Positions 1-64,000 of a DNA stretch of 64,000 bases are shown here, piece after piece. This DNA comes from Methylobacter sp. Its GTDB lineage: Bacteria > Pseudomonadota > Gammaproteobacteria > Methylococcales > Methylomonadaceae. The stretch lies in contig JAQUOU010000008.1 in NCBI GenBank assembly GCA_028716975.1, forward strand, positions 77,982 through 141,981. The letters run 5' to 3'. The position numbers and the translations under genes are program-made. The first letter of the stretch is position 1. Every line of letters starts with the position of its first letter. The notes under the pieces were generated by a model. It saw only the letters and a program-made list of their open reading frames with translations, had not been told where the DNA came from and did no database searches.

Positions 1-21
1 CTTCGCCTAGGCTCAGGAGAG
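1..21. repeat. Degenerate copy of REP-like repeat at window edge
   Basis: The first 21 bases read cttcgcctaggctcaggaga plus g. They differ at only two positions from cttcggctacgctcaggaga plus g in the repeat copy at 4415-4435. The copy may continue to the left of the window. Nothing else is recognisable between 22 and 141. Confidence 0.5.
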
Positions 22-141
22 ATCGGTTGAAAGAAGCTCATGATGGCTGAGGTCGGCGAATGATGGCCGCGTCGACTCGATGCCTTCAGTTGAATCACAG
101 TAATTTATTTGCTGCGTATGCGGCATGACGCTACCCAAAAG

Positions 142-2121
142 CTACGTATTAAATTCCAACTCCTTCGACTCATTTTTTCCGGCTTTAATCTCTTTTTCCC
201 TGACCAGGTTAATCAGGCTGCCGGCCAGCACCATTTCCACTTGGCGCGGCGTCATCGGGTGCTCGGTCTCATAGCTCTCGTTTTTGAAAAGATTGATTAC
301 TTTCACTCGAGATCCTGTGCGGATGGCGTTTCGCACATCGGGGATGGACAGCACATCGCCTTGAGCGATTTTTTCCCAATCCTCAGGATCGACGAAAGTC
401 AAAGGCAGGATGCCGAAGTTGCTTAGATTCTGCAGGTGTATGCGGGCAAAACTTATTGCAAGCACCGCTTTGAGTCCCAAATAGCGGGGGCCCAGGGCTG
501 CATGCTCGCGGCTGGAGCCCTGACCGTAATTGGCGCCGGCCACGACGAAGGAGCCCTGCTTCTGATAGTCCAGGGCTCTTTCGTAGTAGGTCTCGTCGAT
601 CCGGTTGAAGGCGAACTTGCTGATTTCCGGAATATTGCTGCGGAAAGGCAGAACCTTCGCACCGGCCGGCATGACTTCGTCCGTAGAAATGTCGTCTTCC
701 ACTTTTAACAGAACGGGCCCTTCCAGCTTGTTGGGCAGTGGTTCTAAAACCGGCAGGGGTTTTATGTTGGGGCCTTTATCCAGTTCATGGTATCCATTTT
801 CTGGTGCAGGCGGGATAAACATTTCAGTATTAAGGCGAATGGTTTCCGGCGTCTTAAATCCGGAATAGTTAATATCCAGTGTACGCGGGTCAGTAATTAA
901 ACCGGTTAAGGCGGAGGCGGCGGCTGTTTCCGGACTGCACAGATAAACCTGGTCTTCGCGCGTGCCCGAGCGACCCGGAAAATTCCGGGGCACGGTGCGA
1001 AGACTGATGCGCCCGCTGGACGGCGCTTGCCCCATACCGATACAACCGCCGCAACCGGCTTGGTGAATGCGCGCGCCGGCATGAATCAGCTTGGCAAGAA
1101 TACCCGCTTCGACCATATTCTCCAGAATCTGCCGGGAAGTGGGGTTGACGTCGAACGACACCCGGTCATGCACCTGTTTGCCATCCACGATAAAGGCGGC
1201 TACGGCAAAATCCCGCAGTCCCGGATTTGCTGATGAGCCGATGTAGGATTGATAAATTTCCCGGCCCGCCACTTCGCGTACCGGTACGACATTACCCGGA
1301 CTGCTGGGCAACGCGATCAACGGCTCAAGTTCTGCAAGATTGATTTCCTCATATTCATCATAGCGGGCATCTTCATCAGCGCTGATTTCCTTATAGGCGT
1401 CTTCCCGACCCTGGCTTTTCAGAAACACTCTGACTGCTTCATCCGCAGGAAAAATCGACGAGGTAGCGCCCAGTTCAGCGCCCATATTGGCGATTACATG
1501 CCGGTCCATGGCGCTGAGCGTTTTTAATCCGGGGCCGTAATATTCAATGATTTTCTCAAGTCCGCCGTCAACGTCATGCCGGCGCAGCATTTCCAGGATC
1601 ACATCCTTGGCGCTTACCCATTCGGGAAGTTCTCCCGCCAGCTTGACGCCCCATATTTTCGGCATTTTGAAGTAAAAAGGCTCGCCTGCCATCGCCATTG
1701 TGACCTCCAGGCCGCCCGCCCCGATCGCCAGCATGCTCAATGAACCGGCGGCACAGGTATGGCTGTCCGAGCCCAACAAGGTTTTCCCCGGAACTCCAAA
1801 GCGCTCCATATGCAGGGGATGGCTGACACCATTGCCGGGCCTGCTGTACCAAAGACCGAATTTCTTGCAGGCGCTGCGTAAAAAGAGATGGTCATCAGAA
1901 TTTTTAAAGTCTTCCTGAAGAAGATTATGGTCGACATATTGCGCGGACAGTTCGGTTTGAACCCGCGGCAGTCCAAGCGCTTCAAATTCCAGCATAACCA
2001 GGGTGCCGGTTGCATCCTGGGTGAGTGTTTGATCGATTTTTAAGCCAATCTCTTCACCGGGCGTCATATTGCCTGAGGTCAAGTGGTTTTCAATTAGCTT
2101 CTGCGTTACATTTTTACCCAT
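142..2121 (-). CDS. Aconitate hydratase family protein (short 'Aquifex-type' aconitase)
   Basis: Predicted Fe-S dehydratase interconverting citrate and isocitrate in the cytoplasm. At 659 aa it is much shorter than AcnA or AcnB (about 860-900 aa) and matches the length of the putative 'Aquifex-type' aconitases. Visible motifs are DSHTC (Cys123) in the substrate-binding region, AGCGGCIG with Cys357 and Cys360 as two cluster ligands, and the C-terminal swivel domain with a YGQGSSREHAALGPR-type loop. The segment that normally reads GSCTN, giving the third cluster cysteine, reads GSSAN here (Ser296-Ser297). A GGAGG ribosome binding site lies about 10 nt before the ATG. The gene stands alone and diverges from the aldehyde dehydrogenase across a repeat-filled spacer. 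Family membership is clear; the true substrate is less certain because of the missing cysteine. Confidence 0.9.
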   Translation of the reverse strand: MGKNVTQKLIENHLTSGNMTPGEEIGLKIDQTLTQDATGTLVMLEFEALGLPRVQTELSAQYVDHNLLQEDFKNSDDHLFLRSACKKFGLWYSRPGNGVSHPLHMERFGVPGKTLLGSDSHTCAAGSLSMLAIGAGGLEVTMAMAGEPFYFKMPKIWGVKLAGELPEWVSAKDVILEMLRRHDVDGGLEKIIEYYGPGLKTLSAMDRHVIANMGAELGATSSIFPADEAVRVFLKSQGREDAYKEISADEDARYDEYEEINLAELEPLIALPSSPGNVVPVREVAGREIYQSYIGSSANPGLRDFAVAAFIVDGKQVHDRVSFDVNPTSRQILENMVEAGILAKLIHAGARIHQAGCGGCIGMGQAPSSGRISLRTVPRNFPGRSGTREDQVYLCSPETAAASALTGLITDPRTLDINYSGFKTPETIRLNTEMFIPPAPENGYHELDKGPNIKPLPVLEPLPNKLEGPVLLKVEDDISTDEVMPAGAKVLPFRSNIPEISKFAFNRIDETYYERALDYQKQGSFVVAGANYGQGSSREHAALGPRYLGLKAVLAISFARIHLQNLSNFGILPLTFVDPEDWEKIAQGDVLSIPDVRNAIRTGSRVKVINLFKNESYETEHPMTPRQVEMVLAGSLINLVREKEIKAGKNESKELEFNT

Positions 2122-2360
2122 GGCAGTATTACCTCCGCAGGAAATTAAGTCAGGTGTTTATGTATTTTTTTCTTAGAATGAATACCTTAGCGGCAGTTCA
2201 TAATGGTTTTGAGATTGAACAATAATTTTTTTCCATAGTCACCTCAAACGAGACAAGCCATTGCGGAGGTTGTGGAAATCGGGGGCGTAGAATCGGAGTA
2301 TAAGGAAGATTAACTGAAAATGGAACACGGAGGAGCACCTCGAAAAACCGTTTACCTTCA

Positions 2361-2508
2361 TGGTTCGACAAGGCTCTCCTGAGCGTAGCCGAAGGGCTCA
2401 CCACGAACGGAACCGACACCGCTCTCCTGAGCAGTGGCGAAGGGCTCACCACGAACGTAACTGACTGATTATCTTATATCCGTTCGCGCTGAGCCTGTCG
2501 AAGCGCTC
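2361..2508. repeat. REP-like palindromic repeat cluster
   Basis: This spacer holds two near-identical direct units (about 2371-2413 and 2419-2461), each starting gctctcctgagc and ending gaagggctcaccacgaacg. A third, inverted piece follows at 2480-2504 (ccgttcgcgctgagcctgtc). Bases 2364-2400 are the exact reverse complement of 4409-4445. The rest of the 2122-2539 spacer shows no gene. Confidence 0.8.
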
Positions 2509-2539
2509 TGATGTCTCTTATCAATCAGGAGAATTAAAA

Positions 2540-3970
2540 ATGCATTATCAGATTCAGGTTCCAAATGCCCGTCCGGCCGGTATAGTTGAAGTTTTTTCAC
2601 CCTATGACGGCAAGCGCGTCGGTTCGGTAGAAGCCATAGATTCGGCGGGCGCCGGGCAGGCGTTAAAGAATATGACGGCGGCTTTCAACGATAGGCGGCA
2701 ATGGTTGCCGGCGCAAGAACGTATCGCTATTCTCGAGCGGGCCGCACTGCTGGTGCGGGAGCGTTCCGAATCGTTAATTGCGCTGGCCGTTGCCGAAGGC
2801 GGCAAGCCTTATCCCGACACGAAGATTGAGCTAAACCGGGCCATTGACAGTATAAAAAGCTGTATTGACTGTATGCGCACTCAACGCGGTTCGGAAATTC
2901 CCATGCAACTCAATCCGGCCTCAATGAACCGCCTGGCCTTCACGCATAGACAACCTATGGGGCCGGTGGTCGCAATTAGCGCCTTCAATCATCCCTTGAA
3001 TTTAATTGTGCATCAGGCGGGGCCTGCTATTGCCAGCGGCTGTCCGGTCATTATTAAGCCTGCCACGCAAACGCCGCTGTCAGCGTTTGCGCTGGCAGAC
3101 ATATTTCATGAGGCCGGTTTGCCGAAAGCCTGGTGCCAACCGGTTGTTGTCAAGGAGTTGGAAGTTGCGGAACAATTGGCAACCGATAAGCGTGTCGCTT
3201 TTTTCAGTTTTATAGGCAGTGCCGCCGTTGGCTGGAGATTGCGTTCACAATTGTCGCCGGGTACGCGTTGCGCTTTGGAACACGGCGGCGCGGCTCCCGT
3301 CATTATCGCCGAAGACGCTAATCTGGATAATATCTTACCGTTACTGGCGAAAGGCGGTTTTTATCATGCAGGACAAGTCTGTGTTTCGGTGCAGCGGGTT
3401 TATGCCCATCGCTCGATTGCTAAAACCGTCGCGGAGCGGTTAGCATCGCTGGCGGAAACTATGATCACAGGTGATCCCGCCAGTGATAAAACCGATATCG
3501 GCCCGTTAATTCGCCACAGCGAAGTTGACCGGGTTGAAACCTGGATCAATGAAGCCTTGCGGGAAAATGCGGCGCTCATGACGGGCGGTAAGCGCTTGTC
3601 CGATTCTCTTTACTCACCGACTGTGTTATTGAATCCGTCCGAACACAGCAAAGTCAGCCGGCAGGAGATTTTCGGGCCGGTCATTTGCGTCTATGAATAT
3701 GATGCTATTGATGACGCCATCACCCGGGCCAATGCCCTGCCGTATGCGTTTCAGGCGGCAGTCGCCACGCAAAATATCGATACCGCCTTGTATGCCTGTA
3801 AGCATTTGGCGGCATCGACAGTTCTGGTTAATGACCACACCGCTTTCCGGGTTGACTGGATGCCGTTCGCAGGCTTACGGGAATCAGGTTATGGGACGGG
3901 CGGCATTCCCTATACCTACCGCGACATGCAAATTGAAAAAATGGTTGTGTTTCATTCTGCGGCGCTTTAA
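2540..3970 (+). CDS. NAD(P)-dependent aldehyde dehydrogenase
   Basis: Aldehyde dehydrogenase superfamily enzyme of 476 aa, the usual length, oxidising an aldehyde to the acid with NAD(P). Visible features are the ISAFNHPLNL motif, the coenzyme-binding region with a FIGSAAVGW stretch, the general base Glu247 in ALEHGGAAP, the catalytic Cys281 in GQVCVSVQRV, and EIFGPVICV near the C-terminus. The glycine-rich LEHGG in place of ELGG and the overall pattern resemble the lactaldehyde or non-phosphorylating glyceraldehyde-3-phosphate dehydrogenase branch, but the substrate cannot be fixed from sequence. The ATG is preceded by AGGAGA 8 nt upstream. The TAA stop lies inside the left terminal repeat of the element at 3967-4330, so that element inserted exactly at the gene end or supplies the stop. 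Confidence 0.9.
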   Translation: MHYQIQVPNARPAGIVEVFSPYDGKRVGSVEAIDSAGAGQALKNMTAAFNDRRQWLPAQERIAILERAALLVRERSESLIALAVAEGGKPYPDTKIELNRAIDSIKSCIDCMRTQRGSEIPMQLNPASMNRLAFTHRQPMGPVVAISAFNHPLNLIVHQAGPAIASGCPVIIKPATQTPLSAFALADIFHEAGLPKAWCQPVVVKELEVAEQLATDKRVAFFSFIGSAAVGWRLRSQLSPGTRCALEHGGAAPVIIAEDANLDNILPLLAKGGFYHAGQVCVSVQRVYAHRSIAKTVAERLASLAETMITGDPASDKTDIGPLIRHSEVDRVETWINEALRENAALMTGGKRLSDSLYSPTVLLNPSEHSKVSRQEIFGPVICVYEYDAIDDAITRANALPYAFQAAVATQNIDTALYACKHLAASTVLVNDHTAFRVDWMPFAGLRESGYGTGGIPYTYRDMQIEKMVVFHSAAL

Positions 3971-4330
3971 TTCTACTTTGTCAGATTTCATTATCACATC
4001 TTCCAAGATCGTCATTCCGGCAGGGAGTCACGTCAGGCACTCCTGCCTGACGCCCTTCGGGTAAATGCTAATCCGTTCCCGACGGATTAGTCACTCCGGG
4101 CTTTCCTGCCCGTAGCCCTGCGAGTAAATGCAAATTCGTTCCAGACGAATTTGTGCCGGACAAATCGGCAGGATAGCCGATTTGCATTTATTACTCGAAG
4201 GGCAATGTACAAGGATGTATATTGTGAATCCAGGCTCCAGGGATGGATTTGAGCTTACCATCCATGGCACTGGATACTCGTTTCCAGCGGGTATGACGGG
4301 CCTGCGTGTAATCTGACAAAGTAGAATTAA
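3967..4330. mobile_element. 364-bp MITE-like element with 21-bp inverted termini and a hairpin array
   Basis: Bases 3967-3987 and 4310-4330 are perfect 21-bp inverted repeats (ttaattctactttgtcagat plus t). The outermost TTAA may be a duplicated target. No transposase or credible ORF lies inside. The interior has four consecutive stem-loops with 9-bp stems and 4-6 nt loops: 4031-4052, 4068-4090, 4131-4153 and 4161-4184. The last three belong to a repeated unit of about 40 nt: direct copies at 4052-4091 and 4115-4154, and an inverted copy at 4160-4203. Size, termini and absence of coding capacity fit a miniature inverted-repeat element; I do not recognise the family. Confidence 0.7.
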
Positions 4331-4360
4331 GGAAGCTCTGGTTAGTTCTTGGCAAGGCTT

Positions 4361-4450
4361 CCTTCGACAGGCTTAGGACGAACGGTTTATGTTGGTTCCG
4401 CTCGTGGTGAGCCCTTCGGCTACGCTCAGGAGAGCCTTGTCGAATCATGA
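4361..4450. repeat. REP-like palindromic repeat
   Basis: Begins ccttcgacaggcttaggacg and contains the inverted partner ctcgtggtgagcccttcggc followed by a run ending gccttgtcgaat. Positions 4409-4445 are the exact reverse complement of 2364-2400. It lies 30 bp beyond the right end of the MITE-like element and just past the 3' end of the M23 peptidase gene. Confidence 0.8.
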
Positions 4451-4495
4451 ATGGAACTCACTTATTCCGAGATTCCTTAATTTTCTATCCCTGAC

Positions 4496-5017
4496 TTAAT
4501 CGGTAGGATTGATTATGAGCAACGGATAGGGATTGATCGCACCCTCGGGGTAGACATAAAGTCCATAATGCAGGTGCGGTGGCGTTCCTTTGGCATTACC
4601 GGTATTGCCGACATAGCCGATCACATCGCCGCGCTGAACGAGCCTAAACTTTTCAATAGGCCCGAAGCGGTCCAGATGGGCGAAGTAATGAACCTGGAGT
4701 CCCGGACCCAATAGACTGACGAAATTACCGCCGAGGCGGTTTCGTCCAATGCCGAGAACCAGTCCTTTGACTGGCGCAAGAACCGGCGTGCCGCGCTTTG
4801 CAAAAATATCGACGCCTTGATGTTTCCTGTCGCTGCCGCGCGGACTTCCCCAGGAATCGATGATTGCTTTGCGCGATAAGCCCTGAACGGGAATCGGCAA
4901 TGCTGAGGGTGCATCAGCTATTATTAGCGAGAGCACTGCGGGAAAATGCGGAATTATAATCAAAACGGCACCCAGCAGAATGCCGGCCAGCACAAGCAAA
5001 GCAAAAAATGTTTTCAT
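4496..5017 (-). CDS. M23 family (LytM/lysostaphin-type) metallopeptidase
   Basis: Small 173-aa zinc peptidase expected to act on peptidoglycan cross-links in the periplasm. Residues 3-35 form a hydrophobic anchor or uncleaved signal. The peptidase core follows, with the two zinc-ligand motifs of the family visible: HQGVD (His66, Asp70) and HLH (His148, His150). It has no LysM or coiled-coil domain, so it is a minimal catalytic unit; whether it is an active hydrolase or an amidase activator such as EnvC cannot be decided, but all metal ligands are present. It stands alone between two repeat clusters and is divergent from sps. Confidence 0.88.
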   Translation of the reverse strand: MKTFFALLVLAGILLGAVLIIIPHFPAVLSLIIADAPSALPIPVQGLSRKAIIDSWGSPRGSDRKHQGVDIFAKRGTPVLAPVKGLVLGIGRNRLGGNFVSLLGPGLQVHYFAHLDRFGPIEKFRLVQRGDVIGYVGNTGNAKGTPPHLHYGLYVYPEGAINPYPLLIINPTD

Positions 5018-5234
5018 AGCAGCCTACTGTCTAACGCCGGAGTGCGCAATAATGAAACTGAAACTTCGAATGAGGCGAGCAAACTCCTCACACCCATCAA
5101 CGCAACGCACAAACCAAAAAATAGAGCTTCTTAATCATAACAAAATCAAGTTTGGTTAGAATATTCAGGTAATCGAGCCCTTGCGGCTTTCAGCAGTCTT
5201 TATAACTATTTTCTTTAAGGAATCTCTGCATAGT

Positions 5235-5410
5235 CCTTCGACAGGCTTCCTTCGACAAGGCTGGCTCTCCTGAGTGCAATCGAAGGGCTCAGGACGAACG
5301 GTTTTGGTAATTCTGTTCATGGGGAGTCAGCTACGCTCAGCAGGAGAGTCTTATTGATTCCGTTCGTGGTGAGCCCTTCGATTGCACTCAGGAGAGCCAG
5401 CCTTGTCGAA
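5235..5410. repeat. Large REP-like inverted repeat (40-bp perfect arms)
   Basis: Bases 5251-5290 and 5371-5410 are perfect 40-bp inverted copies. The match continues imperfectly inwards through aggacgaacgg (5291-5301) and ccgttcgtggt (5360-5370). An internal partial copy (cagctacgctcagcaggaga) lies at 5328-5347. Folded, this would be a stem of about 50 bp. The surrounding spacer (5018-5653) shows no gene and no clear promoter for sps. Confidence 0.85.
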
Positions 5411-5653
5411 CTATGAGAGGAATCAACTTGTTCATAGGTTGCTTAAGTATCTGGCTGGCTATCTTGGTGTATATCAGGCGGTTTCTATTAGGCCGCTAAT
5501 CGCCGCCGGGATTAAAAACCATTACAACATAACCGCAGACTGGTTAATTCGTTTAAAAATATTGCGCCTTTGGTTGAACCTAATTGGTAGAATCCAAAAA
5601 GAAATGTAATAGCAGCAATAAAAACATTTCAATTCTAATTGACTGGAGCAGTT

Positions 5654-7789
5654 ATGACAGCCAAAAGAAATCCTCTTTATATACTTTTGATCAGCATACA
5701 TGGGCTGATTCGCGGACATGACCTGGAACTGGGCCGCGACGCCGATACCGGAGGCCAAACGAAATATGTCGTTGATCTTGCCAAGGCGCTGGCTATTCAG
5801 GATGAGGTGGAACGCGTCGATCTGGTAACTCGAATCGTTATTGATGCGGATATAGATGAAGAATACCGCAATGAAGTTGAACCCTTATCGGAGCGGGCGC
5901 AAATTATTCGTATTCCGGCCGGCCCAGAAGGTTATTTTAAAAAGGAAGAACTCTGGGATTACCTGGATATATTTGCAGATAATCTTTTGCAATGGCTGCG
6001 CCAACAGCCGCGGCTGCCCGATATTTTACACAGCCATTACGCTGATGCTGGTTATGTGGGAATGCGCTTGGCGCATTTGACCGGTATTCCGCTTGTTCAT
6101 ACCGGGCATTCCCTGGGTCGCGATAAACGCGGCCGATTATTGGCGATGGGATTACAGGGGGATGCGATTGAACAACGCTATCATCTTTCACGGCGTATTA
6201 ATGCCGAAGAAGATGTGCTGGCCAGTGCGGAGCTGGTGATTACCAGCACTTATAATGAAATCGCCGAACAGTACGAACTTTACGATTATTATCAACCGGA
6301 ACGTATGGTTGTTATCCCTCCAGGCACCGATCTTGACCAGTTTTATCCACCCGAAAGCGCAAGAGATGAAATTACTTTTAGCCGCGATTTGGAACGATTA
6401 TTAATCGAACCGGAAAAACCAATGATCTTGGCGCTTTCGCGCCCTGACGAACGCAAGAACATCACTATGCTGGTTGAAGCATATGGCGAATCCGCCGAGC
6501 TGCAAACGCTGGCAAATCTGGTAATCGTCGCGGGCAATCGTACCGATATCAGGGAAATGGACGAAGGCGCGCAATCGGTATTGACTGAAATTCTATTACT
6601 GATTGATCTTTATGATCTTTACGGCCACATTGCTGTTCCTAAACATCACTCACAGGAAGAAGTGCCGGATATTTACCGGCTGGCGGCATTTTCCAAAGGT
6701 GTGTTTGTTAATCCTGCCCTGACCGAACCGTTTGGCCTGACTTTACTGGAGGCCGCGGCTTGCGGTTTACCTCTGGTTGCCACTGAAAATGGCGGGCCGG
6801 TGGATATTATCGGCAATTGTTCCAATGGATTATTAATTGATCCCTTAAATAAACAGGCGATTACTGAGGCGTTGCTGGATATACTCAAAAATCCGGATCA
6901 ATGGCAAATATTCTCCGGGAACGGCTTAAAGAATGTTCGGAAATTTTATTCCTGGCAGGCTCATGCCGAAAAATACCTGGATAAAATAACGCTTTTGCTG
7001 GAGCAACAAGCGCCGATGCCAAAAGTTACTCCTTATCATAATGCTTCGATGTATCAAAATCGCGCCATTTTTACCGATATTGATCAAAGTCTGCTTGGAG
7101 ATCCTGAAGGACTCAGGGAGTTTTCAAAATATATCCGGAAAAAGCGCAAGCATGTGTTTTTTGGCATTGCTACCGGCCGCCGCCTTGATTCGGCTTTAGC
7201 CGTATTGAAAAAAAACGGCTTGCCCGCGCCGGATGTGTTAATTTGCAGCTTAGGTACGGAAATTTATTATGCGTCGCATATTACTGCCGATACCGCCTGG
7301 GCGCGTCATATTGACTATCACTGGAAGCCAAAAATTATTCGGCAGATTCTTGCCGAAGTGCCAGGCCTAGTTTTGCAACCTAAAAGTGAACAAAGCCGGT
7401 TTAAAATTTCCTATTATTATAATGCCGACTTGGCGCCGCCTGTGGACGAAATCACCACGCTGCTGCGTCAGCGGGAACAGTCAGTCAATACTCATCAGGT
7501 TTTCGGGCATTTTTTCGATATTTTACCGGTCAGAGCATCCAAAGGACTCGCCTTGCGTTATTTTGCCCAACAGTGGAATATTCCTTTGGAACGCATTCTG
7601 GTTGCGGGCGGCTCCGCAGCAGATGAAGATATGATGAGGGGTAATACCCTCGCCGTGGTCGTCGCTAATGAGTATCGCGATGAATTATCGCAACTAGATG
7701 AACCGGAGCGGATTTATTTCGCCGAACAGCCTTATGCATTGGGTATTATTGAAGCAATCAAGCACTATAATTTTTTCAATAACGAATAA
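5654..7789 (+). CDS. sps: Sucrose-phosphate synthase with C-terminal HAD domain
   Basis: Makes sucrose 6-phosphate from a nucleotide-activated glucose and fructose 6-phosphate in the cytoplasm. The N-terminal GT-B glycosyltransferase part (about 1-465) shows GGQTKYVVDLAKAL, HSHYADAGYVG, IPPGTDLDQFYP and the donor-site stretch NPALTEPFGLTLLEAAACG. The C-terminal part (about 475-711) is a HAD sucrose-phosphatase-like domain with FTDIDQSLL, but its motif IV reads AGGSAADED where active phosphatases have GDS, so its own phosphatase activity is doubtful. I start at ATG 5654, which has GGAG 5 nt upstream, rather than the TTG 15 nt earlier, giving 711 aa. spp follows 9 nt downstream, so the two are probably co-transcribed. 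Confidence 0.95.
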   Translation: MTAKRNPLYILLISIHGLIRGHDLELGRDADTGGQTKYVVDLAKALAIQDEVERVDLVTRIVIDADIDEEYRNEVEPLSERAQIIRIPAGPEGYFKKEELWDYLDIFADNLLQWLRQQPRLPDILHSHYADAGYVGMRLAHLTGIPLVHTGHSLGRDKRGRLLAMGLQGDAIEQRYHLSRRINAEEDVLASAELVITSTYNEIAEQYELYDYYQPERMVVIPPGTDLDQFYPPESARDEITFSRDLERLLIEPEKPMILALSRPDERKNITMLVEAYGESAELQTLANLVIVAGNRTDIREMDEGAQSVLTEILLLIDLYDLYGHIAVPKHHSQEEVPDIYRLAAFSKGVFVNPALTEPFGLTLLEAAACGLPLVATENGGPVDIIGNCSNGLLIDPLNKQAITEALLDILKNPDQWQIFSGNGLKNVRKFYSWQAHAEKYLDKITLLLEQQAPMPKVTPYHNASMYQNRAIFTDIDQSLLGDPEGLREFSKYIRKKRKHVFFGIATGRRLDSALAVLKKNGLPAPDVLICSLGTEIYYASHITADTAWARHIDYHWKPKIIRQILAEVPGLVLQPKSEQSRFKISYYYNADLAPPVDEITTLLRQREQSVNTHQVFGHFFDILPVRASKGLALRYFAQQWNIPLERILVAGGSAADEDMMRGNTLAVVVANEYRDELSQLDEPERIYFAEQPYALGIIEAIKHYNFFNNE

Positions 7790-7798
7790 TTTCCGGCT

Positions 7799-8647
7799 AT
7801 GACTGAAGAAATTCTTCTGTGTACTGATCTGGATCGTACATTGCTTCCGAATGGTAATTGTCTTGAGTCCGCTCTGGCAAGGCCGGTTTTCTCGACGCTG
7901 GTTAAGCGTCCGGAGCTGGTATTAGCTTACGTAACGGGCAGGCATAAGGCTCTGGTGGAACAGGCGATTGCTGAATATAATCTGCCGCAGCCGGATTATG
8001 TCATTGGCGATGTGGGAACCAGCATCTATACATTAACCGCAGGCGTATGGAAGGACTGGCCGCAATGGGCGGAAGATATTGCACCCGATTGGCAAGGCAG
8101 AGACCATGCCGATATGCAGCAACTGTTTGAGCATTTACCCGGCTTGATGCTGCAGGAAAGCGCTAAACAGAATCGATTCAAGCTCAGTTATTATGTTTCG
8201 CCTCATACTGACCTGCCGCAATTATTGGCCGCGATGCGCGCGCAATTGGCGGCAAGCGCCATTCGGGCGGAATTAGTTTATAGTACCGATGAAGCCGAAA
8301 ACACCGGTCTATTGGATGTCCTGCCTGCCGGCGCAAGTAAATTTCATGCCATTAACTTTTTGATGCGGCAACAGGGGTTTAGTGTTGAAAATACTGTTTT
8401 TGCCGGTGACAGCGGTAATGATATGCCTGTGCTGGCCAGCGTCATCAAGTCCGTATTGGTGGCCAATGCCAGCCCTGATGTCAGAGAGGAAGCTGTGCAA
8501 CAGTCCCAGCGGCAGTCAACAAGTCATGCTCTTTATCTGGCCAAAGGTGGTTTTATGGGGATGAACGGCAATTACAGCGCCGGTATTTTAGAAGGCATCG
8601 CTCATTTTTTGCCGCACACCGAGCAATGGATGAAAACAGGCGAGTGA
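7799..8647 (+). CDS. spp: Sucrose-6-phosphate phosphatase
   Basis: HAD-superfamily phosphatase of 282 aa that removes the phosphate from sucrose 6-phosphate, pulling sucrose synthesis forward. The nucleophile motif is TDLDRTLLPNG (Asp10 nucleophile, Asp12 acid), motif II is YVTGRH, the motif III lysine is in ASKFHA, and motif IV is FAGDSGNDMPVL. All catalytic residues are intact, unlike the HAD domain fused to the upstream sps product. It lies 9 nt downstream of sps. A spacer of about 300 bp with two repeat hairpins separates it from ams. Confidence 0.94.
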   Translation: MTEEILLCTDLDRTLLPNGNCLESALARPVFSTLVKRPELVLAYVTGRHKALVEQAIAEYNLPQPDYVIGDVGTSIYTLTAGVWKDWPQWAEDIAPDWQGRDHADMQQLFEHLPGLMLQESAKQNRFKLSYYVSPHTDLPQLLAAMRAQLAASAIRAELVYSTDEAENTGLLDVLPAGASKFHAINFLMRQQGFSVENTVFAGDSGNDMPVLASVIKSVLVANASPDVREEAVQQSQRQSTSHALYLAKGGFMGMNGNYSAGILEGIAHFLPHTEQWMKTGE

Positions 8648-8748
8648 GCGGTTTTAGTATTCCTGGAAAAGTGTGTTGCGATAGGCCGGAATATTGATTT
8701 TTAGTTTAAACAGGCATGGCGTTTTATTCTAAAAGCTGCAGTTGAGGA

Positions 8749-8870
8749 TTCCAGAATCCCGTTCGCCCTGAGCCTGTCGAAGGGTGAGTTGGATTCTGGA
8801 ACCCTCCTAATGGGTGAGTATGTGAAAGCCGTTTATGCTTCGACAGGGCTCAGCACGAGCGGCTTTCACA
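8749..8870. repeat. Two repeat-derived hairpins between spp and ams
   Basis: The spp-ams spacer carries two REP-like copies, each enclosed in a perfect 11-bp inverted repeat: arms 8749-8759/8791-8801 around ccgttcgccctgagcctgtc, and arms 8821-8831/8860-8870 around gcttcgacagggctcagcac. Either could act as an mRNA stabiliser or attenuator between the two genes; that is inference. Nothing else is seen in 8648-8944. Confidence 0.75.
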
Positions 8871-8944
8871 CACTCCGACTGCGGTTTTAGGTTTATTTCT
8901 TGCCCGGGTTTTTTTAAAACACATTTATTTAATAATAAACAAGT

Positions 8945-10900
8945 ATGTACGAACAAATTTCCCATTCGTTGCTGAATGAAATTTTGAATGATTTGAAACC
9001 TGAAATCAGAAGACAGGATCTTCGACATTTTTATACCCGGCTAGGGGCAAATTTTTATGCCATCCATAATCTTTTTCAGCATCTGTATGGTCATCGGGAT
9101 GATTTTAAACTGCAAATGTTACGCCTGGTGGAAACGCTGGCGCGAAAATATATCAAGCGCTCGGAACAACTCGAAAAACTGGATATAGCCCGCGAAAATG
9201 ATCATAACTGGTTTTTAAGCCAGAAATGGGTAGGCATGGCTCTATACAGCAGCGGTTTTGCAGGTGACTTACAGAATCTGGCGGCCAGGACGGCTTATCT
9301 TCAGGAGCTTGGCGTTAACTTTGTCCATATTATGCCGATTCTGCAATGCCCAACCGGCAAAAGTGACGGCGGTTATGCGGTCAGTAACTTTAGGGAAATC
9401 GACGATCGCATGGGAACTCTGGAAGATTTGCAGGTTGTCGCTGACGAATTCAGGAAACGCGACATTTTATTGGTGCTGGATGTAGTGCTTAATCATACTT
9501 CCGATGAGCATGAGTGGGCTAGGAAAGCGGTAACAGGCGATCCCAAGTATCAGGATTACTATTATATGTTCGACAATAGGGAAATCCCTGACATGTTTGA
9601 ACAGGGCATGCCGGAGATTTTCCCGCAAACGGCTCCTGGGAATTTTACCTGGAATGAGACTATGCAAAAATGGGTCATGACCATTTTTCATGATTTTCAA
9701 TGGGATCTGAACTACAGTAATCCTGCCGTATTTATTGAAATGCTTGATGTCATTTTATTCTGGATTAATCAGGGCGCCGATGTCATACGGCTTGACGCAG
9801 TGGCCTTCTTATGGAAAAAAATGGGGACAAGCTGCCAGAATGAGCGTGAAGCCCATTTAATTTTGCAATTAATGAAGGACTGCTGCCAGGTTACTGCCCC
9901 TGGCGCGCTTTTTATTGCCGAAGCTATTGTTGCGCCGGTAGAAATTATCAAATACTTTGGTGAAGATGCGGTCATTGCCAAGGAGTGCGAAATTGCCTAT
10001 AACGCTACATTGATGGCGCTGCTATGGGATGCTCTGGCAACCAAAAACAGTAAATTACTTTATCAGGGCTTAAAGAGCCTGCCGGACAAACTGGAACGCG
10101 CGACCTGGTTGAATTATGTGCGCTGTCATGATGATATCGGTTTGGGTTTTGACGACAAGGATATTCGCGAAGTGGGCTATGAGCCTTATGCGCATCGACA
10201 GTTTTTAATTGATTTTTATACGGGTAATTATAAGGGTTCTTTAGCCAGCGGCGCACCTTTTATGCGCAATGATAAAACCGGGGATGCCCGTATTTCAGGT
10301 TCATTGGCTTCTCTTGCCGGACTGGAAAAAGCTTATGCAGCGGGAGATGAAAAGGCGATTGCCTCGGCGATCGACAAGATTCTTTTGCTGAACAGCATTA
10401 TTTTTTCTTTTGGCGGAATTCCGCTGCTTTACTACGGGGACGAGATAGCTACTTTCAATGACTACGGTTATCTTGACGAGATCACTAAGTCAAGCGACAG
10501 CCGCTGGATTCATCGGCCCCAGATTAACTGGGAAAGAGCGGAGCTGCGAAAAAAGCCGGGGACCATCGAAAATATTGTGTTCAGCGCCCTGAAAAAATTG
10601 ATTGCCATACGCAAGGAAACCACCGCTTTCGCTGATTTCAACAATCGTCACCTGATTGATGCCGGTAATCAACATTTATTTGCCTTTGTGCGCTTTGATC
10701 ACAACCGTCCTTCAGAACGCGTCCTGGTCATTTGTAATTTTGGCTCTGAGCCTCAGTATCTCGATTTGCAAACCCTTAGTCATTCGGGCTTTAGTATATT
10801 CGGCCAGTTGACGGATTTATATTCCGGTAAGCGGCCCACGAAATTCAGGGATCAACTGGTTTTACAACCTTTTCATTTCTATTGGCTTAGTGAGTATTAA
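8945..10900 (+). CDS. ams: Amylosucrase (GH13 subfamily 4)
   Basis: Uses sucrose as glucosyl donor to extend an alpha-1,4-glucan, releasing fructose; in methanotrophs it links sucrose to glycogen. It is 651 aa, the normal length. An all-helical N-terminal region is followed by the (beta/alpha)8 barrel with DVVLNHTSDEHEW, the nucleophile Asp284 in IRLDAVAF, the acid/base Glu326 in FIAEAI, the transition-state Asp396 in RCHDDIG, then a C-terminal beta domain. These positions agree closely with Neisseria amylosucrase (286, 328, 393). It follows spp on the same strand across about 300 bp of repeats. The fructokinase gene usually found between spp and ams in methanotrophs is missing here. Confidence 0.94.
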   Translation: MYEQISHSLLNEILNDLKPEIRRQDLRHFYTRLGANFYAIHNLFQHLYGHRDDFKLQMLRLVETLARKYIKRSEQLEKLDIARENDHNWFLSQKWVGMALYSSGFAGDLQNLAARTAYLQELGVNFVHIMPILQCPTGKSDGGYAVSNFREIDDRMGTLEDLQVVADEFRKRDILLVLDVVLNHTSDEHEWARKAVTGDPKYQDYYYMFDNREIPDMFEQGMPEIFPQTAPGNFTWNETMQKWVMTIFHDFQWDLNYSNPAVFIEMLDVILFWINQGADVIRLDAVAFLWKKMGTSCQNEREAHLILQLMKDCCQVTAPGALFIAEAIVAPVEIIKYFGEDAVIAKECEIAYNATLMALLWDALATKNSKLLYQGLKSLPDKLERATWLNYVRCHDDIGLGFDDKDIREVGYEPYAHRQFLIDFYTGNYKGSLASGAPFMRNDKTGDARISGSLASLAGLEKAYAAGDEKAIASAIDKILLLNSIIFSFGGIPLLYYGDEIATFNDYGYLDEITKSSDSRWIHRPQINWERAELRKKPGTIENIVFSALKKLIAIRKETTAFADFNNRHLIDAGNQHLFAFVRFDHNRPSERVLVICNFGSEPQYLDLQTLSHSGFSIFGQLTDLYSGKRPTKFRDQLVLQPFHFYWLSEY

Positions 10901-11210
10901 ACTCTTGGATTGAGAAAACAGTCTTTATAAACAAAAGTAATTTTTTCATTTTGCTAGCGATAGCTATAAATATCAGTAGTTAAAATTCAGACTCCTCGTT
11001 TCACCCATTCTGCTCATCAGCCGGTGAGAATAAGGTTTAGTAAAAATTCCCCCAGTTTCCCTTTCTATTATTTAAATTTACAGAGCCGTATTTTCCAACG
11101 CTCTTCTTCTATACTTAATTTCTACCCAGTTGATTTTTCTTATAACTGTTTATTGACACTAAAAATTATTTATTCACTTATGTTATTGTCTTTTAAACAA
11201 AATCAATAGA

Positions 11211-11226
11211 TGGTCTTTAAATTGCT
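11211..11226 (+). promoter_or_regulatory. Candidate sigma-54 promoter for fliL operon
   Basis: The sequence tggtctttaaattgct has GG at 11212-11213 and GC at 11224-11225 with exactly 10 nt between them, matching the -24/-12 rule (TGG...TTGCT). It lies 33 nt before the fliL ATG, which has AAAGGA at 11245-11250. Polar-flagellar genes of this class are commonly sigma-54/FleQ-dependent. The rest of the 10901-11258 spacer is AT-rich with no gene. Confidence 0.5.
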
Positions 11227-11258
11227 TAAGCTTTTCCTAAAAGCAAAGGATTTTTAAT

Positions 11259-11756
11259 ATGCCTCAAGCTGAAGAACAAATAGAGGAAAAAAAGAAATTT
11301 CCTAAAAAAATGATCATTATCATCATTATCGCGGCAGTAGTCTTATCGATTGGTGGAGGTGCTGCTTTTTTCTTTTTGAAGGGAGATGCAACTCACGCTG
11401 AAGGGGATAAAAAAAGCGCGGAAGAGGAAATAGCTGGAGAAAAGCTCTATTACGACATGGGCGCTCCTTTCATTGTTAACTTTCCTAAAGACTCTTCAGC
11501 CAAGTTAATGCGGGTTTCGGTGTCTGTTCTGGTTGAAGGCCAGGAAACAATTGATGCATTAAAAAAGCATGAACCCATGATACGAAATAATTTACTAATG
11601 ATGATGAGTGCTGAAAAAGCCGATGATTTAAAAACCCGGGAAGGAAAAGACAAGTTACGTATTGCCATGCTTAATGAGGTAACGGCAGTTCTGGTAAAAA
11701 TGGCGGGTAAGAGCCATGTTAAAGAAGTCTTCTTTACCTCATTTGTAATGCAATAA
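11259..11756 (+). CDS. fliL: Flagellar basal body-associated protein FliL
   Basis: Single-pass inner-membrane protein that sits around the stator and tunes motor torque. It is 165 aa with a charged N-terminal tail (EEKKKFPKK), a transmembrane segment at about 18-40, and a periplasmic SPFH-like domain containing GAPFIVNFP and ending FTSFVMQ. The extreme C-terminal FVMQ is typical of FliL. It is the first gene of the cluster, preceded by a sigma-54-like site, with fliM 3 nt downstream. fliK, which often precedes fliL in pseudomonads, is not here. Confidence 0.93.
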   Translation: MPQAEEQIEEKKKFPKKMIIIIIIAAVVLSIGGGAAFFFLKGDATHAEGDKKSAEEEIAGEKLYYDMGAPFIVNFPKDSSAKLMRVSVSVLVEGQETIDALKKHEPMIRNNLLMMMSAEKADDLKTREGKDKLRIAMLNEVTAVLVKMAGKSHVKEVFFTSFVMQ

Positions 11757-11759
11757 GCC

Positions 11760-12743
11760 ATGAGTGATTTACTTTCACAAGCAGAAATTGATGCCTTATT
11801 AAACGGTGTAGATGATGGCGATATAGAAACTGAAGCTGAAATTGAAAGTGATTTCGACGAATATCAGGAGCAGGGCGGTATCAGGCTATATGACTATACC
11901 AGTCAGGAAAGAATTGTTCGAGGGCGTATGCCGACCCTTGAAATGGTTAATGAAAGGTTCTCCAGGCTTTTCCGTATTTCGCTGTTCAATTTTCTGCGCC
12001 GTTCCGCAGAAATTTTCATATCCGGCATTCAGGTGCAAAAGTTTTCCGAATATGTGCAAGGGCTGCTTGTTCCAACCAATTTGACGATTGTCCGGTTTCC
12101 GCCTTTGCGTGGGCGGGCATTAATAGTTATGGAGCCGCGCCTGGTTTTTACTGTGGTGGATAATTTTTTTGGCGGCGCCGGACAGTTTTATAACCAGGCA
12201 GAAGGGAAGGAATTCACCCCGACTGAAATGCGGGTGATTCGATTAATTATTGAAATGATTTTCAAAGACTTGAAAGAAGCATGGAAGCCGGTCATGGAAT
12301 TGGATTTCGAATATATAAGCTCGGAAATCAATCCACGTTTTGCCAATATCGTCGGTCCTGCGGAAATTGTCGTGATTTCCACTATCCATGTCGAGCTGGA
12401 AGGTGGCGGAGGCGACATCAGCATTACCATGCCGTATGCGATGGTTGAACCTATCAGGGACCTATTGGACGCCATCAGCAGCGATAGCGGTGAGGTTGGC
12501 GGTAGCTGGCAAACGGCCTTCCGCAATGAAATTCTAAGAGCGGATGTGAGTATAAATAGTCTTTTTGTAGAGAAAAATATGACGATAAGAGATGTGATGA
12601 AATTAAAAAAAGGCGATGTGATCCCCATAGATATGCCTGAAACCGTGTTGCTTAGGGCGGAGAACATTCCTGTTTTTGTAGGTAAAGTCGGCGTATCGGA
12701 TGGTAATTATGCCGTGCAGATTATTGAAAAGGTAAGTTCGTGA
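11760..12743 (+). CDS. fliM: Flagellar motor switch protein FliM
   Basis: C-ring component that binds phosphorylated CheY and sets rotation direction. The 327-aa length is normal. The N-terminal CheY-binding peptide is present (LLSQAEIDALL, residues 4-14). The middle CheC-like domain contains the GGAGQFYNQAEG stretch, and the C-terminal SpoA domain (about 250-325) pairs with FliN. An intact CheY-binding motif implies a chemotaxis pathway exists somewhere in the genome although no che cluster is in this stretch. It starts 3 nt after fliL. Confidence 0.96.
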   Translation: MSDLLSQAEIDALLNGVDDGDIETEAEIESDFDEYQEQGGIRLYDYTSQERIVRGRMPTLEMVNERFSRLFRISLFNFLRRSAEIFISGIQVQKFSEYVQGLLVPTNLTIVRFPPLRGRALIVMEPRLVFTVVDNFFGGAGQFYNQAEGKEFTPTEMRVIRLIIEMIFKDLKEAWKPVMELDFEYISSEINPRFANIVGPAEIVVISTIHVELEGGGGDISITMPYAMVEPIRDLLDAISSDSGEVGGSWQTAFRNEILRADVSINSLFVEKNMTIRDVMKLKKGDVIPIDMPETVLLRAENIPVFVGKVGVSDGNYAVQIIEKVSS

Positions 12744-12796
12744 ATCGGCTGAAAAGCTACAAAGTTTAACTATAGCACTATTAACTAGGAAAAAAG

Positions 12797-13177
12797 ATGA
12801 GTGAAGGTGTAAATGAATCTGCAGATGCAGAAGCTGATGATGATTTTGAGGCCGCTGCCTTCCAGGAGTTTTCTAACCAGGACAAAACTAAAAAAACCTC
12901 AGCAACCGCGACAGATGAAATTAATCTTGACGTTATTCTGGACGTCCCCGTGACTATGTCCATGGAGATTGGCCGGACACAGATTAATATCAGGAATCTT
13001 TTGCAGCTGAATCAAGGCTCTGTGGTGGAGCTGGACCGTTTTGCCGGAGAGCCGTTAGACGTTTTGGTAAACGGCACACTTATAGCTCATGCGGAAGTGG
13101 TCGTGGTAAACGATAAATTCGGTATCCGGTTGACGGATGTGATAAGCCCATCGGAACGAGTAAAAAGATTAGCCTGA
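12797..13177 (+). CDS. fliN: Flagellar motor switch protein FliN
   Basis: C-ring protein of 126 aa. An acidic, low-complexity N-terminal half (about 1-45) precedes the SpoA domain, whose core reads DVPVTMSMEIGRT and LNQGSVVELDR, ending NDKFGIRLTDV. It forms the lower C-ring with FliM and docks the export ATPase complex through FliH. A 53-nt gap follows fliM. Its TGA stop overlaps the fliO ATG by one base (TGATG), indicating translational coupling. Confidence 0.95.
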   Translation: MSEGVNESADAEADDDFEAAAFQEFSNQDKTKKTSATATDEINLDVILDVPVTMSMEIGRTQINIRNLLQLNQGSVVELDRFAGEPLDVLVNGTLIAHAEVVVVNDKFGIRLTDVISPSERVKRLA

Positions 13178-13623
13178 TGTCCGTAAAAGCAAATTTCTGT
13201 TGGCTTCTGTTTTGGTGGTTTCCGGCTTGCCGGGCTGAACCCGGTGTAGAGATTGCGAAACCGGCGGCTAGGGCCGTTTCTTCGGGGGATATGATCAGTT
13301 GGAGTATGGGATTGCTGATTGTCTTAAGCCTTTTTTTTCTCTGTGTCTGGGGCATGCGTAAATTAACTGTGCTAAGCGTCAATGGCGCAGAAAAAATGCG
13401 CATAGTGGGGGGCATATCATTAGGCATGCGAGAAAAAGTCATTTTGCTTCAGGCCGGTAAAAAACAACTGATTTTGGGAGTAACCCCGGGCCGCATACAA
13501 ACCTTGCATATTTTGGAAGGTGATGATTGTTTGCTTAAGGAGGAGCCGTTGACTTCAGCGCAGGAAACAGGCGGCTTTGCGAAAAAATTAATGCAAGTAA
13601 TGAAGGGCCGCTCTGATGCATAA
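13177..13623 (+). CDS. fliO: Flagellar biosynthetic protein FliO
   Basis: Small membrane protein (148 aa) that helps assemble the FliP ring of the export gate. It has an N-terminal hydrophobic stretch that may be a signal sequence (about 5-20), a transmembrane helix at about 40-62 ([17 protein letters not shown]), and a cytoplasmic domain with the family-typical [20 protein letters not shown]. It overlaps fliN by one base and fliP by 8 bases, consistent with tight coupling. Confidence 0.9.
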
Positions 13624-14374
13624 AAGCATTTTGCCTCAGTTATTTTTTGCCGCCATTATTTTTTTGGTAATCGAAACGCCTGTTTTTGCAGGAACCGGTA
13701 TTGAAGCCTTAACGGTGACTACCAATCAGCAGGGGGGGCAGAGCTATAGCGTTACCATCCAGATTCTGGCGCTAATGACCATGCTGACGCTATTGCCTGC
13801 CTTGCTGCTGACGATGACGTCATTTACCCGGATCATGATTGTTTTAAGCTTGCTGAGACAAGCTTTAGGTACGGGTCAGGCGCCAAGTAACCAGGTGTTA
13901 TTGGGCTTATCCCTGTTTTTGACTATTTTTATTATGATGCCGGTTTTGGAAAAAGTGAATACCGATGCCGTTCAGCCTTATCTGGAAGAAAAAATTGACG
14001 TTGCTACTGCATTGACCAAAGCGTCGGAACCGTTCAGGCAGTTTATGCTGAAACAAACCCGGGAGGCTGATTTGGAATTGTTCCTACGGATTTCCGGTAA
14101 GACTGAGTTGAATTCACCTGAAGACATACCATTTTCCTTATTACTGCCTGCTTATGTGACCAGTGAGTTGAAAACGGCGTTTCAGATAAGTTTTTTAATT
14201 TTCCTGCCGTTTCTGATTATCGATCTGGTGGTTGCCAGTGTGCTGATGTCCATGGGTATGATGATGTTGTCGCCGATGATTGTTTCACTGCCATTTAAAA
14301 TAATGCTGTTTGTGCTGGCCGACGGCTGGTCTTTAATAATGGAAATGCTGGCGGCGAGTTTCTATGCCGGCTGA
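13616..14374 (+). CDS. fliP: Flagellar type III export gate protein FliP
   Basis: Core gate subunit (252 aa) forming the pentameric ring with FliQ and FliR. A cleavable signal peptide is visible (about 1-25, ending PVFAG), as is usual for FliP. Conserved blocks are [33 protein letters not shown] and the final membrane segments with [12 protein letters not shown]. It begins inside the last 8 bases of fliO. fliQ follows after 18 nt. Confidence 0.96.
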
Positions 14375-14392
14375 TTTCAAGCGAGGTGAACA

Positions 14393-14662
14393 ATGACACC
14401 GGAAACCATTTACATGGTGGGGCAGGATGCCATGATTGTTGCGATCAAACTGACAGCGCCGGTATTATTGCCGTCTCTGGTTGTGGGCCTGATTATTGCC
14501 ATGTTTCAGGCGGCTACCCAGATAAATGAAATGACTCTGACATTTGTGCCCAAGTTAATAATTATCGGGATGGTTCTCATGATTATGGGGCCGTGGATGC
14601 TGCAAATGTTTCTCGACTATTTTCGGGAATTAATCATGAGTATCCCGCAGCTAATCGGTTAA
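14393..14662 (+). CDS. fliQ: Flagellar type III export gate protein FliQ
   Basis: Two-helix membrane protein of 89 aa, the standard length, part of the FliPQR gate. Characteristic sequences are MTPETIYMVGQDAM at the start, GLIIAMFQAATQINEMTLTF in the middle and GPWMLQMFLDYF near the end. An AGCGAGGTG ribosome binding site precedes the ATG. fliR begins 4 nt after its stop. Confidence 0.96.
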   Translation: MTPETIYMVGQDAMIVAIKLTAPVLLPSLVVGLIIAMFQAATQINEMTLTFVPKLIIIGMVLMIMGPWMLQMFLDYFRELIMSIPQLIG

Positions 14663-14666
14663 ACCG

Positions 14667-15440
14667 GTGAATTTCACCGAAGCTCAAGTTCTCGGGCAGG
14701 TAGCAGCATTTATATGGCCGTTGATGCGCCTCACGGCAATGTTTATAGCCATGCCGGTGTTTAGTATTCGAGCTGCCCCCGCCAAGGTCCGGCTGATTCT
14801 TTCCGTGGCAATCACTTTAGCTATCATGCCTTTATTGCCACCTCTGCCAACTATTGAAATGTTCAGTTATGAGGGGTTTATGATCGCTATTGCGCAGGTC
14901 ATGATTGGTTTGCTAAGCGGTTTTATTGTGCAATTGGTCTTTTCGGCCGTTAATTTTGCAGGGCAAGGCGTCGCTTTAAGTATGGGGTTGGGTTTTGCGT
15001 CTATGATCGATCCGCAAAACGGACAACAAGTGCCTGTAGTTGCGCAATTCTACGTAATTATCACCACATTAATTTTTTTAAGCTTAGACGGTCACCTGTT
15101 ATTAATAAAAATGTTGCTGGACAGTTTTACAACCTTACCCATCAGCGTTGATGGAATAGCAAAAGCCGGTATTTGGACGGTTGTCGCCTGGAGCAGCCGC
15201 ATGTTTGCCGGTGGATTATTACTGGCGATGCCTATTATCGTTAGTCTGCTACTGGTTAATGTCAGTTTCGGCGTAGCGACCCGCGCGGCGCCGCAGTTAA
15301 ATATTTTTTCAGTGGGTTTCCCGGTAACCTTAATGTTGGGACTATTGTTGATGTGGATAACATTACCCGATATATCGGAGCAATTTTCCGGCCTTCTAAC
15401 CAATGCCTATGATTTGATCGGGCAATTGTTGAAGTTGTAG
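14667..15440 (+). CDS. fliR: Flagellar type III export gate protein FliR
   Basis: Multi-pass membrane protein of 257 aa completing the FliPQR gate. It starts with GTG at 14667. Recognisable sequence includes RLTAMFIAMPVFS, the FAGQGVALSMGLGFASMIDP block and the C-terminal FSVGFPVTLMLGLLLMW. flhB follows after 2 nt. No nearby ATG start is better, and the upstream gap to fliQ is only 4 nt, so the GTG is accepted. Confidence 0.95.
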   Translation: MNFTEAQVLGQVAAFIWPLMRLTAMFIAMPVFSIRAAPAKVRLILSVAITLAIMPLLPPLPTIEMFSYEGFMIAIAQVMIGLLSGFIVQLVFSAVNFAGQGVALSMGLGFASMIDPQNGQQVPVVAQFYVIITTLIFLSLDGHLLLIKMLLDSFTTLPISVDGIAKAGIWTVVAWSSRMFAGGLLLAMPIIVSLLLVNVSFGVATRAAPQLNIFSVGFPVTLMLGLLLMWITLPDISEQFSGLLTNAYDLIGQLLKL

Positions 15441-15442
15441 GT

Positions 15443-16576
15443 ATGGCAGAAGATTCAGGACAGGAAAAAACCGAAGAACCTACCGGCAAGCGTCTGGAAG
15501 ATGCACAGAAAAAGGGTCAAATTGCCCGTTCCAGGGAGCTTAACACCTTTGTCATGTTGGTGACCAGCGCCGTACTGTTACTTATGATGGGGGAGGAAAT
15601 GGGTAATGGTCTGATAGAGATGATGCGGACTGAGCTTCAAGTAAGCCGCGAAATTATTTTTGATCCCGCCAGCCCGATCATCCATCTTAAGAAAGTTATG
15701 ATTGATGGGGTCATGCTGATTGCCCCCTTTATAGGCGTGATGGTGATTGCTGCGATTGGAGCGCCTTTGGCATTGGGCGGCTGGGTATTTAGCCTGGAAG
15801 CAATGACGCCCAAGTTTGAAAAGCTGGATCCAATCAAAGGCATTCCGCGCTTGTTCGCCATGCATGGATTAATTGAATTAATCAAGGCGCTAGTGAAGTT
15901 CCTATTAATCTTTATTGTTGCAATCGTGCTGTTCAAATATTTTTTTAATGAACTGCTGGGGTTGGGTGCTGAGCCTTTAGAACAATCAATTATTCACGGC
16001 TTAAAAGTCATTGGCATGTGTTTCCTCTTGCTGAGTGTCTCCTTGATATTAGTCGTGATGTTTGATGTGCCTTACCAGTTGTGGGATCACAGTAAAAAAC
16101 TAAAAATGACCTTGCAGGAAATCAAGGAGGAAATGAAGGAATCAGAGGGCAGTCCCGAGGTAAAAGGACGAATACGCCGGATGCAAATGACAATGGCTCA
16201 AAACCGCATGATGGCCGAAGTACCGAAAGCGGATGTTATTGTTACCAATCCCAGCCACTATGCTGTGGCGTTAAGATATGATCAAAGTGCAAACGGTGCA
16301 CCGAAACTCGTTGCCAAAGGTCTTGATTTAATGGCCGCCCAAATCCGTAATGCAGCGATAGGCGCCAGTGTGCCGCTGGTCGCATCGCCGCCATTAGCCA
16401 GAGCTTTGTATTATTCCACGGATTTAAATAAGGAAATACCGCAAGGACTTTACCTGGCCGTAGCCCAGGTGCTGGCTTATGTGTATCAGTTGAAAACAGC
16501 GCGGCAAAATTACTGGGATGAGCCACTGCCGCCCGGCGATATTAAAGTGCCTGAAGAATTTAAACAGGATAGCTGA
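15443..16576 (+). CDS. flhB: Flagellar export switch protein FlhB
   Basis: Export-gate protein (377 aa) that switches substrate specificity from hook to filament proteins through self-cleavage. The N-terminal tail has the family signature EKTEEPTGKRLEDAQKKGQI. Four transmembrane helices span about 30-210, followed by the cytoplasmic domain. The autocleavage motif is NPSH at residues 269-272, where NPTH is usual; cleavage occurs between Asn and Pro, so serine is a mild change. Asn269 is at the same number as in the enterobacterial protein. flhA begins 3 nt downstream. Confidence 0.95.
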   Translation: MAEDSGQEKTEEPTGKRLEDAQKKGQIARSRELNTFVMLVTSAVLLLMMGEEMGNGLIEMMRTELQVSREIIFDPASPIIHLKKVMIDGVMLIAPFIGVMVIAAIGAPLALGGWVFSLEAMTPKFEKLDPIKGIPRLFAMHGLIELIKALVKFLLIFIVAIVLFKYFFNELLGLGAEPLEQSIIHGLKVIGMCFLLLSVSLILVVMFDVPYQLWDHSKKLKMTLQEIKEEMKESEGSPEVKGRIRRMQMTMAQNRMMAEVPKADVIVTNPSHYAVALRYDQSANGAPKLVAKGLDLMAAQIRNAAIGASVPLVASPPLARALYYSTDLNKEIPQGLYLAVAQVLAYVYQLKTARQNYWDEPLPPGDIKVPEEFKQDS

Positions 16577-16579
16577 TTT

Positions 16580-18673
16580 ATGGATTTTAGCAGAATAATA
16601 GCGGCTTTTAAGCTACTGGGAAAAGCCGAGTTAGGCGCGCCTTTAATCATTGTAATGATTCTGGCAATGATTATGCTGCCTTTGCCGGCATTTATATTGG
16701 ATCTGCTGTTTACTTTCAATATAGCCTTTTCCCTAATCATATTGCTGGTTGTCGTTTACACACTGAAACCATTGGAGTTTGCTGCTTTTCCAACTGTTAT
16801 TTTGCTGGCAACTTTATTGCGTCTGGCGCTGAACGTGGCTTCGACACGTATTGTGCTGCTGGAGGGTCATAACGGCGGGGATGCTGCCGGTAAGGTTATT
16901 GAAGCTTTTGGCGCTTTTGTTATTGGTGGCAACTTTGCCGTGGGTCTGGTGGTTTTTATTATTCTGGTAATAATAAATTTCGTGGTCGTTACCAAAGGTG
17001 CCGGCAGGGTTGCGGAAGTGGGTGCGCGTTTTACCCTGGATGCCATGCCGGGCAAGCAAATGGCCATTGATGCGGACTTGAATGCCGGCTTGATCACCCA
17101 GGACGATGCGCGCACGCGCCGGGCTGAAGTTGCGACTGAAGCGGATTTTTATGGCTCTATGGATGGCGCCAGCAAATTCGTCAGAGGCGATGCGATTGCC
17201 GGGATTATTATTTTATTCGTCAATATGATTGGCGGTCTCGCGATCGGTATCGGTCAGCATAATTTGGGTTTTGCTGAAGCGGGTCAGATTTATGTATTAC
17301 TGACCATTGGCGATGGTTTAGTCGCCCAAATTCCTTCTTTATTGCTGTCATCGGCTTCGGCGCTGGTTGTTACAAAAGTTGGCAGCAGCAATCAAAATAT
17401 CGGTCAACAGGTTAGCGCGCAGTTGTTTGAAAATCCCAAGGCGCTATTTATTACCGCTGCGGTAATAGGCATGCTGGGCATTATTCCCGGCATGCCCAAT
17501 CTCGTTTTTATCTTGCTGGCTTCAGTTTTGGCAGGTTCTGCCTGGATGATTGACAAGCGTCATAAAGAAGCTGAACTGGTTGATATCGATCATCCGCTTG
17601 CAGTCCCTCATATTATTCCTGAAGTTAAAGAATTGGGCTGGGACGATGTGATGCCGGTTGACATTGTTGGCTTGGAAGTAGGCTACCGGCTTATTCCATT
17701 GGTCGATAAGAATCAGGGCGGCCAATTAATGACGCGTATCAAGGGTGTGCGTAAAAAACTGTCCCAAGAGCTGGGTTTTTTAATTCCATCCGTGCATATC
17801 CGGGATAATCTCGACTTGAGCCCGACCACTTATAGAATTTCATTGATGGGAGTGACGGTAGGTGAGGCGGATCTCATGCCGGAAATGGAGATGGCAATTA
17901 ATCCGGGGCGGGTTTTCGGCACTTTGCCGGGCAAAGTCTGTCAAGATCCTGCTTTTGGCCTGGATGCCGTATGGATAGAGCCGAATCAAAAAGATCATGC
18001 GCAAACCCTTGGCTACACTGTAGTCGATCCTGGAACCGTAGTGGCCACCCATCTCAGTCATCTTCTACAATCTCATTCGCATGAATTGTTCGGCTATGAG
18101 GAGGCGCAGAAAATACTCGATAACCTGGCTAAATCCGCGCCTAAACTGATTGAAGATTTAGTGCCGAAAACGTTGCCGCTAGGTGTGGTGGTTAAGGTAT
18201 TGCAAAATTTACTGCAAGAACGCGTGCCTATCCGTGATATGCGCACTATTGCCGAAACTTTGGCGGAATATGGCGTAAAGAGTCAAGATCCCGACATCTT
18301 GACTTCGGCGGTACGTGCTTCATTAAGCCGATTAATTATCTATGAAATCAGCGGCATGCAGAATGAATTGCCGGTTATAACATTAGATCATGAGTTGGAA
18401 CAATTGTTGCATAAGTCATTGCAGACGGCAAATGAAAATGGTGTTGGCATTGAGCCTGGATTAGCGGAACAAATGCATACATCATTGCAGGAAAGTACAA
18501 AAAAAATGGAAATGGAAGGACAAACCGCAGTATTGCTGGTGTCTTCTTATATCCGTCCGTGGCTGGCCCGGTTTGTCCGTCATTCAATTTCCGGTTTACA
18601 TGTCCTGGCATACAATGAAATACCTGCTGATCGTCAGATCAAAGTAATTTCAACTGTCGGGCGGCGTGCATAA
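16580..18673 (+). CDS. flhA: Flagellar export gate protein FlhA
   Basis: Largest export-gate component (697 aa). The N-terminal half (about 1-330) has eight transmembrane helices with the family-typical LRLALNVASTRIVL and DAMPGKQMAIDADLNAG segments. The C-terminal half forms the cytoplasmic nonameric ring that docks chaperone-substrate complexes. Length and motif order match other polar-flagellate FlhA proteins. It lies 3 nt after flhB, with flhF 16 nt downstream. Confidence 0.97.
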   Translation: MDFSRIIAAFKLLGKAELGAPLIIVMILAMIMLPLPAFILDLLFTFNIAFSLIILLVVVYTLKPLEFAAFPTVILLATLLRLALNVASTRIVLLEGHNGGDAAGKVIEAFGAFVIGGNFAVGLVVFIILVIINFVVVTKGAGRVAEVGARFTLDAMPGKQMAIDADLNAGLITQDDARTRRAEVATEADFYGSMDGASKFVRGDAIAGIIILFVNMIGGLAIGIGQHNLGFAEAGQIYVLLTIGDGLVAQIPSLLLSSASALVVTKVGSSNQNIGQQVSAQLFENPKALFITAAVIGMLGIIPGMPNLVFILLASVLAGSAWMIDKRHKEAELVDIDHPLAVPHIIPEVKELGWDDVMPVDIVGLEVGYRLIPLVDKNQGGQLMTRIKGVRKKLSQELGFLIPSVHIRDNLDLSPTTYRISLMGVTVGEADLMPEMEMAINPGRVFGTLPGKVCQDPAFGLDAVWIEPNQKDHAQTLGYTVVDPGTVVATHLSHLLQSHSHELFGYEEAQKILDNLAKSAPKLIEDLVPKTLPLGVVVKVLQNLLQERVPIRDMRTIAETLAEYGVKSQDPDILTSAVRASLSRLIIYEISGMQNELPVITLDHELEQLLHKSLQTANENGVGIEPGLAEQMHTSLQESTKKMEMEGQTAVLLVSSYIRPWLARFVRHSISGLHVLAYNEIPADRQIKVISTVGRRA

Positions 18674-18689
18674 TAGATGAGGCGGCACA

Positions 18690-20120
18690 ATGAAGATTAA
18701 ACGTTTTTTTGCAGCAGATATACGTCAGGCCATGCGTATGGTTAAAGAAGAGCTGGGCGCTGATGCCGTAATCATGTCAAATCGCACTGTCGAAGGCGGT
18801 GTGGAGATTGTTGCTGCAAGGGATTTTGATGAGCAGTTAATTCATACAAAGCTACAAAAGCAAGCCGCTGAACAGGCGCAGGCCAAACAACAACCTCTAC
18901 CCGTACCTGAAACTAAAAAAGTTGAATTGCCGGATTTTGAAACAGAAAAAAAGCCGCTGCATGTACTAAGCAATCAGCGGAAACAGGGTGCCGAAGGCTT
19001 TCTTCAGGACCGGCCGGTGCGGCGCAATACCGACCAGTATGTGGGCTATGCGGAAAGAGTTCAGTTACGGGGAGCTCCTGAAACGACAGCAAAAGTCGCC
19101 AAATCTAATGCATTTGCCGTGAAGGAAAGCTTGCCTCTGGAAGTGAAAGCTCCGGAGATAGTGGGCAGTTTGTCGCATAAGCTGTTAATGGAAATGAGCA
19201 CGGAGCTGAAATCCTTGAGAACGGCAATGGATAGCAAACTATCAGAAATAAGCCGGCCCCAAAGCTCGCCAACTGACTTGGTCAGAGTCGAGTTGTTAAA
19301 ACGTTTATCGGCTATGAATATTTCAGACAAACTGAGCACAAGGATTGCCGATCGTTTTACTAACTTTATCGATTCTGAGGTGGTTTATACAAAGGCACAG
19401 GAAATGCTGGCTCAAATGCTGCCCTTGGAAGAAGATGATCTATTGGAGTCCGGCGGTATTGCCGTTTTAGTCGGGCCCACCGGCGTAGGAAAAACCACAA
19501 CTATTGCCAAATTGGCTGCTAAATTTATTTTAAAGCATGGTCCAAGGCAGGTTGCCTTGATTACTACGGATAATTATCGTATCGGCGCTCATGAACAGCT
19601 TAATACTTATGGACGCATTCTTGATGTTCCGGTTCGGGTAGCCTCGAGTGCCGAAGACCTGCGCCATCTAATTGATAATTTTGCAGATAAGCGTCTTATT
19701 CTTATCGATACTGCCGGTATGAGCCAGCGAGATATGAAGCTGACCGAACAAATTAATACTCTGCAGCAGCATAATTTGCAGATTAAATCATACTTGGTGA
19801 TGGCTGCTGCAACCGAATACAAGGCAATGAATGAAATTATCAGGGCATTTCAGATCTTTGAACCGCAGGCGAGTATTTTGACTAAACTGGATGAAGCTGC
19901 AACGATTGGTTCTGCGCTTTCTTCACTAATAGAACAAAATCTGCCGTTGGCATTTATTGCCGATGGCCAGCAGGTACCGGAAGATATGCATCAGCCTTGT
20001 GCCGTATCTTTAATCGAACATTGTGTGGCTGAGGCAAAAGCAGAAAGCGATTATAGCGACTATACTGATGATATAAATTATGGGTCAAGGATAGCTACAG
20101 GCTATGCATATGCAAACTGA
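18690..20120 (+). CDS. flhF: Flagellar placement GTPase FlhF
   Basis: SRP-type GTPase (476 aa) that sets the polar site and start of flagellar assembly. The first about 60 residues form the B domain (MKIKRFFAADIRQAM, VIMSNRTVEGGVEI). A variable linker follows to about 175, then the NG GTPase domain with the P-loop GPTGVGKTT (262-270), TTDNYRIGAHEQL, DTAGMSQRD and TKLDEAATIG. Presence of flhF and flhG indicates a polar rather than peritrichous flagellum. The 3' end overlaps flhG by 17 nt. Confidence 0.96.
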   Translation: MKIKRFFAADIRQAMRMVKEELGADAVIMSNRTVEGGVEIVAARDFDEQLIHTKLQKQAAEQAQAKQQPLPVPETKKVELPDFETEKKPLHVLSNQRKQGAEGFLQDRPVRRNTDQYVGYAERVQLRGAPETTAKVAKSNAFAVKESLPLEVKAPEIVGSLSHKLLMEMSTELKSLRTAMDSKLSEISRPQSSPTDLVRVELLKRLSAMNISDKLSTRIADRFTNFIDSEVVYTKAQEMLAQMLPLEEDDLLESGGIAVLVGPTGVGKTTTIAKLAAKFILKHGPRQVALITTDNYRIGAHEQLNTYGRILDVPVRVASSAEDLRHLIDNFADKRLILIDTAGMSQRDMKLTEQINTLQQHNLQIKSYLVMAAATEYKAMNEIIRAFQIFEPQASILTKLDEAATIGSALSSLIEQNLPLAFIADGQQVPEDMHQPCAVSLIEHCVAEAKAESDYSDYTDDINYGSRIATGYAYAN

Positions 20121-20976
20121 TCAAGCTGCCGGAATAAGACAAATGAAAGAGACTAAACCCGTTCGGGTAATTGCGATAACCAGTGGCAAGGGCGGCGTGG
20201 GTAAAACCAATTTGTCTGTTAACATCGGTATAGCCCTCGCCCAATTAGGCCGGCGCGTGGCTTTGCTGGATGCCGATATGGGTTTAGCGAACGTGGATAT
20301 TTTATTAGGGATGTATCCCAAATTTAATCTTTCTCACGTTTTGACAGGGGAAAAAACCTTGGATGAAATCATGCTGGAAGGACCGGCAGGTTTGAAAGTT
20401 ATTCCAGGAGCTTCCGGTATTCAAAAAATGTCTGAACTTTCGGCAGTTGAACAGGCGGCAGTGATTCGAGCTTTTAGCGAAATTGATAAAGACCTGGATG
20501 TATTGATTGTAGATACAGCAGCTGGAATATCCGCCAGTGTGGTAAATTTTGCGCGCGCCTGCAAGGAAATTATCGTTGTGGTCTGCGACGAGCCCACATC
20601 ATTAACCGATGCTTACGCATTTATCAAATTGCTTAATAGGGACTATGGGATTTCCAGTTTCCACATAATAACCAATATGGTCCCGACACTGCAGCAAGGT
20701 CAGGCATTGTTTCGGAAATTAATTAAAGTGACGGACCACTACCTGGATGTCACGTTGCAGTTTGCAGGAGCCGTACCTTACGATGAATATTTACGTAAAT
20801 CAGTTCAAAAACAAACGCCTGTAATTGCGGCATTCCCCCGGAGCAAAGCTGCTCTTGCAGTCATGGCCATAGCTGTAAAAATTGATGGCTGGCCTCTAAA
20901 ATCACAGGCCGGCGGTTATATTGAATTTTTTATTGAAAGAATGATTCAATACAGCTCGCATGAGGATGTTGCATGA
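20104..20976 (+). CDS. flhG: Flagellar number regulator FlhG/FleN (MinD-like ATPase)
   Basis: ParA/MinD-family ATPase (290 aa) that limits the number of polar flagella by antagonising FlhF and, in pseudomonads, the regulator FleQ. It shows the deviant Walker A SGKGGVGKTN (about 27-36), LLDADMGLANVDILLG and DTAAGISASVVNFA. Two ATG codons six bases apart (20104, 20110) could start it; both fall inside flhF. The C-terminal segment following the ATPase core is hydrophobic-amphipathic, fitting membrane association. Its TGA overlaps the fliA ATG (ATGA). Confidence 0.94.
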   Translation: MHMQTDQAAGIRQMKETKPVRVIAITSGKGGVGKTNLSVNIGIALAQLGRRVALLDADMGLANVDILLGMYPKFNLSHVLTGEKTLDEIMLEGPAGLKVIPGASGIQKMSELSAVEQAAVIRAFSEIDKDLDVLIVDTAAGISASVVNFARACKEIIVVVCDEPTSLTDAYAFIKLLNRDYGISSFHIITNMVPTLQQGQALFRKLIKVTDHYLDVTLQFAGAVPYDEYLRKSVQKQTPVIAAFPRSKAALAVMAIAVKIDGWPLKSQAGGYIEFFIERMIQYSSHEDVA

Positions 20977-21713
20977 ATGGCGTGGCAATGTATACATCAG
21001 TAAAGGCAGGCAGCATTGATGAGCGTGTCGTGCAGCATGCGCCTTTAGTCAAACGCATTGCCTACCACTTAATGAGCAGGCTGCCTGATTCAGTTCAGGT
21101 CGACGATTTAATTCAAGCCGGAATGCTTGGTTTACTGGAAGCAATCAGGAATTATGATGCTACTCAGGGAGCAAGCTTTGATACCTACGCCGGCATCCGT
21201 ATCCGGGGTTCCATGCTTGATGAAGTCAGGCGTTCTGATTGGACGCCGCGTTCTGTGCATAAAAAATCCAGAATGATTAGCGATGCGATACGCACCCTTG
21301 AAAATAAAACCGGGCGGGAAGCAAGAGACATCGACGTAGCCGGGTACTTAGGCATAGATATCGGCGAATATAACCATATTCTTCAGGATTCAATCAGTTG
21401 CCGTATATTCAGCGTGGAAGAGCTGGCTCAAACCGGCGATCATTATTTAGAAGAGTCGCAAGGTTTAGAGGATGAGCCAAGTGACGGTTTAAGCCGCAAT
21501 GATTTCCATCAGGCATTGGCGAATGCCATTATGGGATTGCCTGAGCGTGAACGGCTGGTTATTTCGCTCTATTATGATGAAGAGCTCAACTTGCGTGAAA
21601 TCGGCGAGGTTTTGAATGTAAGCGAATCCAGGGTTAGTCAAATCAGCATACAGGCTGTGTTGCGGTTAAGATCAAGATTGACTGAGTGGCTGGAAGATAA
21701 TAAACACACTTGA
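20973..21713 (+). CDS. fliA: RNA polymerase sigma-28 factor FliA
   Basis: Flagellar sigma factor (246 aa) for late genes such as flagellin. Region 2 carries HLMSRLPDSVQVDDLIQAGM and DTYAGIRIRGSMLDEVRRSD, region 3 follows, and region 4 has LPERERLVISLYYDEELNLR and the helix-turn-helix EIGEVLNVSESRVSQI. The start overlaps the stop of flhG by 4 nt. In Pseudomonas, Vibrio and Shewanella cheYZAB follow fliA; here the next gene is the stator gene 108 nt downstream. Confidence 0.96.
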   Translation: MNGVAMYTSVKAGSIDERVVQHAPLVKRIAYHLMSRLPDSVQVDDLIQAGMLGLLEAIRNYDATQGASFDTYAGIRIRGSMLDEVRRSDWTPRSVHKKSRMISDAIRTLENKTGREARDIDVAGYLGIDIGEYNHILQDSISCRIFSVEELAQTGDHYLEESQGLEDEPSDGLSRNDFHQALANAIMGLPERERLVISLYYDEELNLREIGEVLNVSESRVSQISIQAVLRLRSRLTEWLEDNKHT

Positions 21714-21821
21714 AATAATGTCAAGGAAGCCGGGACCAGGTCGGTTGATTATTAGATGTTTAATGGATGGTTTTATCTGGCCTATGGGCAAACCTGGAAT
21801 TAAGTTGAGTAGCAGAAAATA

Positions 21822-22577
21822 ATGGATATTTTGAGTATCACAGGCATTCTGGTGGGTATTGGCGCTCTTTTGCTGGGCAACCTGTTAGATGGCGGTCAAA
21901 TAAGCTCGTTAATAAATGCCCCTGCTTTCGTTATCGTTCTGGGAGGAACATTGGGAGCAACGCTATTGCAATTCCCTCCCGCTATATTTTTCAGGAGCAT
22001 TAGAATATCTTTATGGATATTCATGCCTAAAAAAAGAAACCTTAAAATGCAAATTGATAAAGTAGTTAACTGGAGCTCCCTGGCGCGTAAGGAGGGTTTA
22101 TTAGGTTTAGAAAATGAACTGGATAAGGAAAAAGATCCCTTTATCCGAAAGGGACTGCAACTTTTGGTTGACGGTAATGAACCTGACATTATTCGCGATA
22201 TATTGGAAGTAGAACTGACGGCTAAAGAAAGTACCGACTTACAGGCCGCCAGAGTATATGAAGCAATGGGCGGTTATGCGCCTACAATAGGTATTCTGGG
22301 CGCCGTTATGGGGTTAATACATGTTATGGAGAATCTCGCTAACCCCGAGCTTTTAGGAGCCGGAATAGCCACAGCTTTTGTTGCAACCATCTATGGGGTA
22401 AGTTCTGCCAATCTGATTTTTTTGCCGGTGGCAAATAAATTGAAATTACATGTGATTGACGCCACCCAAGACAGGGAGTTGATACTCGAAGGTATCACTT
22501 CTATTGCAGAGGGAGAAAATCCCAGAAATATCGAGTTGAAACTGGGTGGTTACCTATCTATCAACCCAGCTAGCTAG
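21822..22577 (+). CDS. motC: Flagellar stator protein, MotA/PomA/MotC family
   Basis: Inner-membrane ion-channel subunit (251 aa) with four predicted transmembrane helices, two near the N-terminus and two at about 150-205. The AVMGLIHVMENLANP and GIATAFVATIYGVSSANLIFLPVANKLK blocks are typical. It is closer in pattern to the pseudomonad MotC and PomA group than to enterobacterial MotA, which has an extra N-terminal stretch. It is paired with the peptidoglycan-binding partner 14 nt downstream. Proton versus sodium use cannot be read with confidence. Confidence 0.92.
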   Translation: MDILSITGILVGIGALLLGNLLDGGQISSLINAPAFVIVLGGTLGATLLQFPPAIFFRSIRISLWIFMPKKRNLKMQIDKVVNWSSLARKEGLLGLENELDKEKDPFIRKGLQLLVDGNEPDIIRDILEVELTAKESTDLQAARVYEAMGGYAPTIGILGAVMGLIHVMENLANPELLGAGIATAFVATIYGVSSANLIFLPVANKLKLHVIDATQDRELILEGITSIAEGENPRNIELKLGGYLSINPAS

Positions 22578-22591
22578 ATAAGGAATGGACA

Positions 22592-23470
22592 ATGTCAAGG
22601 CGCAGAAGAAAAAACCATGAAGAGGCTAATAACCATGACCGATGGATAGTATCTTATGCCGATTTTATAACGCTTTTATTTGCATTCTTTGTGGTCATGT
22701 ATTCGATCTCTTCAGTAAATGAAGGAAAATACAGAACGTTGTCAGATTCATTAAACGATGCTTTTTCAAAAGATAATAATCCAAATACAGAGCAACTGGA
22801 GAGTTCTGTTGATCCCATCCAGATTGGAGTTCCACCTACGACTATTCAGCCCATATCATTAGAAAATCCTACAATAATTGAAGTCGAAAAAAGGCGGGAA
22901 TTGAGTGAGGAAATTTTAAAGGAAAGGCGACGGTTGAATCAGGTATCTGATCAATTTGAAGCTGTTCTTGAGCCTTTTATTGATGACAAACTAATTTCCG
23001 TTATACGCAATGATTTCTGGGTAGAACTGGAGATGAATAGCGAATTGTTATTTTTAAGTGGAGAGGCAGAACTATCTCAAAGGGCGCTGCCCATATTAAA
23101 AAAGATTTCCGAAGTTCTGAAGCCACTGCCCAATGCGATAAATATTGAAGGTCATACAGACAATATTCCTATTGATACCGTAGAGTTTCCTTCAAACTGG
23201 GATTTGTCATCAGCGCGGGCAACCAGTGTTGTTCAGGAGTTTGTTAAAGTGGGGATTAATCCGGTCCGCTTGTCTGCAATTGGTTATGGGGAGTTTCATC
23301 CGGTTGGAGATAATAAATCAGAAGAAGGACGCTTCAAGAACCGGCGGGTTGTTTTGGTTTTAATGTCCCAAGCCTTCTCTCGCTATGGGGCTAATGATGA
23401 AGAACGTGCCAAATTGTTAAATTTGGCGCCGATAGGCGGGAGCGGCAGCGCTCCTATAGGCAAACCGTGA
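22592..23470 (+). CDS. motD: Flagellar stator protein, MotB/MotD family
   Basis: Peptidoglycan-anchored stator partner (292 aa). A basic N-terminal tail (SRRRRKNHEEANNHDRW) leads into one transmembrane helix containing the ion-carrying Asp24 in SYADFITLLFAFF. A plug and linker region follow, then the OmpA-like peptidoglycan-binding domain (about 150-270) with NIEGHTDNIPI and NWDLSSARATSVVQ. The extended ISSVNEGKYRTLSDSL after the helix is the MotD pattern. It follows motC by 14 nt. Confidence 0.93.
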   Translation: MSRRRRKNHEEANNHDRWIVSYADFITLLFAFFVVMYSISSVNEGKYRTLSDSLNDAFSKDNNPNTEQLESSVDPIQIGVPPTTIQPISLENPTIIEVEKRRELSEEILKERRRLNQVSDQFEAVLEPFIDDKLISVIRNDFWVELEMNSELLFLSGEAELSQRALPILKKISEVLKPLPNAINIEGHTDNIPIDTVEFPSNWDLSSARATSVVQEFVKVGINPVRLSAIGYGEFHPVGDNKSEEGRFKNRRVVLVLMSQAFSRYGANDEERAKLLNLAPIGGSGSAPIGKP

Positions 23471-23588
23471 TGGCTGGTTTGATTCATGTTAAATGCAGGT
23501 TAGTTAGTTGATAGAAATCAGTTTCTATAATTTACCTGTTTGGTGTATAAAATATAAAATTACTGCTTGTTAGAATTGGGAAGTTGAT

Positions 23589-23756
23589 ATGTCAGAAATT
23601 CAACCGGTATTACCACCTTCTTATCCTGGGATAAAACTTAATAAAGTTAAAAAAAATGATAATTTTTCCAAGAAGGAGCAACATAAAAAGCAAGCATTGG
23701 AAAAGCCGCAGGAGCAAGATGGGGAGCTGTTACACCATATTGACGAAATTGTTTAA
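23589..23756 (+). CDS. 55-residue ORF between motD and the DUF2802 gene
   Basis: A 56-codon frame running from ATG 23589 to TAA 23754-23756. The product starts MSEIQPVLPPSYPGIKLNKV, is proline-rich at the N-terminus, lysine- and glutamine-rich in the middle (KKNDNFSKKEQHKKQ) and acidic at the end (HHIDEIV). It has no signal or membrane segment. Its stop shares one base with the ATG of the next gene (TAATG), the same junction type as fliN-fliO and the PAP2-glycosyltransferase pair, which argues that it is translated. I do not recognise a family. Short tails of this kind are seen near DUF2802 genes in flagellar loci, so a flagellar role is inference only. Confidence 0.6.
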   Translation: MSEIQPVLPPSYPGIKLNKVKKNDNFSKKEQHKKQALEKPQEQDGELLHHIDEIV

Positions 23757-24163
23757 TGGCTGATCCTTTTTTAATTGTTGTCATCTTTGCTGCGATAGCA
23801 AGCATAGCGGTTTTCATTGTATTTATCTTGTTAATTTGGTTGATACGCCTTCAATTTAAACTCAAACATGACTACCGGCTTCTTGCCAATATCGTTCATG
23901 GCAATAGCAATGATATTGCCGGGCTGTGCTCTGCTGCGCTGACTATAAATAACCGCATAACCACTGCCGAAGAACTGATCAAGGTTCTATCGATAAAGAG
24001 TGTTGAACACAAAAAAAATGAGCAGTATGATCATCCTTATAGTGGAGTCCTGCAAAAAATCCGTAACGGAGCAGGTGTTCATGAGTTAATGCAGGATTCC
24101 GGGTTAAGCCATGATGAAGCCGCTTTATTGGTTAGACTGCATGGTTCTGAAGCCAAGCCATGA
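23756..24163 (+). CDS. DUF2802 flagellar-locus membrane protein
   Basis: 135-aa protein with one N-terminal transmembrane helix (about 5-30, FLIVVIFAAIASIAVFIVFI) and a cytoplasmic part. The C-terminal segment, about 100-130, reads KIRNGAGVHELMQDSGLSHD then EAALLVRLHG. This is the DUF2802 signature found in proteins encoded downstream of cheW in pseudomonad flagellar/chemotaxis clusters (PA1465-like). The region resembles a small helix-turn-helix. Its start is fused to the preceding 55-aa frame by a one-base overlap. The function is unknown. Confidence 0.82.
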   Translation: MADPFLIVVIFAAIASIAVFIVFILLIWLIRLQFKLKHDYRLLANIVHGNSNDIAGLCSAALTINNRITTAEELIKVLSIKSVEHKKNEQYDHPYSGVLQKIRNGAGVHELMQDSGLSHDEAALLVRLHGSEAKP

Positions 24164-24224
24164 TAAGAAAATTGGTTAGGCTCAGGCAAGTTGCTTGAAT
24201 CGACGTAAAGATGAGCTTGCTCAA

Positions 24225-24716
24225 ATGGATTATCCATCTGAAATAAATAATTTTTTAGTTGAGCATGCCGGAATTATTAAAAACAGCTATTGGCAATTGC
24301 TGGGAAAAGAGTTAATTCCAGAGGCACGGACAAATGAGCGGTTCGCCCGTTTATTATTCTATGCGCCTTTTGCCGCTATTTCCCATGGTTCTGAAATTGA
24401 CCCCGTGTTTAATTACGCAAATCTGAAGGCACTGCAATTATTTGAGTTAGGCTGGGAAGAATTTATCCATCTGCCTTCCAGATTTTCTGCAGAGGCCATA
24501 AACCAGGCTAAGCGTGATCGATTGTTAGCTGAAGTCACAAAAAAAGGTTATATCGATTGTTACTCTGGTATTCGTATATCAAAAACGGGCAAAAGATTTT
24601 TAATAAAAAATGCTGTCATCTGGAATCTGCGGGATGATAATGACCTCTATAAAGGTCAAGCCGCCTGTTTTAAACAGTGGGAGTTTTGTAGGGCGCCCGA
24701 AGAAATATCAGGCTGA
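24225..24716 (+). CDS. MEKHLA domain-containing protein
   Basis: 163-aa cytoplasmic protein dominated by a MEKHLA (PAS-like) domain. Recognisable features are SYWQLLGKELIP, ARLLFYAPFAAISHGSEIDP, FNYANLKALQLFELGWEEF, LPSRFSAEA and a C-terminal KNAVIWNLRDD. Bacterial MEKHLA proteins are single-domain PAS relatives of unknown ligand. ATG 24225 is chosen; an in-frame TTG at 24195 would add ten residues, and neither has a strong ribosome binding site. It lies 61 nt after the DUF2802 gene and converges with the lipoprotein gene on the other strand. A sensory role connected with motility is only suggested by position. Confidence 0.85.
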   Translation: MDYPSEINNFLVEHAGIIKNSYWQLLGKELIPEARTNERFARLLFYAPFAAISHGSEIDPVFNYANLKALQLFELGWEEFIHLPSRFSAEAINQAKRDRLLAEVTKKGYIDCYSGIRISKTGKRFLIKNAVIWNLRDDNDLYKGQAACFKQWEFCRAPEEISG

Positions 24717-24721
24717 TTTCG

Positions 24722-25348
24722 CTAAATCGTATTGCCATACGGTTGCTGCTTTTCCGGAGCAGGGGATTTGTAGTTTTTTAAAGCGCGCCCGAATTCGTCC
24801 AGTTGCTGCTTTAATATTTCCTCAAATGATTTTATTTCTTTTTCGATCAGGGGCATCTGTTCTCCCAACTGTTTATTAAACGTTTCGCCAATATCTTCCA
24901 AACTTTTAAAAATCCCGTAGAAAGGTTCGTTTGAAATATTATTGAGAGTCTGCCGGTAATCAACCTGCCACTGATTATCTTCTTTCAACAAGACGGTATT
25001 AAAAGATAATACTGGTTTCTTGGCGATGGCAGGCGATGTAATTATTGTTTGGACATTTGCATTGGGACCATTGATGGTTATTTGGCCAATTTGCAGGGTA
25101 GAATTTTCTTTATCCTGCTGTCGCGTAATCAGATTTTGAGTATCTTGAGTAGCAAACTTTTTTGCGGTTTCAACATTTCCTTGCGTCAATTCTTTCCAGA
25201 ATACGAGGGTAATTTCTTCAGGCGTTTTTGCTGTCTGGCAACTATTAGCAAATATTAATAACAAAAATAGCCCGGCTATCTTGGCCGGGCTATTTCTTTG
25301 CCATTTTCCTTTGCAGAAAAATGGCTTGAAAGACTGTTTAGTCTTCAC
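24722..25348 (-). CDS. Predicted lipoprotein with DUF4878-like fold
   Basis: About 208 aa. A basic N-terminus, a hydrophobic run AGLFLLLIFA and a lipobox-like ANSC place the lipidated cysteine at residue 37. The following part (TPEEITLVFWKELTQGNVET to about residue 125) has the look of the small NTF2-like domains in DUF4878 lipoproteins. The tail is helical and charged (EKEIKSFEEILKQQLDEFGR). The start is uncertain: GTG 25348 is used, with TTG 25363 as the alternative. Either lies beyond the end of the upstream gene, and the coding sequence runs straight through that gene's terminator hairpin. The substrate and role are unknown. Confidence 0.7.
   Translation of the reverse strand: MKTKQSFKPFFCKGKWQRNSPAKIAGLFLLLIFANSCQTAKTPEEITLVFWKELTQGNVETAKKFATQDTQNLITRQQDKENSTLQIGQITINGPNANVQTIITSPAIAKKPVLSFNTVLLKEDNQWQVDYRQTLNNISNEPFYGIFKSLEDIGETFNKQLGEQMPLIEKEIKSFEEILKQQLDEFGRALKNYKSPAPEKQQPYGNTI
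25265..25295 (-). terminator. Rho-independent terminator after the YccA-family gene
   Basis: On the minus strand an 8-bp GC stem (agcccggc pairing with gccgggct, arms 25284-25291 and 25269-25276) extended by four A-T pairs and a 7-nt loop is followed directly by TTTTTGTTATT. It sits about 43 nt beyond the stop of the BI-1/YccA gene and inside the signal-peptide region of the lipoprotein frame. Confidence 0.75.
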
Positions 25349-26006
25349 CGCTGAAGACCCCAAGCAACTGCAATAAGCTCAGGAACAGGTTATAAATAGA
25401 TACGTACAAAGAAACAGTCGCTAGTATATAGTTGGTTTCACCACCGTGTATTATTGCGCTGGTTTGAAATAAAATCATACCGGACATCAGCAAAATGAAC
25501 ATGGCGGATACAGCCAGTGATAAACCGGGCATAGAAAAGAATATTGCGCCGATACCCGCTAAAAAAGCCACTAAAATGCCTACCATCAGGAAGCCGCCCA
25601 AGAAACTGAAATCTTTCCGGGTTGTCAAGGCATAGCCTGAAAGCCCCAAAAATATTACACCTGTGCCTCCTAATGCCGTCATGATCAGTTCGTGACCATT
25701 ATTGAACGCATGGGTATACATGTTCAAAATAGGACCTAGCGTTAATCCCATAAAGCCGGTTAATGCAAAAACAAAAACCAAGCCTAACCCTCTATCGCTG
25801 AATTCTGCGGTTAAAAATAATAGGCCGAAATAGCCGATCATGGTAATCAATACACCAGGATGAGGCAGATTCAAATACATTGCCGCAGCTGCAGTAATAG
25901 CGCTGAAAATTAATGTCATTGATAATAACATATAGGTGTTCTTCAGCATTTTATTAGTTGCCAGAATACTTGCTTCCGGACGCGAAATAGCAGTATTTAG
26001 TCTCAT
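25338..26006 (-). CDS. BAX inhibitor-1 / YccA family membrane protein
   Basis: 222-aa integral membrane protein with seven predicted transmembrane segments, the BI-1/YccA topology. Typical blocks are FVFALTGFMGLTLGPILNMY and the terminal helix region with SLYVSIYNLFLSLLQLLG, whose conserved acid-rich tail ends FSGED. In enterobacteria YccA modulates FtsH proteolysis of membrane proteins; other members are pH-sensitive calcium leak channels. Which applies here is not known. It is monocistronic with a clear terminator. Confidence 0.9.
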   Translation of the reverse strand: MRLNTAISRPEASILATNKMLKNTYMLLSMTLIFSAITAAAAMYLNLPHPGVLITMIGYFGLLFLTAEFSDRGLGLVFVFALTGFMGLTLGPILNMYTHAFNNGHELIMTALGGTGVIFLGLSGYALTTRKDFSFLGGFLMVGILVAFLAGIGAIFFSMPGLSLAVSAMFILLMSGMILFQTSAIIHGGETNYILATVSLYVSIYNLFLSLLQLLGVFSGED

Positions 26007-26354
26007 TTAAACGATTCCTTAAAAATAAATTATGATAACAATCAGACCCCTGAATCTTACAAGAGTTTCGTCGTTTTTGTAAGAGAATTTAAAATTGAAT
26101 TCCGGATTATCAGGATAGTGATTTGCTGTTGTGCAAATCTCGCGGTGGTTTTCATTTATTTCAGGCTGCGAAACTGAAGTAGATTACATTGGCTTAATAT
26201 TATTGTATTATTCACATGGTATTATTTAATTAACAAGTATTTGGATGTGATACTTTATCTTACTTGACACTAGGAAAGGGTGCCGAATCCAATGCCGGAT
26301 AAATAGTCCTTGTTTAAAACCTTACGCCTGATCTTAACCAACGTATAAATATTT
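26007..26354. other. 348-bp divergent spacer, no gene
   Basis: AT-rich region between the YccA-family and BON-domain genes, which diverge here. It should contain both promoters. A TTGACA at 26264-26269 has no good -10 element at normal spacing, so no promoter is called. No small ORF with a credible ribosome binding site was seen. Confidence 0.5.
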
Positions 26355-26669
26355 ATGAGTAAATTAAAATTAATAATCCGTTTTTTATTAGGCCTTCTCT
26401 TGGTGTTGTCAATTGCCGGCTGTGCCGGAAGTAAAAGATATGAAAGTACCGGCGAATACCTTGATGATTCTGTTTTGACAACTAAAGTGAAAGCATCAAT
26501 ATTGGGTGATTCGAGGCTTAAGGTAATGCAGATTGATGTGGAGACCTTTAAGGGTATCGTGCAGCTTAGCGGCTTTGTTGATTCTGCCGAGGCCGCTGCT
26601 AGAGCCGTAGAACTGGCAAGGACGGTTAAAGGCGTTAAAATGGTCAATAACAGTCTCATAGTCAAATAA
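26355..26669 (+). CDS. BON domain lipoprotein
   Basis: 104-aa predicted lipoprotein: signal peptide with lipobox SIAGC (Cys23), then one BON domain (about 38-104) with DDSVLTTKVKASILGDSRLK, VETFKGIVQLSGFVDSAEAA and a final GVKMVNNSLIV. BON domains bind phospholipid surfaces; the E. coli relatives DolP and OsmY have two copies, and single-copy proteins like this are common in methylotrophs. The gene is isolated. Membrane-stress function is inference from the family. Confidence 0.9.
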   Translation: MSKLKLIIRFLLGLLLVLSIAGCAGSKRYESTGEYLDDSVLTTKVKASILGDSRLKVMQIDVETFKGIVQLSGFVDSAEAAARAVELARTVKGVKMVNNSLIVK

Positions 26670-26773
26670 GCTATGAATTTAATTGACGAATCAATCTACC
26701 GGTTAAATGCATTAGGTTAAAATTGTAAACCGAATCCCGTTATCAATTTTTTCGGGCCTTGAAAATAATAGTT

Positions 26774-26814
26774 ATTGTTGCTCACATTGCGGTGAGTGAA
26801 ACAATTGAATTTTT
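26774..26814 (+). terminator. Possible terminator after the BON gene
   Basis: A stem formed by attgttgctcac (26774-26785) and gtgagtgaaacaat (26792-26805), with one GU pair and a two-base bulge, is followed by tgaattttt. It lies about 100 nt past the BON stop. The rest of 26670-26971 holds nothing recognisable. Confidence 0.35.
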
Positions 26815-26971
26815 AAGGCGCTGAATCGCTTTCCTGATACATATCTCCCTCTTTACTTCTGATTCTGAAACGAAAGCGTCAAATATATAAATTCTGCTAT
26901 TGCTTGGTAGAGTTTTTGAGATTAACCCATAGCTTTAATTGGGGAGGCCAAGCGTTAAGTCTATTGGAAGA

Positions 26972-28012
26972 CTAAGAATGAATTTGAAGAACTTCCACAG
27001 TATTCCAGATATTTTCGATAAAATCGGTATCCATTTCAGGCATGCCATTCTGAATCCATTGAACCACCAGTTTGGCGGTATTAGGATAAGTGATGCGGAC
27101 GGCGTGATTATCATGCAGCCAGTGTTCAATAATCGAACTATCCATATCCTGCATCACATGACCATAGCCCAATTGCTTTAATGCGGCCGCATTGGAGATT
27201 TGTTCCATTTGCGCATGCAGGGGTTTTGCCAGGATTTTCTTGCCAAGTTGTAATGCCTCGCTGGCAAGCTCAAATCCGGCATTACTGAGAATGCCGTTGC
27301 AGGCGTACAGGTCTTTTTGAAAGCCCTCATGTGATAGAGGATGGCAAAATATATGCTCAAATTTTGATGAAAGGTTGTCGGATGAATAAATATGAAACTC
27401 AAAATTCTTGAAAGAGGATAAAAGCTTGATGACTTCCTGTTGATTTTCAAAAGGAAGATAAACAATAATCTTATTTTTGAGAATATTTTGGGGTATTTCA
27501 GGAGTATTTATGATGGGAGGCAAAATGGGCTGGCCAAAATGATGCCAGTGCAAACCGACGCTCCGGTCAGCAGGGGCAAAATACTTCATGACCTGTTCAG
27601 CAAGAGGATCTGATCCTTCCCGGGGAATTTTATGGCTAAAAGCATATTGGTGGCCGATACCCAGAACCGGTATATTTTGAGTTTTTGCCGCCCAGGCAGT
27701 GACCGGCTCAAAATCGCTGATTACCAGATCATAGCCGGACAAATCCAGCGATTTTATGTCTTTGATAAAGGTAATCGGCTTTACATCACATGCTGTTTTA
27801 AGGTAACTGACTTGTCCTTTACTGGTATTAAACGTTAAACCGGTGCGTACCTGGTAACCGTTAAATACTTCCATATCAAAATATTTACTGGCAGGGCGGC
27901 CGGTAAACTGAAAAGTAACATCGATTCCGGCAGCGAAGAGCTCTTTTGCCATGATCCGCGCGCGCGTAATATGCCCGTTACCGGTACCTTGTACGCCATA
28001 AAAAATTCGCAT
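26972..28012 (-). CDS. MJ1255/VC2487-family glycosyltransferase
   Basis: 346-aa GT-B fold protein. Characteristic features are the opening IFYGVQGTGNGHITRARIMA, VISDFEPVTAWAAKTQNIPV in the acceptor half, and the donor-site region GILSNAGFELASEALQLGKK followed by LHAQMEQISNAAAL, similar to the MurG-like C-terminal fold. Members are widespread and mostly uncharacterised; a sugar-lipid product is plausible. Its ATG overlaps the stop of the PAP2 phosphatase gene by one base (TAATG). This pairing of lipid phosphatase and glycosyltransferase supports a role in lipid-linked sugar metabolism, which is inference. Confidence 0.85.
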   Translation of the reverse strand: MRIFYGVQGTGNGHITRARIMAKELFAAGIDVTFQFTGRPASKYFDMEVFNGYQVRTGLTFNTSKGQVSYLKTACDVKPITFIKDIKSLDLSGYDLVISDFEPVTAWAAKTQNIPVLGIGHQYAFSHKIPREGSDPLAEQVMKYFAPADRSVGLHWHHFGQPILPPIINTPEIPQNILKNKIIVYLPFENQQEVIKLLSSFKNFEFHIYSSDNLSSKFEHIFCHPLSHEGFQKDLYACNGILSNAGFELASEALQLGKKILAKPLHAQMEQISNAAALKQLGYGHVMQDMDSSIIEHWLHDNHAVRITYPNTAKLVVQWIQNGMPEMDTDFIENIWNTVEVLQIHS

Positions 28013-28533
28013 TATATAATTTGTCCCAAACTAAAAAGAGCTGTTCCGATGCCCAAAAGCATCCCTACTAAGGTATCGGTCGGAAAATGCACGCCCAGTA
28101 TTATCCGGGAACAAGCGACCAGTGTTGCCCAACAGTAAAAAATGATTATGAATGAAGGAAAAAAATAGCTGAGCAAAGTCGCCATCATAAAGGCTGCAGA
28201 TGTGTGTCCGGAAGGAAAGCTGAATTGATCGGACGGAGTGATAATACTATGGAAGTTTTTCAACATTGCTTCCGGCCGATTACGTTTGAAACCGTTTTTC
28301 AGGAGAAAATAGCTGGGTCTTTCGATAAGAAAAGCCAGTACAACAGCTTGTAGAAGGCTGCTTTTTATGCCCTCACTCCCATATAATAAGCCTATGATTA
28401 ACAGATAAAGCTGGCCATCCCCAGTTTTTGACACATACCGGCTTATCTGAGTCAAGGTTGAATGAATTCCGGCATTGATGAGCCAGGAGAACATGAAAAC
28501 GTCATATTTATGGATGGAATAGAGCAGTTTCAT
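28012..28533 (-). CDS. PAP2 family membrane phosphatase
   Basis: 173-aa integral membrane protein with the three-part phosphatase signature: KNGFKRNRP (K-x6-RP), PSGHTSAA (PSGH) and SRIILGVHFPTD (SR-x5-H-x3-D). Such enzymes dephosphorylate phosphatidic acid, undecaprenyl diphosphate or similar lipids at the membrane. It is the first gene of a coupled pair with the glycosyltransferase. The start has GGAG about 8 nt upstream on the minus strand. Confidence 0.9.
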   Translation of the reverse strand: MKLLYSIHKYDVFMFSWLINAGIHSTLTQISRYVSKTGDGQLYLLIIGLLYGSEGIKSSLLQAVVLAFLIERPSYFLLKNGFKRNRPEAMLKNFHSIITPSDQFSFPSGHTSAAFMMATLLSYFFPSFIIIFYCWATLVACSRIILGVHFPTDTLVGMLLGIGTALFSLGQII

Positions 28534-28940
28534 TTTTTTATCTCCTTGAGGAGTGACTCTGCAAATATCGGCCGCGACTTTTGCAGAGATGAAAATCGTA
28601 GATCTTCTGTCTAATTATTGCCTTTATGAATCAAAACAAAGATTAAAACTCTTTTGTTACAAAACAATGAACATTTGTTTAAAGTTTCGTGACAATGGGG
28701 TTTTGTCGAGTTTAGGATGTAAGCTTAAGCAGCTTGTGCAGACTGGAATGCGGCTCAAGTTTTATAGCTGATAAATGATAGGGTCCTTCTCTGTGCAGAA
28801 CAGGAGATTTGCGCAGCCTTTGGTTTGATGAATATGGCATTAAGCTGAATAGCGATACCGTTAAGAGGCAAGTCTGCATGTTTCCTAACGGTTCATCATG
28901 ACTGCCTGGAAAACTAAATTGGATTAAGGAAATCCAACTT
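28534..28940. other. 407-bp spacer, no gene seen
   Basis: Lies between the start of the PAP2 gene and the stop of the giant kinase gene. The only open frame (28553-28771, plus strand) has no family resemblance and a composition unlike the neighbours. The spacer should hold the PAP2 promoter; the hairpin at its kinase end is listed separately. Confidence 0.5.
28919..28937 (-). terminator. Candidate terminator of the TonB receptor-kinase operon
   Basis: Immediately after the kinase stop codon (minus strand) a perfect 7-bp stem, ttggatt with aatccaa and a 5-nt loop, is followed by TTTAGTTTTCC. The stem is AT-rich, so strength is uncertain. Confidence 0.45.
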
Positions 28941-31900
28941 TCAAGGGCTAATTAATGTTTTTTCCTTAAGCCTGAAATCAACATTTAATAGAGCGGGAAT
29001 TTCGATGTTTGGCACGGGTGGACTAAAAAAGAAGCCTTGTATGATATGACAACCAAGACTATGCATGACTAAGGCCTGATCCCGGGTTTCAACCCCTTCT
29101 GCAATCAGGGTATAGTCTAAGGCATTAGCTAAACCGATAATTGTTCCAAGCAGTAGCGGCGTATGAGGATTGTTCAATACGTCATCAACAAAAATTTTAT
29201 CGATTTTTATGCAATCGAGAGGAAGCTGTTTTAGCGAGGCCAGGCAAGAAAAACCGGTGCCGAAATCATCTATGGCAATAGTTACACCCAGTTCTCTTAA
29301 TTGTTTAAATGCTTCAATATGGCCTTCCGTCTGCATGGCGCTCTCAGTAACTTCCAGTTCCAGATAGTGGCCGGGAATACCATTTTTAACCAGTAAATCC
29401 CGAACTGTAGCCAGTAAAGTAGCATCTCGAAAATGGTAAGGTGAAATATTCACGGCCACCTGAATGAAAGGTAAGCCTTCCTTATGCCAGCGGGAAATTT
29501 GCTCGCATACTGTTTTGAGTACCCAGTTACCGAGCTCAACTATCAAACTTAGCTGCTCTGCAAGGCTGATAAAGTCTACAGGCGAGATAAGACCTTGTTC
29601 CGGATGTTGCCAACGTATAAGTGCCTCTATGCCGACCATGCGGCCGGTATTCATTGAGATTTGAGGCTGATAGTGGAGTATGAACTGATTTCTCTCAAAA
29701 GCTTCCCGCAGCATTTGCTCTTTTTTTAGACGATGTATGGCTTGGCTGGCCATATCAGGAGTATAGAAAACATAACGCTGTTTTCCTGATTGTTTTGCTG
29801 AATACATCGCCGTATCGGCAGCTTTGATTAATTCCATTTCAGTATTTCCATCTCTTGGAAAAATAGCGATACCGATACTCACTTTAGGTGTTATATGGTG
29901 AGAGCCTAATAATAAAGGCTGGTTTATTTTTTGCAGGCAACGGTTGGCTACTTCCCTCACGCCATCATCATCAGTGATATTAACCAAAATTATACAAAAC
30001 TCATCACCGCCCAGTCTGGCTGTAAAGTCTATTTCACGCGCAACAAGCTTTAAACGCTGGGCAATTGCTTTGAGGAATTCATCGCCAATATTATGGCCGA
30101 AGCTGTCATTGATATCTTTAAAGCCGTCCAGGTCAAGAAACAGAAAAGCAAATTGCTCATTACGGCGAATGGCCGTTTTTATAATATCCTCGATCCTTTC
30201 CTGATAGTAGGCTCTGCTGGCCAGTCCGGTCAGATTGTCAAAATAGGCCAATCGGTGAATTTGCCTTTCCGTTTGTTTCTTGTGGGTAATATCCTGCACC
30301 GTACCGGTAATTACAGGCTTGTTTTTATCCGTGATCTCCTCTATCTCCTGATGCACGAAAATAACACCTGATGGCGGAACGTGTAATCGATATTCGACAT
30401 GTTGAATCGTTTTACTATGGGCTGCCGCATTGATAATATGCCTGACGAAATCACGGTCTTCCTGATGAATTAACTGGATAAAACTGTCCAGTCTACCTTC
30501 AAATTTTTCCATATTAATCCCGCACAACTTTGCCAGATGCTCTGAAATCTGAAATCGATTGTGCTGGGTATCCCAAGTCCAGTATCCCAGGCGCGCTATG
30601 CGTTGAGCCGCAGCGAGCTGGTGCTTGCTGTTTTTGAGTTCAATCGTGTTTTGGCCGGCTCTTAAAATAAAATATAAACGGTGAATCAGGATGGGATAGT
30701 TAATGGGTTTAACAATGAAATCCGTTGCCCCGGCATCAAATGCCCGGGTTATTGAATCGATATCTCCCAGTCCGGTCGACATGATAATAGGGGTGTCAGA
30801 CAATGCAGGAATTGTCCTCAATAATCGGCAGGTTTCAAAGCCATCGATATCATCCATTACAGCATCAAGCAAAATCATATCGGGTAGCTGATGGTTAATT
30901 TTCTCCAGGGCTTGAGAACTACAGGAGGCTTCATCAACAAAAAATGAGGAGGCCCGTAATGTTTCACTAGCAATTAAACGAAAATTCGGGTCATCGTCAA
31001 TTAACAGAATTCGATTATTTTGTAATTCGATTTTTGATTTGGTCAGTGTTGGAACATAGTTGGGAAGGACTTCCTCGCGTAGTGCATCAATCACATGGGG
31101 CAGCTCATATTCCATGGCCATCAATAGTATATCGGCGCCATTGGCGTGATGCTGTCGGGCGATTATCTCAAGCGATGCAGAATAATCCGCTAATGTTTGG
31201 GCGCCCAGATTGGCGCAAGAAGATTTAAAGCTATGGGCGATCTTTGCCAAGGTTGCAACATCAAGTTTTATTAAAGCGGCCCGCATATTGTCAATTTCTT
31301 GCGGCGCAGTGGCAAGAAACATTTGAATAGCTTTATTTAACAGGTTTTCTCCGGTTGAAGCAGTTAAATATCGTAAATTTTCAAGAGCTTCAGGATTTAT
31401 GGCGCGTTCTGTTTGCGTCGAAGTAATGCCTGGATAATGGGTAATAAACTCGGAAGATTCGTGAGGTTTTGTCGAGAGCCATTGTGTTAACGTATCCTGC
31501 AACTGTCTTTTACTAAAAGGTTTACTGATATATCCATCCATTCCCGCGTTCAGGCACTGTTCGACTATCCCTTTTTGTATGTCAGCCGTCAGTGCAATAA
31601 TGGGAATGTGCGAATGATCAGGCAGAGAATGTTCTTGCTGGCGTATTTTGATTGTGGCCTGAAAACCATCCATTTCCGGCATATGACAATCCATCAAGAT
31701 CAAGTCATAGTGCTTATCGACGGTGGCGTTTACTGCTTCCAACCCATTATTTACTACATGTACCTGACAGCCGATAGCAGATAGCATACCCAATCCGACC
31801 TCTTGATTAATGGGGTTATCTTCGGCCATAAGAATATTTCCTTTGAGTGTGAGGTCTGTGTTCGAAGGCATGTTAAAAGGTTTGTAAGGATTACCCAGCA

Positions 31901-33908
31901 TTTCCAGCAGGCAATTCAGCAGTTTTTGCTGGGTCAAGGGTTTATTCAGAAAATAGCTGATGCCGTAATGATTGTCCTTATCATCGATCATAATATTGTT
32001 TGAGCCTAAAATTGCCACAGACAGCGGAGGTATTCGTGGTTCTGAATTAATAGTATGGGCAAGGGTAAATCCATCCATTTCAGGCATGTGCCAATCCAGC
32101 AAGGCAATTCGATAGGGATCATTCATCTTGGCAGCCTCTACTAACTGATCCAGTGCCTGTTTTCCACTTTCTACGCTATGGCAACGAATGCCCCAGTAGG
32201 AAAGCTGATCATGCAGTATGGCTCTATGGGTAGCGTTGTCATCCACTACCAGGACTGCCAATCCTTTTAAAGCATTGGTATCAGGTTTCAGGAAAGTTGG
32301 TTGGCCGCTATGCTCCAGGCATAAGCTAAAGAAAAAACAGGAGCCTTTTCCGACAATACTGGTCAGCTCAAGTTTGCCTCCCATCAGTTCCACCAGCTGT
32401 TTTGAAATAGTTAAACCCAGTCCGGTACCGCCGTAACGTCGAGTAATAGAGCCATCTATTTGGGTGAAATTTTCGAAGATATACTGTTGCCGCTCGGGAG
32501 CGATACCGGGGCCGGTATCGGTGACTTCAAACAGCAGGTTCAGATGGGAATCCGCCTCTTTTTCTTCAAGGAAACTCACTTTTAGCTGTATTTCACCTTG
32601 CTCAGTGAATTTAATCGCATTGCCCAGCAGGTTAATCAGTACCTGCCGCAGTCGTTCCGCATCGCCGCGAACGATTCCGGCCAGATCCGGCGGTAAATTC
32701 AGAATCAACTCCAGTCCCATATTGTGTGCTTGCGTTGATAATATTTCAGCTGTTTCTTCGAGCAGATTGCGTAAGTCAAAGTCTTTGATAATCAGCTGAA
32801 ACTTTCCCGATTCAATTTTAGAAAAATCCAGGACATTATTAATAATTCCCAGCAGAGATTCAGCTGAACGGAATGCCGTATCGGCCAACCGCTTCTGGTA
32901 AGAGTTAAGATCAGTATTGAGCAGCAGTTCTGTCATCCCCAGGACTCCGTTCATGGGTGTGCGAATTTCATGACTCATTGTCGCGAGAAACTGGCTTTTC
33001 GCTTTATTGGCGGCTTCCGCTTTATCTGCCAGATGAACAGCCTCATCAGTTTTACTCTGAAGATCGTGGGTGCGCTCACATACCTGCTCTTCAAGAATTT
33101 CACGATGCTTTGAAACTTTCGTTTGATAATTTGCCAAATCTCTGGACATATTATTGAAAGAAGTTGCCAATTCGCCGATTTCATCATTCGAAGAAAGCAC
33201 AAGTTCTTTACCAAAGTTGCCTTTAGAGATGGCTTGAGTTGCTAAAACCAGTTTTTTTATAGGAAGGATAATGCGTCTTGTTTGCCAAAAAGTCAGAAAA
33301 ATACCCAAGGCGACAGTTATGGGGACAATCAGCAAGGTCTTCAGCATAAATTGCTTGGAGTCCTGGTAAATCCTGTTTTGACTGATGCCTAATTGTATAT
33401 ATCCGATTAACTCTGTTTTATTTCCAGTGGCATTTAAATTGGTGAAATCCGCGTCCAAATCGATACCCGCTGATTCAGGCTGGATATAAACCGGGGCTAT
33501 AATATTGATGTAGGATTTATTAGTATGGGGATCAACATAATAGCCATTTATAAGTTTTTCCGGATCATCATCATTATTTTCTTTTGGGGTTATCGACGGT
33601 ATCTTAGTCAAGCCAAGATAATTCCTCTGCGATAGGATTTTTTTTTCTTTATTGAATACACCGAGATAAGCAATATCCGGACTCTCCTCCAATCCTTGAA
33701 GAGATTGATCAATGGCTTTCTGATTCTCGGTATATACGCCGTATTCTATATTTTTTGACAGCATCCCCGCTGTCTCTTGTCCATGCGTAATATAATTCCT
33801 GAACGTATTCAGTTGATGCTGCCAAATTAGGTAACTGCCGGTAACTAATGTTGATAATATGATTAAAAAAATAATCAGGAAGTTAAACTTGGATGCGATA
33901 GACTTCAT
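28941..33908 (-). CDS. Giant hybrid histidine kinase with three REC, HPt, PAS, GGDEF and EAL domains
   Basis: 1655-aa membrane sensor. Order: transmembrane helix about 8-28; periplasmic sensor about 30-185; second helix about 187-207; HAMP about 208-262; HisKA with His313 in [10 protein letters not shown]; ATPase domain with [10 protein letters not shown] and [13 protein letters not shown]1 (Asp605, [12 protein letters not shown]); REC2 (Asp740, [12 protein letters not shown]); HPt (His892, [12 protein letters not shown]); REC3 (Asp1015, [13 protein letters not shown]); PAS about 1100-1230; GGDEF at 1300-1304 with an REID inhibitory site just before it; EAL at 1428-1430 with DDFGTGFS and AEGVET downstream. 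All catalytic motifs look intact. The protein can in principle phosphorelay internally and both make and break c-di-GMP. It starts 13 nt after the binding-protein gene and is the last gene of a three-gene operon. Confidence 0.93.
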
Positions 33909-33921
33909 TTTAACTGCGGCC

Positions 33922-34869
33922 TTAGTTGAAAATCATTTTGGCATTTTTCAGTAAGGTCTCGGAGATTTCTACATTCATATGTTCGGCGATTTTCATGTTG
34001 ATTGTATAGGTGAGTTTACGGGGATATTCCGGAACTACGTTTTGTATAGAGCTGCCTTTTAATATTTTGCCGGCTTGAAAGGCGCTTTGCTTTCCAAGAT
34101 CTTCATAGTCCCAGGAGAGCGCATATAATGCGCCTGATTTGACCCAATTATCCGAAATACCTATTAAAGGCACCCGGTTTCTAAAAGATGCCAGCAGCAC
34201 CTCTTTTGCTGTTTTAGGGGACATGACAATTTCATCCGGTATGGCTAATAAGATTTCAACATTACTCGCCAGTTGTTCTAACGCATAAGGTAATTGTTTG
34301 GGGGTGCTAACAGGAATAGAGACAAGATCAAGTCCTACTTGTTCAGCACTTATCCTCAAATCCTCGATCATCTTATCATTCTCTGCCGGGTTATAGAGAA
34401 TAGCTACCTTTCTTTGCCCAGGAAAAAACTTTTTTAGCCACTGGAGTTGGATGGCCAAAGGATAGGTCAGTGTGACTCCCGTTATATTCTTTGCTCCACT
34501 AAACAGGTTTTTGTTTAATATCAGGGTTGAGACAATAGGTATATTTAGCGTGCTTTGCATGGCTAACTCCGCTGACTCCGCGCCTACGGTATAGATCAGG
34601 TCCGGATTATTATCTTTTATAGCTGCCAAAACGGAGGCGCTTTTATTTATAGCCAAAGAAAGAATCAACTCAGTAAATCTTGCCTGTAGTTGTAAGGAAA
34701 GTTGTTCTTCAAACCCCTCAATAGCCTGTTTATAAGGCTCCTCTGCCGTATTAGCGATGACTAATACATGCACGGCTTTTTCTGCTGCGAATAGGTTATC
34801 CGGCACTATCGAAAGCACCAGGAATGCCGCCAGCAGCATGATTTCGTGCGCAAGAAATTTACGTCGCAT
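33922..34869 (-). CDS. Orphan ABC-type periplasmic substrate-binding protein (PF04392-like)
   Basis: 315-aa secreted binding protein. The signal peptide is about 1-29 ([17 protein letters not shown]). The mature part has the two-lobed pattern of the ABC_sub_bind family, with [20 protein letters not shown] at the start, [31 protein letters not shown], and [20 protein letters not shown]. Relatives such as TrpX bind aromatic amino acids or similar ligands. No permease or ATPase gene lies on either side; it is sandwiched between a TonB-dependent receptor (6 nt) and the giant kinase (13 nt). Delivery of a ligand signal to the kinase is therefore more likely than transport, but that is inference. 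Confidence 0.88.
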
Positions 34870-34875
34870 AAGACT

Positions 34876-36903
34876 TTAAAAGTCGACGCTTGCTTTAATT
34901 CGGAAAGTTAAACCATTCTGTTCTATGCCATTTTGCCTGTGCTGTCCTGAGCCGGGGTCAAAATATTGTTCATCAAAAAGATTATAGACACCGCCGGAAA
35001 GCTCAAGCCCTTTAATCCAGTTTTGAGTGAGCAGAGTGATATTGCTAATGACATGATCTCCCACCTTACCGTTAACATTGCCGTTGACTTCCTTGGGCGG
35101 CGTTATTCTGCTGCTCATGTATTGAGTTTCAAAGCCGAGGAATAGTTTGTCCCGCCATAAAGGTGCAATAAGATTTAGCTTAACCATATGTTCAGGAGAA
35201 TTCGGTAAGCGTTCGTGCGTAGCGGTATTTTCAGTATCCTGCCAGGAATAACTGATACGCGCTTGAAATCCATTAGCCCAATTGTCTTCCAACTGAACTT
35301 CTACTCCCTTGGACTCTACTTCGCTGCCATTTTGATTTTGTAATAGGCCAAAAGTGCTGGTTATCAAAGAAATGATATCGGTTATATCTGTATGGAAAAG
35401 GTTGAATTCCCCGCGCAGGTGCTCATTAAAATAATGTTCAAGTATCAACTCCTCAGTTTGCAGTTTTTCAGGCTTTAAATTGACGCTGGGAATGATGGAA
35501 ATGCCGCCATCATTATAGTTCAGCTCATATTGATTAGGGGCTCTAAAAGCAGTGCCGTAAAGAAGTTTGACAGTGGTTTTTTCCCAGGGGTTATAGATGA
35601 GGGCGAAACGTGGATTGGCAGTTGTGCCGAAAGTACTGAAATAATCAACTCGCACACCGGCATTCAAAGTGAGTGTAGAGGTAATACTATATTCGTCCTG
35701 AATAAATAGCGCCCATTGATACGTGTTTTCATTTGAATCGATATGAGTAGCGACATCATAATTGGTCAAAAATTGATCGAAATTATTTTGGTAAACTCCG
35801 CCTGCGGTTAAGCGATGATCATTCCAAAGCACTTTAGTGGCTTCCAGTTCGCTATATAACCACTGCCCCCTGACAAGGTCTTTATTAATAATAATATCTG
35901 AGGGATTACCTGGATTATTCAGAGGGAAATCACCGGTATTGCGGTAATTATTGTAGGATATTCGGGAGCTTATGTTCAGTTGATTAGTAAAGGTATGGTT
36001 ATACTTAAGCTCCAAGAAAGTAGATTCATCAACAGTATTCTCAGCAGGGCTGTTAAACACAGTGCTGAAAGAAGCAGTCGGAACATCTTTATTTCGCCTG
36101 ACATACAATCCTTGCAAGGTGAAATCCTGAAAAGATAGGGTGGTCATTAACTTCCTTGCCTGTTCCCCATCATTATGTACGCTAACGCCATTATTGGTGG
36201 CCGGTGTGTCAAACTCCTTATAATATCGGCGGTTATAACCCTGGCTGTCATAGAAAGTTCCTGTAACGAATGCTTCCAGCCCGTTATTAAAGCGATTGCC
36301 GTAACTCAAACTGGTCTTGTAGGTATTATTAGTGCCATAGGAAGCTTTAATATTTGCTCCTTCCTGGTCTCGTCCACGTTTGGTGATGACATTAATTACC
36401 CCAAAAAAAGCGCTGGTGCCATACAGCGATGAACTGGGGCCCCGCACAACTTCTACCCGTTCAATCATATCAACATCAACGGGAAACCCCTCAGACGTAT
36501 CCCATGAATCATAGATATTATCGTTGAACCGATGCCCATCTATTAACAATAACAAACGGGAATTGAAATCTGCCGGCAAACCGAAACCTCGCGCACCGGC
36601 GAAGCCGTAATTTCGATCGTTGGTGTTATAAAAACCCTTGAGGCTTGATAAAATATCCCCAAAGGTTCGATAGCCCCATTTTTTTATTTCATCTGCAGTA
36701 ACAATACTGATTGAAGCGGGAGCCTTGGTTACTTTCTGTTCATATTTGGAAGCGCTATAGACGGAAGGTATTTCCTGAAATAGGAGATTTTCTTCTTCTA
36801 GGGAAGGTATCGGAGCTGAAACTTCTTCTTTCGCAAAGGCTGTATTCTGAAGAAGAAAACCCATAACGCCGATGATTAAAGTTAACAATTTAATAAACCG
36901 CAT
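34876..36903 (-). CDS. TonB-dependent outer-membrane receptor
   Basis: 675-aa outer-membrane beta-barrel receptor. Signal peptide (MRFIKLLTLIIGVMGF...AFA), a TonB-box-like region near the mature N-terminus, the plug domain (about 45-165; APASISIVTADEIKKWGYRT, VEVVRGPSSSLYGTSAFFGV), then the barrel ending in aromatic FRIKASVDF. The chosen ATG 36903 has AAGGA 6 nt upstream; a longer frame adds 13 unsupported residues. The plug resembles the vitamin B12/siderophore group, but the ligand is unknown. It is the first gene of the operon with the binding protein and kinase. Confidence 0.92.
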   Translation of the reverse strand: MRFIKLLTLIIGVMGFLLQNTAFAKEEVSAPIPSLEEENLLFQEIPSVYSASKYEQKVTKAPASISIVTADEIKKWGYRTFGDILSSLKGFYNTNDRNYGFAGARGFGLPADFNSRLLLLIDGHRFNDNIYDSWDTSEGFPVDVDMIERVEVVRGPSSSLYGTSAFFGVINVITKRGRDQEGANIKASYGTNNTYKTSLSYGNRFNNGLEAFVTGTFYDSQGYNRRYYKEFDTPATNNGVSVHNDGEQARKLMTTLSFQDFTLQGLYVRRNKDVPTASFSTVFNSPAENTVDESTFLELKYNHTFTNQLNISSRISYNNYRNTGDFPLNNPGNPSDIIINKDLVRGQWLYSELEATKVLWNDHRLTAGGVYQNNFDQFLTNYDVATHIDSNENTYQWALFIQDEYSITSTLTLNAGVRVDYFSTFGTTANPRFALIYNPWEKTTVKLLYGTAFRAPNQYELNYNDGGISIIPSVNLKPEKLQTEELILEHYFNEHLRGEFNLFHTDITDIISLITSTFGLLQNQNGSEVESKGVEVQLEDNWANGFQARISYSWQDTENTATHERLPNSPEHMVKLNLIAPLWRDKLFLGFETQYMSSRITPPKEVNGNVNGKVGDHVISNITLLTQNWIKGLELSGGVYNLFDEQYFDPGSGQHRQNGIEQNGLTFRIKASVDF

Positions 36904-37430
36904 AAGTTTCCTTCTTTTGGGCAATGGTGAAATCAATATCAATATAGTTAAATACCTTCAACTAGGGAAGTTAATTGAAGAATTTCTAATGAGACCAGGT
37001 ACTTATAGAAGCTTTTTCAGCTATTACCTCAAAGTAATCACGACTATGCGATAGTTGAAACCCATTTTTGGATAGGACGCTAACGAGATCCAGGATGAAA
37101 TGACAGAGTCAGGGATTGTGGTCAACTTAACCCGATAACCGGGATGACTATGATGGCGTAGTCATTTGTAATTTTTTGGAAACTGAACTATCTTAAACAA
37201 GACTTAAGAGGGTTCGAATGGATTAGCTGTATAAAAAGTGAAGACGCTTAACGTTAAGTTAGAGGATTTTAACGGGTAAACGCTTTTGCCTTCCTAGCCT
37301 TTAACTAATTTAAATTTTCAACTTCATTGGGAGGATAGAAAAACTCATAAACCGATGAAATAAAAGAGCACGCCAGTGACGCAATCTCTTACAGCAATTT
37401 TAAGATTTAATTACCTAAGGAAATAAATGA
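36904..37430. other. 527-bp divergent spacer, no gene
   Basis: Lies between the TonB-receptor gene and the EamA transporter gene and must hold their promoters. It contains a 12-bp palindrome cttaacgttaag at 37247-37258, possibly an operator, without further support. No coding frame is convincing. Confidence 0.5.
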
Positions 37431-38321
37431 ATGTGGCTTTTCTATGCCCTGATTGGCCCGCCATTCTGTGCTATCGTCCATGTCCTCGATAGCCATTGTG
37501 TTGAGAATGTATTCGACCGGCCCTGTATGGGAGTAATAACGGGCTCCCTCGCTTCATTAGTCATCTTTCTCGCCGTATTCTTTATAATGCCGTTTGGAAT
37601 AGGGGAGCTACCTGAATGGGATGTTATTGCAATGGCCTTACTGGCGGGCGGTCTCATCCAGTTGAGTCAAGCATTTTACTTCAAGGCCTTGCAGTATAGC
37701 GAAGCGGGAATCGTTGCGGCTTACTGGAACTTGATTCCGATTCTTTTACCTCTGGCTAGTTATTATTTATTGGGCGAGGTCCTTACCTTACTGCAATATA
37801 TAGGTATTGGTATTCTGGTTTTTACCTCAGTTTGTTTTTGTTTGCTGGACTCCTGTTTGCAAGGGCGATGGTATTCTTTCTTACTCATGCTGGCTGCTTG
37901 CATAGTTCAAGTAATGACCATGCTTATTCAGAAGGTTGTGTTCGAACAAGGGAGTTTTTTCATCTGTTTTCTGATTGTGATGATAGGTATTATAGGCGCT
38001 GGCGCTTTGCCGTTATTGCTTCCTAATATCAGGAAGGCTCTCTGTAAAAACATGCTGACTCTTAGACCCGCAATACCAATGCTCATTGGTATCGAAGTGG
38101 TTAACTGGGTGGCTTTATATACCGCTCTTCGAGCTGTGGATTTGGGCGAGCCGGCACTGGTTGCTGCCGTTGAAACGACCATTCCAGGGTATACTTTTGC
38201 GTTGACGCTGCTGTTGGTTGCAACCACAAAGCGGGTTGATAAGAAAGAAGCGCGCCAGCAACTGCCGATCAAGCTGGCTCTGGTTGCAATAATGACTGTT
38301 GGCGTCTGGCAGTTATCGTAG
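37431..38321 (+). CDS. EamA/DMT family transporter
   Basis: 296-aa membrane protein with about ten predicted transmembrane helices arranged as two EamA repeats (1-145 and 150-296). Typical stretches are QAFYFKALQYSEAGIVAAYW and the second-repeat equivalent YTALRAVDLGEPALVAAVET. Members export metabolites or amino acids; the substrate is not predictable. AAGG lies 10 nt before the ATG. It is monocistronic and converges on the lipoprotein gene. Confidence 0.85.
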   Translation: MWLFYALIGPPFCAIVHVLDSHCVENVFDRPCMGVITGSLASLVIFLAVFFIMPFGIGELPEWDVIAMALLAGGLIQLSQAFYFKALQYSEAGIVAAYWNLIPILLPLASYYLLGEVLTLLQYIGIGILVFTSVCFCLLDSCLQGRWYSFLLMLAACIVQVMTMLIQKVVFEQGSFFICFLIVMIGIIGAGALPLLLPNIRKALCKNMLTLRPAIPMLIGIEVVNWVALYTALRAVDLGEPALVAAVETTIPGYTFALTLLLVATTKRVDKKEARQQLPIKLALVAIMTVGVWQLS

Positions 38322-38364
38322 AAAAAAGATTTACCAATCAATGCCGGATATTTTGGTATTTATA

Positions 38365-38772
38365 TCATTTTTTTTCTTTTGCCGACTCTTCAGATTCCAT
38401 GATTGCGGCTGAATAGCAGGTCATTAAGCTCTCCGTATAGTTGCTATGGGCTTCGGCAAGTTCTTTTGCTGAGCCAAAGTCGTTACGTAATTCCTCCATC
38501 GCCTTTTGAGGGTCTTTAGATGTAGGTAGGGTCAACATTTTCGCATAGTTGCGATAAGCCATCATTCGTTTAGGGTCAAGAGGAAAAGCACCGGGCATAT
38601 TGGGTGAGGTTGTTGCCACGACGCAGTCGGTCATATGTTCAGGAGGTATATGATAGTCCTTGACATCTTGTTCTTTCTGCATTTGTTCTAATACAGCCTG
38701 TTCATACTGGTTTTTATCAGCGCAAGCTGAGACTAATAATGCAGAGAGAGAGATCAATAGTAGTTTTTTCAT
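38365..38772 (-). CDS. Small predicted lipoprotein, unknown family
   Basis: 135 aa. Signal peptide MKKLLLISLSALLVSAC with lipobox VSAC (Cys17). The mature part is hydrophilic and includes two further cysteines, in MTDCVVATTSP and LMTCYSAAIM, which could form a disulfide, and a lysine-rich C-terminus. I do not recognise a family. The gene stands alone between the EamA transporter and plsC. Confidence 0.75.
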   Translation of the reverse strand: MKKLLLISLSALLVSACADKNQYEQAVLEQMQKEQDVKDYHIPPEHMTDCVVATTSPNMPGAFPLDPKRMMAYRNYAKMLTLPTSKDPQKAMEELRNDFGSAKELAEAHSNYTESLMTCYSAAIMESEESAKEKK

Positions 38773-38889
38773 GGAAAAGATACCGTAGTTAATGGATTAA
38801 ACGTGATGCAGATGAATGATTATTATACGCTTATTGTTATAGCATCGTTTTTTGATTGTATTGCAAGGCTGTAGGGGTGAATTCATTTG

Positions 38890-39651
38890 TCATGGACGGT
38901 CCGCCATGGTAATTTCTTTCATGGTTTGGGTTATCCATGCTTCTGCCTCTGCATTTATATCCGCCGCTTTACGTCTCTTGCTTTCAATTACGGGGCCGAT
39001 TCTTACCTTTATAGTTCCCGGATATTTTAGAAAACTATAGCGCGGCCAGTAATAGCCTGCATTATGTGCAATAGGGATAACAGGGTACCCGGTTTTTTGA
39101 GCTAACAATGCTCCGCCTGCATTAAATTTCCTGGTTTCTCCCGGCGCTGTCCGTGTGCCTTCAGGAAAAATAAGCACCCATAAGCCCTGTTGTAAAGAGG
39201 CTGCTCCTTGATTCAATAATAATCGTAATGCGGCGCGCTGATTTTTCCGGTCTATGGCTATGGGTTTTAACGTTGCCATTGCCCAGCCCAAAACCGGCAA
39301 CCATAGTAAAGATCGCTTTAATAAGACAGTCTGCATTGGAAGAATATGTCTTAAAGCAATCGTTTCCCAGGCAGACTGATGTTTGCTCAATACAATCGTG
39401 GGCTGTAGCTTATTAATATTTTCCGTTCCTTCGACTTCATAATGAATGCCGCAAAAAACTCTCGTTGACCATAAAATAAATGCTGTCCATAGATTCATAA
39501 TCTTATAGCGAACATGAAAAGGACAGGGCGTGCATAAAAGCACCATAGCCCCGATAATGAGCCCGGCCAGAATTGAGCAAATAAAAAAAATGCTTGAGCC
39601 AAGAAAGATCCGGGTTTTATTGCCTGGATACAAGGTATTTTGCAGCGTCAT
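38890..39651 (-). CDS. plsC: 1-acyl-sn-glycerol-3-phosphate acyltransferase
   Basis: Transfers the second acyl chain in phosphatidic acid synthesis at the inner membrane. 253 aa from ATG 39651, with an N-terminal membrane helix. The acyltransferase motifs are KHQSAWET (H-x4-E, where many homologues have H-x4-D; the E form is frequent in this proteobacterial subgroup) and IFPEGTRTAPGE, followed by VIPIAHNAGYYWPR. The start overlaps the last 35 nt of gmhB, so the two are probably coupled. A TTG 12 nt upstream is a weaker start. It is the last gene of glyQ-glyS-gmhB-plsC. Confidence 0.92.
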   Translation of the reverse strand: MTLQNTLYPGNKTRIFLGSSIFFICSILAGLIIGAMVLLCTPCPFHVRYKIMNLWTAFILWSTRVFCGIHYEVEGTENINKLQPTIVLSKHQSAWETIALRHILPMQTVLLKRSLLWLPVLGWAMATLKPIAIDRKNQRAALRLLLNQGAASLQQGLWVLIFPEGTRTAPGETRKFNAGGALLAQKTGYPVIPIAHNAGYYWPRYSFLKYPGTIKVRIGPVIESKRRKAADINAEAEAWITQTMKEITMADRP

Positions 39652-40162
39652 AGAGATTTTCAAAAACAGGAATATTAAGGTTGGGATGTTTGTTCAAAGT
39701 TTTTTGGCCTTTGCCGGTCTTGACCAGTATTGGATTGGCATTAACAGCTTGAGCCGCGTGGATATCGCGGAGTGAATCACCGATAAAAGCGATGCCGTTC
39801 AGGTCGATATTTTTGTCGTTTGCAAAAGACTCAAGCAAACCCGGTTTGGGTTTACGGCACAGGCATTGGCTTTGCGGCCCGTGCGGACAAAAATAAACAG
39901 CATCGATTTTTCCGCCTTTTTCAGCAAGCATTTGATGCATTTTTGCATGAATTTTTTCCAGCGTGGCTTCATCGAATAAACCTCGGGCCAAGCCCGATTG
40001 ATTGGAAATGACGGCGATTTTATAACCATGCTTGTTAAGAAGAGCAATCGCTTCAAGACTGCCCTCAAGCGGATGCCATTCATCCGGCGACTTTATGAAA
40101 TCATCTGAATCATAATTGATAACGCCATCCCTATCCATCAAAACATAATGATTTTGGCTCAT
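39617..40162 (-). CDS. gmhB: D-glycero-beta-D-manno-heptose-1,7-bisphosphate 7-phosphatase
   Basis: HAD phosphatase (181 aa) of the ADP-heptose pathway that feeds lipopolysaccharide core synthesis. The nucleophile motif is LMDRDGVIN (Asp10, Asp12). The zinc site is C-P-H-G-x4-C-L-C (CPHGPQSQCLC). Other motifs are ISNQSGLARG and FIGDSLRDI. It begins 9 nt after the glyS stop and its end overlaps plsC. This glyS-gmhB-plsC order is common in gammaproteobacteria. Confidence 0.95.
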   Translation of the reverse strand: MSQNHYVLMDRDGVINYDSDDFIKSPDEWHPLEGSLEAIALLNKHGYKIAVISNQSGLARGLFDEATLEKIHAKMHQMLAEKGGKIDAVYFCPHGPQSQCLCRKPKPGLLESFANDKNIDLNGIAFIGDSLRDIHAAQAVNANPILVKTGKGQKTLNKHPNLNIPVFENLYDAAKYLVSRQ

Positions 40163-40171
40163 GCCGGATGC

Positions 40172-42253
40172 TTAAGACTGTAATTTGGATATATCGGCGA
40201 TGCGTAAGAATTTACCGGACAGCATGTAAAGCAATTCCAGACGGTTATTGCGTAGATCAATATCTTCAGCCATGACCATGACATGATCAAAAAAACTGTC
40301 AACATCATTCCGTAATAGCGCCAGGCGATTAAGTGCCGCCTGGTAATTTCGTTGTTCCAGTAACGGTTGAATGTCAAAATCAGATTCTGTCATGGCTGTC
40401 CATAGTTGTTTTTCTTCAGCTTCAACCAAGCGATCAGGATTAAAGCGATCTTTCATTTCTTCCTTATGAAATGATTTTTTCAGGATGTTGTGTATGCGTT
40501 TATTCGCCGTTGCCAGACTTTCGCCTTCAGGCAGTTGTCTGAAAGCTTTAACCGCTTGTAAACGCCGCATAAAGTCCAGAGGTTCTCCTGGCTCTACCGA
40601 TATAACGGCGTCAAATTCATCAGCTGAATAACCTTTATCCAGGCAATAGCTTTTTAGACGATCAAAAACAAAATCCATTACGTTTTTGCGGGTGGCATCG
40701 CTGTTAAAATCGTGGCTGAACAAACTAACCGAGACATCAATTAAATCGCGGATGTTAAGGTTTAATTTATTCTCAATAATGATTCTAAGTATACCCAGTG
40801 CGGCTCTTCTTAAAGCATAAGGGTCTTTATCGCCGGTCGGTATTAATCCCGCGCTGAAAATACCGGTCAGCGTGTCAATTTTATCTGCAATTGCAAGTAT
40901 TTGACCCGTGATGCTGCTGGGGGTCGGGCTGCCGGATTGTTTGGGGAAATACTGCTCTTCCAGCGCGAGGGCAACTTCAGCCGGTTCATTATCTGCCAAT
41001 GCATAATAATGGCCCATAATACCTTGCAGGTTGCCGAATTCACCCACCATTTCGGTCATCAAGTCGGTTTTGGCTAACAAAGCCGCGCGTTCCGCCAGTT
41101 CAATATTGGCGTTGAGGCGACCGGCAATAAATTTCGCAAGATTTTGAACGCGTTTTGTTTTTGCGTAAACAGTGCCTAAATTCTCTTGAAAGACAACGCT
41201 GGACAGACTTTCGACCCGGTTTTCCAGCGCTTTTTTCCTATCCTGTTTCCAGAAAAACTCGGCATCGGTAAGGCGTGGCGTAATAACGCGTTCATTGCCT
41301 TGTTTTATAGACTCAGGCCGGCTGCTTTCAATATTGCTGAAAGTGATGAAATGCGGCAATAAACCGCCGTCGGAATTCTTTACCGGAAAATATTTCTGAT
41401 TAGTTTGCATGGTGGTAATCAGCACTTCGGCGGGCAACTCAAGAAAGCGCGGATCAAAATCGCCTGTTACCGGCACCGGCCATTCATTCAGGGCGGTGAT
41501 CTCCTCCAGTAAGTCATCTTCTATATGGGCTATGCCATTAACCGCTAATGCGGCTTTTTGTGCAGCGTCATGGATTTGTGATTTTCTTTGTGCAAAATCG
41601 GCAATGACTTTGCCGTCTTTGAACAAAACTTCTAAGTAATCTTCCGATTTGTTGATAGTCAGTTTTTGCGGTGCATGAAAGCGGTGGCCTTGCGTTGCGG
41701 CGCCGGTTTCCAGTCCCAGAATTTCAGTTTTAATGACGGTGCCGCCATAAAGCAATACGGCCCAATGTACGGGTCTGACGAATTCCGTACTGAAGCTGCC
41801 CCAGCGCATCCTTTTAGCAATAGGCAATGCGGCAATGCTTTGTCTAAGAATGTCCGGGATTAAATTTTCAGTAGATTGACCTTTAACGTTTTGGGTAAAG
41901 ACCAGCCATTCACCCTTGTCTGTTGTTAATCGTTCCAGTTTGTCGAATGTGGTGCCGCAGCCGGCGGCAAAACCGGCAGCGGCTTTGCTGGGCGCGCCAT
42001 CCGCCGCAAATGCCGCCTGTATTGCCGGACCGCGTTTTTCTACGGTTTTATCCGGTTGTGCCGTGGCCAGATTTTCAATCAGTACGGCTAACCGTCTGGG
42101 CGTAGCATAGGCTTTGCTGGCAGTAAAGGTTAATTCAGCGGCTGTTAATGCCTGGACAATATTGTTTAGTAAGGCATTGCTTAGTTTAAGCAAGGTTTTG
42201 GGCGGCAATTCTTCGGAACCCAGCTCGAAAAGTAAATGTTTGCTAGTCGTCAT
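40172..42253 (-). CDS. glyS: Glycyl-tRNA synthetase beta subunit
   Basis: 693-aa subunit of the bacterial alpha2beta2 glycyl-tRNA synthetase, needed for tRNA binding and activity. It opens with LLFELGSEELPPKTL, the family signature. It contains the HD-like domain with GNLQGIMGHYYAL, DKIDTLTGIFSAGLIPTG and DPYALRRAALGI, and ends with a DALR-type anticodon-binding domain (FFDHVMVMAEDIDLRNNRL). It starts 1 nt after the glyQ stop. Confidence 0.97.
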   Translation of the reverse strand: MTTSKHLLFELGSEELPPKTLLKLSNALLNNIVQALTAAELTFTASKAYATPRRLAVLIENLATAQPDKTVEKRGPAIQAAFAADGAPSKAAAGFAAGCGTTFDKLERLTTDKGEWLVFTQNVKGQSTENLIPDILRQSIAALPIAKRMRWGSFSTEFVRPVHWAVLLYGGTVIKTEILGLETGAATQGHRFHAPQKLTINKSEDYLEVLFKDGKVIADFAQRKSQIHDAAQKAALAVNGIAHIEDDLLEEITALNEWPVPVTGDFDPRFLELPAEVLITTMQTNQKYFPVKNSDGGLLPHFITFSNIESSRPESIKQGNERVITPRLTDAEFFWKQDRKKALENRVESLSSVVFQENLGTVYAKTKRVQNLAKFIAGRLNANIELAERAALLAKTDLMTEMVGEFGNLQGIMGHYYALADNEPAEVALALEEQYFPKQSGSPTPSSITGQILAIADKIDTLTGIFSAGLIPTGDKDPYALRRAALGILRIIIENKLNLNIRDLIDVSVSLFSHDFNSDATRKNVMDFVFDRLKSYCLDKGYSADEFDAVISVEPGEPLDFMRRLQAVKAFRQLPEGESLATANKRIHNILKKSFHKEEMKDRFNPDRLVEAEEKQLWTAMTESDFDIQPLLEQRNYQAALNRLALLRNDVDSFFDHVMVMAEDIDLRNNRLELLYMLSGKFLRIADISKLQS

Positions 42254-42254
42254 T

Positions 42255-43190
42255 TTATGCTCCTTGCTCGCTCAACATGGGGAAACCCAACAACTCCCGG
42301 CGCTGATAATAGGCTTCGGCAACGGCTTTAGACAGATTTCTGACTCTCAATATATAGCGCTGACGCTCGGTAACAGAAATGGCGTGGCGCGCATCCAGCA
42401 AATTAAAAGTATGCGAAGCTTTCAGCACCATTTCATAGGCGGGTAAAGGTAAATCCAGGGCAATCAGTTTTTGGCATTCCCGCTCGTAGGTATCGAAACA
42501 CTGGAACAGGAATTCAACATTGGCGTAATCGAAGTTGTAAGCAGACATTTCCACTTCATTTTGAAGGAAAACGTCGCCATACGTTACGGTGCCGAAAGGC
42601 CCTTTCGTCCAGACCAGATCAAAAACACTTTTAACTCCCTGTAAATACATGGCAATGCGTTCCAAACCGTAAGTGATTTCTCCGGTGACTGGTCTGCATT
42701 CCAAGCCGCCGACTTGTTGAAAATAGGTGAACTGGGTTACTTCCATGCCGTTTAGCCAAACTTCCCAGCCCAAGCCCCAAGCGCCTAACGTGGGTGACTC
42801 CCAGTTGTCCTCAACAAAGCGAATGTCGTGCTCGAGCAAGTCAAATCCCAGTTGGCGTAACGAGCCAAGATACAGTTCCTGAATATTATCCGGGGATGGC
42901 TTCAATGCGACCTGGAACTGATAGTAATGTTGCAGGCGATTGGGATTTTCGCCAAAACGGCCGTCAGTAGGCCGGCGGGACGGCTGGACAAAGGCAGCGT
43001 TCCACGGTTCAGGGCCGATTGAACGCAAAAAGGTAGCGGGATGGAAAGTGCCGGCCCCTACTTCCTGATCCAAAGGTTGCAATAAAATACAGCCCTGCTG
43101 TGACCAGTATTCCTGCAAGGCCAAGATAAGCCCTTGAAAAGTAGATAAATCATTATTTATACTCGGCACTGTCGCTATCCGGTTTGGCAA
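42255..43190 (-). CDS. glyQ: Glycyl-tRNA synthetase alpha subunit
   Basis: Catalytic class II subunit (311 aa), forming the glycyl-adenylate. Typical sequence includes [59 protein letters not shown] and [13 protein letters not shown]. It is the first gene of the glyQ-glyS-gmhB-plsC operon. A 108-nt gap separates it from the end of pilU upstream. Confidence 0.97.
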
Positions 43191-43298
43191 TAAAAAGGGA
43201 CCAATTATAGCGTAAAAATGCTTTTGTAGTGGACAGTATCGGAAATGAAATTGGAACTTACCGCTGAAGACTCACATCTTCAGCAATAGAGGGAAAAA

Positions 43299-44468
43299 TT
43301 ATTCTGCGGCTTCCTGTTCTTCGTCTTTATGAATCGCTTGTAGCGAAAGACTGCCAACCAGGTCGCTTTGTGACGCGGTTATTTTATCAGGTGATGATGA
43401 GGAACCCAGGCCTTCGCTCAAATTAATTTTCAACTTCAGGTTATTGGGCGAATCGGAGTTAAGCAGCGCTTCTTCCAGAGAAATAGTGCCTTCCTTAAAT
43501 AGTCTCAACAAGTGACTGTCAAAAGTCTGCATCCCGATATTTTCCGACTTTTCCATGGCTTCCTTGATAGCGTGAATATCGCCTTTATGGATTAAATCGC
43601 GAACCAGTTGCGTCCCCAATAAAATTTCAATGGCGGCAGTGCGTTTGCCGTCAACGGTAGGCACTAATCGTTGCGAGACAAAAGCTTTTAGATTAAGCGA
43701 CAAATCCAGTAATAATTGATGACGGCGTTCTTCCGGGAAGAAGTTGATGATTCTGTCCAGGGCCTGGTTGGCATTATTGGCATGCAAGGTTGAAAGACAT
43801 AAATGCCCGGTTTCTGCAAAAGCCAGAGCGTGCTCCATTGTCTCCTGAGAGCGGATTTCACCAATCAGGATGACATCAGGGGCCTGACGCAAAGTATTTT
43901 TCAGGGCATCTTCATAGCTGAGGGTATCAACCCCGACTTCCCGCTGATTGACCAGGGATTTTTTGTGCGGATGTAAGTATTCGATGGGATCTTCGATGGT
44001 GATAATATGCCCGGAAGCATTGCTGTTGCGATAATCAATAAGGGCTGCGAGTGAGGTCGATTTGCCTGAACCGGTTCCGCCGACAAATAAAATCAGGCCG
44101 CGTTTTTCCATAATTGATTTTTTTAATACCGTCGGCAGTCCCAGTTTATCGGCATTGGGAATCTCTACTTTGATATTACGAATAACCAATGCAAAACTGT
44201 TGCGCTGCTTGAAAATATTAATCCTGAAACGGCCAATTCCAGGTTCGGATATAGCCAGATTCAATTCAGGAATACGTTCAAAAGCCTTTTGTTGTTCCTC
44301 ATCCATCAAACTATGGGCAATCTCCTTGATTCGCTCTTTTGCCAGCGCAATATTCTCCAGCGGTTTCAGCGTTCCCTGAAATTTGGCGACCGGTGGAGCG
44401 CCTTCCGTTAAATACAGGTCGGATCCGTCTTTTTGTACGAGGATTTTTAGATAGTCTTTGAATTCCAT
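43299..44468 (-). CDS. pilU: Type IV pilus retraction ATPase PilU
   Basis: Hexameric AAA-type secretion ATPase (389 aa) that assists PilT in pilus retraction. The N-terminal PAS-like part is followed by the RecA core: Walker A GGTGSGKST (about 136-144), TIEDPIEYLH, the Asp box with APDVILIGEIRSQETMEHAL, and the His box TGHLCLSTLHANNANQALD. The longer acidic C-terminal tail and the INFFPEERR sequence mark PilU rather than PilT. pilT is not adjacent, although the two are usually neighbours. It is probably monocistronic. Confidence 0.93.
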   Translation of the reverse strand: MEFKDYLKILVQKDGSDLYLTEGAPPVAKFQGTLKPLENIALAKERIKEIAHSLMDEEQQKAFERIPELNLAISEPGIGRFRINIFKQRNSFALVIRNIKVEIPNADKLGLPTVLKKSIMEKRGLILFVGGTGSGKSTSLAALIDYRNSNASGHIITIEDPIEYLHPHKKSLVNQREVGVDTLSYEDALKNTLRQAPDVILIGEIRSQETMEHALAFAETGHLCLSTLHANNANQALDRIINFFPEERRHQLLLDLSLNLKAFVSQRLVPTVDGKRTAAIEILLGTQLVRDLIHKGDIHAIKEAMEKSENIGMQTFDSHLLRLFKEGTISLEEALLNSDSPNNLKLKINLSEGLGSSSSPDKITASQSDLVGSLSLQAIHKDEEQEAAE

Positions 44469-44556
44469 GGTTAGTTCGAAGTCAGGAATGAAATCAGGTA
44501 ATTCAAGTTTAGGTTATCAACCGTAGAAGTTGAAGCCGGATTACAAAATAACCGCG

Positions 44557-44562
44557 TATAAT
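44557..44562 (+). promoter_or_regulatory. Perfect -10 hexamer upstream of the PP-loop gene
   Basis: TATAAT lies 29 nt before the ATG at 44592. The nearest -35-like TTGAAG (44530-44535) is 21 nt away, longer than the normal 16-18, so this is a candidate only. Confidence 0.3.
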
Positions 44563-44591
44563 AAGCTTATTTTTTATAAAATTTAACGATT

Positions 44592-45638
44592 ATGAGTACG
44601 CAAAGAAAAGCGGTAGCATTGATTTCAGGCGGATTGGATTCAATGCTGGCGGCAAAAACGGTCATGGAGCAAGGCATCCATGTTGAAGGCATAAATTTCT
44701 TTACCGGTTTTTGCGTGGAAGGCCATACTCATGCCATTAGAGAAAGGGACAAGACCAAACTTAAGCGTAATAATTCGTTATGGGTTGCAGAACAGCTGGG
44801 CATAAAACTGCATATTGTCGATGTTATCGAGGAGTATAAAAACGTCCTGATTAATCCCAAACATGGTTACGGTGCGCACATGAATCCGTGTCTGGATTGC
44901 AAGATTTTCATGGTTAAAAAAGCCAAGCAGTGGATAGCGGAGAACGGTTTCGACTTTATTATCACAGGAGAAGTGATCGGTCAAAGACCGATGTCGCAGC
45001 GCAAAGCCACGATGCCGATCGTCGCCAAGGAATCCGGTGCAGATGACCTGCTATTGCGGCCTTTATGCGCCAGGAATCTTCGTGCAACCTTACCGGAGCG
45101 GGAAGGCTGGGTCGATAGGGAAAAATTGCACGATATCACGGGCCGTTCACGCAAGCCGCAGATGGCAATGGCGGGGCAATTTGGTTTTAATGATTACGCT
45201 CAACCGGCCGGCGGTTGCTGTTTTCTGACGGATGCGAGCTATTCTTCAAAGCTGGTCGATTTATGGAAAGCCCGCGATGATAATAAAGACTATGACCTGG
45301 ATGATGTCATGCTGTTAAAAGTCGGCCGTCACATCCGGCCGCAACAAAATTTCAAGTTGATTGTGGCACGGGAAGAGGGTGAAGGACGTTTTTTACAAGG
45401 CTATAAAAAAGACTTTATCAGCATGAACAGCATAAGTCATAGCGGGCCGCTAGTGCTTGTGGACGGCTCGCCCTCGGCTGAGGATTTGTACCTGGCGGCA
45501 AGCATTACCGCCCGGTACGGACAGGGGCGTGACGCCGGGCAAGTCGATATTAGCATCATGAGCAAGGATGGCTCGGAACGAACTATTCAGGTTAAGCCTT
45601 TGCTCGCTGAAGACATGCCGCAAGCGTGGTTTATATGA
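44592..45638 (+). CDS. PP-loop ATPase, putative tRNA sulfurtransferase
   Basis: 348-aa protein often labelled 'tRNA (5-methylaminomethyl-2-thiouridylate)-methyltransferase'. The N-terminal PP-loop is ISGGLDS (11-17). A CxxC pair (Cys100, Cys103) and a CC pair (Cys209-Cys210) are placed as in TtuA/Ncs6-type tRNA thiolation enzymes, where two CxxC cysteines plus a later one hold a [4Fe-4S] cluster. The C-terminal third (about 240-340) looks like an NFACT-R-type RNA-binding domain (LLKVGRHIRPQQNFKLIVAR). The next gene, a TusA-like sulfur carrier, overlaps by four bases (ATGA), strongly suggesting sulfur relay to this enzyme. The exact target nucleoside is unknown. The genuine MnmA lies elsewhere in the window at 57982-59085. 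Confidence 0.85.
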   Translation: MSTQRKAVALISGGLDSMLAAKTVMEQGIHVEGINFFTGFCVEGHTHAIRERDKTKLKRNNSLWVAEQLGIKLHIVDVIEEYKNVLINPKHGYGAHMNPCLDCKIFMVKKAKQWIAENGFDFIITGEVIGQRPMSQRKATMPIVAKESGADDLLLRPLCARNLRATLPEREGWVDREKLHDITGRSRKPQMAMAGQFGFNDYAQPAGGCCFLTDASYSSKLVDLWKARDDNKDYDLDDVMLLKVGRHIRPQQNFKLIVAREEGEGRFLQGYKKDFISMNSISHSGPLVLVDGSPSAEDLYLAASITARYGQGRDAGQVDISIMSKDGSERTIQVKPLLAEDMPQAWFI

Positions 45639-45865
45639 ATAGAGAGATTTTAAATGCCCGGCGTCTGTTATGTCCTTTGCCTGTTATTCGTACTCAGGAT
45701 AAAGTCAAACAATTGCAGGCTGGCGATCAGCTCGAAGTCATTTGTACCGATCCCGGAGTAATGCAGGATATCCCTGCCTGGTGCCGTATTAATGGTCATA
45801 AAGTGCTGGAAACCATTTCCGAGGATAACGAATATATTATTATTCTGGAAGTAGGCGAAGGGTGA
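45635..45865 (+). CDS. TusA-family sulfur carrier protein
   Basis: Small sulfur carrier (76 aa) with the signature CPLPVIRT, whose cysteine accepts persulfide sulfur. The fold-typical end is YIIILEVGEG. The ATG at 45635 overlaps the preceding TGA (ATGA); a GTG three codons upstream is less likely. Because it is coupled to a PP-loop enzyme, it probably serves that protein rather than being the general TusA of the MnmA relay. A GTG at 45862 overlaps its own stop and opens a 32-codon frame ending 45960, of doubtful status. Confidence 0.9.
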   Translation: MNREILNARRLLCPLPVIRTQDKVKQLQAGDQLEVICTDPGVMQDIPAWCRINGHKVLETISEDNEYIIILEVGEG

Positions 45866-45987
45866 TTGAAGCCTGTGATGCCATAAAAAGTATGACTGGA
45901 TATTTTTGGCAGCTTGCCGCACTGCTTGAGCGTATAGCGGTAATAAACGATAGTAATTGATATTATAAACCTGGTAAGGACTGAATC

Positions 45988-47202
45988 ATGGCGGTAGGGC
46001 AGTGCAATTTTCCTGAAATGCTTGACGTAGCGGGGATACAGTTGGGCACAGCGTGTGCGGCTATCAAGCAAACCGTCAGGGATGATATTTTAGTTATACA
46101 GATGTCTGAACATTCAGCCTGTGCGGCGGTATTTACCCAAAATGCTTTTTGCGCGGCGCCTGTGCATGTGGCAAAAGCGAACTTGGCCCAGGCGCCGCGC
46201 TGGTTGGTAATTAACTCAGGTAATGCCAATGCCGGGACCGGCGCGCAGGGCATGCAGGACGCGCTGACATCGTGTATTAGTCTTGCTGTAATTGCCGGTT
46301 GTGCTGCTAATCAGGTGCTGCCTTTTTCTACCGGCGTGATAGGCCAACCCCTGCCCGTGGAAAAAATTAAAGCGGCGTTACCTGCGGCAATAAACAACCT
46401 TTCGCCTGGAAACTGGGATAAAGCCGCCAAGGCTATTATGACTACCGATACCTTTCCGAAAGGCGTTTCTAAAGTTATTTCAGTGGAAGGCAAGTCCATT
46501 ACAATTAATGGAATTTCCAAGGGCGCCGGCATGATTCAGCCCAATATGGCGACTATGCTGGGTTTTATTGCAACAGATGCAAACATCAAACAGCACCTGT
46601 TGCAGGAATGTCTGGCGCAAGCGGTTGAGCAGTCGTTCAATCGCATTACCGTAGACGGCGACACCTCGACGAATGATGCGTGTGTGTTAATGGCTACCGG
46701 TTGTTCCGCTGCTCCGGAAATTACCCGGCACAGCGAAAATTATCCGATTTTTGCAGATGCTGTTATGACTGTTTGCAAGCAACTAGCTGAAGCCATAGTC
46801 AGGGATGGCGAGGGGGCAACCAAGCTAATGCGGATAGCGGTTGAACAGTCCCTGAATGATGAAGAAGCTGTACGGGTAGGTAAAACAATTGCTCATTCGC
46901 CTTTGGTCAAAACTGCTTTCTTTGCCAGCGATCCAAACTGGGGACGAATTCTGGCGGCAGTTGGCCGCTCAGGGGTGGAAAATATGGATCTGGATAAAGT
47001 ACAAATCTTTTTAGATGATGTCTGCATTGTTAAAGATGGTGGCCGGGCAAATACCTATACCGAAGAGGCTGGTCAACAAGTGATGAACCAGGAGGAGATT
47101 ACCGTTACGGTTAAGCTGGGGCGGGGCGATGCCTGTCAGGAAATTTTAACCTGTGATTTCTCTTACGATTATGTGCGGATCAATGCGGAATACAGGACTT
47201 AA
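45988..47202 (+). CDS. argJ: Bifunctional ornithine acetyltransferase / N-acetylglutamate synthase
   Basis: Recycles the acetyl group in arginine synthesis (404 aa). The precursor self-cleaves at the conserved KGAGMIQPNMATMLGF; the nucleophile is Thr189. Other conserved sequences are VINSGNANAGTG, TTDTFPKG, RITVDGDTSTNDAC, VRDGEGATK and FASDPNWGRILAAVGRSG. The glutamate-synthase function depends on acetyl-CoA binding and cannot be told from motifs; many gammaproteobacterial ArgJ proteins are monofunctional for the ornithine step. It precedes the MutT-ThiE fusion gene. Confidence 0.95.
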   Translation: MAVGQCNFPEMLDVAGIQLGTACAAIKQTVRDDILVIQMSEHSACAAVFTQNAFCAAPVHVAKANLAQAPRWLVINSGNANAGTGAQGMQDALTSCISLAVIAGCAANQVLPFSTGVIGQPLPVEKIKAALPAAINNLSPGNWDKAAKAIMTTDTFPKGVSKVISVEGKSITINGISKGAGMIQPNMATMLGFIATDANIKQHLLQECLAQAVEQSFNRITVDGDTSTNDACVLMATGCSAAPEITRHSENYPIFADAVMTVCKQLAEAIVRDGEGATKLMRIAVEQSLNDEEAVRVGKTIAHSPLVKTAFFASDPNWGRILAAVGRSGVENMDLDKVQIFLDDVCIVKDGGRANTYTEEAGQQVMNQEEITVTVKLGRGDACQEILTCDFSYDYVRINAEYRT

Positions 47203-47291
47203 TAGGCAAGGTTGCCGGGAAAAATTTATTCGTCTTTATGCCGTTTTGTAAGTATGGGGCTGCCGTCCCTAAAAGTCATTCATTAACCGAT

Positions 47292-48224
47292 ATGAATCCT
47301 CTTCAAGTTGCTGTCGGGGTAGTAAAAAACGCCGAGGGAAGGATTCTGATTTCCTTGCGCGATCCATCTCTCCATCAGGGCGGATTATGGGAATTTCCCG
47401 GCGGCAAGATCGAGCCGCAGGAAACGGCTGAGCAGGCGTTGATACGGGAACTTAAAGAAGAGCTCAACCTTAAAGTTAAAGCCGCAACGCCGCTTATTAC
47501 CGTTAAACATCAATATTCCGATCTGCTTGTACAATTAAATGTATTTTTGGTGGAAGATTTTTCCGGTGAAGTTGAAAGCTGCGAAGGACAATCTTTTCTA
47601 TGGGTCGAGCCTGACGCTTTAAGGCAATATGCCTTTCCAAAAGCCAACCAGCCGATTATTACCGCAGCCCGGTTACCGGATAGATATGCGATTCTGGAAG
47701 ATGCAGATGAGCCGCTGCTGCTGATAAATCTGCAAAAAATCCTGGATAGAGGTATCAAGCTTATACAGGCGAGGCTAAAATCATTATCTGCCGATGCTGT
47801 TAAAAAGTTTGTTGAGCAGGCTTATCCATTGTGCAAATACAAAGGTGCTTCTTTATTGATAAATTCGGCTGTTGAAAATAGTGATGATTTGGAGGCAGAT
47901 GGAATTCATTTAACCAGCCGCGATTTGATGTTTCTTGATAAGCGGCCGCCAAACAGGCTTTGGGTTGCCGCCTCATGCCATAATCTTCAGGAATTACAGC
48001 ATGCTCAAAGAATAGGCGTAGATTTTGCCGTATTGGGGCCGGTGCTGCCGACCCAAACTCATCCGAATGCAGAAATACTGGGGTGGGGACAATTTGCCGA
48101 ATTGGTTTTCAGAATTAATTTGCCTGTGTATGCCTTAGGCGGTATGACTGATTCCAGCCTGATTGCAGTCCGTCGGGCCGGAGGCCAGGGGATTTCGGCA
48201 ATCAGGGCTTTTGTAAGACGCTAG
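47292..48224 (+). CDS. MutT (8-oxo-dGTPase) - thiamine-phosphate synthase-like fusion
   Basis: 310-aa two-domain protein. The N-terminal Nudix domain (about 1-130) has the Nudix box GGKIEPQETAEQALIRELKE then EL, as in MutT, which removes oxidised dGTP. The C-terminal part (about 135-310) is a ThiE/TenI-like TIM barrel with LIQARLKSLSAD, FAVLGPVLPTQTHP and LGGMTDSSL. This fusion is known in many gammaproteobacteria; the C-terminal half generally lacks a full ThiE active site. ATG 47292 fits the domain start; another in-frame ATG at 47238 adds 18 residues of no clear function. Neither has a good ribosome binding site. Confidence 0.9.
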   Translation: MNPLQVAVGVVKNAEGRILISLRDPSLHQGGLWEFPGGKIEPQETAEQALIRELKEELNLKVKAATPLITVKHQYSDLLVQLNVFLVEDFSGEVESCEGQSFLWVEPDALRQYAFPKANQPIITAARLPDRYAILEDADEPLLLINLQKILDRGIKLIQARLKSLSADAVKKFVEQAYPLCKYKGASLLINSAVENSDDLEADGIHLTSRDLMFLDKRPPNRLWVAASCHNLQELQHAQRIGVDFAVLGPVLPTQTHPNAEILGWGQFAELVFRINLPVYALGGMTDSSLIAVRRAGGQGISAIRAFVRR

Positions 48225-48225
48225 A

Positions 48226-48552
48226 CTAAATGTTAGCTGCGCTGGCAATTTCGTTAAACGCCTCGACTTTTGTTTTACCGGTTTTTATAAGATCTACCCC
48301 TGTAGTAACTATCATCCTGGAAAGTCCTGGGGTTTTGTAAACAATTAAACATAAATAACCTACGACCGGAATCGCGATAACAGCAGCAATGAACCCGTTA
48401 AGGCCGAAGGCAGACATCAGTTTTATCAGCAGTGAAATCGCGTCAAGAGGCAACAAAACCATAGCGCCAAAATAGATTATTACCATAAATATGAACAGTG
48501 CAAAAACCATAAATTGGAGGAGCCTTACCAATGCAACGTTAATTTTTTTCAT
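48226..48552 (-). CDS. Small membrane protein, unknown family
   Basis: 108 aa with three hydrophobic stretches (about 10-32, 38-52, 52-75) and a basic tail ending with KTGKTKVEAFNEIASAANI. No catalytic motif is visible and I do not recognise a family. Its stop is one base from the stop of the converging MutT-ThiE fusion gene. Confidence 0.65.
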   Translation of the reverse strand: MKKINVALVRLLQFMVFALFIFMVIIYFGAMVLLPLDAISLLIKLMSAFGLNGFIAAVIAIPVVGYLCLIVYKTPGLSRMIVTTGVDLIKTGKTKVEAFNEIASAANI

Positions 48553-48674
48553 ATAATTTTTGAATTTCCCGATAGAACTTGAAGTGTCTTTTTAGTCAGA
48601 AAGCACCTGCTGACCTGATTTATTTGTCAGAAGCGAGACTCTGTTAAGCTTCAAATTATACCTTAAAAATAGAG

Positions 48675-49379
48675 CTAAATTAATTCATTTTTCTGAATTT
48701 GCTCTTTTCGAAGAAATAACCGGTACAAAATTGATCCGGCAATAAAGCCGCCTAAATGAGCCCACCAGGCGACATCAACGGTAACGCCTTCAAAAAGTAT
48801 CGAGGTTGTTGCATTATGTAATTGAATAATGATCCACAAACCCAGAAAAGCAATGGCGGGAACATGGATTAAAATAGGTAAAAACAATATGGGCACCCAG
48901 ATTACAACTCGTTCAAGCGGATATAGAAAAAAATAGGCCGCTAGAACTCCGGCAATGGCCCCTGATGCTCCAACAACCGGTATAGCGAGGGTTGGAGCAA
49001 AATACCATTGGAGAAAGGTAGCTAACAAACCGCACAATAAATAAAAGATTAAAAAACGTAAATGCCCCATTCTGTCTTCGATACTATCGGCGAAAATCCA
49101 CAAAAACCACATATTTATAATCAGGTGCAGCCAGTTTCCATGCAGAAACAAACTGGTCAAGAATGATAAATAATTATCATAAGGCAAACCTGAACTTATA
49201 GCCCACTGCGGATTGGAATAACGTACAGGAACCATTCCATAGAGATTAACAAGCCGGTAGCTTAATTGACCAGGCATTAACTGCATTGCAACAAAAATAA
49301 TAACGCAAATTACAATCAAGCCCCAGGTTACATAAGGCTTTGAATTACAAGGCGCTGTATCTCTAATTGGTATCATCAT
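48675..49379 (-). CDS. Rhomboid family intramembrane serine protease
   Basis: 234-aa membrane protease with six or seven transmembrane helices. The catalytic dyad is visible: Ser139 in GASGAIAG and His208 in WWAHLGGF. The helix-2 motif HGNWLHLIINMWFLWIFAD supplies the oxyanion His-Asn residues. Such enzymes cleave membrane proteins within the lipid bilayer; the substrate is unknown. AGGAGGAATG at the start supplies a good ribosome binding site. The gene is divergent from the DEAD-box helicase. Confidence 0.92.
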   Translation of the reverse strand: MMIPIRDTAPCNSKPYVTWGLIVICVIIFVAMQLMPGQLSYRLVNLYGMVPVRYSNPQWAISSGLPYDNYLSFLTSLFLHGNWLHLIINMWFLWIFADSIEDRMGHLRFLIFYLLCGLLATFLQWYFAPTLAIPVVGASGAIAGVLAAYFFLYPLERVVIWVPILFLPILIHVPAIAFLGLWIIIQLHNATTSILFEGVTVDVAWWAHLGGFIAGSILYRLFLRKEQIQKNELI

Positions 49380-49488
49380 TCCTCCTTTGTGTGGAAATAA
49401 TTATTTAGCTCTTCTCTTGCAGGAATCAACGGCAAACCCGGGATAGCATCGCCAGTTAATTCTAATTAAGCTTAACATCTAAAACCAA

Positions 49489-49541
49489 TTGACAATCGGG
49501 AATGATTTAAATCATAACCCGTATACCAAAAAGTTTATAAT
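49489..49541 (+). promoter_or_regulatory. Candidate promoter elements for the DEAD-box helicase
   Basis: A perfect -35 TTGACA (49489-49494) has CATAAC at 18-nt spacing, and a separate perfect -10 TATAAT lies at 49536-49541, 58 nt before the ATG. Which combination is used is not clear. Confidence 0.35.
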
Positions 49542-49599
49542 GCCTTAAATAATCCTGTCTTGTCTCTCTATCTATACTGGCCATCCCCACTAAAAATTC

Positions 49600-50922
49600 A
49601 TGGAATCTAATCCCGACATTTCCTCATCATTTTCAGGTTTATTGCTGGCTGAGCCATTGCTTATGGCCGTTAATAAACTCGGCCTCGAGAAACCTACGCC
49701 CGTGCAAATGCAGGCGATTCCCCTGGCTATGGAGCATAAGGACTTACTGGTTAGCGCCGAAACCGGCAGCGGCAAAACTGCCGCCTTTCTGTTGCCGACA
49801 CTGCATCATTTGATCTCTCTGCCTTCCACCAAATTTGGTACTCGAGCATTAATACTGGCGCCTACCCGCGAGCTGGCCAGGCAGACGTTTACGCAGTGCC
49901 AGCATTTGATAGAATTTACCAGCCTGAAAGTCGGGTTGGTTACAGGTGGTGATGACTTCAAGCATCAGCAGGGCATAATTCGAAGAAATGCGGAAATTAT
50001 TATTTCAACCCCGGGCCGTTTACTGGAGCTGATAGAACAGGAATCACCGGACTTTAGCCATCTGGAAGTACTGATACTGGATGAAGCTGACCGCATGCTG
50101 GATATGGGCTTCAGTGAAGACGTGCTGACGATTGCCGAACGCTGCAATGCACAAAGACAAACCCTGCTGTTTTCCGCCACGCTGACGCATTACGGCGTCA
50201 TTAAAATCGCTGACAAGATACTGAAAAACCATAAAGTTGTTGCATTAAATACATTGTATGACAGACATAACAATATTGAGCAACAAATCGTACTGGCTGA
50301 TGACAATGAACATAAGCAAAAGTTGCTGGCCTGGTTATTACTGAATGAAACTTACGATAAAGCGTTAGTTTTTACCAATACCCGGATTAAAGCGGATGAG
50401 CTTCGTGGTCCTCTGCGCGGGCAAAAACTCCGGGTCGGCGTACTGCATGGGGAAATGGATCAAAAAGATCGTAACCGGATGATGGAATTGTTCCGTGACG
50501 GCGAGGTTAATATTATGATTGCTACAGACCTTGCTGCGCGAGGTCTGGATGTTAAAGGAATCAATCTCGTCATCAACTTTGATATACCGCGGAACGGAAT
50601 CGATTATATTCATCGTATTGGCCGAACAGGCCGGGTTGATGAATTGGGATTAACAGTTGCTTTGATTAAAGCTACCGAATGGAATTTAATGGCCGGTATT
50701 GAGCGCTTTTTGAAACAGAAATTTAAACGCCGCAATATCAAAGAGTTGGAAGGTAAGTATAAAGGTCCCAAAAAGCTTAAAGCTTCAGGGAAAGCCGCAG
50801 GCAGTAAAAAGAAAATGGAACCAAAAAAAGTTGCCGCCGACAAAGTCAAAGTACGTCAAAGGGACAAAAAAAACATTGGTAAACGGCGCGTACCCAGCGA
50901 TAGGCCGGCCTCAAATGACTAA
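49600..50922 (+). CDS. DEAD-box ATP-dependent RNA helicase
   Basis: 440-aa RNA helicase with all core motifs: Q motif region KPTPVQMQAIPLAM, motif I SAETGSGKTA, PTRELARQ, STPGR, LDEADRMLDMGF, SAT, then the second RecA domain with ATDLAARGLDVKG and HRIGRTGRV. The C-terminal extension (about 375-440) is rich in lysine (KGPKKLKASGKAAGSKKK), typical of SrmB/RhlE-type helicases acting in ribosome assembly or mRNA turnover. The paralogue cannot be assigned exactly. Confidence 0.93.
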   Translation: MESNPDISSSFSGLLLAEPLLMAVNKLGLEKPTPVQMQAIPLAMEHKDLLVSAETGSGKTAAFLLPTLHHLISLPSTKFGTRALILAPTRELARQTFTQCQHLIEFTSLKVGLVTGGDDFKHQQGIIRRNAEIIISTPGRLLELIEQESPDFSHLEVLILDEADRMLDMGFSEDVLTIAERCNAQRQTLLFSATLTHYGVIKIADKILKNHKVVALNTLYDRHNNIEQQIVLADDNEHKQKLLAWLLLNETYDKALVFTNTRIKADELRGPLRGQKLRVGVLHGEMDQKDRNRMMELFRDGEVNIMIATDLAARGLDVKGINLVINFDIPRNGIDYIHRIGRTGRVDELGLTVALIKATEWNLMAGIERFLKQKFKRRNIKELEGKYKGPKKLKASGKAAGSKKKMEPKKVAADKVKVRQRDKKNIGKRRVPSDRPASND

Positions 50923-51004
50923 ATCAATATTGGAATTCAATAACTCCTTACAGAGGAAGTGATTTGCACTTACTGGGGGAGATTAATGCTGCTCATGTAT
51001 CAAC

Positions 51005-51394
51005 TTAAATGAGCTTGCTTAACACTTGTTTCACTAGGTTATCAGGTTTATAAGGTTTTATAATATAGGAGCTTATGCCTGCCATAATAGCTTCTTTTAC
51101 CTTTCCCCCTTCCGATGAAGAAGTTAACATTATCCAGGGCGGCGTGCTTAGTTTAGGATCTTCTTTGACGGCTTTAAATAGCTCCAGACCCGTCATGCCG
51201 GGCATGTTCCAATCGCAAATCACTACATTAATCTTTATTTTCCGCATTAATAATAATGCTTCAGGTCCACCCGGCGCATCAAATACATGAGTGAATCCAG
51301 CTTCTCTAAGAATAGCTTTGGTTAAAGTACGCATTGAAGCCGCATCATCAATAATGAGAATTTTTTTCTGTAATAATTCCTGTGAAATTTCCAT
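51005..51394 (-). CDS. CheY-like single-domain response regulator
   Basis: 129-aa receiver domain with no output domain. The phospho-acceptor is Asp61 (VVICDWNMPGMTG), with the acidic pair Asp16-Asp17, the switch region MLTSSSEGG and the conserved lysine in YIIKPYKPD. It could be a CheY acting on the flagellar switch or a shuttle for another kinase. It stands apart from the flagellar cluster and has no kinase neighbour. Confidence 0.9.
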   Translation of the reverse strand: MEISQELLQKKILIIDDAASMRTLTKAILREAGFTHVFDAPGGPEALLLMRKIKINVVICDWNMPGMTGLELFKAVKEDPKLSTPPWIMLTSSSEGGKVKEAIMAGISSYIIKPYKPDNLVKQVLSKLI

Positions 51395-51486
51395 TGCTAT
51401 TCCAAATTCTACTTTATTATATTTTTATGAGTGTATATGTAGTGATATTTTTAAGAGCCAGATAGACTTGGAAAGGTCATCTCTGT

Positions 51487-51699
51487 TTACTTACTAAAAA
51501 AATTTATAACCAAGGTCAAAATGATACTGACTATAAGCATAGATGTGATCGGTACAAACACAAATGTTTTTTTACCTTCAAACCGGATATCGCCGGGTAA
51601 CCTGCCAAACCAGCTAATTAGCCAGGGCGCATAAGTAATAGCGATCCCTGCAATGAGCAAAATAACGCCGGCAATTATCAATAACTTTCCGCTTGGCAT
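51487..51699 (-). CDS. DUF2905 family membrane protein
   Basis: 70 aa with two transmembrane helices (about 5-30 and 45-67) separated by the conserved loop WFGRLPGDIRFEGKKTFVFV, which defines the DUF2905 family. No function is known. It is monocistronic and divergent from the FAD oxidoreductase. Confidence 0.88.
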   Translation of the reverse strand: MPSGKLLIIAGVILLIAGIAITYAPWLISWFGRLPGDIRFEGKKTFVFVPITSMLIVSIILTLVINFFSK

Positions 51700-51858
51700 A
51701 GTTTAATTCTATTTCAATTAAATTTATCAGTCATTTACGGCGAGAATTGAAGGTGGCTGCTTACAAGAAAAATCCTGCTCAGGTAAAATTGCTCACCTGC
51801 CGACACACAAACAGCACAACATTCGGCCCATTATCAGCGGCCTATCGAAACACATTAT

Positions 51859-53466
51859 ATGTTAAGAATTACTCAACTTAAACTCCCACTCGATCATTCG
51901 GAAAGCATGATCAGGACTGCAATACTTAACCGCCTGGGCATCAGCGCAGAAGAACTTGTTACTTATACCATATTCCGGCAAGGCCATGATGCCCGCAGGC
52001 GGGATGCCATTAGTCTTATTTATACTCTTGATATTGAGACAACTAATGAGCAGGAAATTTTAACTCGTTTTAAAGACGACCCAAATATTTCTATAACGCC
52101 GGACGTCACTTATCATTTCGTAGCTCAGGCGGCAAAGGATACTACAACGCGGCCTATTATTATCGGTACAGGCCCCTGCGGATTATTTGCCGGCTTAATT
52201 CTTGCGCAGATGGGTTTTCGCCCCATTATCCTGGAACGTGGAAAACAAGTGCGTGAGCGCACCAAAGATACTTTCGGTCTCTGGCGAAAAGGAGTCTTTA
52301 ATCCTGAATCCAATGTGCAGTTTGGTGAAGGCGGCGCCGGGACTTTTTCTGATGGCAAACTGTATACCCAAATCAAGGATCCCAATCATTATGGACGCAA
52401 AGTTCTTAATGAATTCGTAAAAGCCGGAGCGCCGGCTGAAATCCTTTATGTCAGCAAGCCTCATATCGGCACTTTTAAGCTGGTAAGCGTGGTGGAACAG
52501 ATGCGTGCTGCCATTGAGTCCTTGGGCGGAGAAATCCGTTTCCAAAGCCGGGTAGATGAGATTGATATCGATAAGGGGCGGGTACGGGGAGTGTTGCTTG
52601 CCAGCGGTGAAATTATTCCTGCCAATCATATTGTGCTGGCCGTTGGTCATAGCGCGCGCGATACTTTCAAAATGCTCTATGAGCAGGGCGTTTATATTGA
52701 AGCCAAACCTTTTTCGATTGGATTTCGCATAGAGCATCCGCAGTCTCTTATTGATGCCTGCCGTTTCGGCAGTCACGCAGGGCACCCTATGCTGGGCGCT
52801 GCTGATTATAAACTGGTCCATCATTGCCGAAATGGCCGCTCTGTTTATAGCTTTTGTATGTGCCCCGGCGGTACGGTAGTAGCGGCTACCTCTGAGACCG
52901 GACATGTCGTTACTAATGGCATGAGCCAATACTCCCGTAACGAACGCAATGCCAACAGCGGTATTGTGGTGGGCGTTACCCCGGATGATTACCTAGGTCA
53001 TCCGTTAGCAGGCATAGCCTTTCAACGCCGGTTGGAAGCTAATGCCTTTAAATTAGGAGGAGAAAACTATGCAGCGCCTGGACAACTGGTCGGTGATTTC
53101 CTTTTAAATCGCCCTTCTTCGGTGTTTGGCAAGGTTTATCCTTCCTATACCCCAGCAGTTCAATTATGTGATTTAAGTTCTTCTTTGCCTGATTATGCTA
53201 TCGCAGCCATACGCGAAGCCATCCCGGCATTTGACAAAAAGATAAAAGGATTTGCCATGGCAGATGCTGTTTTAACCGCGGTTGAAACCCGCACCTCATC
53301 GCCCATTCGCATCAAACGCAATGAGTATTATCAAAGCCTGAATATTAAAGGACTGTATCCTGCAGGTGAAGGTGCTGGTTATGCAGGCGGCATTCTTTCT
53401 GCCGCCGTGGACGGCATTAAAGTAGCCGAAGCATTAGCTTTAAATATGCTCAGTACGGAAAAATAG
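51859..53466 (+). CDS. FAD-dependent oxidoreductase (uncharacterised dehydrogenase family)
   Basis: 535-aa flavoprotein. Residues about 1-85 form a short N-terminal domain; then the FAD-binding Rossmann motif GTGPCGLFAGLILA (about 100-113), FGEGGAGTFSDGKLYTQIKD, RVRGVLLASGEIIPANHIVL, GHSARDTFKMLYEQG, and a C-terminal GLYPAGEGAGYAGGILSAAV that closes the FAD site. The CMCPGG motif lies at about 334-339. The family is widespread in bacteria with unknown substrate. It reads away from the DUF2905 gene and converges with the BamE-like gene. Confidence 0.92.
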   Translation: MLRITQLKLPLDHSESMIRTAILNRLGISAEELVTYTIFRQGHDARRRDAISLIYTLDIETTNEQEILTRFKDDPNISITPDVTYHFVAQAAKDTTTRPIIIGTGPCGLFAGLILAQMGFRPIILERGKQVRERTKDTFGLWRKGVFNPESNVQFGEGGAGTFSDGKLYTQIKDPNHYGRKVLNEFVKAGAPAEILYVSKPHIGTFKLVSVVEQMRAAIESLGGEIRFQSRVDEIDIDKGRVRGVLLASGEIIPANHIVLAVGHSARDTFKMLYEQGVYIEAKPFSIGFRIEHPQSLIDACRFGSHAGHPMLGAADYKLVHHCRNGRSVYSFCMCPGGTVVAATSETGHVVTNGMSQYSRNERNANSGIVVGVTPDDYLGHPLAGIAFQRRLEANAFKLGGENYAAPGQLVGDFLLNRPSSVFGKVYPSYTPAVQLCDLSSSLPDYAIAAIREAIPAFDKKIKGFAMADAVLTAVETRTSSPIRIKRNEYYQSLNIKGLYPAGEGAGYAGGILSAAVDGIKVAEALALNMLSTEK

Positions 53467-53541
53467 CCTATCAGATTAATTTTCGTGATCAGTCAAAACA
53501 TTACCTGCCTTGATAAACAACCTGATCCGGCTAAACAAGCT

Positions 53542-53916
53542 TTATTTTGGATTTATTAGCGATGTATTCAAGCGCTTGGTTGTATTGAAAACATACGAGG
53601 CGACAATGCCATTCCGGTCAAATCTGATTACCAGGTCTTCAGTACTGCCCTCATTAAACAGGCTGTAGTGATAATCAGCGTAAGTCCAGGTTGCCAGTCC
53701 ATTTTCTATTCCGGTTCTCCAGGGAGACCCAAAAGTATTATAAATAGTATTCTGGGTCGTTTCTCCTATTCGAATAGCCGATATTTTATCGGCAGGGAAT
53801 TCATGACCGGCTGAAGCGCATCCGGAAAATACAAGTATTATCAGAATGACTAAAGCATAAGTAATTTTATTCTGTAACTCTGCAGATAAGCCAGGGTAAA
53901 GAACAGTGTATTTCAT
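53542..53916 (-). CDS. SmpA/OmlA (BamE-like) domain lipoprotein
   Basis: 124-aa predicted lipoprotein with lipobox VFSGC (Cys33). The mature part, about 40-118, has the BamE-like fold pattern: SAIRIGETTQNTIYNTFGSP, then WTYADYHY and LVIRFDRNGIVASYVFN. The core BamE gene is normally next to fur or recN, which are not here, so this is more likely a paralogue. The role is unknown beyond envelope location. Confidence 0.8.
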   Translation of the reverse strand: MKYTVLYPGLSAELQNKITYALVILIILVFSGCASAGHEFPADKISAIRIGETTQNTIYNTFGSPWRTGIENGLATWTYADYHYSLFNEGSTEDLVIRFDRNGIVASYVFNTTKRLNTSLINPK

Positions 53917-54096
53917 ATGAACTCACCTTAATTTAAAGGTAATAGAATAATATTAAAAAATTTAAAATCAGCAATTTTTATTGTGCAGGTAGAGTCCTTA
54001 TTTGGTATGCGCTTCTTAATATACTAAACTAATTATAGTGAAATTTTATCCCTAGTAAGTTGAGCTTTAACTTGTACCCAATTTTATAAATTGGCC

Positions 54097-55156
54097 ATGC
54101 CAGAATTCACTTCATTTTTACCTGTTTACGATGCGTCATTGGAGCAAAATACCGAATACCTGCGGCAAAGTTTACCGCTGATGATGCAGAATAATATACC
54201 GGCTGATCCTATAAACTATGCCATTTGGTATGATTATGTTGCCGGCCCTAATGCTGATTTGGTTAAAGCTGTGGATGCTTTAGTTCATCACCACAAACCG
54301 TTTGATTCCCTCACTACTTTAAACCTGTATAAAACACATATTTGCAATGCGTCGGTGGAATCTTTTGAGGAAATCAATAACCGTTTACAAAAGCTTATTA
54401 TTCAGACTACAAGCGCAGTAGACACTACCAAGGAAAAAGCATCCGAAGCCGGTAATAATTTTAATATTAAATTAAAAGCTCTAACAAACGAAGACAGCGA
54501 AAACTCTATAAGCCTGCAATCCATTTTGTCCGAAATAATTGTAGAAACAAAGCAACTGGTTGAAGCCAGCAAGGCCTTAAAAAATCAATTGGATGAGACC
54601 AGGAAGGAAATGGAGCTAATGCGTGACGAATTGACCAATGTTCGCGAGGTGGCTAAGACGGATGCATTGACAGGGTTGTTAAATCGTCGCGCATTTGATA
54701 GGGCATTAAGCGCACTCGTTGAAAACTCCACCTGTAAAAAATGCCTGTCTGGCTATATTGGATATTGACCATTTCAAACGGAACAATGATAGCTTTGGTC
54801 ATTTAATCGGTGATAAGGTAATTAAATATTTCGCTTTACTACTAAAAAAACATGCCGCAGAGCATCATCATGTAGCGCGCTACGGCGGCGAGGAAATGGC
54901 AATTATTATGCCGGATACAACCTTGGCTGAGGCAATGAGTCTAGCCGAACAAATCAGGATATTTTTAGAATCCAGCCAATTAAAGCGTAAAGATAATACT
55001 GAATCAATTGGTAAGGTGACTGTATCTACCGGTATTGCACTATTTCAGTTAGGCGATACTGCAGATAGTATTCTCGACAGGGCGGACAAAGCGCTTTACC
55101 GGGCAAAAGAAACCGGTCGTAATAGAGTGGTAGCCGAAATATTTCCTAGCCGGTAA
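54097..55156 (+). pseudogene. Diguanylate cyclase (GGDEF) split by a frameshift
   Basis: Two overlapping frames together encode one GGDEF protein. The first (54097 to 54768) has an N-terminal helical domain (about 1-130), a coiled coil (KNQLDETRKEMELMRDELTN) and the start of the GGDEF domain (TDALTGLLNRRAFDRAL), then runs out of frame to TGA. The second (in frame from about 54740 to 55156) continues with AILDIDHFKRNNDSFGHLIG, RYGGEEMAII and DKALYRAKETGRNR. Removing one A from the A6 run at 54736-54741 joins them without a gap (STCKNACLAILDIDHFK), giving about 352 aa. This is either a real frameshift mutation, a slippage-prone switch, or a sequencing error. If restored, all active-site residues are present. 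Confidence 0.88.
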
Positions 55157-55323
55157 ACAGAGGAGTAATTCATAAAAAAAACTCCTATATGCTAGCCCAG
55201 AACCTGCTTTCTATTCACTTAAAATAATCATTAAATTATAAGCAAATCTGGCATTAAAAGTCTGTTCAAATTAGAATAGTAAGGTTGATTAAGCGAAATA
55301 ATTACTCCATCTCACGGACTTTA

Positions 55324-56232
55324 ATGATTGACTATAAACTAACCCATCTTAAAGCGCTGGAAGCTGAAAGCGTTCATATTATCCGTGAAGTGGCGGCTGA
55401 ATTTGAGCGGCCGGTCATGCTCTATTCGGTCGGCAAAGATTCGGCGGTTATGCTGCATCTGACTATGAAGGCATTTTTCCCCGGAAAACCGCCTTTTCCC
55501 CTTCTTCATGTGGATACCACCTGGAAGTTCAAGGAAATGATTGACTTTCGCGATGCCATGGTTAAAAAACTGGGCCTGGAGTTATTGGTGCATATTAATC
55601 AGGACGGTGTTGATCAGGGTATCGGTCCTTTTACCCACGGTAGTAAAAAACACACGGACGTAATGAAAACCGAAGGTCTCATACAAGCATTAAATAAATA
55701 TCACTTTGATGCCGCGTTTGGCGGCGCCCGGCGGGATGAAGAAAAATCCCGCGCAAAAGAGCGGGTCTACTCATTCCGGGATAAAAATCACCGCTGGGAT
55801 CCCAAGAACCAGCGTCCCGAATTATGGAGTATATTTAACGGTAAAATCGATAAGGGCGAAAGCATCAGGGTATTTCCCCTGTCCAATTGGACTGAGCTCG
55901 ATATCTGGCAATATATCCACCTGGAAAACATTCCTATTGTACCGCTGTATTTTGCCAAGGAGCGGCCGGTGGTTAACAAGGACGGCATGTTGATTATGGT
56001 GGACGATGAGCGCATGCCTATTGGTCCGGATGATAAAATTGAAATGAAAAAAGTCCGTTTTCGCACCCTAGGCTGCTATCCTCTGACCGGTGCCGTCGAG
56101 TCAACGGCCACTACATTGCCGGATATTATCCAGGAAATGCTGTTAACTACCACCTCGGAACGTCAGGGACGACTCATTGATCATGATCAGTCAGGCTCCA
56201 TGGAACAGAAAAAGCGTGAAGGCTACTTCTAA
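55324..56232 (+). CDS. cysD: Sulfate adenylyltransferase subunit 2 (CysD)
   Basis: PP-loop ATP pyrophosphatase (302 aa, the standard length) that makes adenosine 5'-phosphosulfate with CysN. Motifs are [27 protein letters not shown], and [16 protein letters not shown] start at ATG 55324 because it gives the family length; a TTG 39 nt upstream is unsupported. cysN begins 44 nt downstream. Confidence 0.96.
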
Positions 56233-56276
56233 CCCGGCCACGTCACTGCTCAATCAACAGAAATTTCAAGGAATAT

Positions 56277-57905
56277 ATGTCCCATCAATCCGAGTTAATT
56301 AGTACTGATATTGACGCTTATCTAGCGCAACACGAACGTAAGGAACTCTTGCGCTTTTTAACCTGCGGCAATGTCGACGATGGTAAAAGCACCTTAATCG
56401 GCCGGTTGTTGCACGATTCAAAAATGATCTATGAAGATCAACTGGCTGCCGTTCAGGCTGACAGTATCAAATCCGGCACCACCGGCACCGGCAACATCGA
56501 TCTGGCTTTACTGGTTGACGGTTTGCAGGCCGAGCGCGAACAAGGCATTACGATTGATGTGGCTTACCGGTATTTTTCTACGTCCACCCGTAAATTCATC
56601 ATTGCCGATACACCGGGCCATGAGCAATACACGCGCAACATGGCGACCGGCGCGTCCACCTGCGACTTGGCCATTATCCTGATTGATGCCCGCTACGGTG
56701 TGCAGACCCAGACCAAGCGCCACAGCTTTATCGCCTCGTTGCTGGGGATCAAGCACATCATTGTAGCTATCAATAAAATGGATCTCGTTGACTATAATGA
56801 AGCTGCATTTAATCACATCAAGCAGGCCTACCTGGATTTTACCGAATCGCTTGACCTTCACGATATCTGCTTTATTCCGCTCTCGGCATTGGACGGGGAT
56901 AATGTGGTTAATCGCAGCGAGAACATGCCCTGGTTTACCGGCATTCCATTAATGGAAGCGCTCAACAGCATTACCATTGCCAATGACCGTAATTTTAGCG
57001 ATGCCCGTTTTCCGGTTCAGTATGTCAACCGCCCCAACCTGGATTTTCGTGGCTTTTGCGGCACCGTGGCGGCCGGTATTTTCCACAAAGGCGATCGCAT
57101 CACTGCCTTGCCTTCCGGAAAAAGCAGCAAGATCAAAGCCATTGTCACCTATGACGGTGAACTGGATGAGGCATTTTCGCCAATGGCCGTTACCCTGACC
57201 CTGGAAGATGAGATCGACATAAGCCGGGGCGATATGATTATCGGTACAGAAAATACACCGGCAACCGTATCGGATAAATTTAAAGCCACTATTGTCTGGA
57301 TGACTGAGCAAGCCTTGACGCCGGGGCGCCAATACATAGTGAAGCTGGCAACGCGCAGCGTGTCAGGTTCTGTTTCCTTGATTCATCATAGAATTGATGT
57401 CAATACGCTGGAGCACCATGATGCCAATGAATTACAACTAAATGAAATAGGCGCCTGCACGGTGACAGTTAATGCCCCGGTAGTATTCGATCCTTACAAA
57501 ACAAGCAAAGGCACGGGTGCGTTCATTATTATTGACCGCCTGACTAACGGTACGGTAGGCGCAGGTATGATTACCGGCATCAACGATGAGGAAATTCAGC
57601 AGCCGGTCAGCGTTAAAGAGCGGGCGGCAAGATTTGGTCAAACAGCTACAGCCGTTTCATTAACCGGTTCAACCGGCAAGGAAACAGCTTACCAACTGGA
57701 AAGAAAATTATTTGATAACGGTCATGCGGCTACTATTCTGGAAGCCCTGGATGCGGCTGCGCTTATCCAGGCTATTAAAAATGCCGGCTTGATTTGCTTG
57801 TGTGTAAACAGCCGTCCTGATTTGGCCGATATTAATTTTGACACCAACCAATACTCTGTCGACGCTATTTACAGCGCTTTGAAAGATCGTAAGATTATCT
57901 ATTAA
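56277..57905 (+). CDS. cysN: Sulfate adenylyltransferase subunit 1 (CysN) with short APS-kinase-like tail
   Basis: GTPase subunit driving sulfate activation. The GTPase motifs are [17 protein letters not shown] (about 31-47), [17 protein letters not shown] and NKMD, followed by two beta-barrel domains. The protein is 542 aa where E. coli CysN has 475. The extra tail (about 455-542) resembles a compressed APS kinase: LTGSTGKET at 462-470 sits where the kinase P-loop GLSGSGKST would be but is one residue short, and the rest is less than half a kinase domain. It therefore probably lacks kinase activity. No separate cysC is in the window. Confidence 0.94.
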
Positions 57906-57981
57906 TGACCCGTTTTCTTTAACTGACGGATTCCGGGTATATTGCTTAATCAATAACGGCCTGGAACTCTCCGGAAAGCTT

Positions 57982-59085
57982 CTATGCCGGACTACTCTTT
58001 TTAGACTCAATAATTCCGCCGCCCAAGCAGATCTCATCATCGTAAAAAACGACCGATTGTCCGGGAGTTATCGCCCTTTGCGGCTGATCGAAAACAGCTT
58101 TGCATTTATCATCACCTATAGGTTCCAAATAGCAGGTCTGGTCTGCCTGTCTATAGCGCGTCTTGGCCTTGCATCGTAGCGTTTGGCTTAATGGTTTATT
58201 ACTGCACCAGTCTAATTGACCGGCTTCCAGTATATTATGCAGCATCAATGGATGATCATGGCCTTGGCCCACAATCAGAATATTATTTTCGATGTCTTTT
58301 TCAAGCACATACCACGGCTCATCCGGCGCATTTTTAACGCCGCCTATGCCCAGGCCTTGGCGTTGACCCAAGGTGTAATACATCAGGCCCTGATGCGGAG
58401 CAATATATTGCCCTTCAGGAGTACGCATTTCACCCGGTTGAGCCGGTAAATAGCGCTGCAGAAACTCAGTGAAATTACGTTCTCCGATGAAACAAATCCC
58501 GGTGCTGTCTTTTTTGTTATGGTTTTTAAAGCCTGCCTTTTGAGCAATGGCCCGAATGTCCGGTTTGTGCAGATGACCTATTGGAAATAACGTTTGAGAT
58601 AATTGTTTCTGCCCTAGCGTATAAAGAAAATAGCTTTGTTCTTTATTCTGATCAAGCCCTTTTAAGAGGAAGAATTCGCCATTTTTTTCACTTACACGGG
58701 CATAGTGACCGGTAGCAATGTACTCTGCTCCAAGATCTTCAATGGCATAATTCAGGAAAGCTTTGAATTTAACATGCTTGTTGCAAAGAATATCAGGATT
58801 GGGCGTTCGGCCTGCCTGAAATTCAGACAGAAATACTTCAAATACTTCTTCCCAATATTCAGCGGCAAAATTAACAGTTTTTAATTCTATGCCTAATTTG
58901 TCACAGACTTGTTGAGCGTCCGCGAGGTCTTCCATTGCTGTGCATTGATCCGTGCCGTCATCTTCCTCCCAGTTCTTCATGAACAAGCCGGTAACCTGAT
59001 GACCTTGTTCCAATAATATTAATGCTGCTACGGATGAATCGACACCGCCGGACATGCCGGCGATTATGTTTTTACTCATGATCAA
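57982..59085 (-). CDS. mnmA: tRNA-specific 2-thiouridylase MnmA
   Basis: Thiolates U34 of tRNA Lys, Glu and Gln with sulfur relayed by the Tus proteins. 367 aa. The PP-loop [17 protein letters not shown] is near the N-terminus. The two catalytic cysteines are visible in [11 protein letters not shown] and [11 protein letters not shown]. The C-terminal barrel includes [18 protein letters not shown]. The start overlaps the 3' end of the Nudix gene by 14 nt, a conserved gammaproteobacterial pairing. Confidence 0.96.
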
Positions 59086-59536
59086 GATCGAGAAATGATT
59101 TTAGTAAGGATAAGGGATGACGGCGGCCACGGAGATATTCATCGACGGAAAGAAGTACCAGCGGACTGCGCAAGTGATTTTTTTGAGCGGCTATTTCATC
59201 GCGCGTCAGCCAATGGGTGCCAATAATACCTTCATCCAGTTTCTGGTCAGGATTATGAGAATGGCAGTGACCGGAGAAACAGATTCTGATAAAACTGGGA
59301 AAATCAGGATTTTTTCGCCAAAGTTGAAGGCAGATAATATGTTCCGGTTCGAAGTGCCAGGCGGTTTCTTCATAAACTTCCCGCTTTACCGCGGCAAACA
59401 GATCTTCATTTTCTTCCAGATGCCCCGCGGGCTGATTGAATTTAAGTCCCGTAGATGTTACTTCTTCCACCAGTAGGAAGCGAAAGTCTTGTTCAACAAT
59501 TGCCGCAACTGTGACATGTGGTTTCCACACCATCAA
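59072..59536 (-). CDS. nudJ: Nudix hydrolase, NudJ-type
   Basis: 154-aa Nudix phosphohydrolase. The Nudix box is [20 protein letters not shown]; the opening [20 protein letters not shown] and the Q-P-A-G-H entry are typical of NudJ, which is encoded just upstream of mnmA in many gammaproteobacteria. NudJ hydrolyses nucleoside and thiamine pyrophosphates in E. coli. It is coupled to mnmA by a 14-nt overlap. Confidence 0.9.
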
Positions 59537-59799
59537 TAAATTCCATCTTATAAAAAGTCATATATTACTGGATTTGAGGATATGATGTCTGTAAAGATTT
59601 GAACTGAATAATTTAAAATTACTCCTATACTATTGATTAGCCGCTTTTTAAAAGTGTTGGTAGTGACGTGGGTAATAGTGTTCAAGGTTAAAATCAGGAG
59701 GTTTTAATAATGATAATATTTTTGTTGTGCAAAAAGGGTTGAAATCTACTGCCATTGGCATTATGTTAAGCGCTAAAGAATTTTTATTAATTGGTTTAT

Positions 59800-60123
59800 A
59801 TGTCCGGTTTTGACCCATTCAAAGATAATGATGACGGCTTGGCTGTTCAGGAAGCTAAACCCAAGCTGAAAATGCCGCCTTTATACAAAGTTATCTTGTT
59901 AAATGACGATTTTACGCCTATGGATTTTGTGATTGAGATTTTGATGAACTTTTTTGCCATGTCAGAAGAAAAAGCGACCCAGGTGATGCTGCAAATACAT
60001 ACGCAAGGTATTGGCGTATGTGGAACGTATACGAAAGATGTTGCTGAAACCAAAGTATATATAGTCAATGAATATTCACGAGAGCATCACCATCCTTTGC
60101 TGTGCTCGATGGAAGAGATGTAG
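59800..60123 (+). CDS. clpS: ATP-dependent Clp protease adaptor ClpS
   Basis: 107-aa adaptor that binds proteins with destabilising N-terminal residues (Leu, Phe, Trp, Tyr) and passes them to ClpAP. The disordered N-terminal tail is followed by the fold core [40 protein letters not shown] and a final [12 protein letters not shown]-like end. The substrate-pocket ND-DFTPM residues are intact. ATG 59800 is preferred over TTG 59791. clpA starts 13 nt after its stop. Confidence 0.95.
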
Positions 60124-60136
60124 GCCGGAGAAACTT

Positions 60137-62407
60137 ATGTTAAGTAAAGAACTTGAAGTAACCTTAAATAATGCCTTTAAAAATGCGCATGATAAGCGTC
60201 ATGAATTCATCACGGTTGAGCACTTGTTGCTGGCATTACTGGATAATGCCTCTGCGGAAGCCATCATGAAAGCGTGTGGCTGTGATATTAAGGCATTGCG
60301 CGGACAATTGACTCAGTTTATCGATGAGACCATGTCGTTAATTCCTCAAGGCATACAGCGCGAAACACAACCAACCTTAGGGTTTCAGCGGGTTCTACAG
60401 CGTGCTGTCTTTCATGTGCAGGCTTCTGATAAAAAAGAAGTTTCAGGCGCAAACTTATTTGTAGCTTTATTCAGTGAGCAGGATTCTCATGCGGTTTATC
60501 TCTTAAATAAACAGGATATATCCAGGTTGGATGTGGTTAATTATCTAGCCCATGGTATTTCCAAAATCGATCGTGACAATGAGTCTACAGATAGTCGTAT
60601 ATCAGAAGTAGGTAACGCAGATATGGATGCTTCCGGCAATCCTTTAGATAAATATACTACCAATCTTAATGAAGAAGCATTGCGGGGCAGAATTGATCCA
60701 TTAATTGGCAGGGAACTTGAGATTGAAAGAACTATTCAAATTCTTTGCAGGAGGCGCAAAAATAATCCTTTGCTTGTGGGTGAGGCAGGGGTTGGTAAAA
60801 CAGCTATTGCTGAAGGTCTGGCGAAAAGGATTGTTGAAGAGAATGTACCTGAAGTACTCATGCATAGTGTCATTTATGCCCTCGATTTGGGAGCATTAGT
60901 TGCCGGTACAAAATACCGCGGCGACTTTGAGAAACGCCTTAAATCTTTGGTGAGTCAGCTTAAGAAAGAACCTGAATCTATTTTATTTATTGATGAGATT
61001 CACACCATTATCGGTGCGGGTTCTGCTTCAGGCGGGGTAATGGATGCTTCCAATCTGATTAAGCCTGTTCTTGCTTCCGGTCAGTTGCGCTGCATTGGTT
61101 CTACAACTTATCAGGAGTATCGCGGGGTTTTTGAGAAGGATCATGCCTTGGCGCGTCGCTTCCAGAAAGTTGATGTGCTGGAACCTTCTGTTGAAGATAC
61201 CATTTTGATTCTAAAAGGGCTTAAATCCCGTTTTGAGGAACATCATACCGTTAAATATTCTTCTGAGGCATTGCGCCTGGCAGCCGAATTATCGGACCGC
61301 TATATTACCGATAGGCATTTACCTGATAAAGCCATTGATGTTATTGATGAGGCGGGTGCAAAACAGCGCATGCTGTCAGAGGCTGATCGTAAGCAGATTG
61401 TTGATGTTGCCGAAATAGAAGAGATAGTGTCAAAAATTGCCAGAGTTCCTGCGAAATCAGTATCTTCTAATGATATAGAGAAACTTGGAAGTCTGGAAAA
61501 AAATCTGAAAATGCTGGTGTTTGGTCAGGATGAAGCCATTTCGGCATTAGCATCGGCGATAAAGTTATCGCGTGCAGGACTGCGGGAATCCCAGAAAACG
61601 ATTGGTTCTTTCCTCTTTGCCGGCCCAACCGGGGTAGGTAAAACTGAAGTAACACGACAACTGGCTAAAGTATTAGGCGTGGAATTAATTCGCTTTGATA
61701 TGTCTGAATATATGGAGCGTCATACTGTTTCCAGGCTGATAGGAGCACCTCCCGGCTATGTGGGTTTTGATCAGGGCGGGTTATTAACCGAACAGGTTAC
61801 CAAGCATCCGCATGCCGTTTTGTTGCTCGATGAGCTGGAAAAAGCCCATCCTGATGTATTTAATCTGTTATTGCAGGTGATGGATCATGGCACATTGACG
61901 GATAATAATGGGCGTAAAGCTGATTTCCGTAATATTATTATGGTGATGACCACTAATGCGGGTGCGGAAGAGGGCAGCCGTGCTTCAATTGGCTTCACCC
62001 ATCAGGATCATGCCGGTGATCATTTAAAAGTCATCGAGAAAGGATTTTCTCCGGAGTTCCGTAACAGGCTGGATGCAATTATCCAATTCAAACCCCTGGA
62101 TATTTCAATTGTCGGACATGTGGTCGACAAATTTATTTTCGAATTGGAAGTCTTGCTTACAGAGAAACATGTAACCTTAACGCTTGATACAGAGGCCCGT
62201 TTATGGCTGGCTGAAAATGGCTGTGATCCTAAAATGGGAGCCAGGCCCATGGCACGGTTGATTCAGGAGAAAATCAAAAAGCCTCTTGCTAATGATTTGC
62301 TGTTCGGCAAATTGGCGCGAGGTGGTAATGTACGGATTTATGTGGAGAATAACGAACTTGCTTTTGCGATAGAAAGCAAAGAACTAATTGTTCCGGAAAA
62401 TAGTTAA
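60137..62407 (+). CDS. clpA: ATP-dependent Clp protease ATPase subunit ClpA
   Basis: AAA+ unfoldase of ClpAP (756 aa; E. coli 758). The N-domain (1-145) binds ClpS. The first ATPase domain has Walker [10 protein letters not shown], and the second GPTGVGKTE. The ClpP-docking IGF loop is present in ASIGFTHQD. The ATG at 60137 has GGAG 6 nt upstream; a longer frame reads back into clpS and is rejected. It pairs with clpS in an operon. Confidence 0.97.
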
Positions 62408-62443
62408 ACCAGGTAGCATGCGCTATTCAAATCGATAGCAAGA

Positions 62444-62662
62444 TTAGCGCATGCGAAATGTAATGCGGCCTTTAGTTAAATCGTAAGGGGTCATTTCGAC
62501 TTTGACACTATCACCGGTAAGAATGCGAATATAATGTTTGCGCATTTTTCCTGAGATGTGAGCCGTTACAATATGACCATTTTCCAGTTGTACACGGAAC
62601 ATGGTATTAGGAAGGGTATCAATTACCTTGCCTTCCATTTCGATTTGATCTTCTTTAGCCAT
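62444..62662 (-). CDS. infA: Translation initiation factor IF-1
   Basis: 72-aa S1-fold protein, the normal length, containing [20 protein letters not shown] and [20 protein letters not shown]. It occludes the ribosomal A site during initiation. It converges with clpA, as in E. coli. An inverted repeat with 10-bp arms (62416-62425, 62445-62454) covers the last codons and could serve both genes, but it lacks a U-tract. Confidence 0.97.
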
Positions 62663-62752
62663 TGGTATCTGATCCCAGCAATTTAAAGCCTATAATCATA
62701 ACATAAGCTGGTTTTTTACAACAGATATCTATGCCGTCTGATAGAGCTCAGT

Positions 62753-63454
62753 TTAATCAGACAATTCAGTCCAACTATTATTTATTAATAATTGTATCGG
62801 TCTATATTCAATTTTATACGACATTTTTTTGCAATTTTCAATCCAGAAGCCCAGATACAGAAATTCCTTATATTGCAGTTTAGCGTGCTCGATTTCCCAT
62901 AAGATGGCATAAGTGCCGAGACTGTAACTGGAAAATTTCGGCTCAAAAAAGGTATAAACTGCTGACAGTGCATCGTCAAGCCGGTCAATTACGGCTATTC
63001 CCGCAAGTTCGTTATTAATTGAAAACTCTATAAATTGGGTGTTGGACCACGTGCTACCCAGAAAATTGATGTATTCATCAGGACTGGAATGAGCCATGGA
63101 ACCATCACCATGTCTGATATTCTGATAACGCCTGTACATATCGTAATGCGTCTGTTCAAAAACAGGGGGTTTGATGATGGCTCGGGTATTGGCGTTCTTT
63201 TTCCAACAGCGTTTTTGATTTTTGCTGGCCTTGAATTTTGCAACTTCCACGCGTGCCGGAATACAGGCAGAACATCTTGCGCAATGCGGTATATAAACTT
63301 CATTTCCGCTACGGCGAAAGCCTTTCGCTATGAGCTTGGGATAAATTGATGGCAGCGTATAAAAGGGGGTCTGGACAAACGCTGATTGTGCAATCTCTTC
63401 ATCAAGATAACTACAGGGATGCTCATGGGTTAGAAATAGCGGAATGGAAGTCAT
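62753..63454 (-). CDS. bpt: Aspartate/glutamate leucyltransferase (Bpt)
   Basis: 233-aa aminoacyl-tRNA-protein transferase that attaches leucine to N-terminal Asp or Glu, creating ClpS-readable N-degrons. Features include HEHPCSYL near the start, the paired cysteines C-A-R-C-S-A-C in IPHCARCSACIPARVEV, FKASKNQKRCWKKN, RHGDGSMAHSSPDEY and LYLGFWIENCKKMSYK. The start ATG at 63454 overlaps the aat stop (ATGA); a longer frame adding 13 residues is unlikely. Confidence 0.94.
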   Translation of the reverse strand: MTSIPLFLTHEHPCSYLDEEIAQSAFVQTPFYTLPSIYPKLIAKGFRRSGNEVYIPHCARCSACIPARVEVAKFKASKNQKRCWKKNANTRAIIKPPVFEQTHYDMYRRYQNIRHGDGSMAHSSPDEYINFLGSTWSNTQFIEFSINNELAGIAVIDRLDDALSAVYTFFEPKFSSYSLGTYAILWEIEHAKLQYKEFLYLGFWIENCKKMSYKIEYRPIQLLINNSWTELSD

Positions 63455-64000
63455 AGTGATTGCCAGGCAGATTGACTTGCAGGTATATCGCAATATTGAT
63501 CGAGTAAAGCAGCAAAATAATTTCGGTCAATTTCCTGAGCGCCCAGACTTTCCAGGTGGAGTGTATGCATTTGGCAATCAATTAACTGGTAATTCCAGGA
63601 CTTAAGCTGCTCAACTAAACTGGCAAAAACCACTTTGGAGGCATCTGTCTTTGTATGGAACATAGACTCACCAAAAAAAACCCTGCCCAAGGTAACACCA
63701 TATAATCCTCCCACCAGTTCATCATTAAGCCATGCTTCTGCGGAATGAGCAATCCCAAGCCGGTGAAGCTCATTGTAGGCCGCATTTATTTCCCGGGTTA
63801 TCCATGTGCCGCCTCCCTCCTTTCGGGGTTTTGCGCAGGCAGCAATGACCTTATCAAAAGCCTGATCAATGGTAATTGAAAAAATTTGTTTACGCATGGT
63901 TTTACGCAGGCTGCGGGATATATTCAGTTTATCGGGAAATAAAACCAGTCTGGGGTTTGGCGACCACCACAGGATAGGATCTTCGGGATTAAACCAGGGG
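63451..64000 (-). CDS. aat: Leucyl/phenylalanyl-tRNA-protein transferase (partial, N-terminus outside window)
   Basis: Attaches Leu or Phe to proteins with N-terminal Lys or Arg. The frame stays open to the window edge and encodes WFNPEDPILWWSPNPRLVLF before the first in-window ATG (63897), which is the internal region expected of Aat, so the gene is cut and not truncated. Downstream motifs include GTWITREINAAYNELHRLG, SAEAWLNDELVGGLYGVTLG and FFGESMFHTKTDASK. It is followed by bpt with a 4-base overlap. Confidence 0.93.
   Translation of the reverse strand, partial: PWFNPEDPILWWSPNPRLVLFPDKLNISRSLRKTMRKQIFSITIDQAFDKVIAACAKPRKEGGGTWITREINAAYNELHRLGIAHSAEAWLNDELVGGLYGVTLGRVFFGESMFHTKTDASKVVFASLVEQLKSWNYQLIDCQMHTLHLESLGAQEIDRNYFAALLDQYCDIPASQSAWQSL

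Follow-up and report, generated by a model that had tools for sequence, protein, structure and literature searches.

The element at positions 3967-4330 of the window (the whole stretch of DNA analysed, 64,000 nucleotides from a Methylobacter species) is a genuine MITE, and we consider it highly probable that three layers are nested here: an IS701-type MITE, a pair of CGTC-type REPs, and three copies of a 63-bp hairpin unit that spreads independently. The assignment to the MITEs is confirmed by its short length (364 bp), the lack of a transposase gene, the perfect 17-bp terminal inverted repeats, the dispersed copies, the target duplications and an empty site.

The element lies between convergent genes, directly 3' of the stop codon of an aldehyde dehydrogenase (ALDH) gene; this codon, TAA at 3968-3970, falls inside the left TTAA of the element, which bears out the original prediction of a gene-less element placed directly on the stop codon. 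No gene was found inside 3967-4330, and no Rfam match for the region at E <= 1. The predicted 21-bp perfect inverted ends, TTAATTCTACTTTGTCAGATT (3967-3987) and AATCTGACAAAGTAGAATTAA (4310-4330), are present and reach 24 nt at 96% once mismatches are allowed, but they are composed of a terminal repeat proper of 17 bp (3971-3987 and 4310-4326) and an outer TTAA, which is the target duplication. All four of the predicted 9-bp stems within 154 nt are there as well (4031-4052, 4068-4090, 4131-4153 and 4161-4184), as parts of three repeat units to which the hairpins belong; the main stem-loops in the element number six, plus small ones. The strand of the element folds at -164 kcal/mol (z = -11.1), and none of 100 shuffles was as stable. 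The features are as follows, with G001 standing for another genome of the same genus.

2540-3970, plus strand: host gene, aldehyde dehydrogenase (Pfam Aldedh, E 5.8e-122), with the MITE at its stop codon
3967-3970, no strand: left target-site duplication TTAA, containing the ALDH stop TAA (flanks of paired copies; empty TTAA in G001)
3971-3987, plus strand: left 17-bp terminal inverted repeat TTCTACTTTGTCAGATT (common to intact IS701-family elements)
4010-4022, plus strand: CGTC tag and left arm (ATTCCGGCA) of a CGTC-type REP palindrome whose loop holds the unit array (sequence; definition in PMC3733652)
4028-4090, plus strand: 63-bp hairpin unit 1, with hairpin A at 4031-4052, CCCTTCGGG, TAAATGC and hairpin B at 4068-4090 (covariance model, 87.9 bits)
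4091-4153, plus strand: hairpin unit 2, 63 bp, direct tandem (covariance model, 81.0 bits)
4154-4160, plus strand: right arm of the CGTC REP (TGCCGGA), parted from the AT-CCA end by the inverted unit (sequence; copy comparison)
4161-4227, minus strand: hairpin unit 3, inverted, diverged, 67 nt (covariance model, 54.5 bits)
4268-4298, minus strand: second CGTC-type REP, inverted and degenerate here, the minus strand reading CGTCATACC... (sequence and other copies)
4310-4326, minus strand: right 17-bp terminal inverted repeat (sequence)
4327-4330, no strand: right target-site duplication TTAA (empty site in G001; flanks of paired copies)

Across its own 4.28-Mb genome (G000), the full element has dozens of matches, and the inner 17 bp, TTCTACTTTGTCAGATT, occur 71 times at up to 2 mismatches, versus 3 times for the reversed control. 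Pairing of the ends yielded 31 distinct elements of 147-367 bp. Their 4-bp flanks are identical in 24 cases and differ by no more than one mismatch in 29; many copies with the same ends, as expected of a MITE, are thus present. The flanks seen are TTAA, CTAA, TTAG, TTAT, ATAG and ATAA, with a central TA in 30 of the 31; since they vary around this TA centre, TTAA is the duplicated target and does not belong to the terminus. Behind the same ALDH gene, G001 reads ...GCGCTTTAATTTC..., which has a single TTAA and lacks the element, so that the search for an empty-site allele was successful. The TTAA target proposed from the window is therefore duplicated here and has its empty counterpart, but the general target is NTAN and not TTAA alone. 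A search of related genomes found the terminus in 17 of 61 genomes of the family, genome counts being lower bounds.

A second insertion abuts the MITE. It occupies window positions 4327-4482 (TTAAGGAAGCTC...GAGATTCCTTAA, about 146 bp with 14-bp inverted ends), has TTAA flanks too, and is also missing from G001; its middle is similar to repeats at 2357-2503 and 5280-5452.

Comparison with complete insertion sequences places the termini in the IS701 family and, judged by their sequence, the ends of the MITE derive from IS701-type elements. The IS701 insertion sequences (NF033540, Pfam DDE_5) have the same terminal repeat, TTCTACTTTGTCA, and the same 4-bp TA-centred duplications, whereas the MITE has no transposase gene and its interior is unrelated. 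These ends and duplications are also found on the elements at loci L163, L162, L168 and L161, the last two with open transposase frames. Open transposase frames are preserved in L163 (1465 bp, TTAT on both sides, a 453-aa frame), in L162 (about 1.5 kb) and in 1540-bp elements of genomes G075 and G184; the G075 transposase (P0001, locus L110) matches the NCBIfam IS701 model NF033540 at 3.1e-88. A 965-bp relative in genome G002, with TTAA on both sides, retains only remnants of a DDE_5 transposase. This decayed intermediate makes the contrast drawn earlier, of cargo rather than a shrunken transposon, too sharp: the cargo is real, but the ends derive from IS701. We found no intact element with the MITE ends in G000, which leaves the MITE either stranded or dependent on a diverged enzyme. 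Three PF13546 matches exist in this genome, none joined to MITE ends, and P0001 has no match there at 1e-40. The DDE_Tnp_1 (PF01609) transposases of the genome were also considered as a parent, and none has the MITE ends.

Ordered by length, the copies begin with unit-free ones of about 172 bp and then grow in steps of about 63 bp. The unit-free copies hold two CGTC-type REP palindromes, one of which reads CGTC-ATTCCGGCA-TGGAT-TGCCGGAAT-CCA in copies such as L011, while the second is inverted. A CGTC-type REP is defined by a CGTC tag, an 8-9 bp stem starting A-T, a 4-5 nt loop and a CCA tail (PMC3733652), and the MITE core agrees with this in tag, stem (9 bp, A-T first), loop (5 nt) and tail, arranged as an inverted pair. 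The CGTC-tagged REPs include Neisseria dRS3 and Rickettsia RPE-4 and RPE-6, and a dedicated transposase is not known for them (PMC3733652). Unlike in those systems, the REP is here only a platform, and what sits in its loop is a 63-bp unit without the CGTC tag. Within the MITE, units are placed in the REP loop, or inverted between the REP right stem and the tail, or at the second REP.

The unit consists of TCAY, hairpin A (loop YTTCCT), CCCTTCGGG, TAAATGC and hairpin B (loop TTCCNGA); it starts with TCAYG and ends with ATTTG, ATTAG or ATTGG. Two direct units and one inverted unit are present in the window. A covariance model built from 25 units found 100 units in the same genome at E < 1e-8, and units in 63 of the 121 Methylococcales genomes sampled; in a pattern scan of 84,980 species, all of the matches listed were from Methylococcales. 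About 60 of the 86 units in the loci fetched from G000 belong to this MITE family, and many units are placed in unique DNA. Moreover, a second MITE family of about 465 bp (loci L032-L035, on contigs C10, C2, C7 and C1 of G000), with the ends CCTGATTACGT...ACGTAATCAGG and 8-bp duplications (TAAAAGTT, TAATTATT, TAGGTTTA and TTAATTTT), carries four 63-bp units in each of its four copies. The hairpin cargo is thus not part of the transposon, and the units disperse independently; the idea of a structured cargo holds in a stronger form than was proposed. No units were found in viral contigs, phages or plasmids, and we found no paper on methanotroph repeats of this kind in the open-access literature. 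Many near-identical copies of a repeat were also seen in a Methylomonas MAG (L231, L235, L236, L238, L242, L248, L261, L298 and L310), with one AT-rich unit in a CGTCATCTCGGCAGGGAT hairpin and one unit-free copy at L236:5493-5721; this is likely a recent burst.

The unit inserts precisely and without target duplication. At 28 independent sites in unique DNA, the target consensus is W-T|T-V-M-N-G, with A or T at -2 in 26 sites, T at -1 in 22, T at +1 in 26, never T at +2, and G at +5 in 24; to the right of the insertion point the consensus is similar to TCAYG, with which the unit itself begins. The sites in the MITE, GGAT|TGCCGG and CTGGAT|TCCGGC, obey the same rule. Empty sites in unique DNA number only two, one of them seen in a gapped alignment. 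In the first pair, the comF gene at L296 gains 69 nt relative to L264, between flanks that are about 93% identical; in the second, L250 gains 63 nt relative to L277, and neither gain is accompanied by a duplication. The idea that the insertion targets are all hairpin loops was not supported generally, as the joined flanks, at -3.3 kcal/mol, fold just slightly better than control windows at -2.8 (mean rank 0.47). In the stems of the units, 191 cells show two-sided changes versus 19 with one-sided changes, and among the imperfect pairs G-T (20) is not in excess over A-C (30). Paired changes with no RNA-like preference for G-U point to pairing at the DNA level. This fits hairpins that form in DNA, where an enzyme would recognise them on single strands or cruciforms, or where template switching would keep them symmetrical.

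Units also reside in protein genes. We found 27 unit runs in open frames that extend for 40 codons or more to each side, most of them read in one frame (TNLSGTDLHLPEG..AGKPDM/V); a few of these are probably chance open frames over intergenic copies. The unit amounts to 21 codons in frame, and the 27 runs collapse to a handful of genes. hrcA carries one, two or three tandem in-frame units at the same codon, depending on the Methylobacter genome (L246, L203, L241, L247, L307 and L243), while in-frame units in tilS, pepN and comF were found at L276, L301, L283, L239, L296 and L264. tilS has one or two units; in pepN, the E. coli PepN protein aligns with a gap at the unit position, within the N-terminal region. 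comF has one unit, to which one lineage (L296) adds the second of 69 nt, in the opposite orientation, missing in L264. The only case in G000 itself is a membrane spermidine-synthase-like gene (C32:13775-13837), and less certain hosts are a PvdQ-like acylase and one protein that matched no family. A palindromic repeat lying in frame in unrelated protein genes is the trait of the Rickettsia palindromic elements (RPEs), short repeats found in frame in unrelated housekeeping genes and elsewhere, with an unknown mobiliser (PMC10969869, PMC3767692). The unit shares this behaviour, and we claim no kinship: RPEs are about 100-150 bp and have been described in Rickettsia and Wolbachia, whereas the unit is 63 bp, occurs in free-living methanotrophs, and has a defined target motif and tandem copies. 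The in-frame residence could reflect the survival of harmless insertions rather than a mechanism.

We read the element as follows. The outer layer is a non-autonomous IS701-type MITE whose ends are 17 bp long and whose NTAN target duplication is 4 bp; a DDE transposase of the IS701 family probably moves it in trans. The inverted CGTC-type REP pair between its ends has served as the landing site for the units, three of which form the innermost layer, and both ends of a unit have a hairpin there or close by. The unit inserts precisely and duplication-free 5' of TVMNG (3' of CNKBA on the other strand) and arrays in tandem; any MITE holding a unit carries it along, and in some genomes units sit in frame in genes. 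The evidence above shows the two outer layers, the independent dispersal of the unit, its target consensus and its insertion without duplication. For the mobilisation of the unit, we infer that a recombinase or an HUH-type enzyme acts on hairpin-forming DNA, single-stranded or cruciform, as insertion next to a short motif and without duplication is reminiscent of HUH single-strand transposition or of site-specific recombination; the symmetry of the stems could also come from template-switch correction of palindromes. In the own genome, a RAYT-like tyrosine transposase gene (L171:1348-1887, contig C29) is flanked by a TCGAGG palindrome repeat (GTAGCCTCGAT...), probably as the ordinary GTAG REP system of this genome, and a 144-aa IS200-like transposase (L170:1474-1905, contig C10) has its own hairpin ends, unrelated to the units. 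Both were considered as the source of the units and rejected, as their own ends differ.

A specific form of this mobilisation step is that the units are single-strand mobile elements (HUH, IS200/IS605 or RAYT-type) moved by a Y1 transposase, which we regard as a possible, though less than even, prospect. The hairpins at both ends, the missing target duplication, the DNA-level pairing and the short one-flank motif matching the unit's own terminal sequence are all in keeping with it, and Y1 proteins are encoded in all 15 genomes searched. Indeed, the REP/BIME elements moved by RAYTs (GTAG REPs) are likewise small hairpin repeats, inverted or tandem, without target duplication. Unlike these, however, the unit has no GTAG tag on its ends and does not lie beside RAYT genes: the 30 Y1 loci fetched from unit-rich genomes gave no convincing unit, the RAYT gene of G000 has a different repeat at its flanks, and neither a gene that would mobilise the unit nor an autonomous, longer version of it was seen. 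Because no Y1 gene among the 30 loci carries units, we rate such a mode of mobilisation as less likely than not. It is rather unlikely that homologous recombination or gene conversion among the CGTC-REP hairpins, and not insertion of their own, accounts for the spread of the units. Among the carrier sites the REP loop (GGAT|TGCCGG) is the most frequent, and it offers much homology for exchange, but units also lie in unique coding and intergenic DNA, with exact gains of 63 or 69 nt and no REP flanks.

Still less probable, and already disfavoured, is that the MITE contains the units as its own minisatellite, lengthened and shortened by slippage, the free copies being decayed MITE remnants. The tandem copy number does vary, both in the MITE and at fixed gene sites (1, 2 or 3 in hrcA), and a MITE containing a minisatellite is known: BrickBuilt of Porphyromonas gingivalis, whose interior is likewise made of repeated units (PMC4596501). 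The BrickBuilt repeats, however, are 23 bp and described within that element, whereas here 63-bp hairpin pairs occur outside the MITE as well and in a second family with a different duplication length. Units stand in 28 or more unrelated sites that share one target consensus and lack MITE ends, take three separate positions and both orientations within the MITE, and occur in genomes without these termini by close-match search (e.g., G010, G052 and G043). Selection of the structure as RNA, such as a 3'-end or terminator element of the ALDH mRNA, is very improbable. The place right behind the ALDH stop, where two genes converge, and the very stable fold would suit it, but the element is absent at this locus in G001, Rfam gave no match, units also lie inside coding sequence, and G-U is not favoured over A-C among the imperfect pairs.

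To our knowledge, protein-coding palindromic elements have so far been a curiosity of Rickettsia and Wolbachia, with an unknown mobiliser and no convenient free-living host. We lean slightly towards the view that the unit represents a new family: hairpin elements that stand alone, lack a transposase, follow a target rule of their own (W-T|T-V-M-N-G), cause no target duplication and, in free-living methanotrophs, settle in REPs, in MITEs of unrelated families and in the reading frames of housekeeping genes. On this view, proteins such as HrcA, TilS, PepN and ComF would contain between one and three selfish inserts of 21 residues each. If the unit does behave in methanotrophs as the data suggest, the insertion route of such elements becomes testable, because close species differ in copy number, orthologues with and without the unit are at hand, the target follows an explicit rule and some of the hosts are culturable. 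That one mobile unit rides inside several unrelated transposons would also provide a route by which tiny elements spread without an enzyme of their own.
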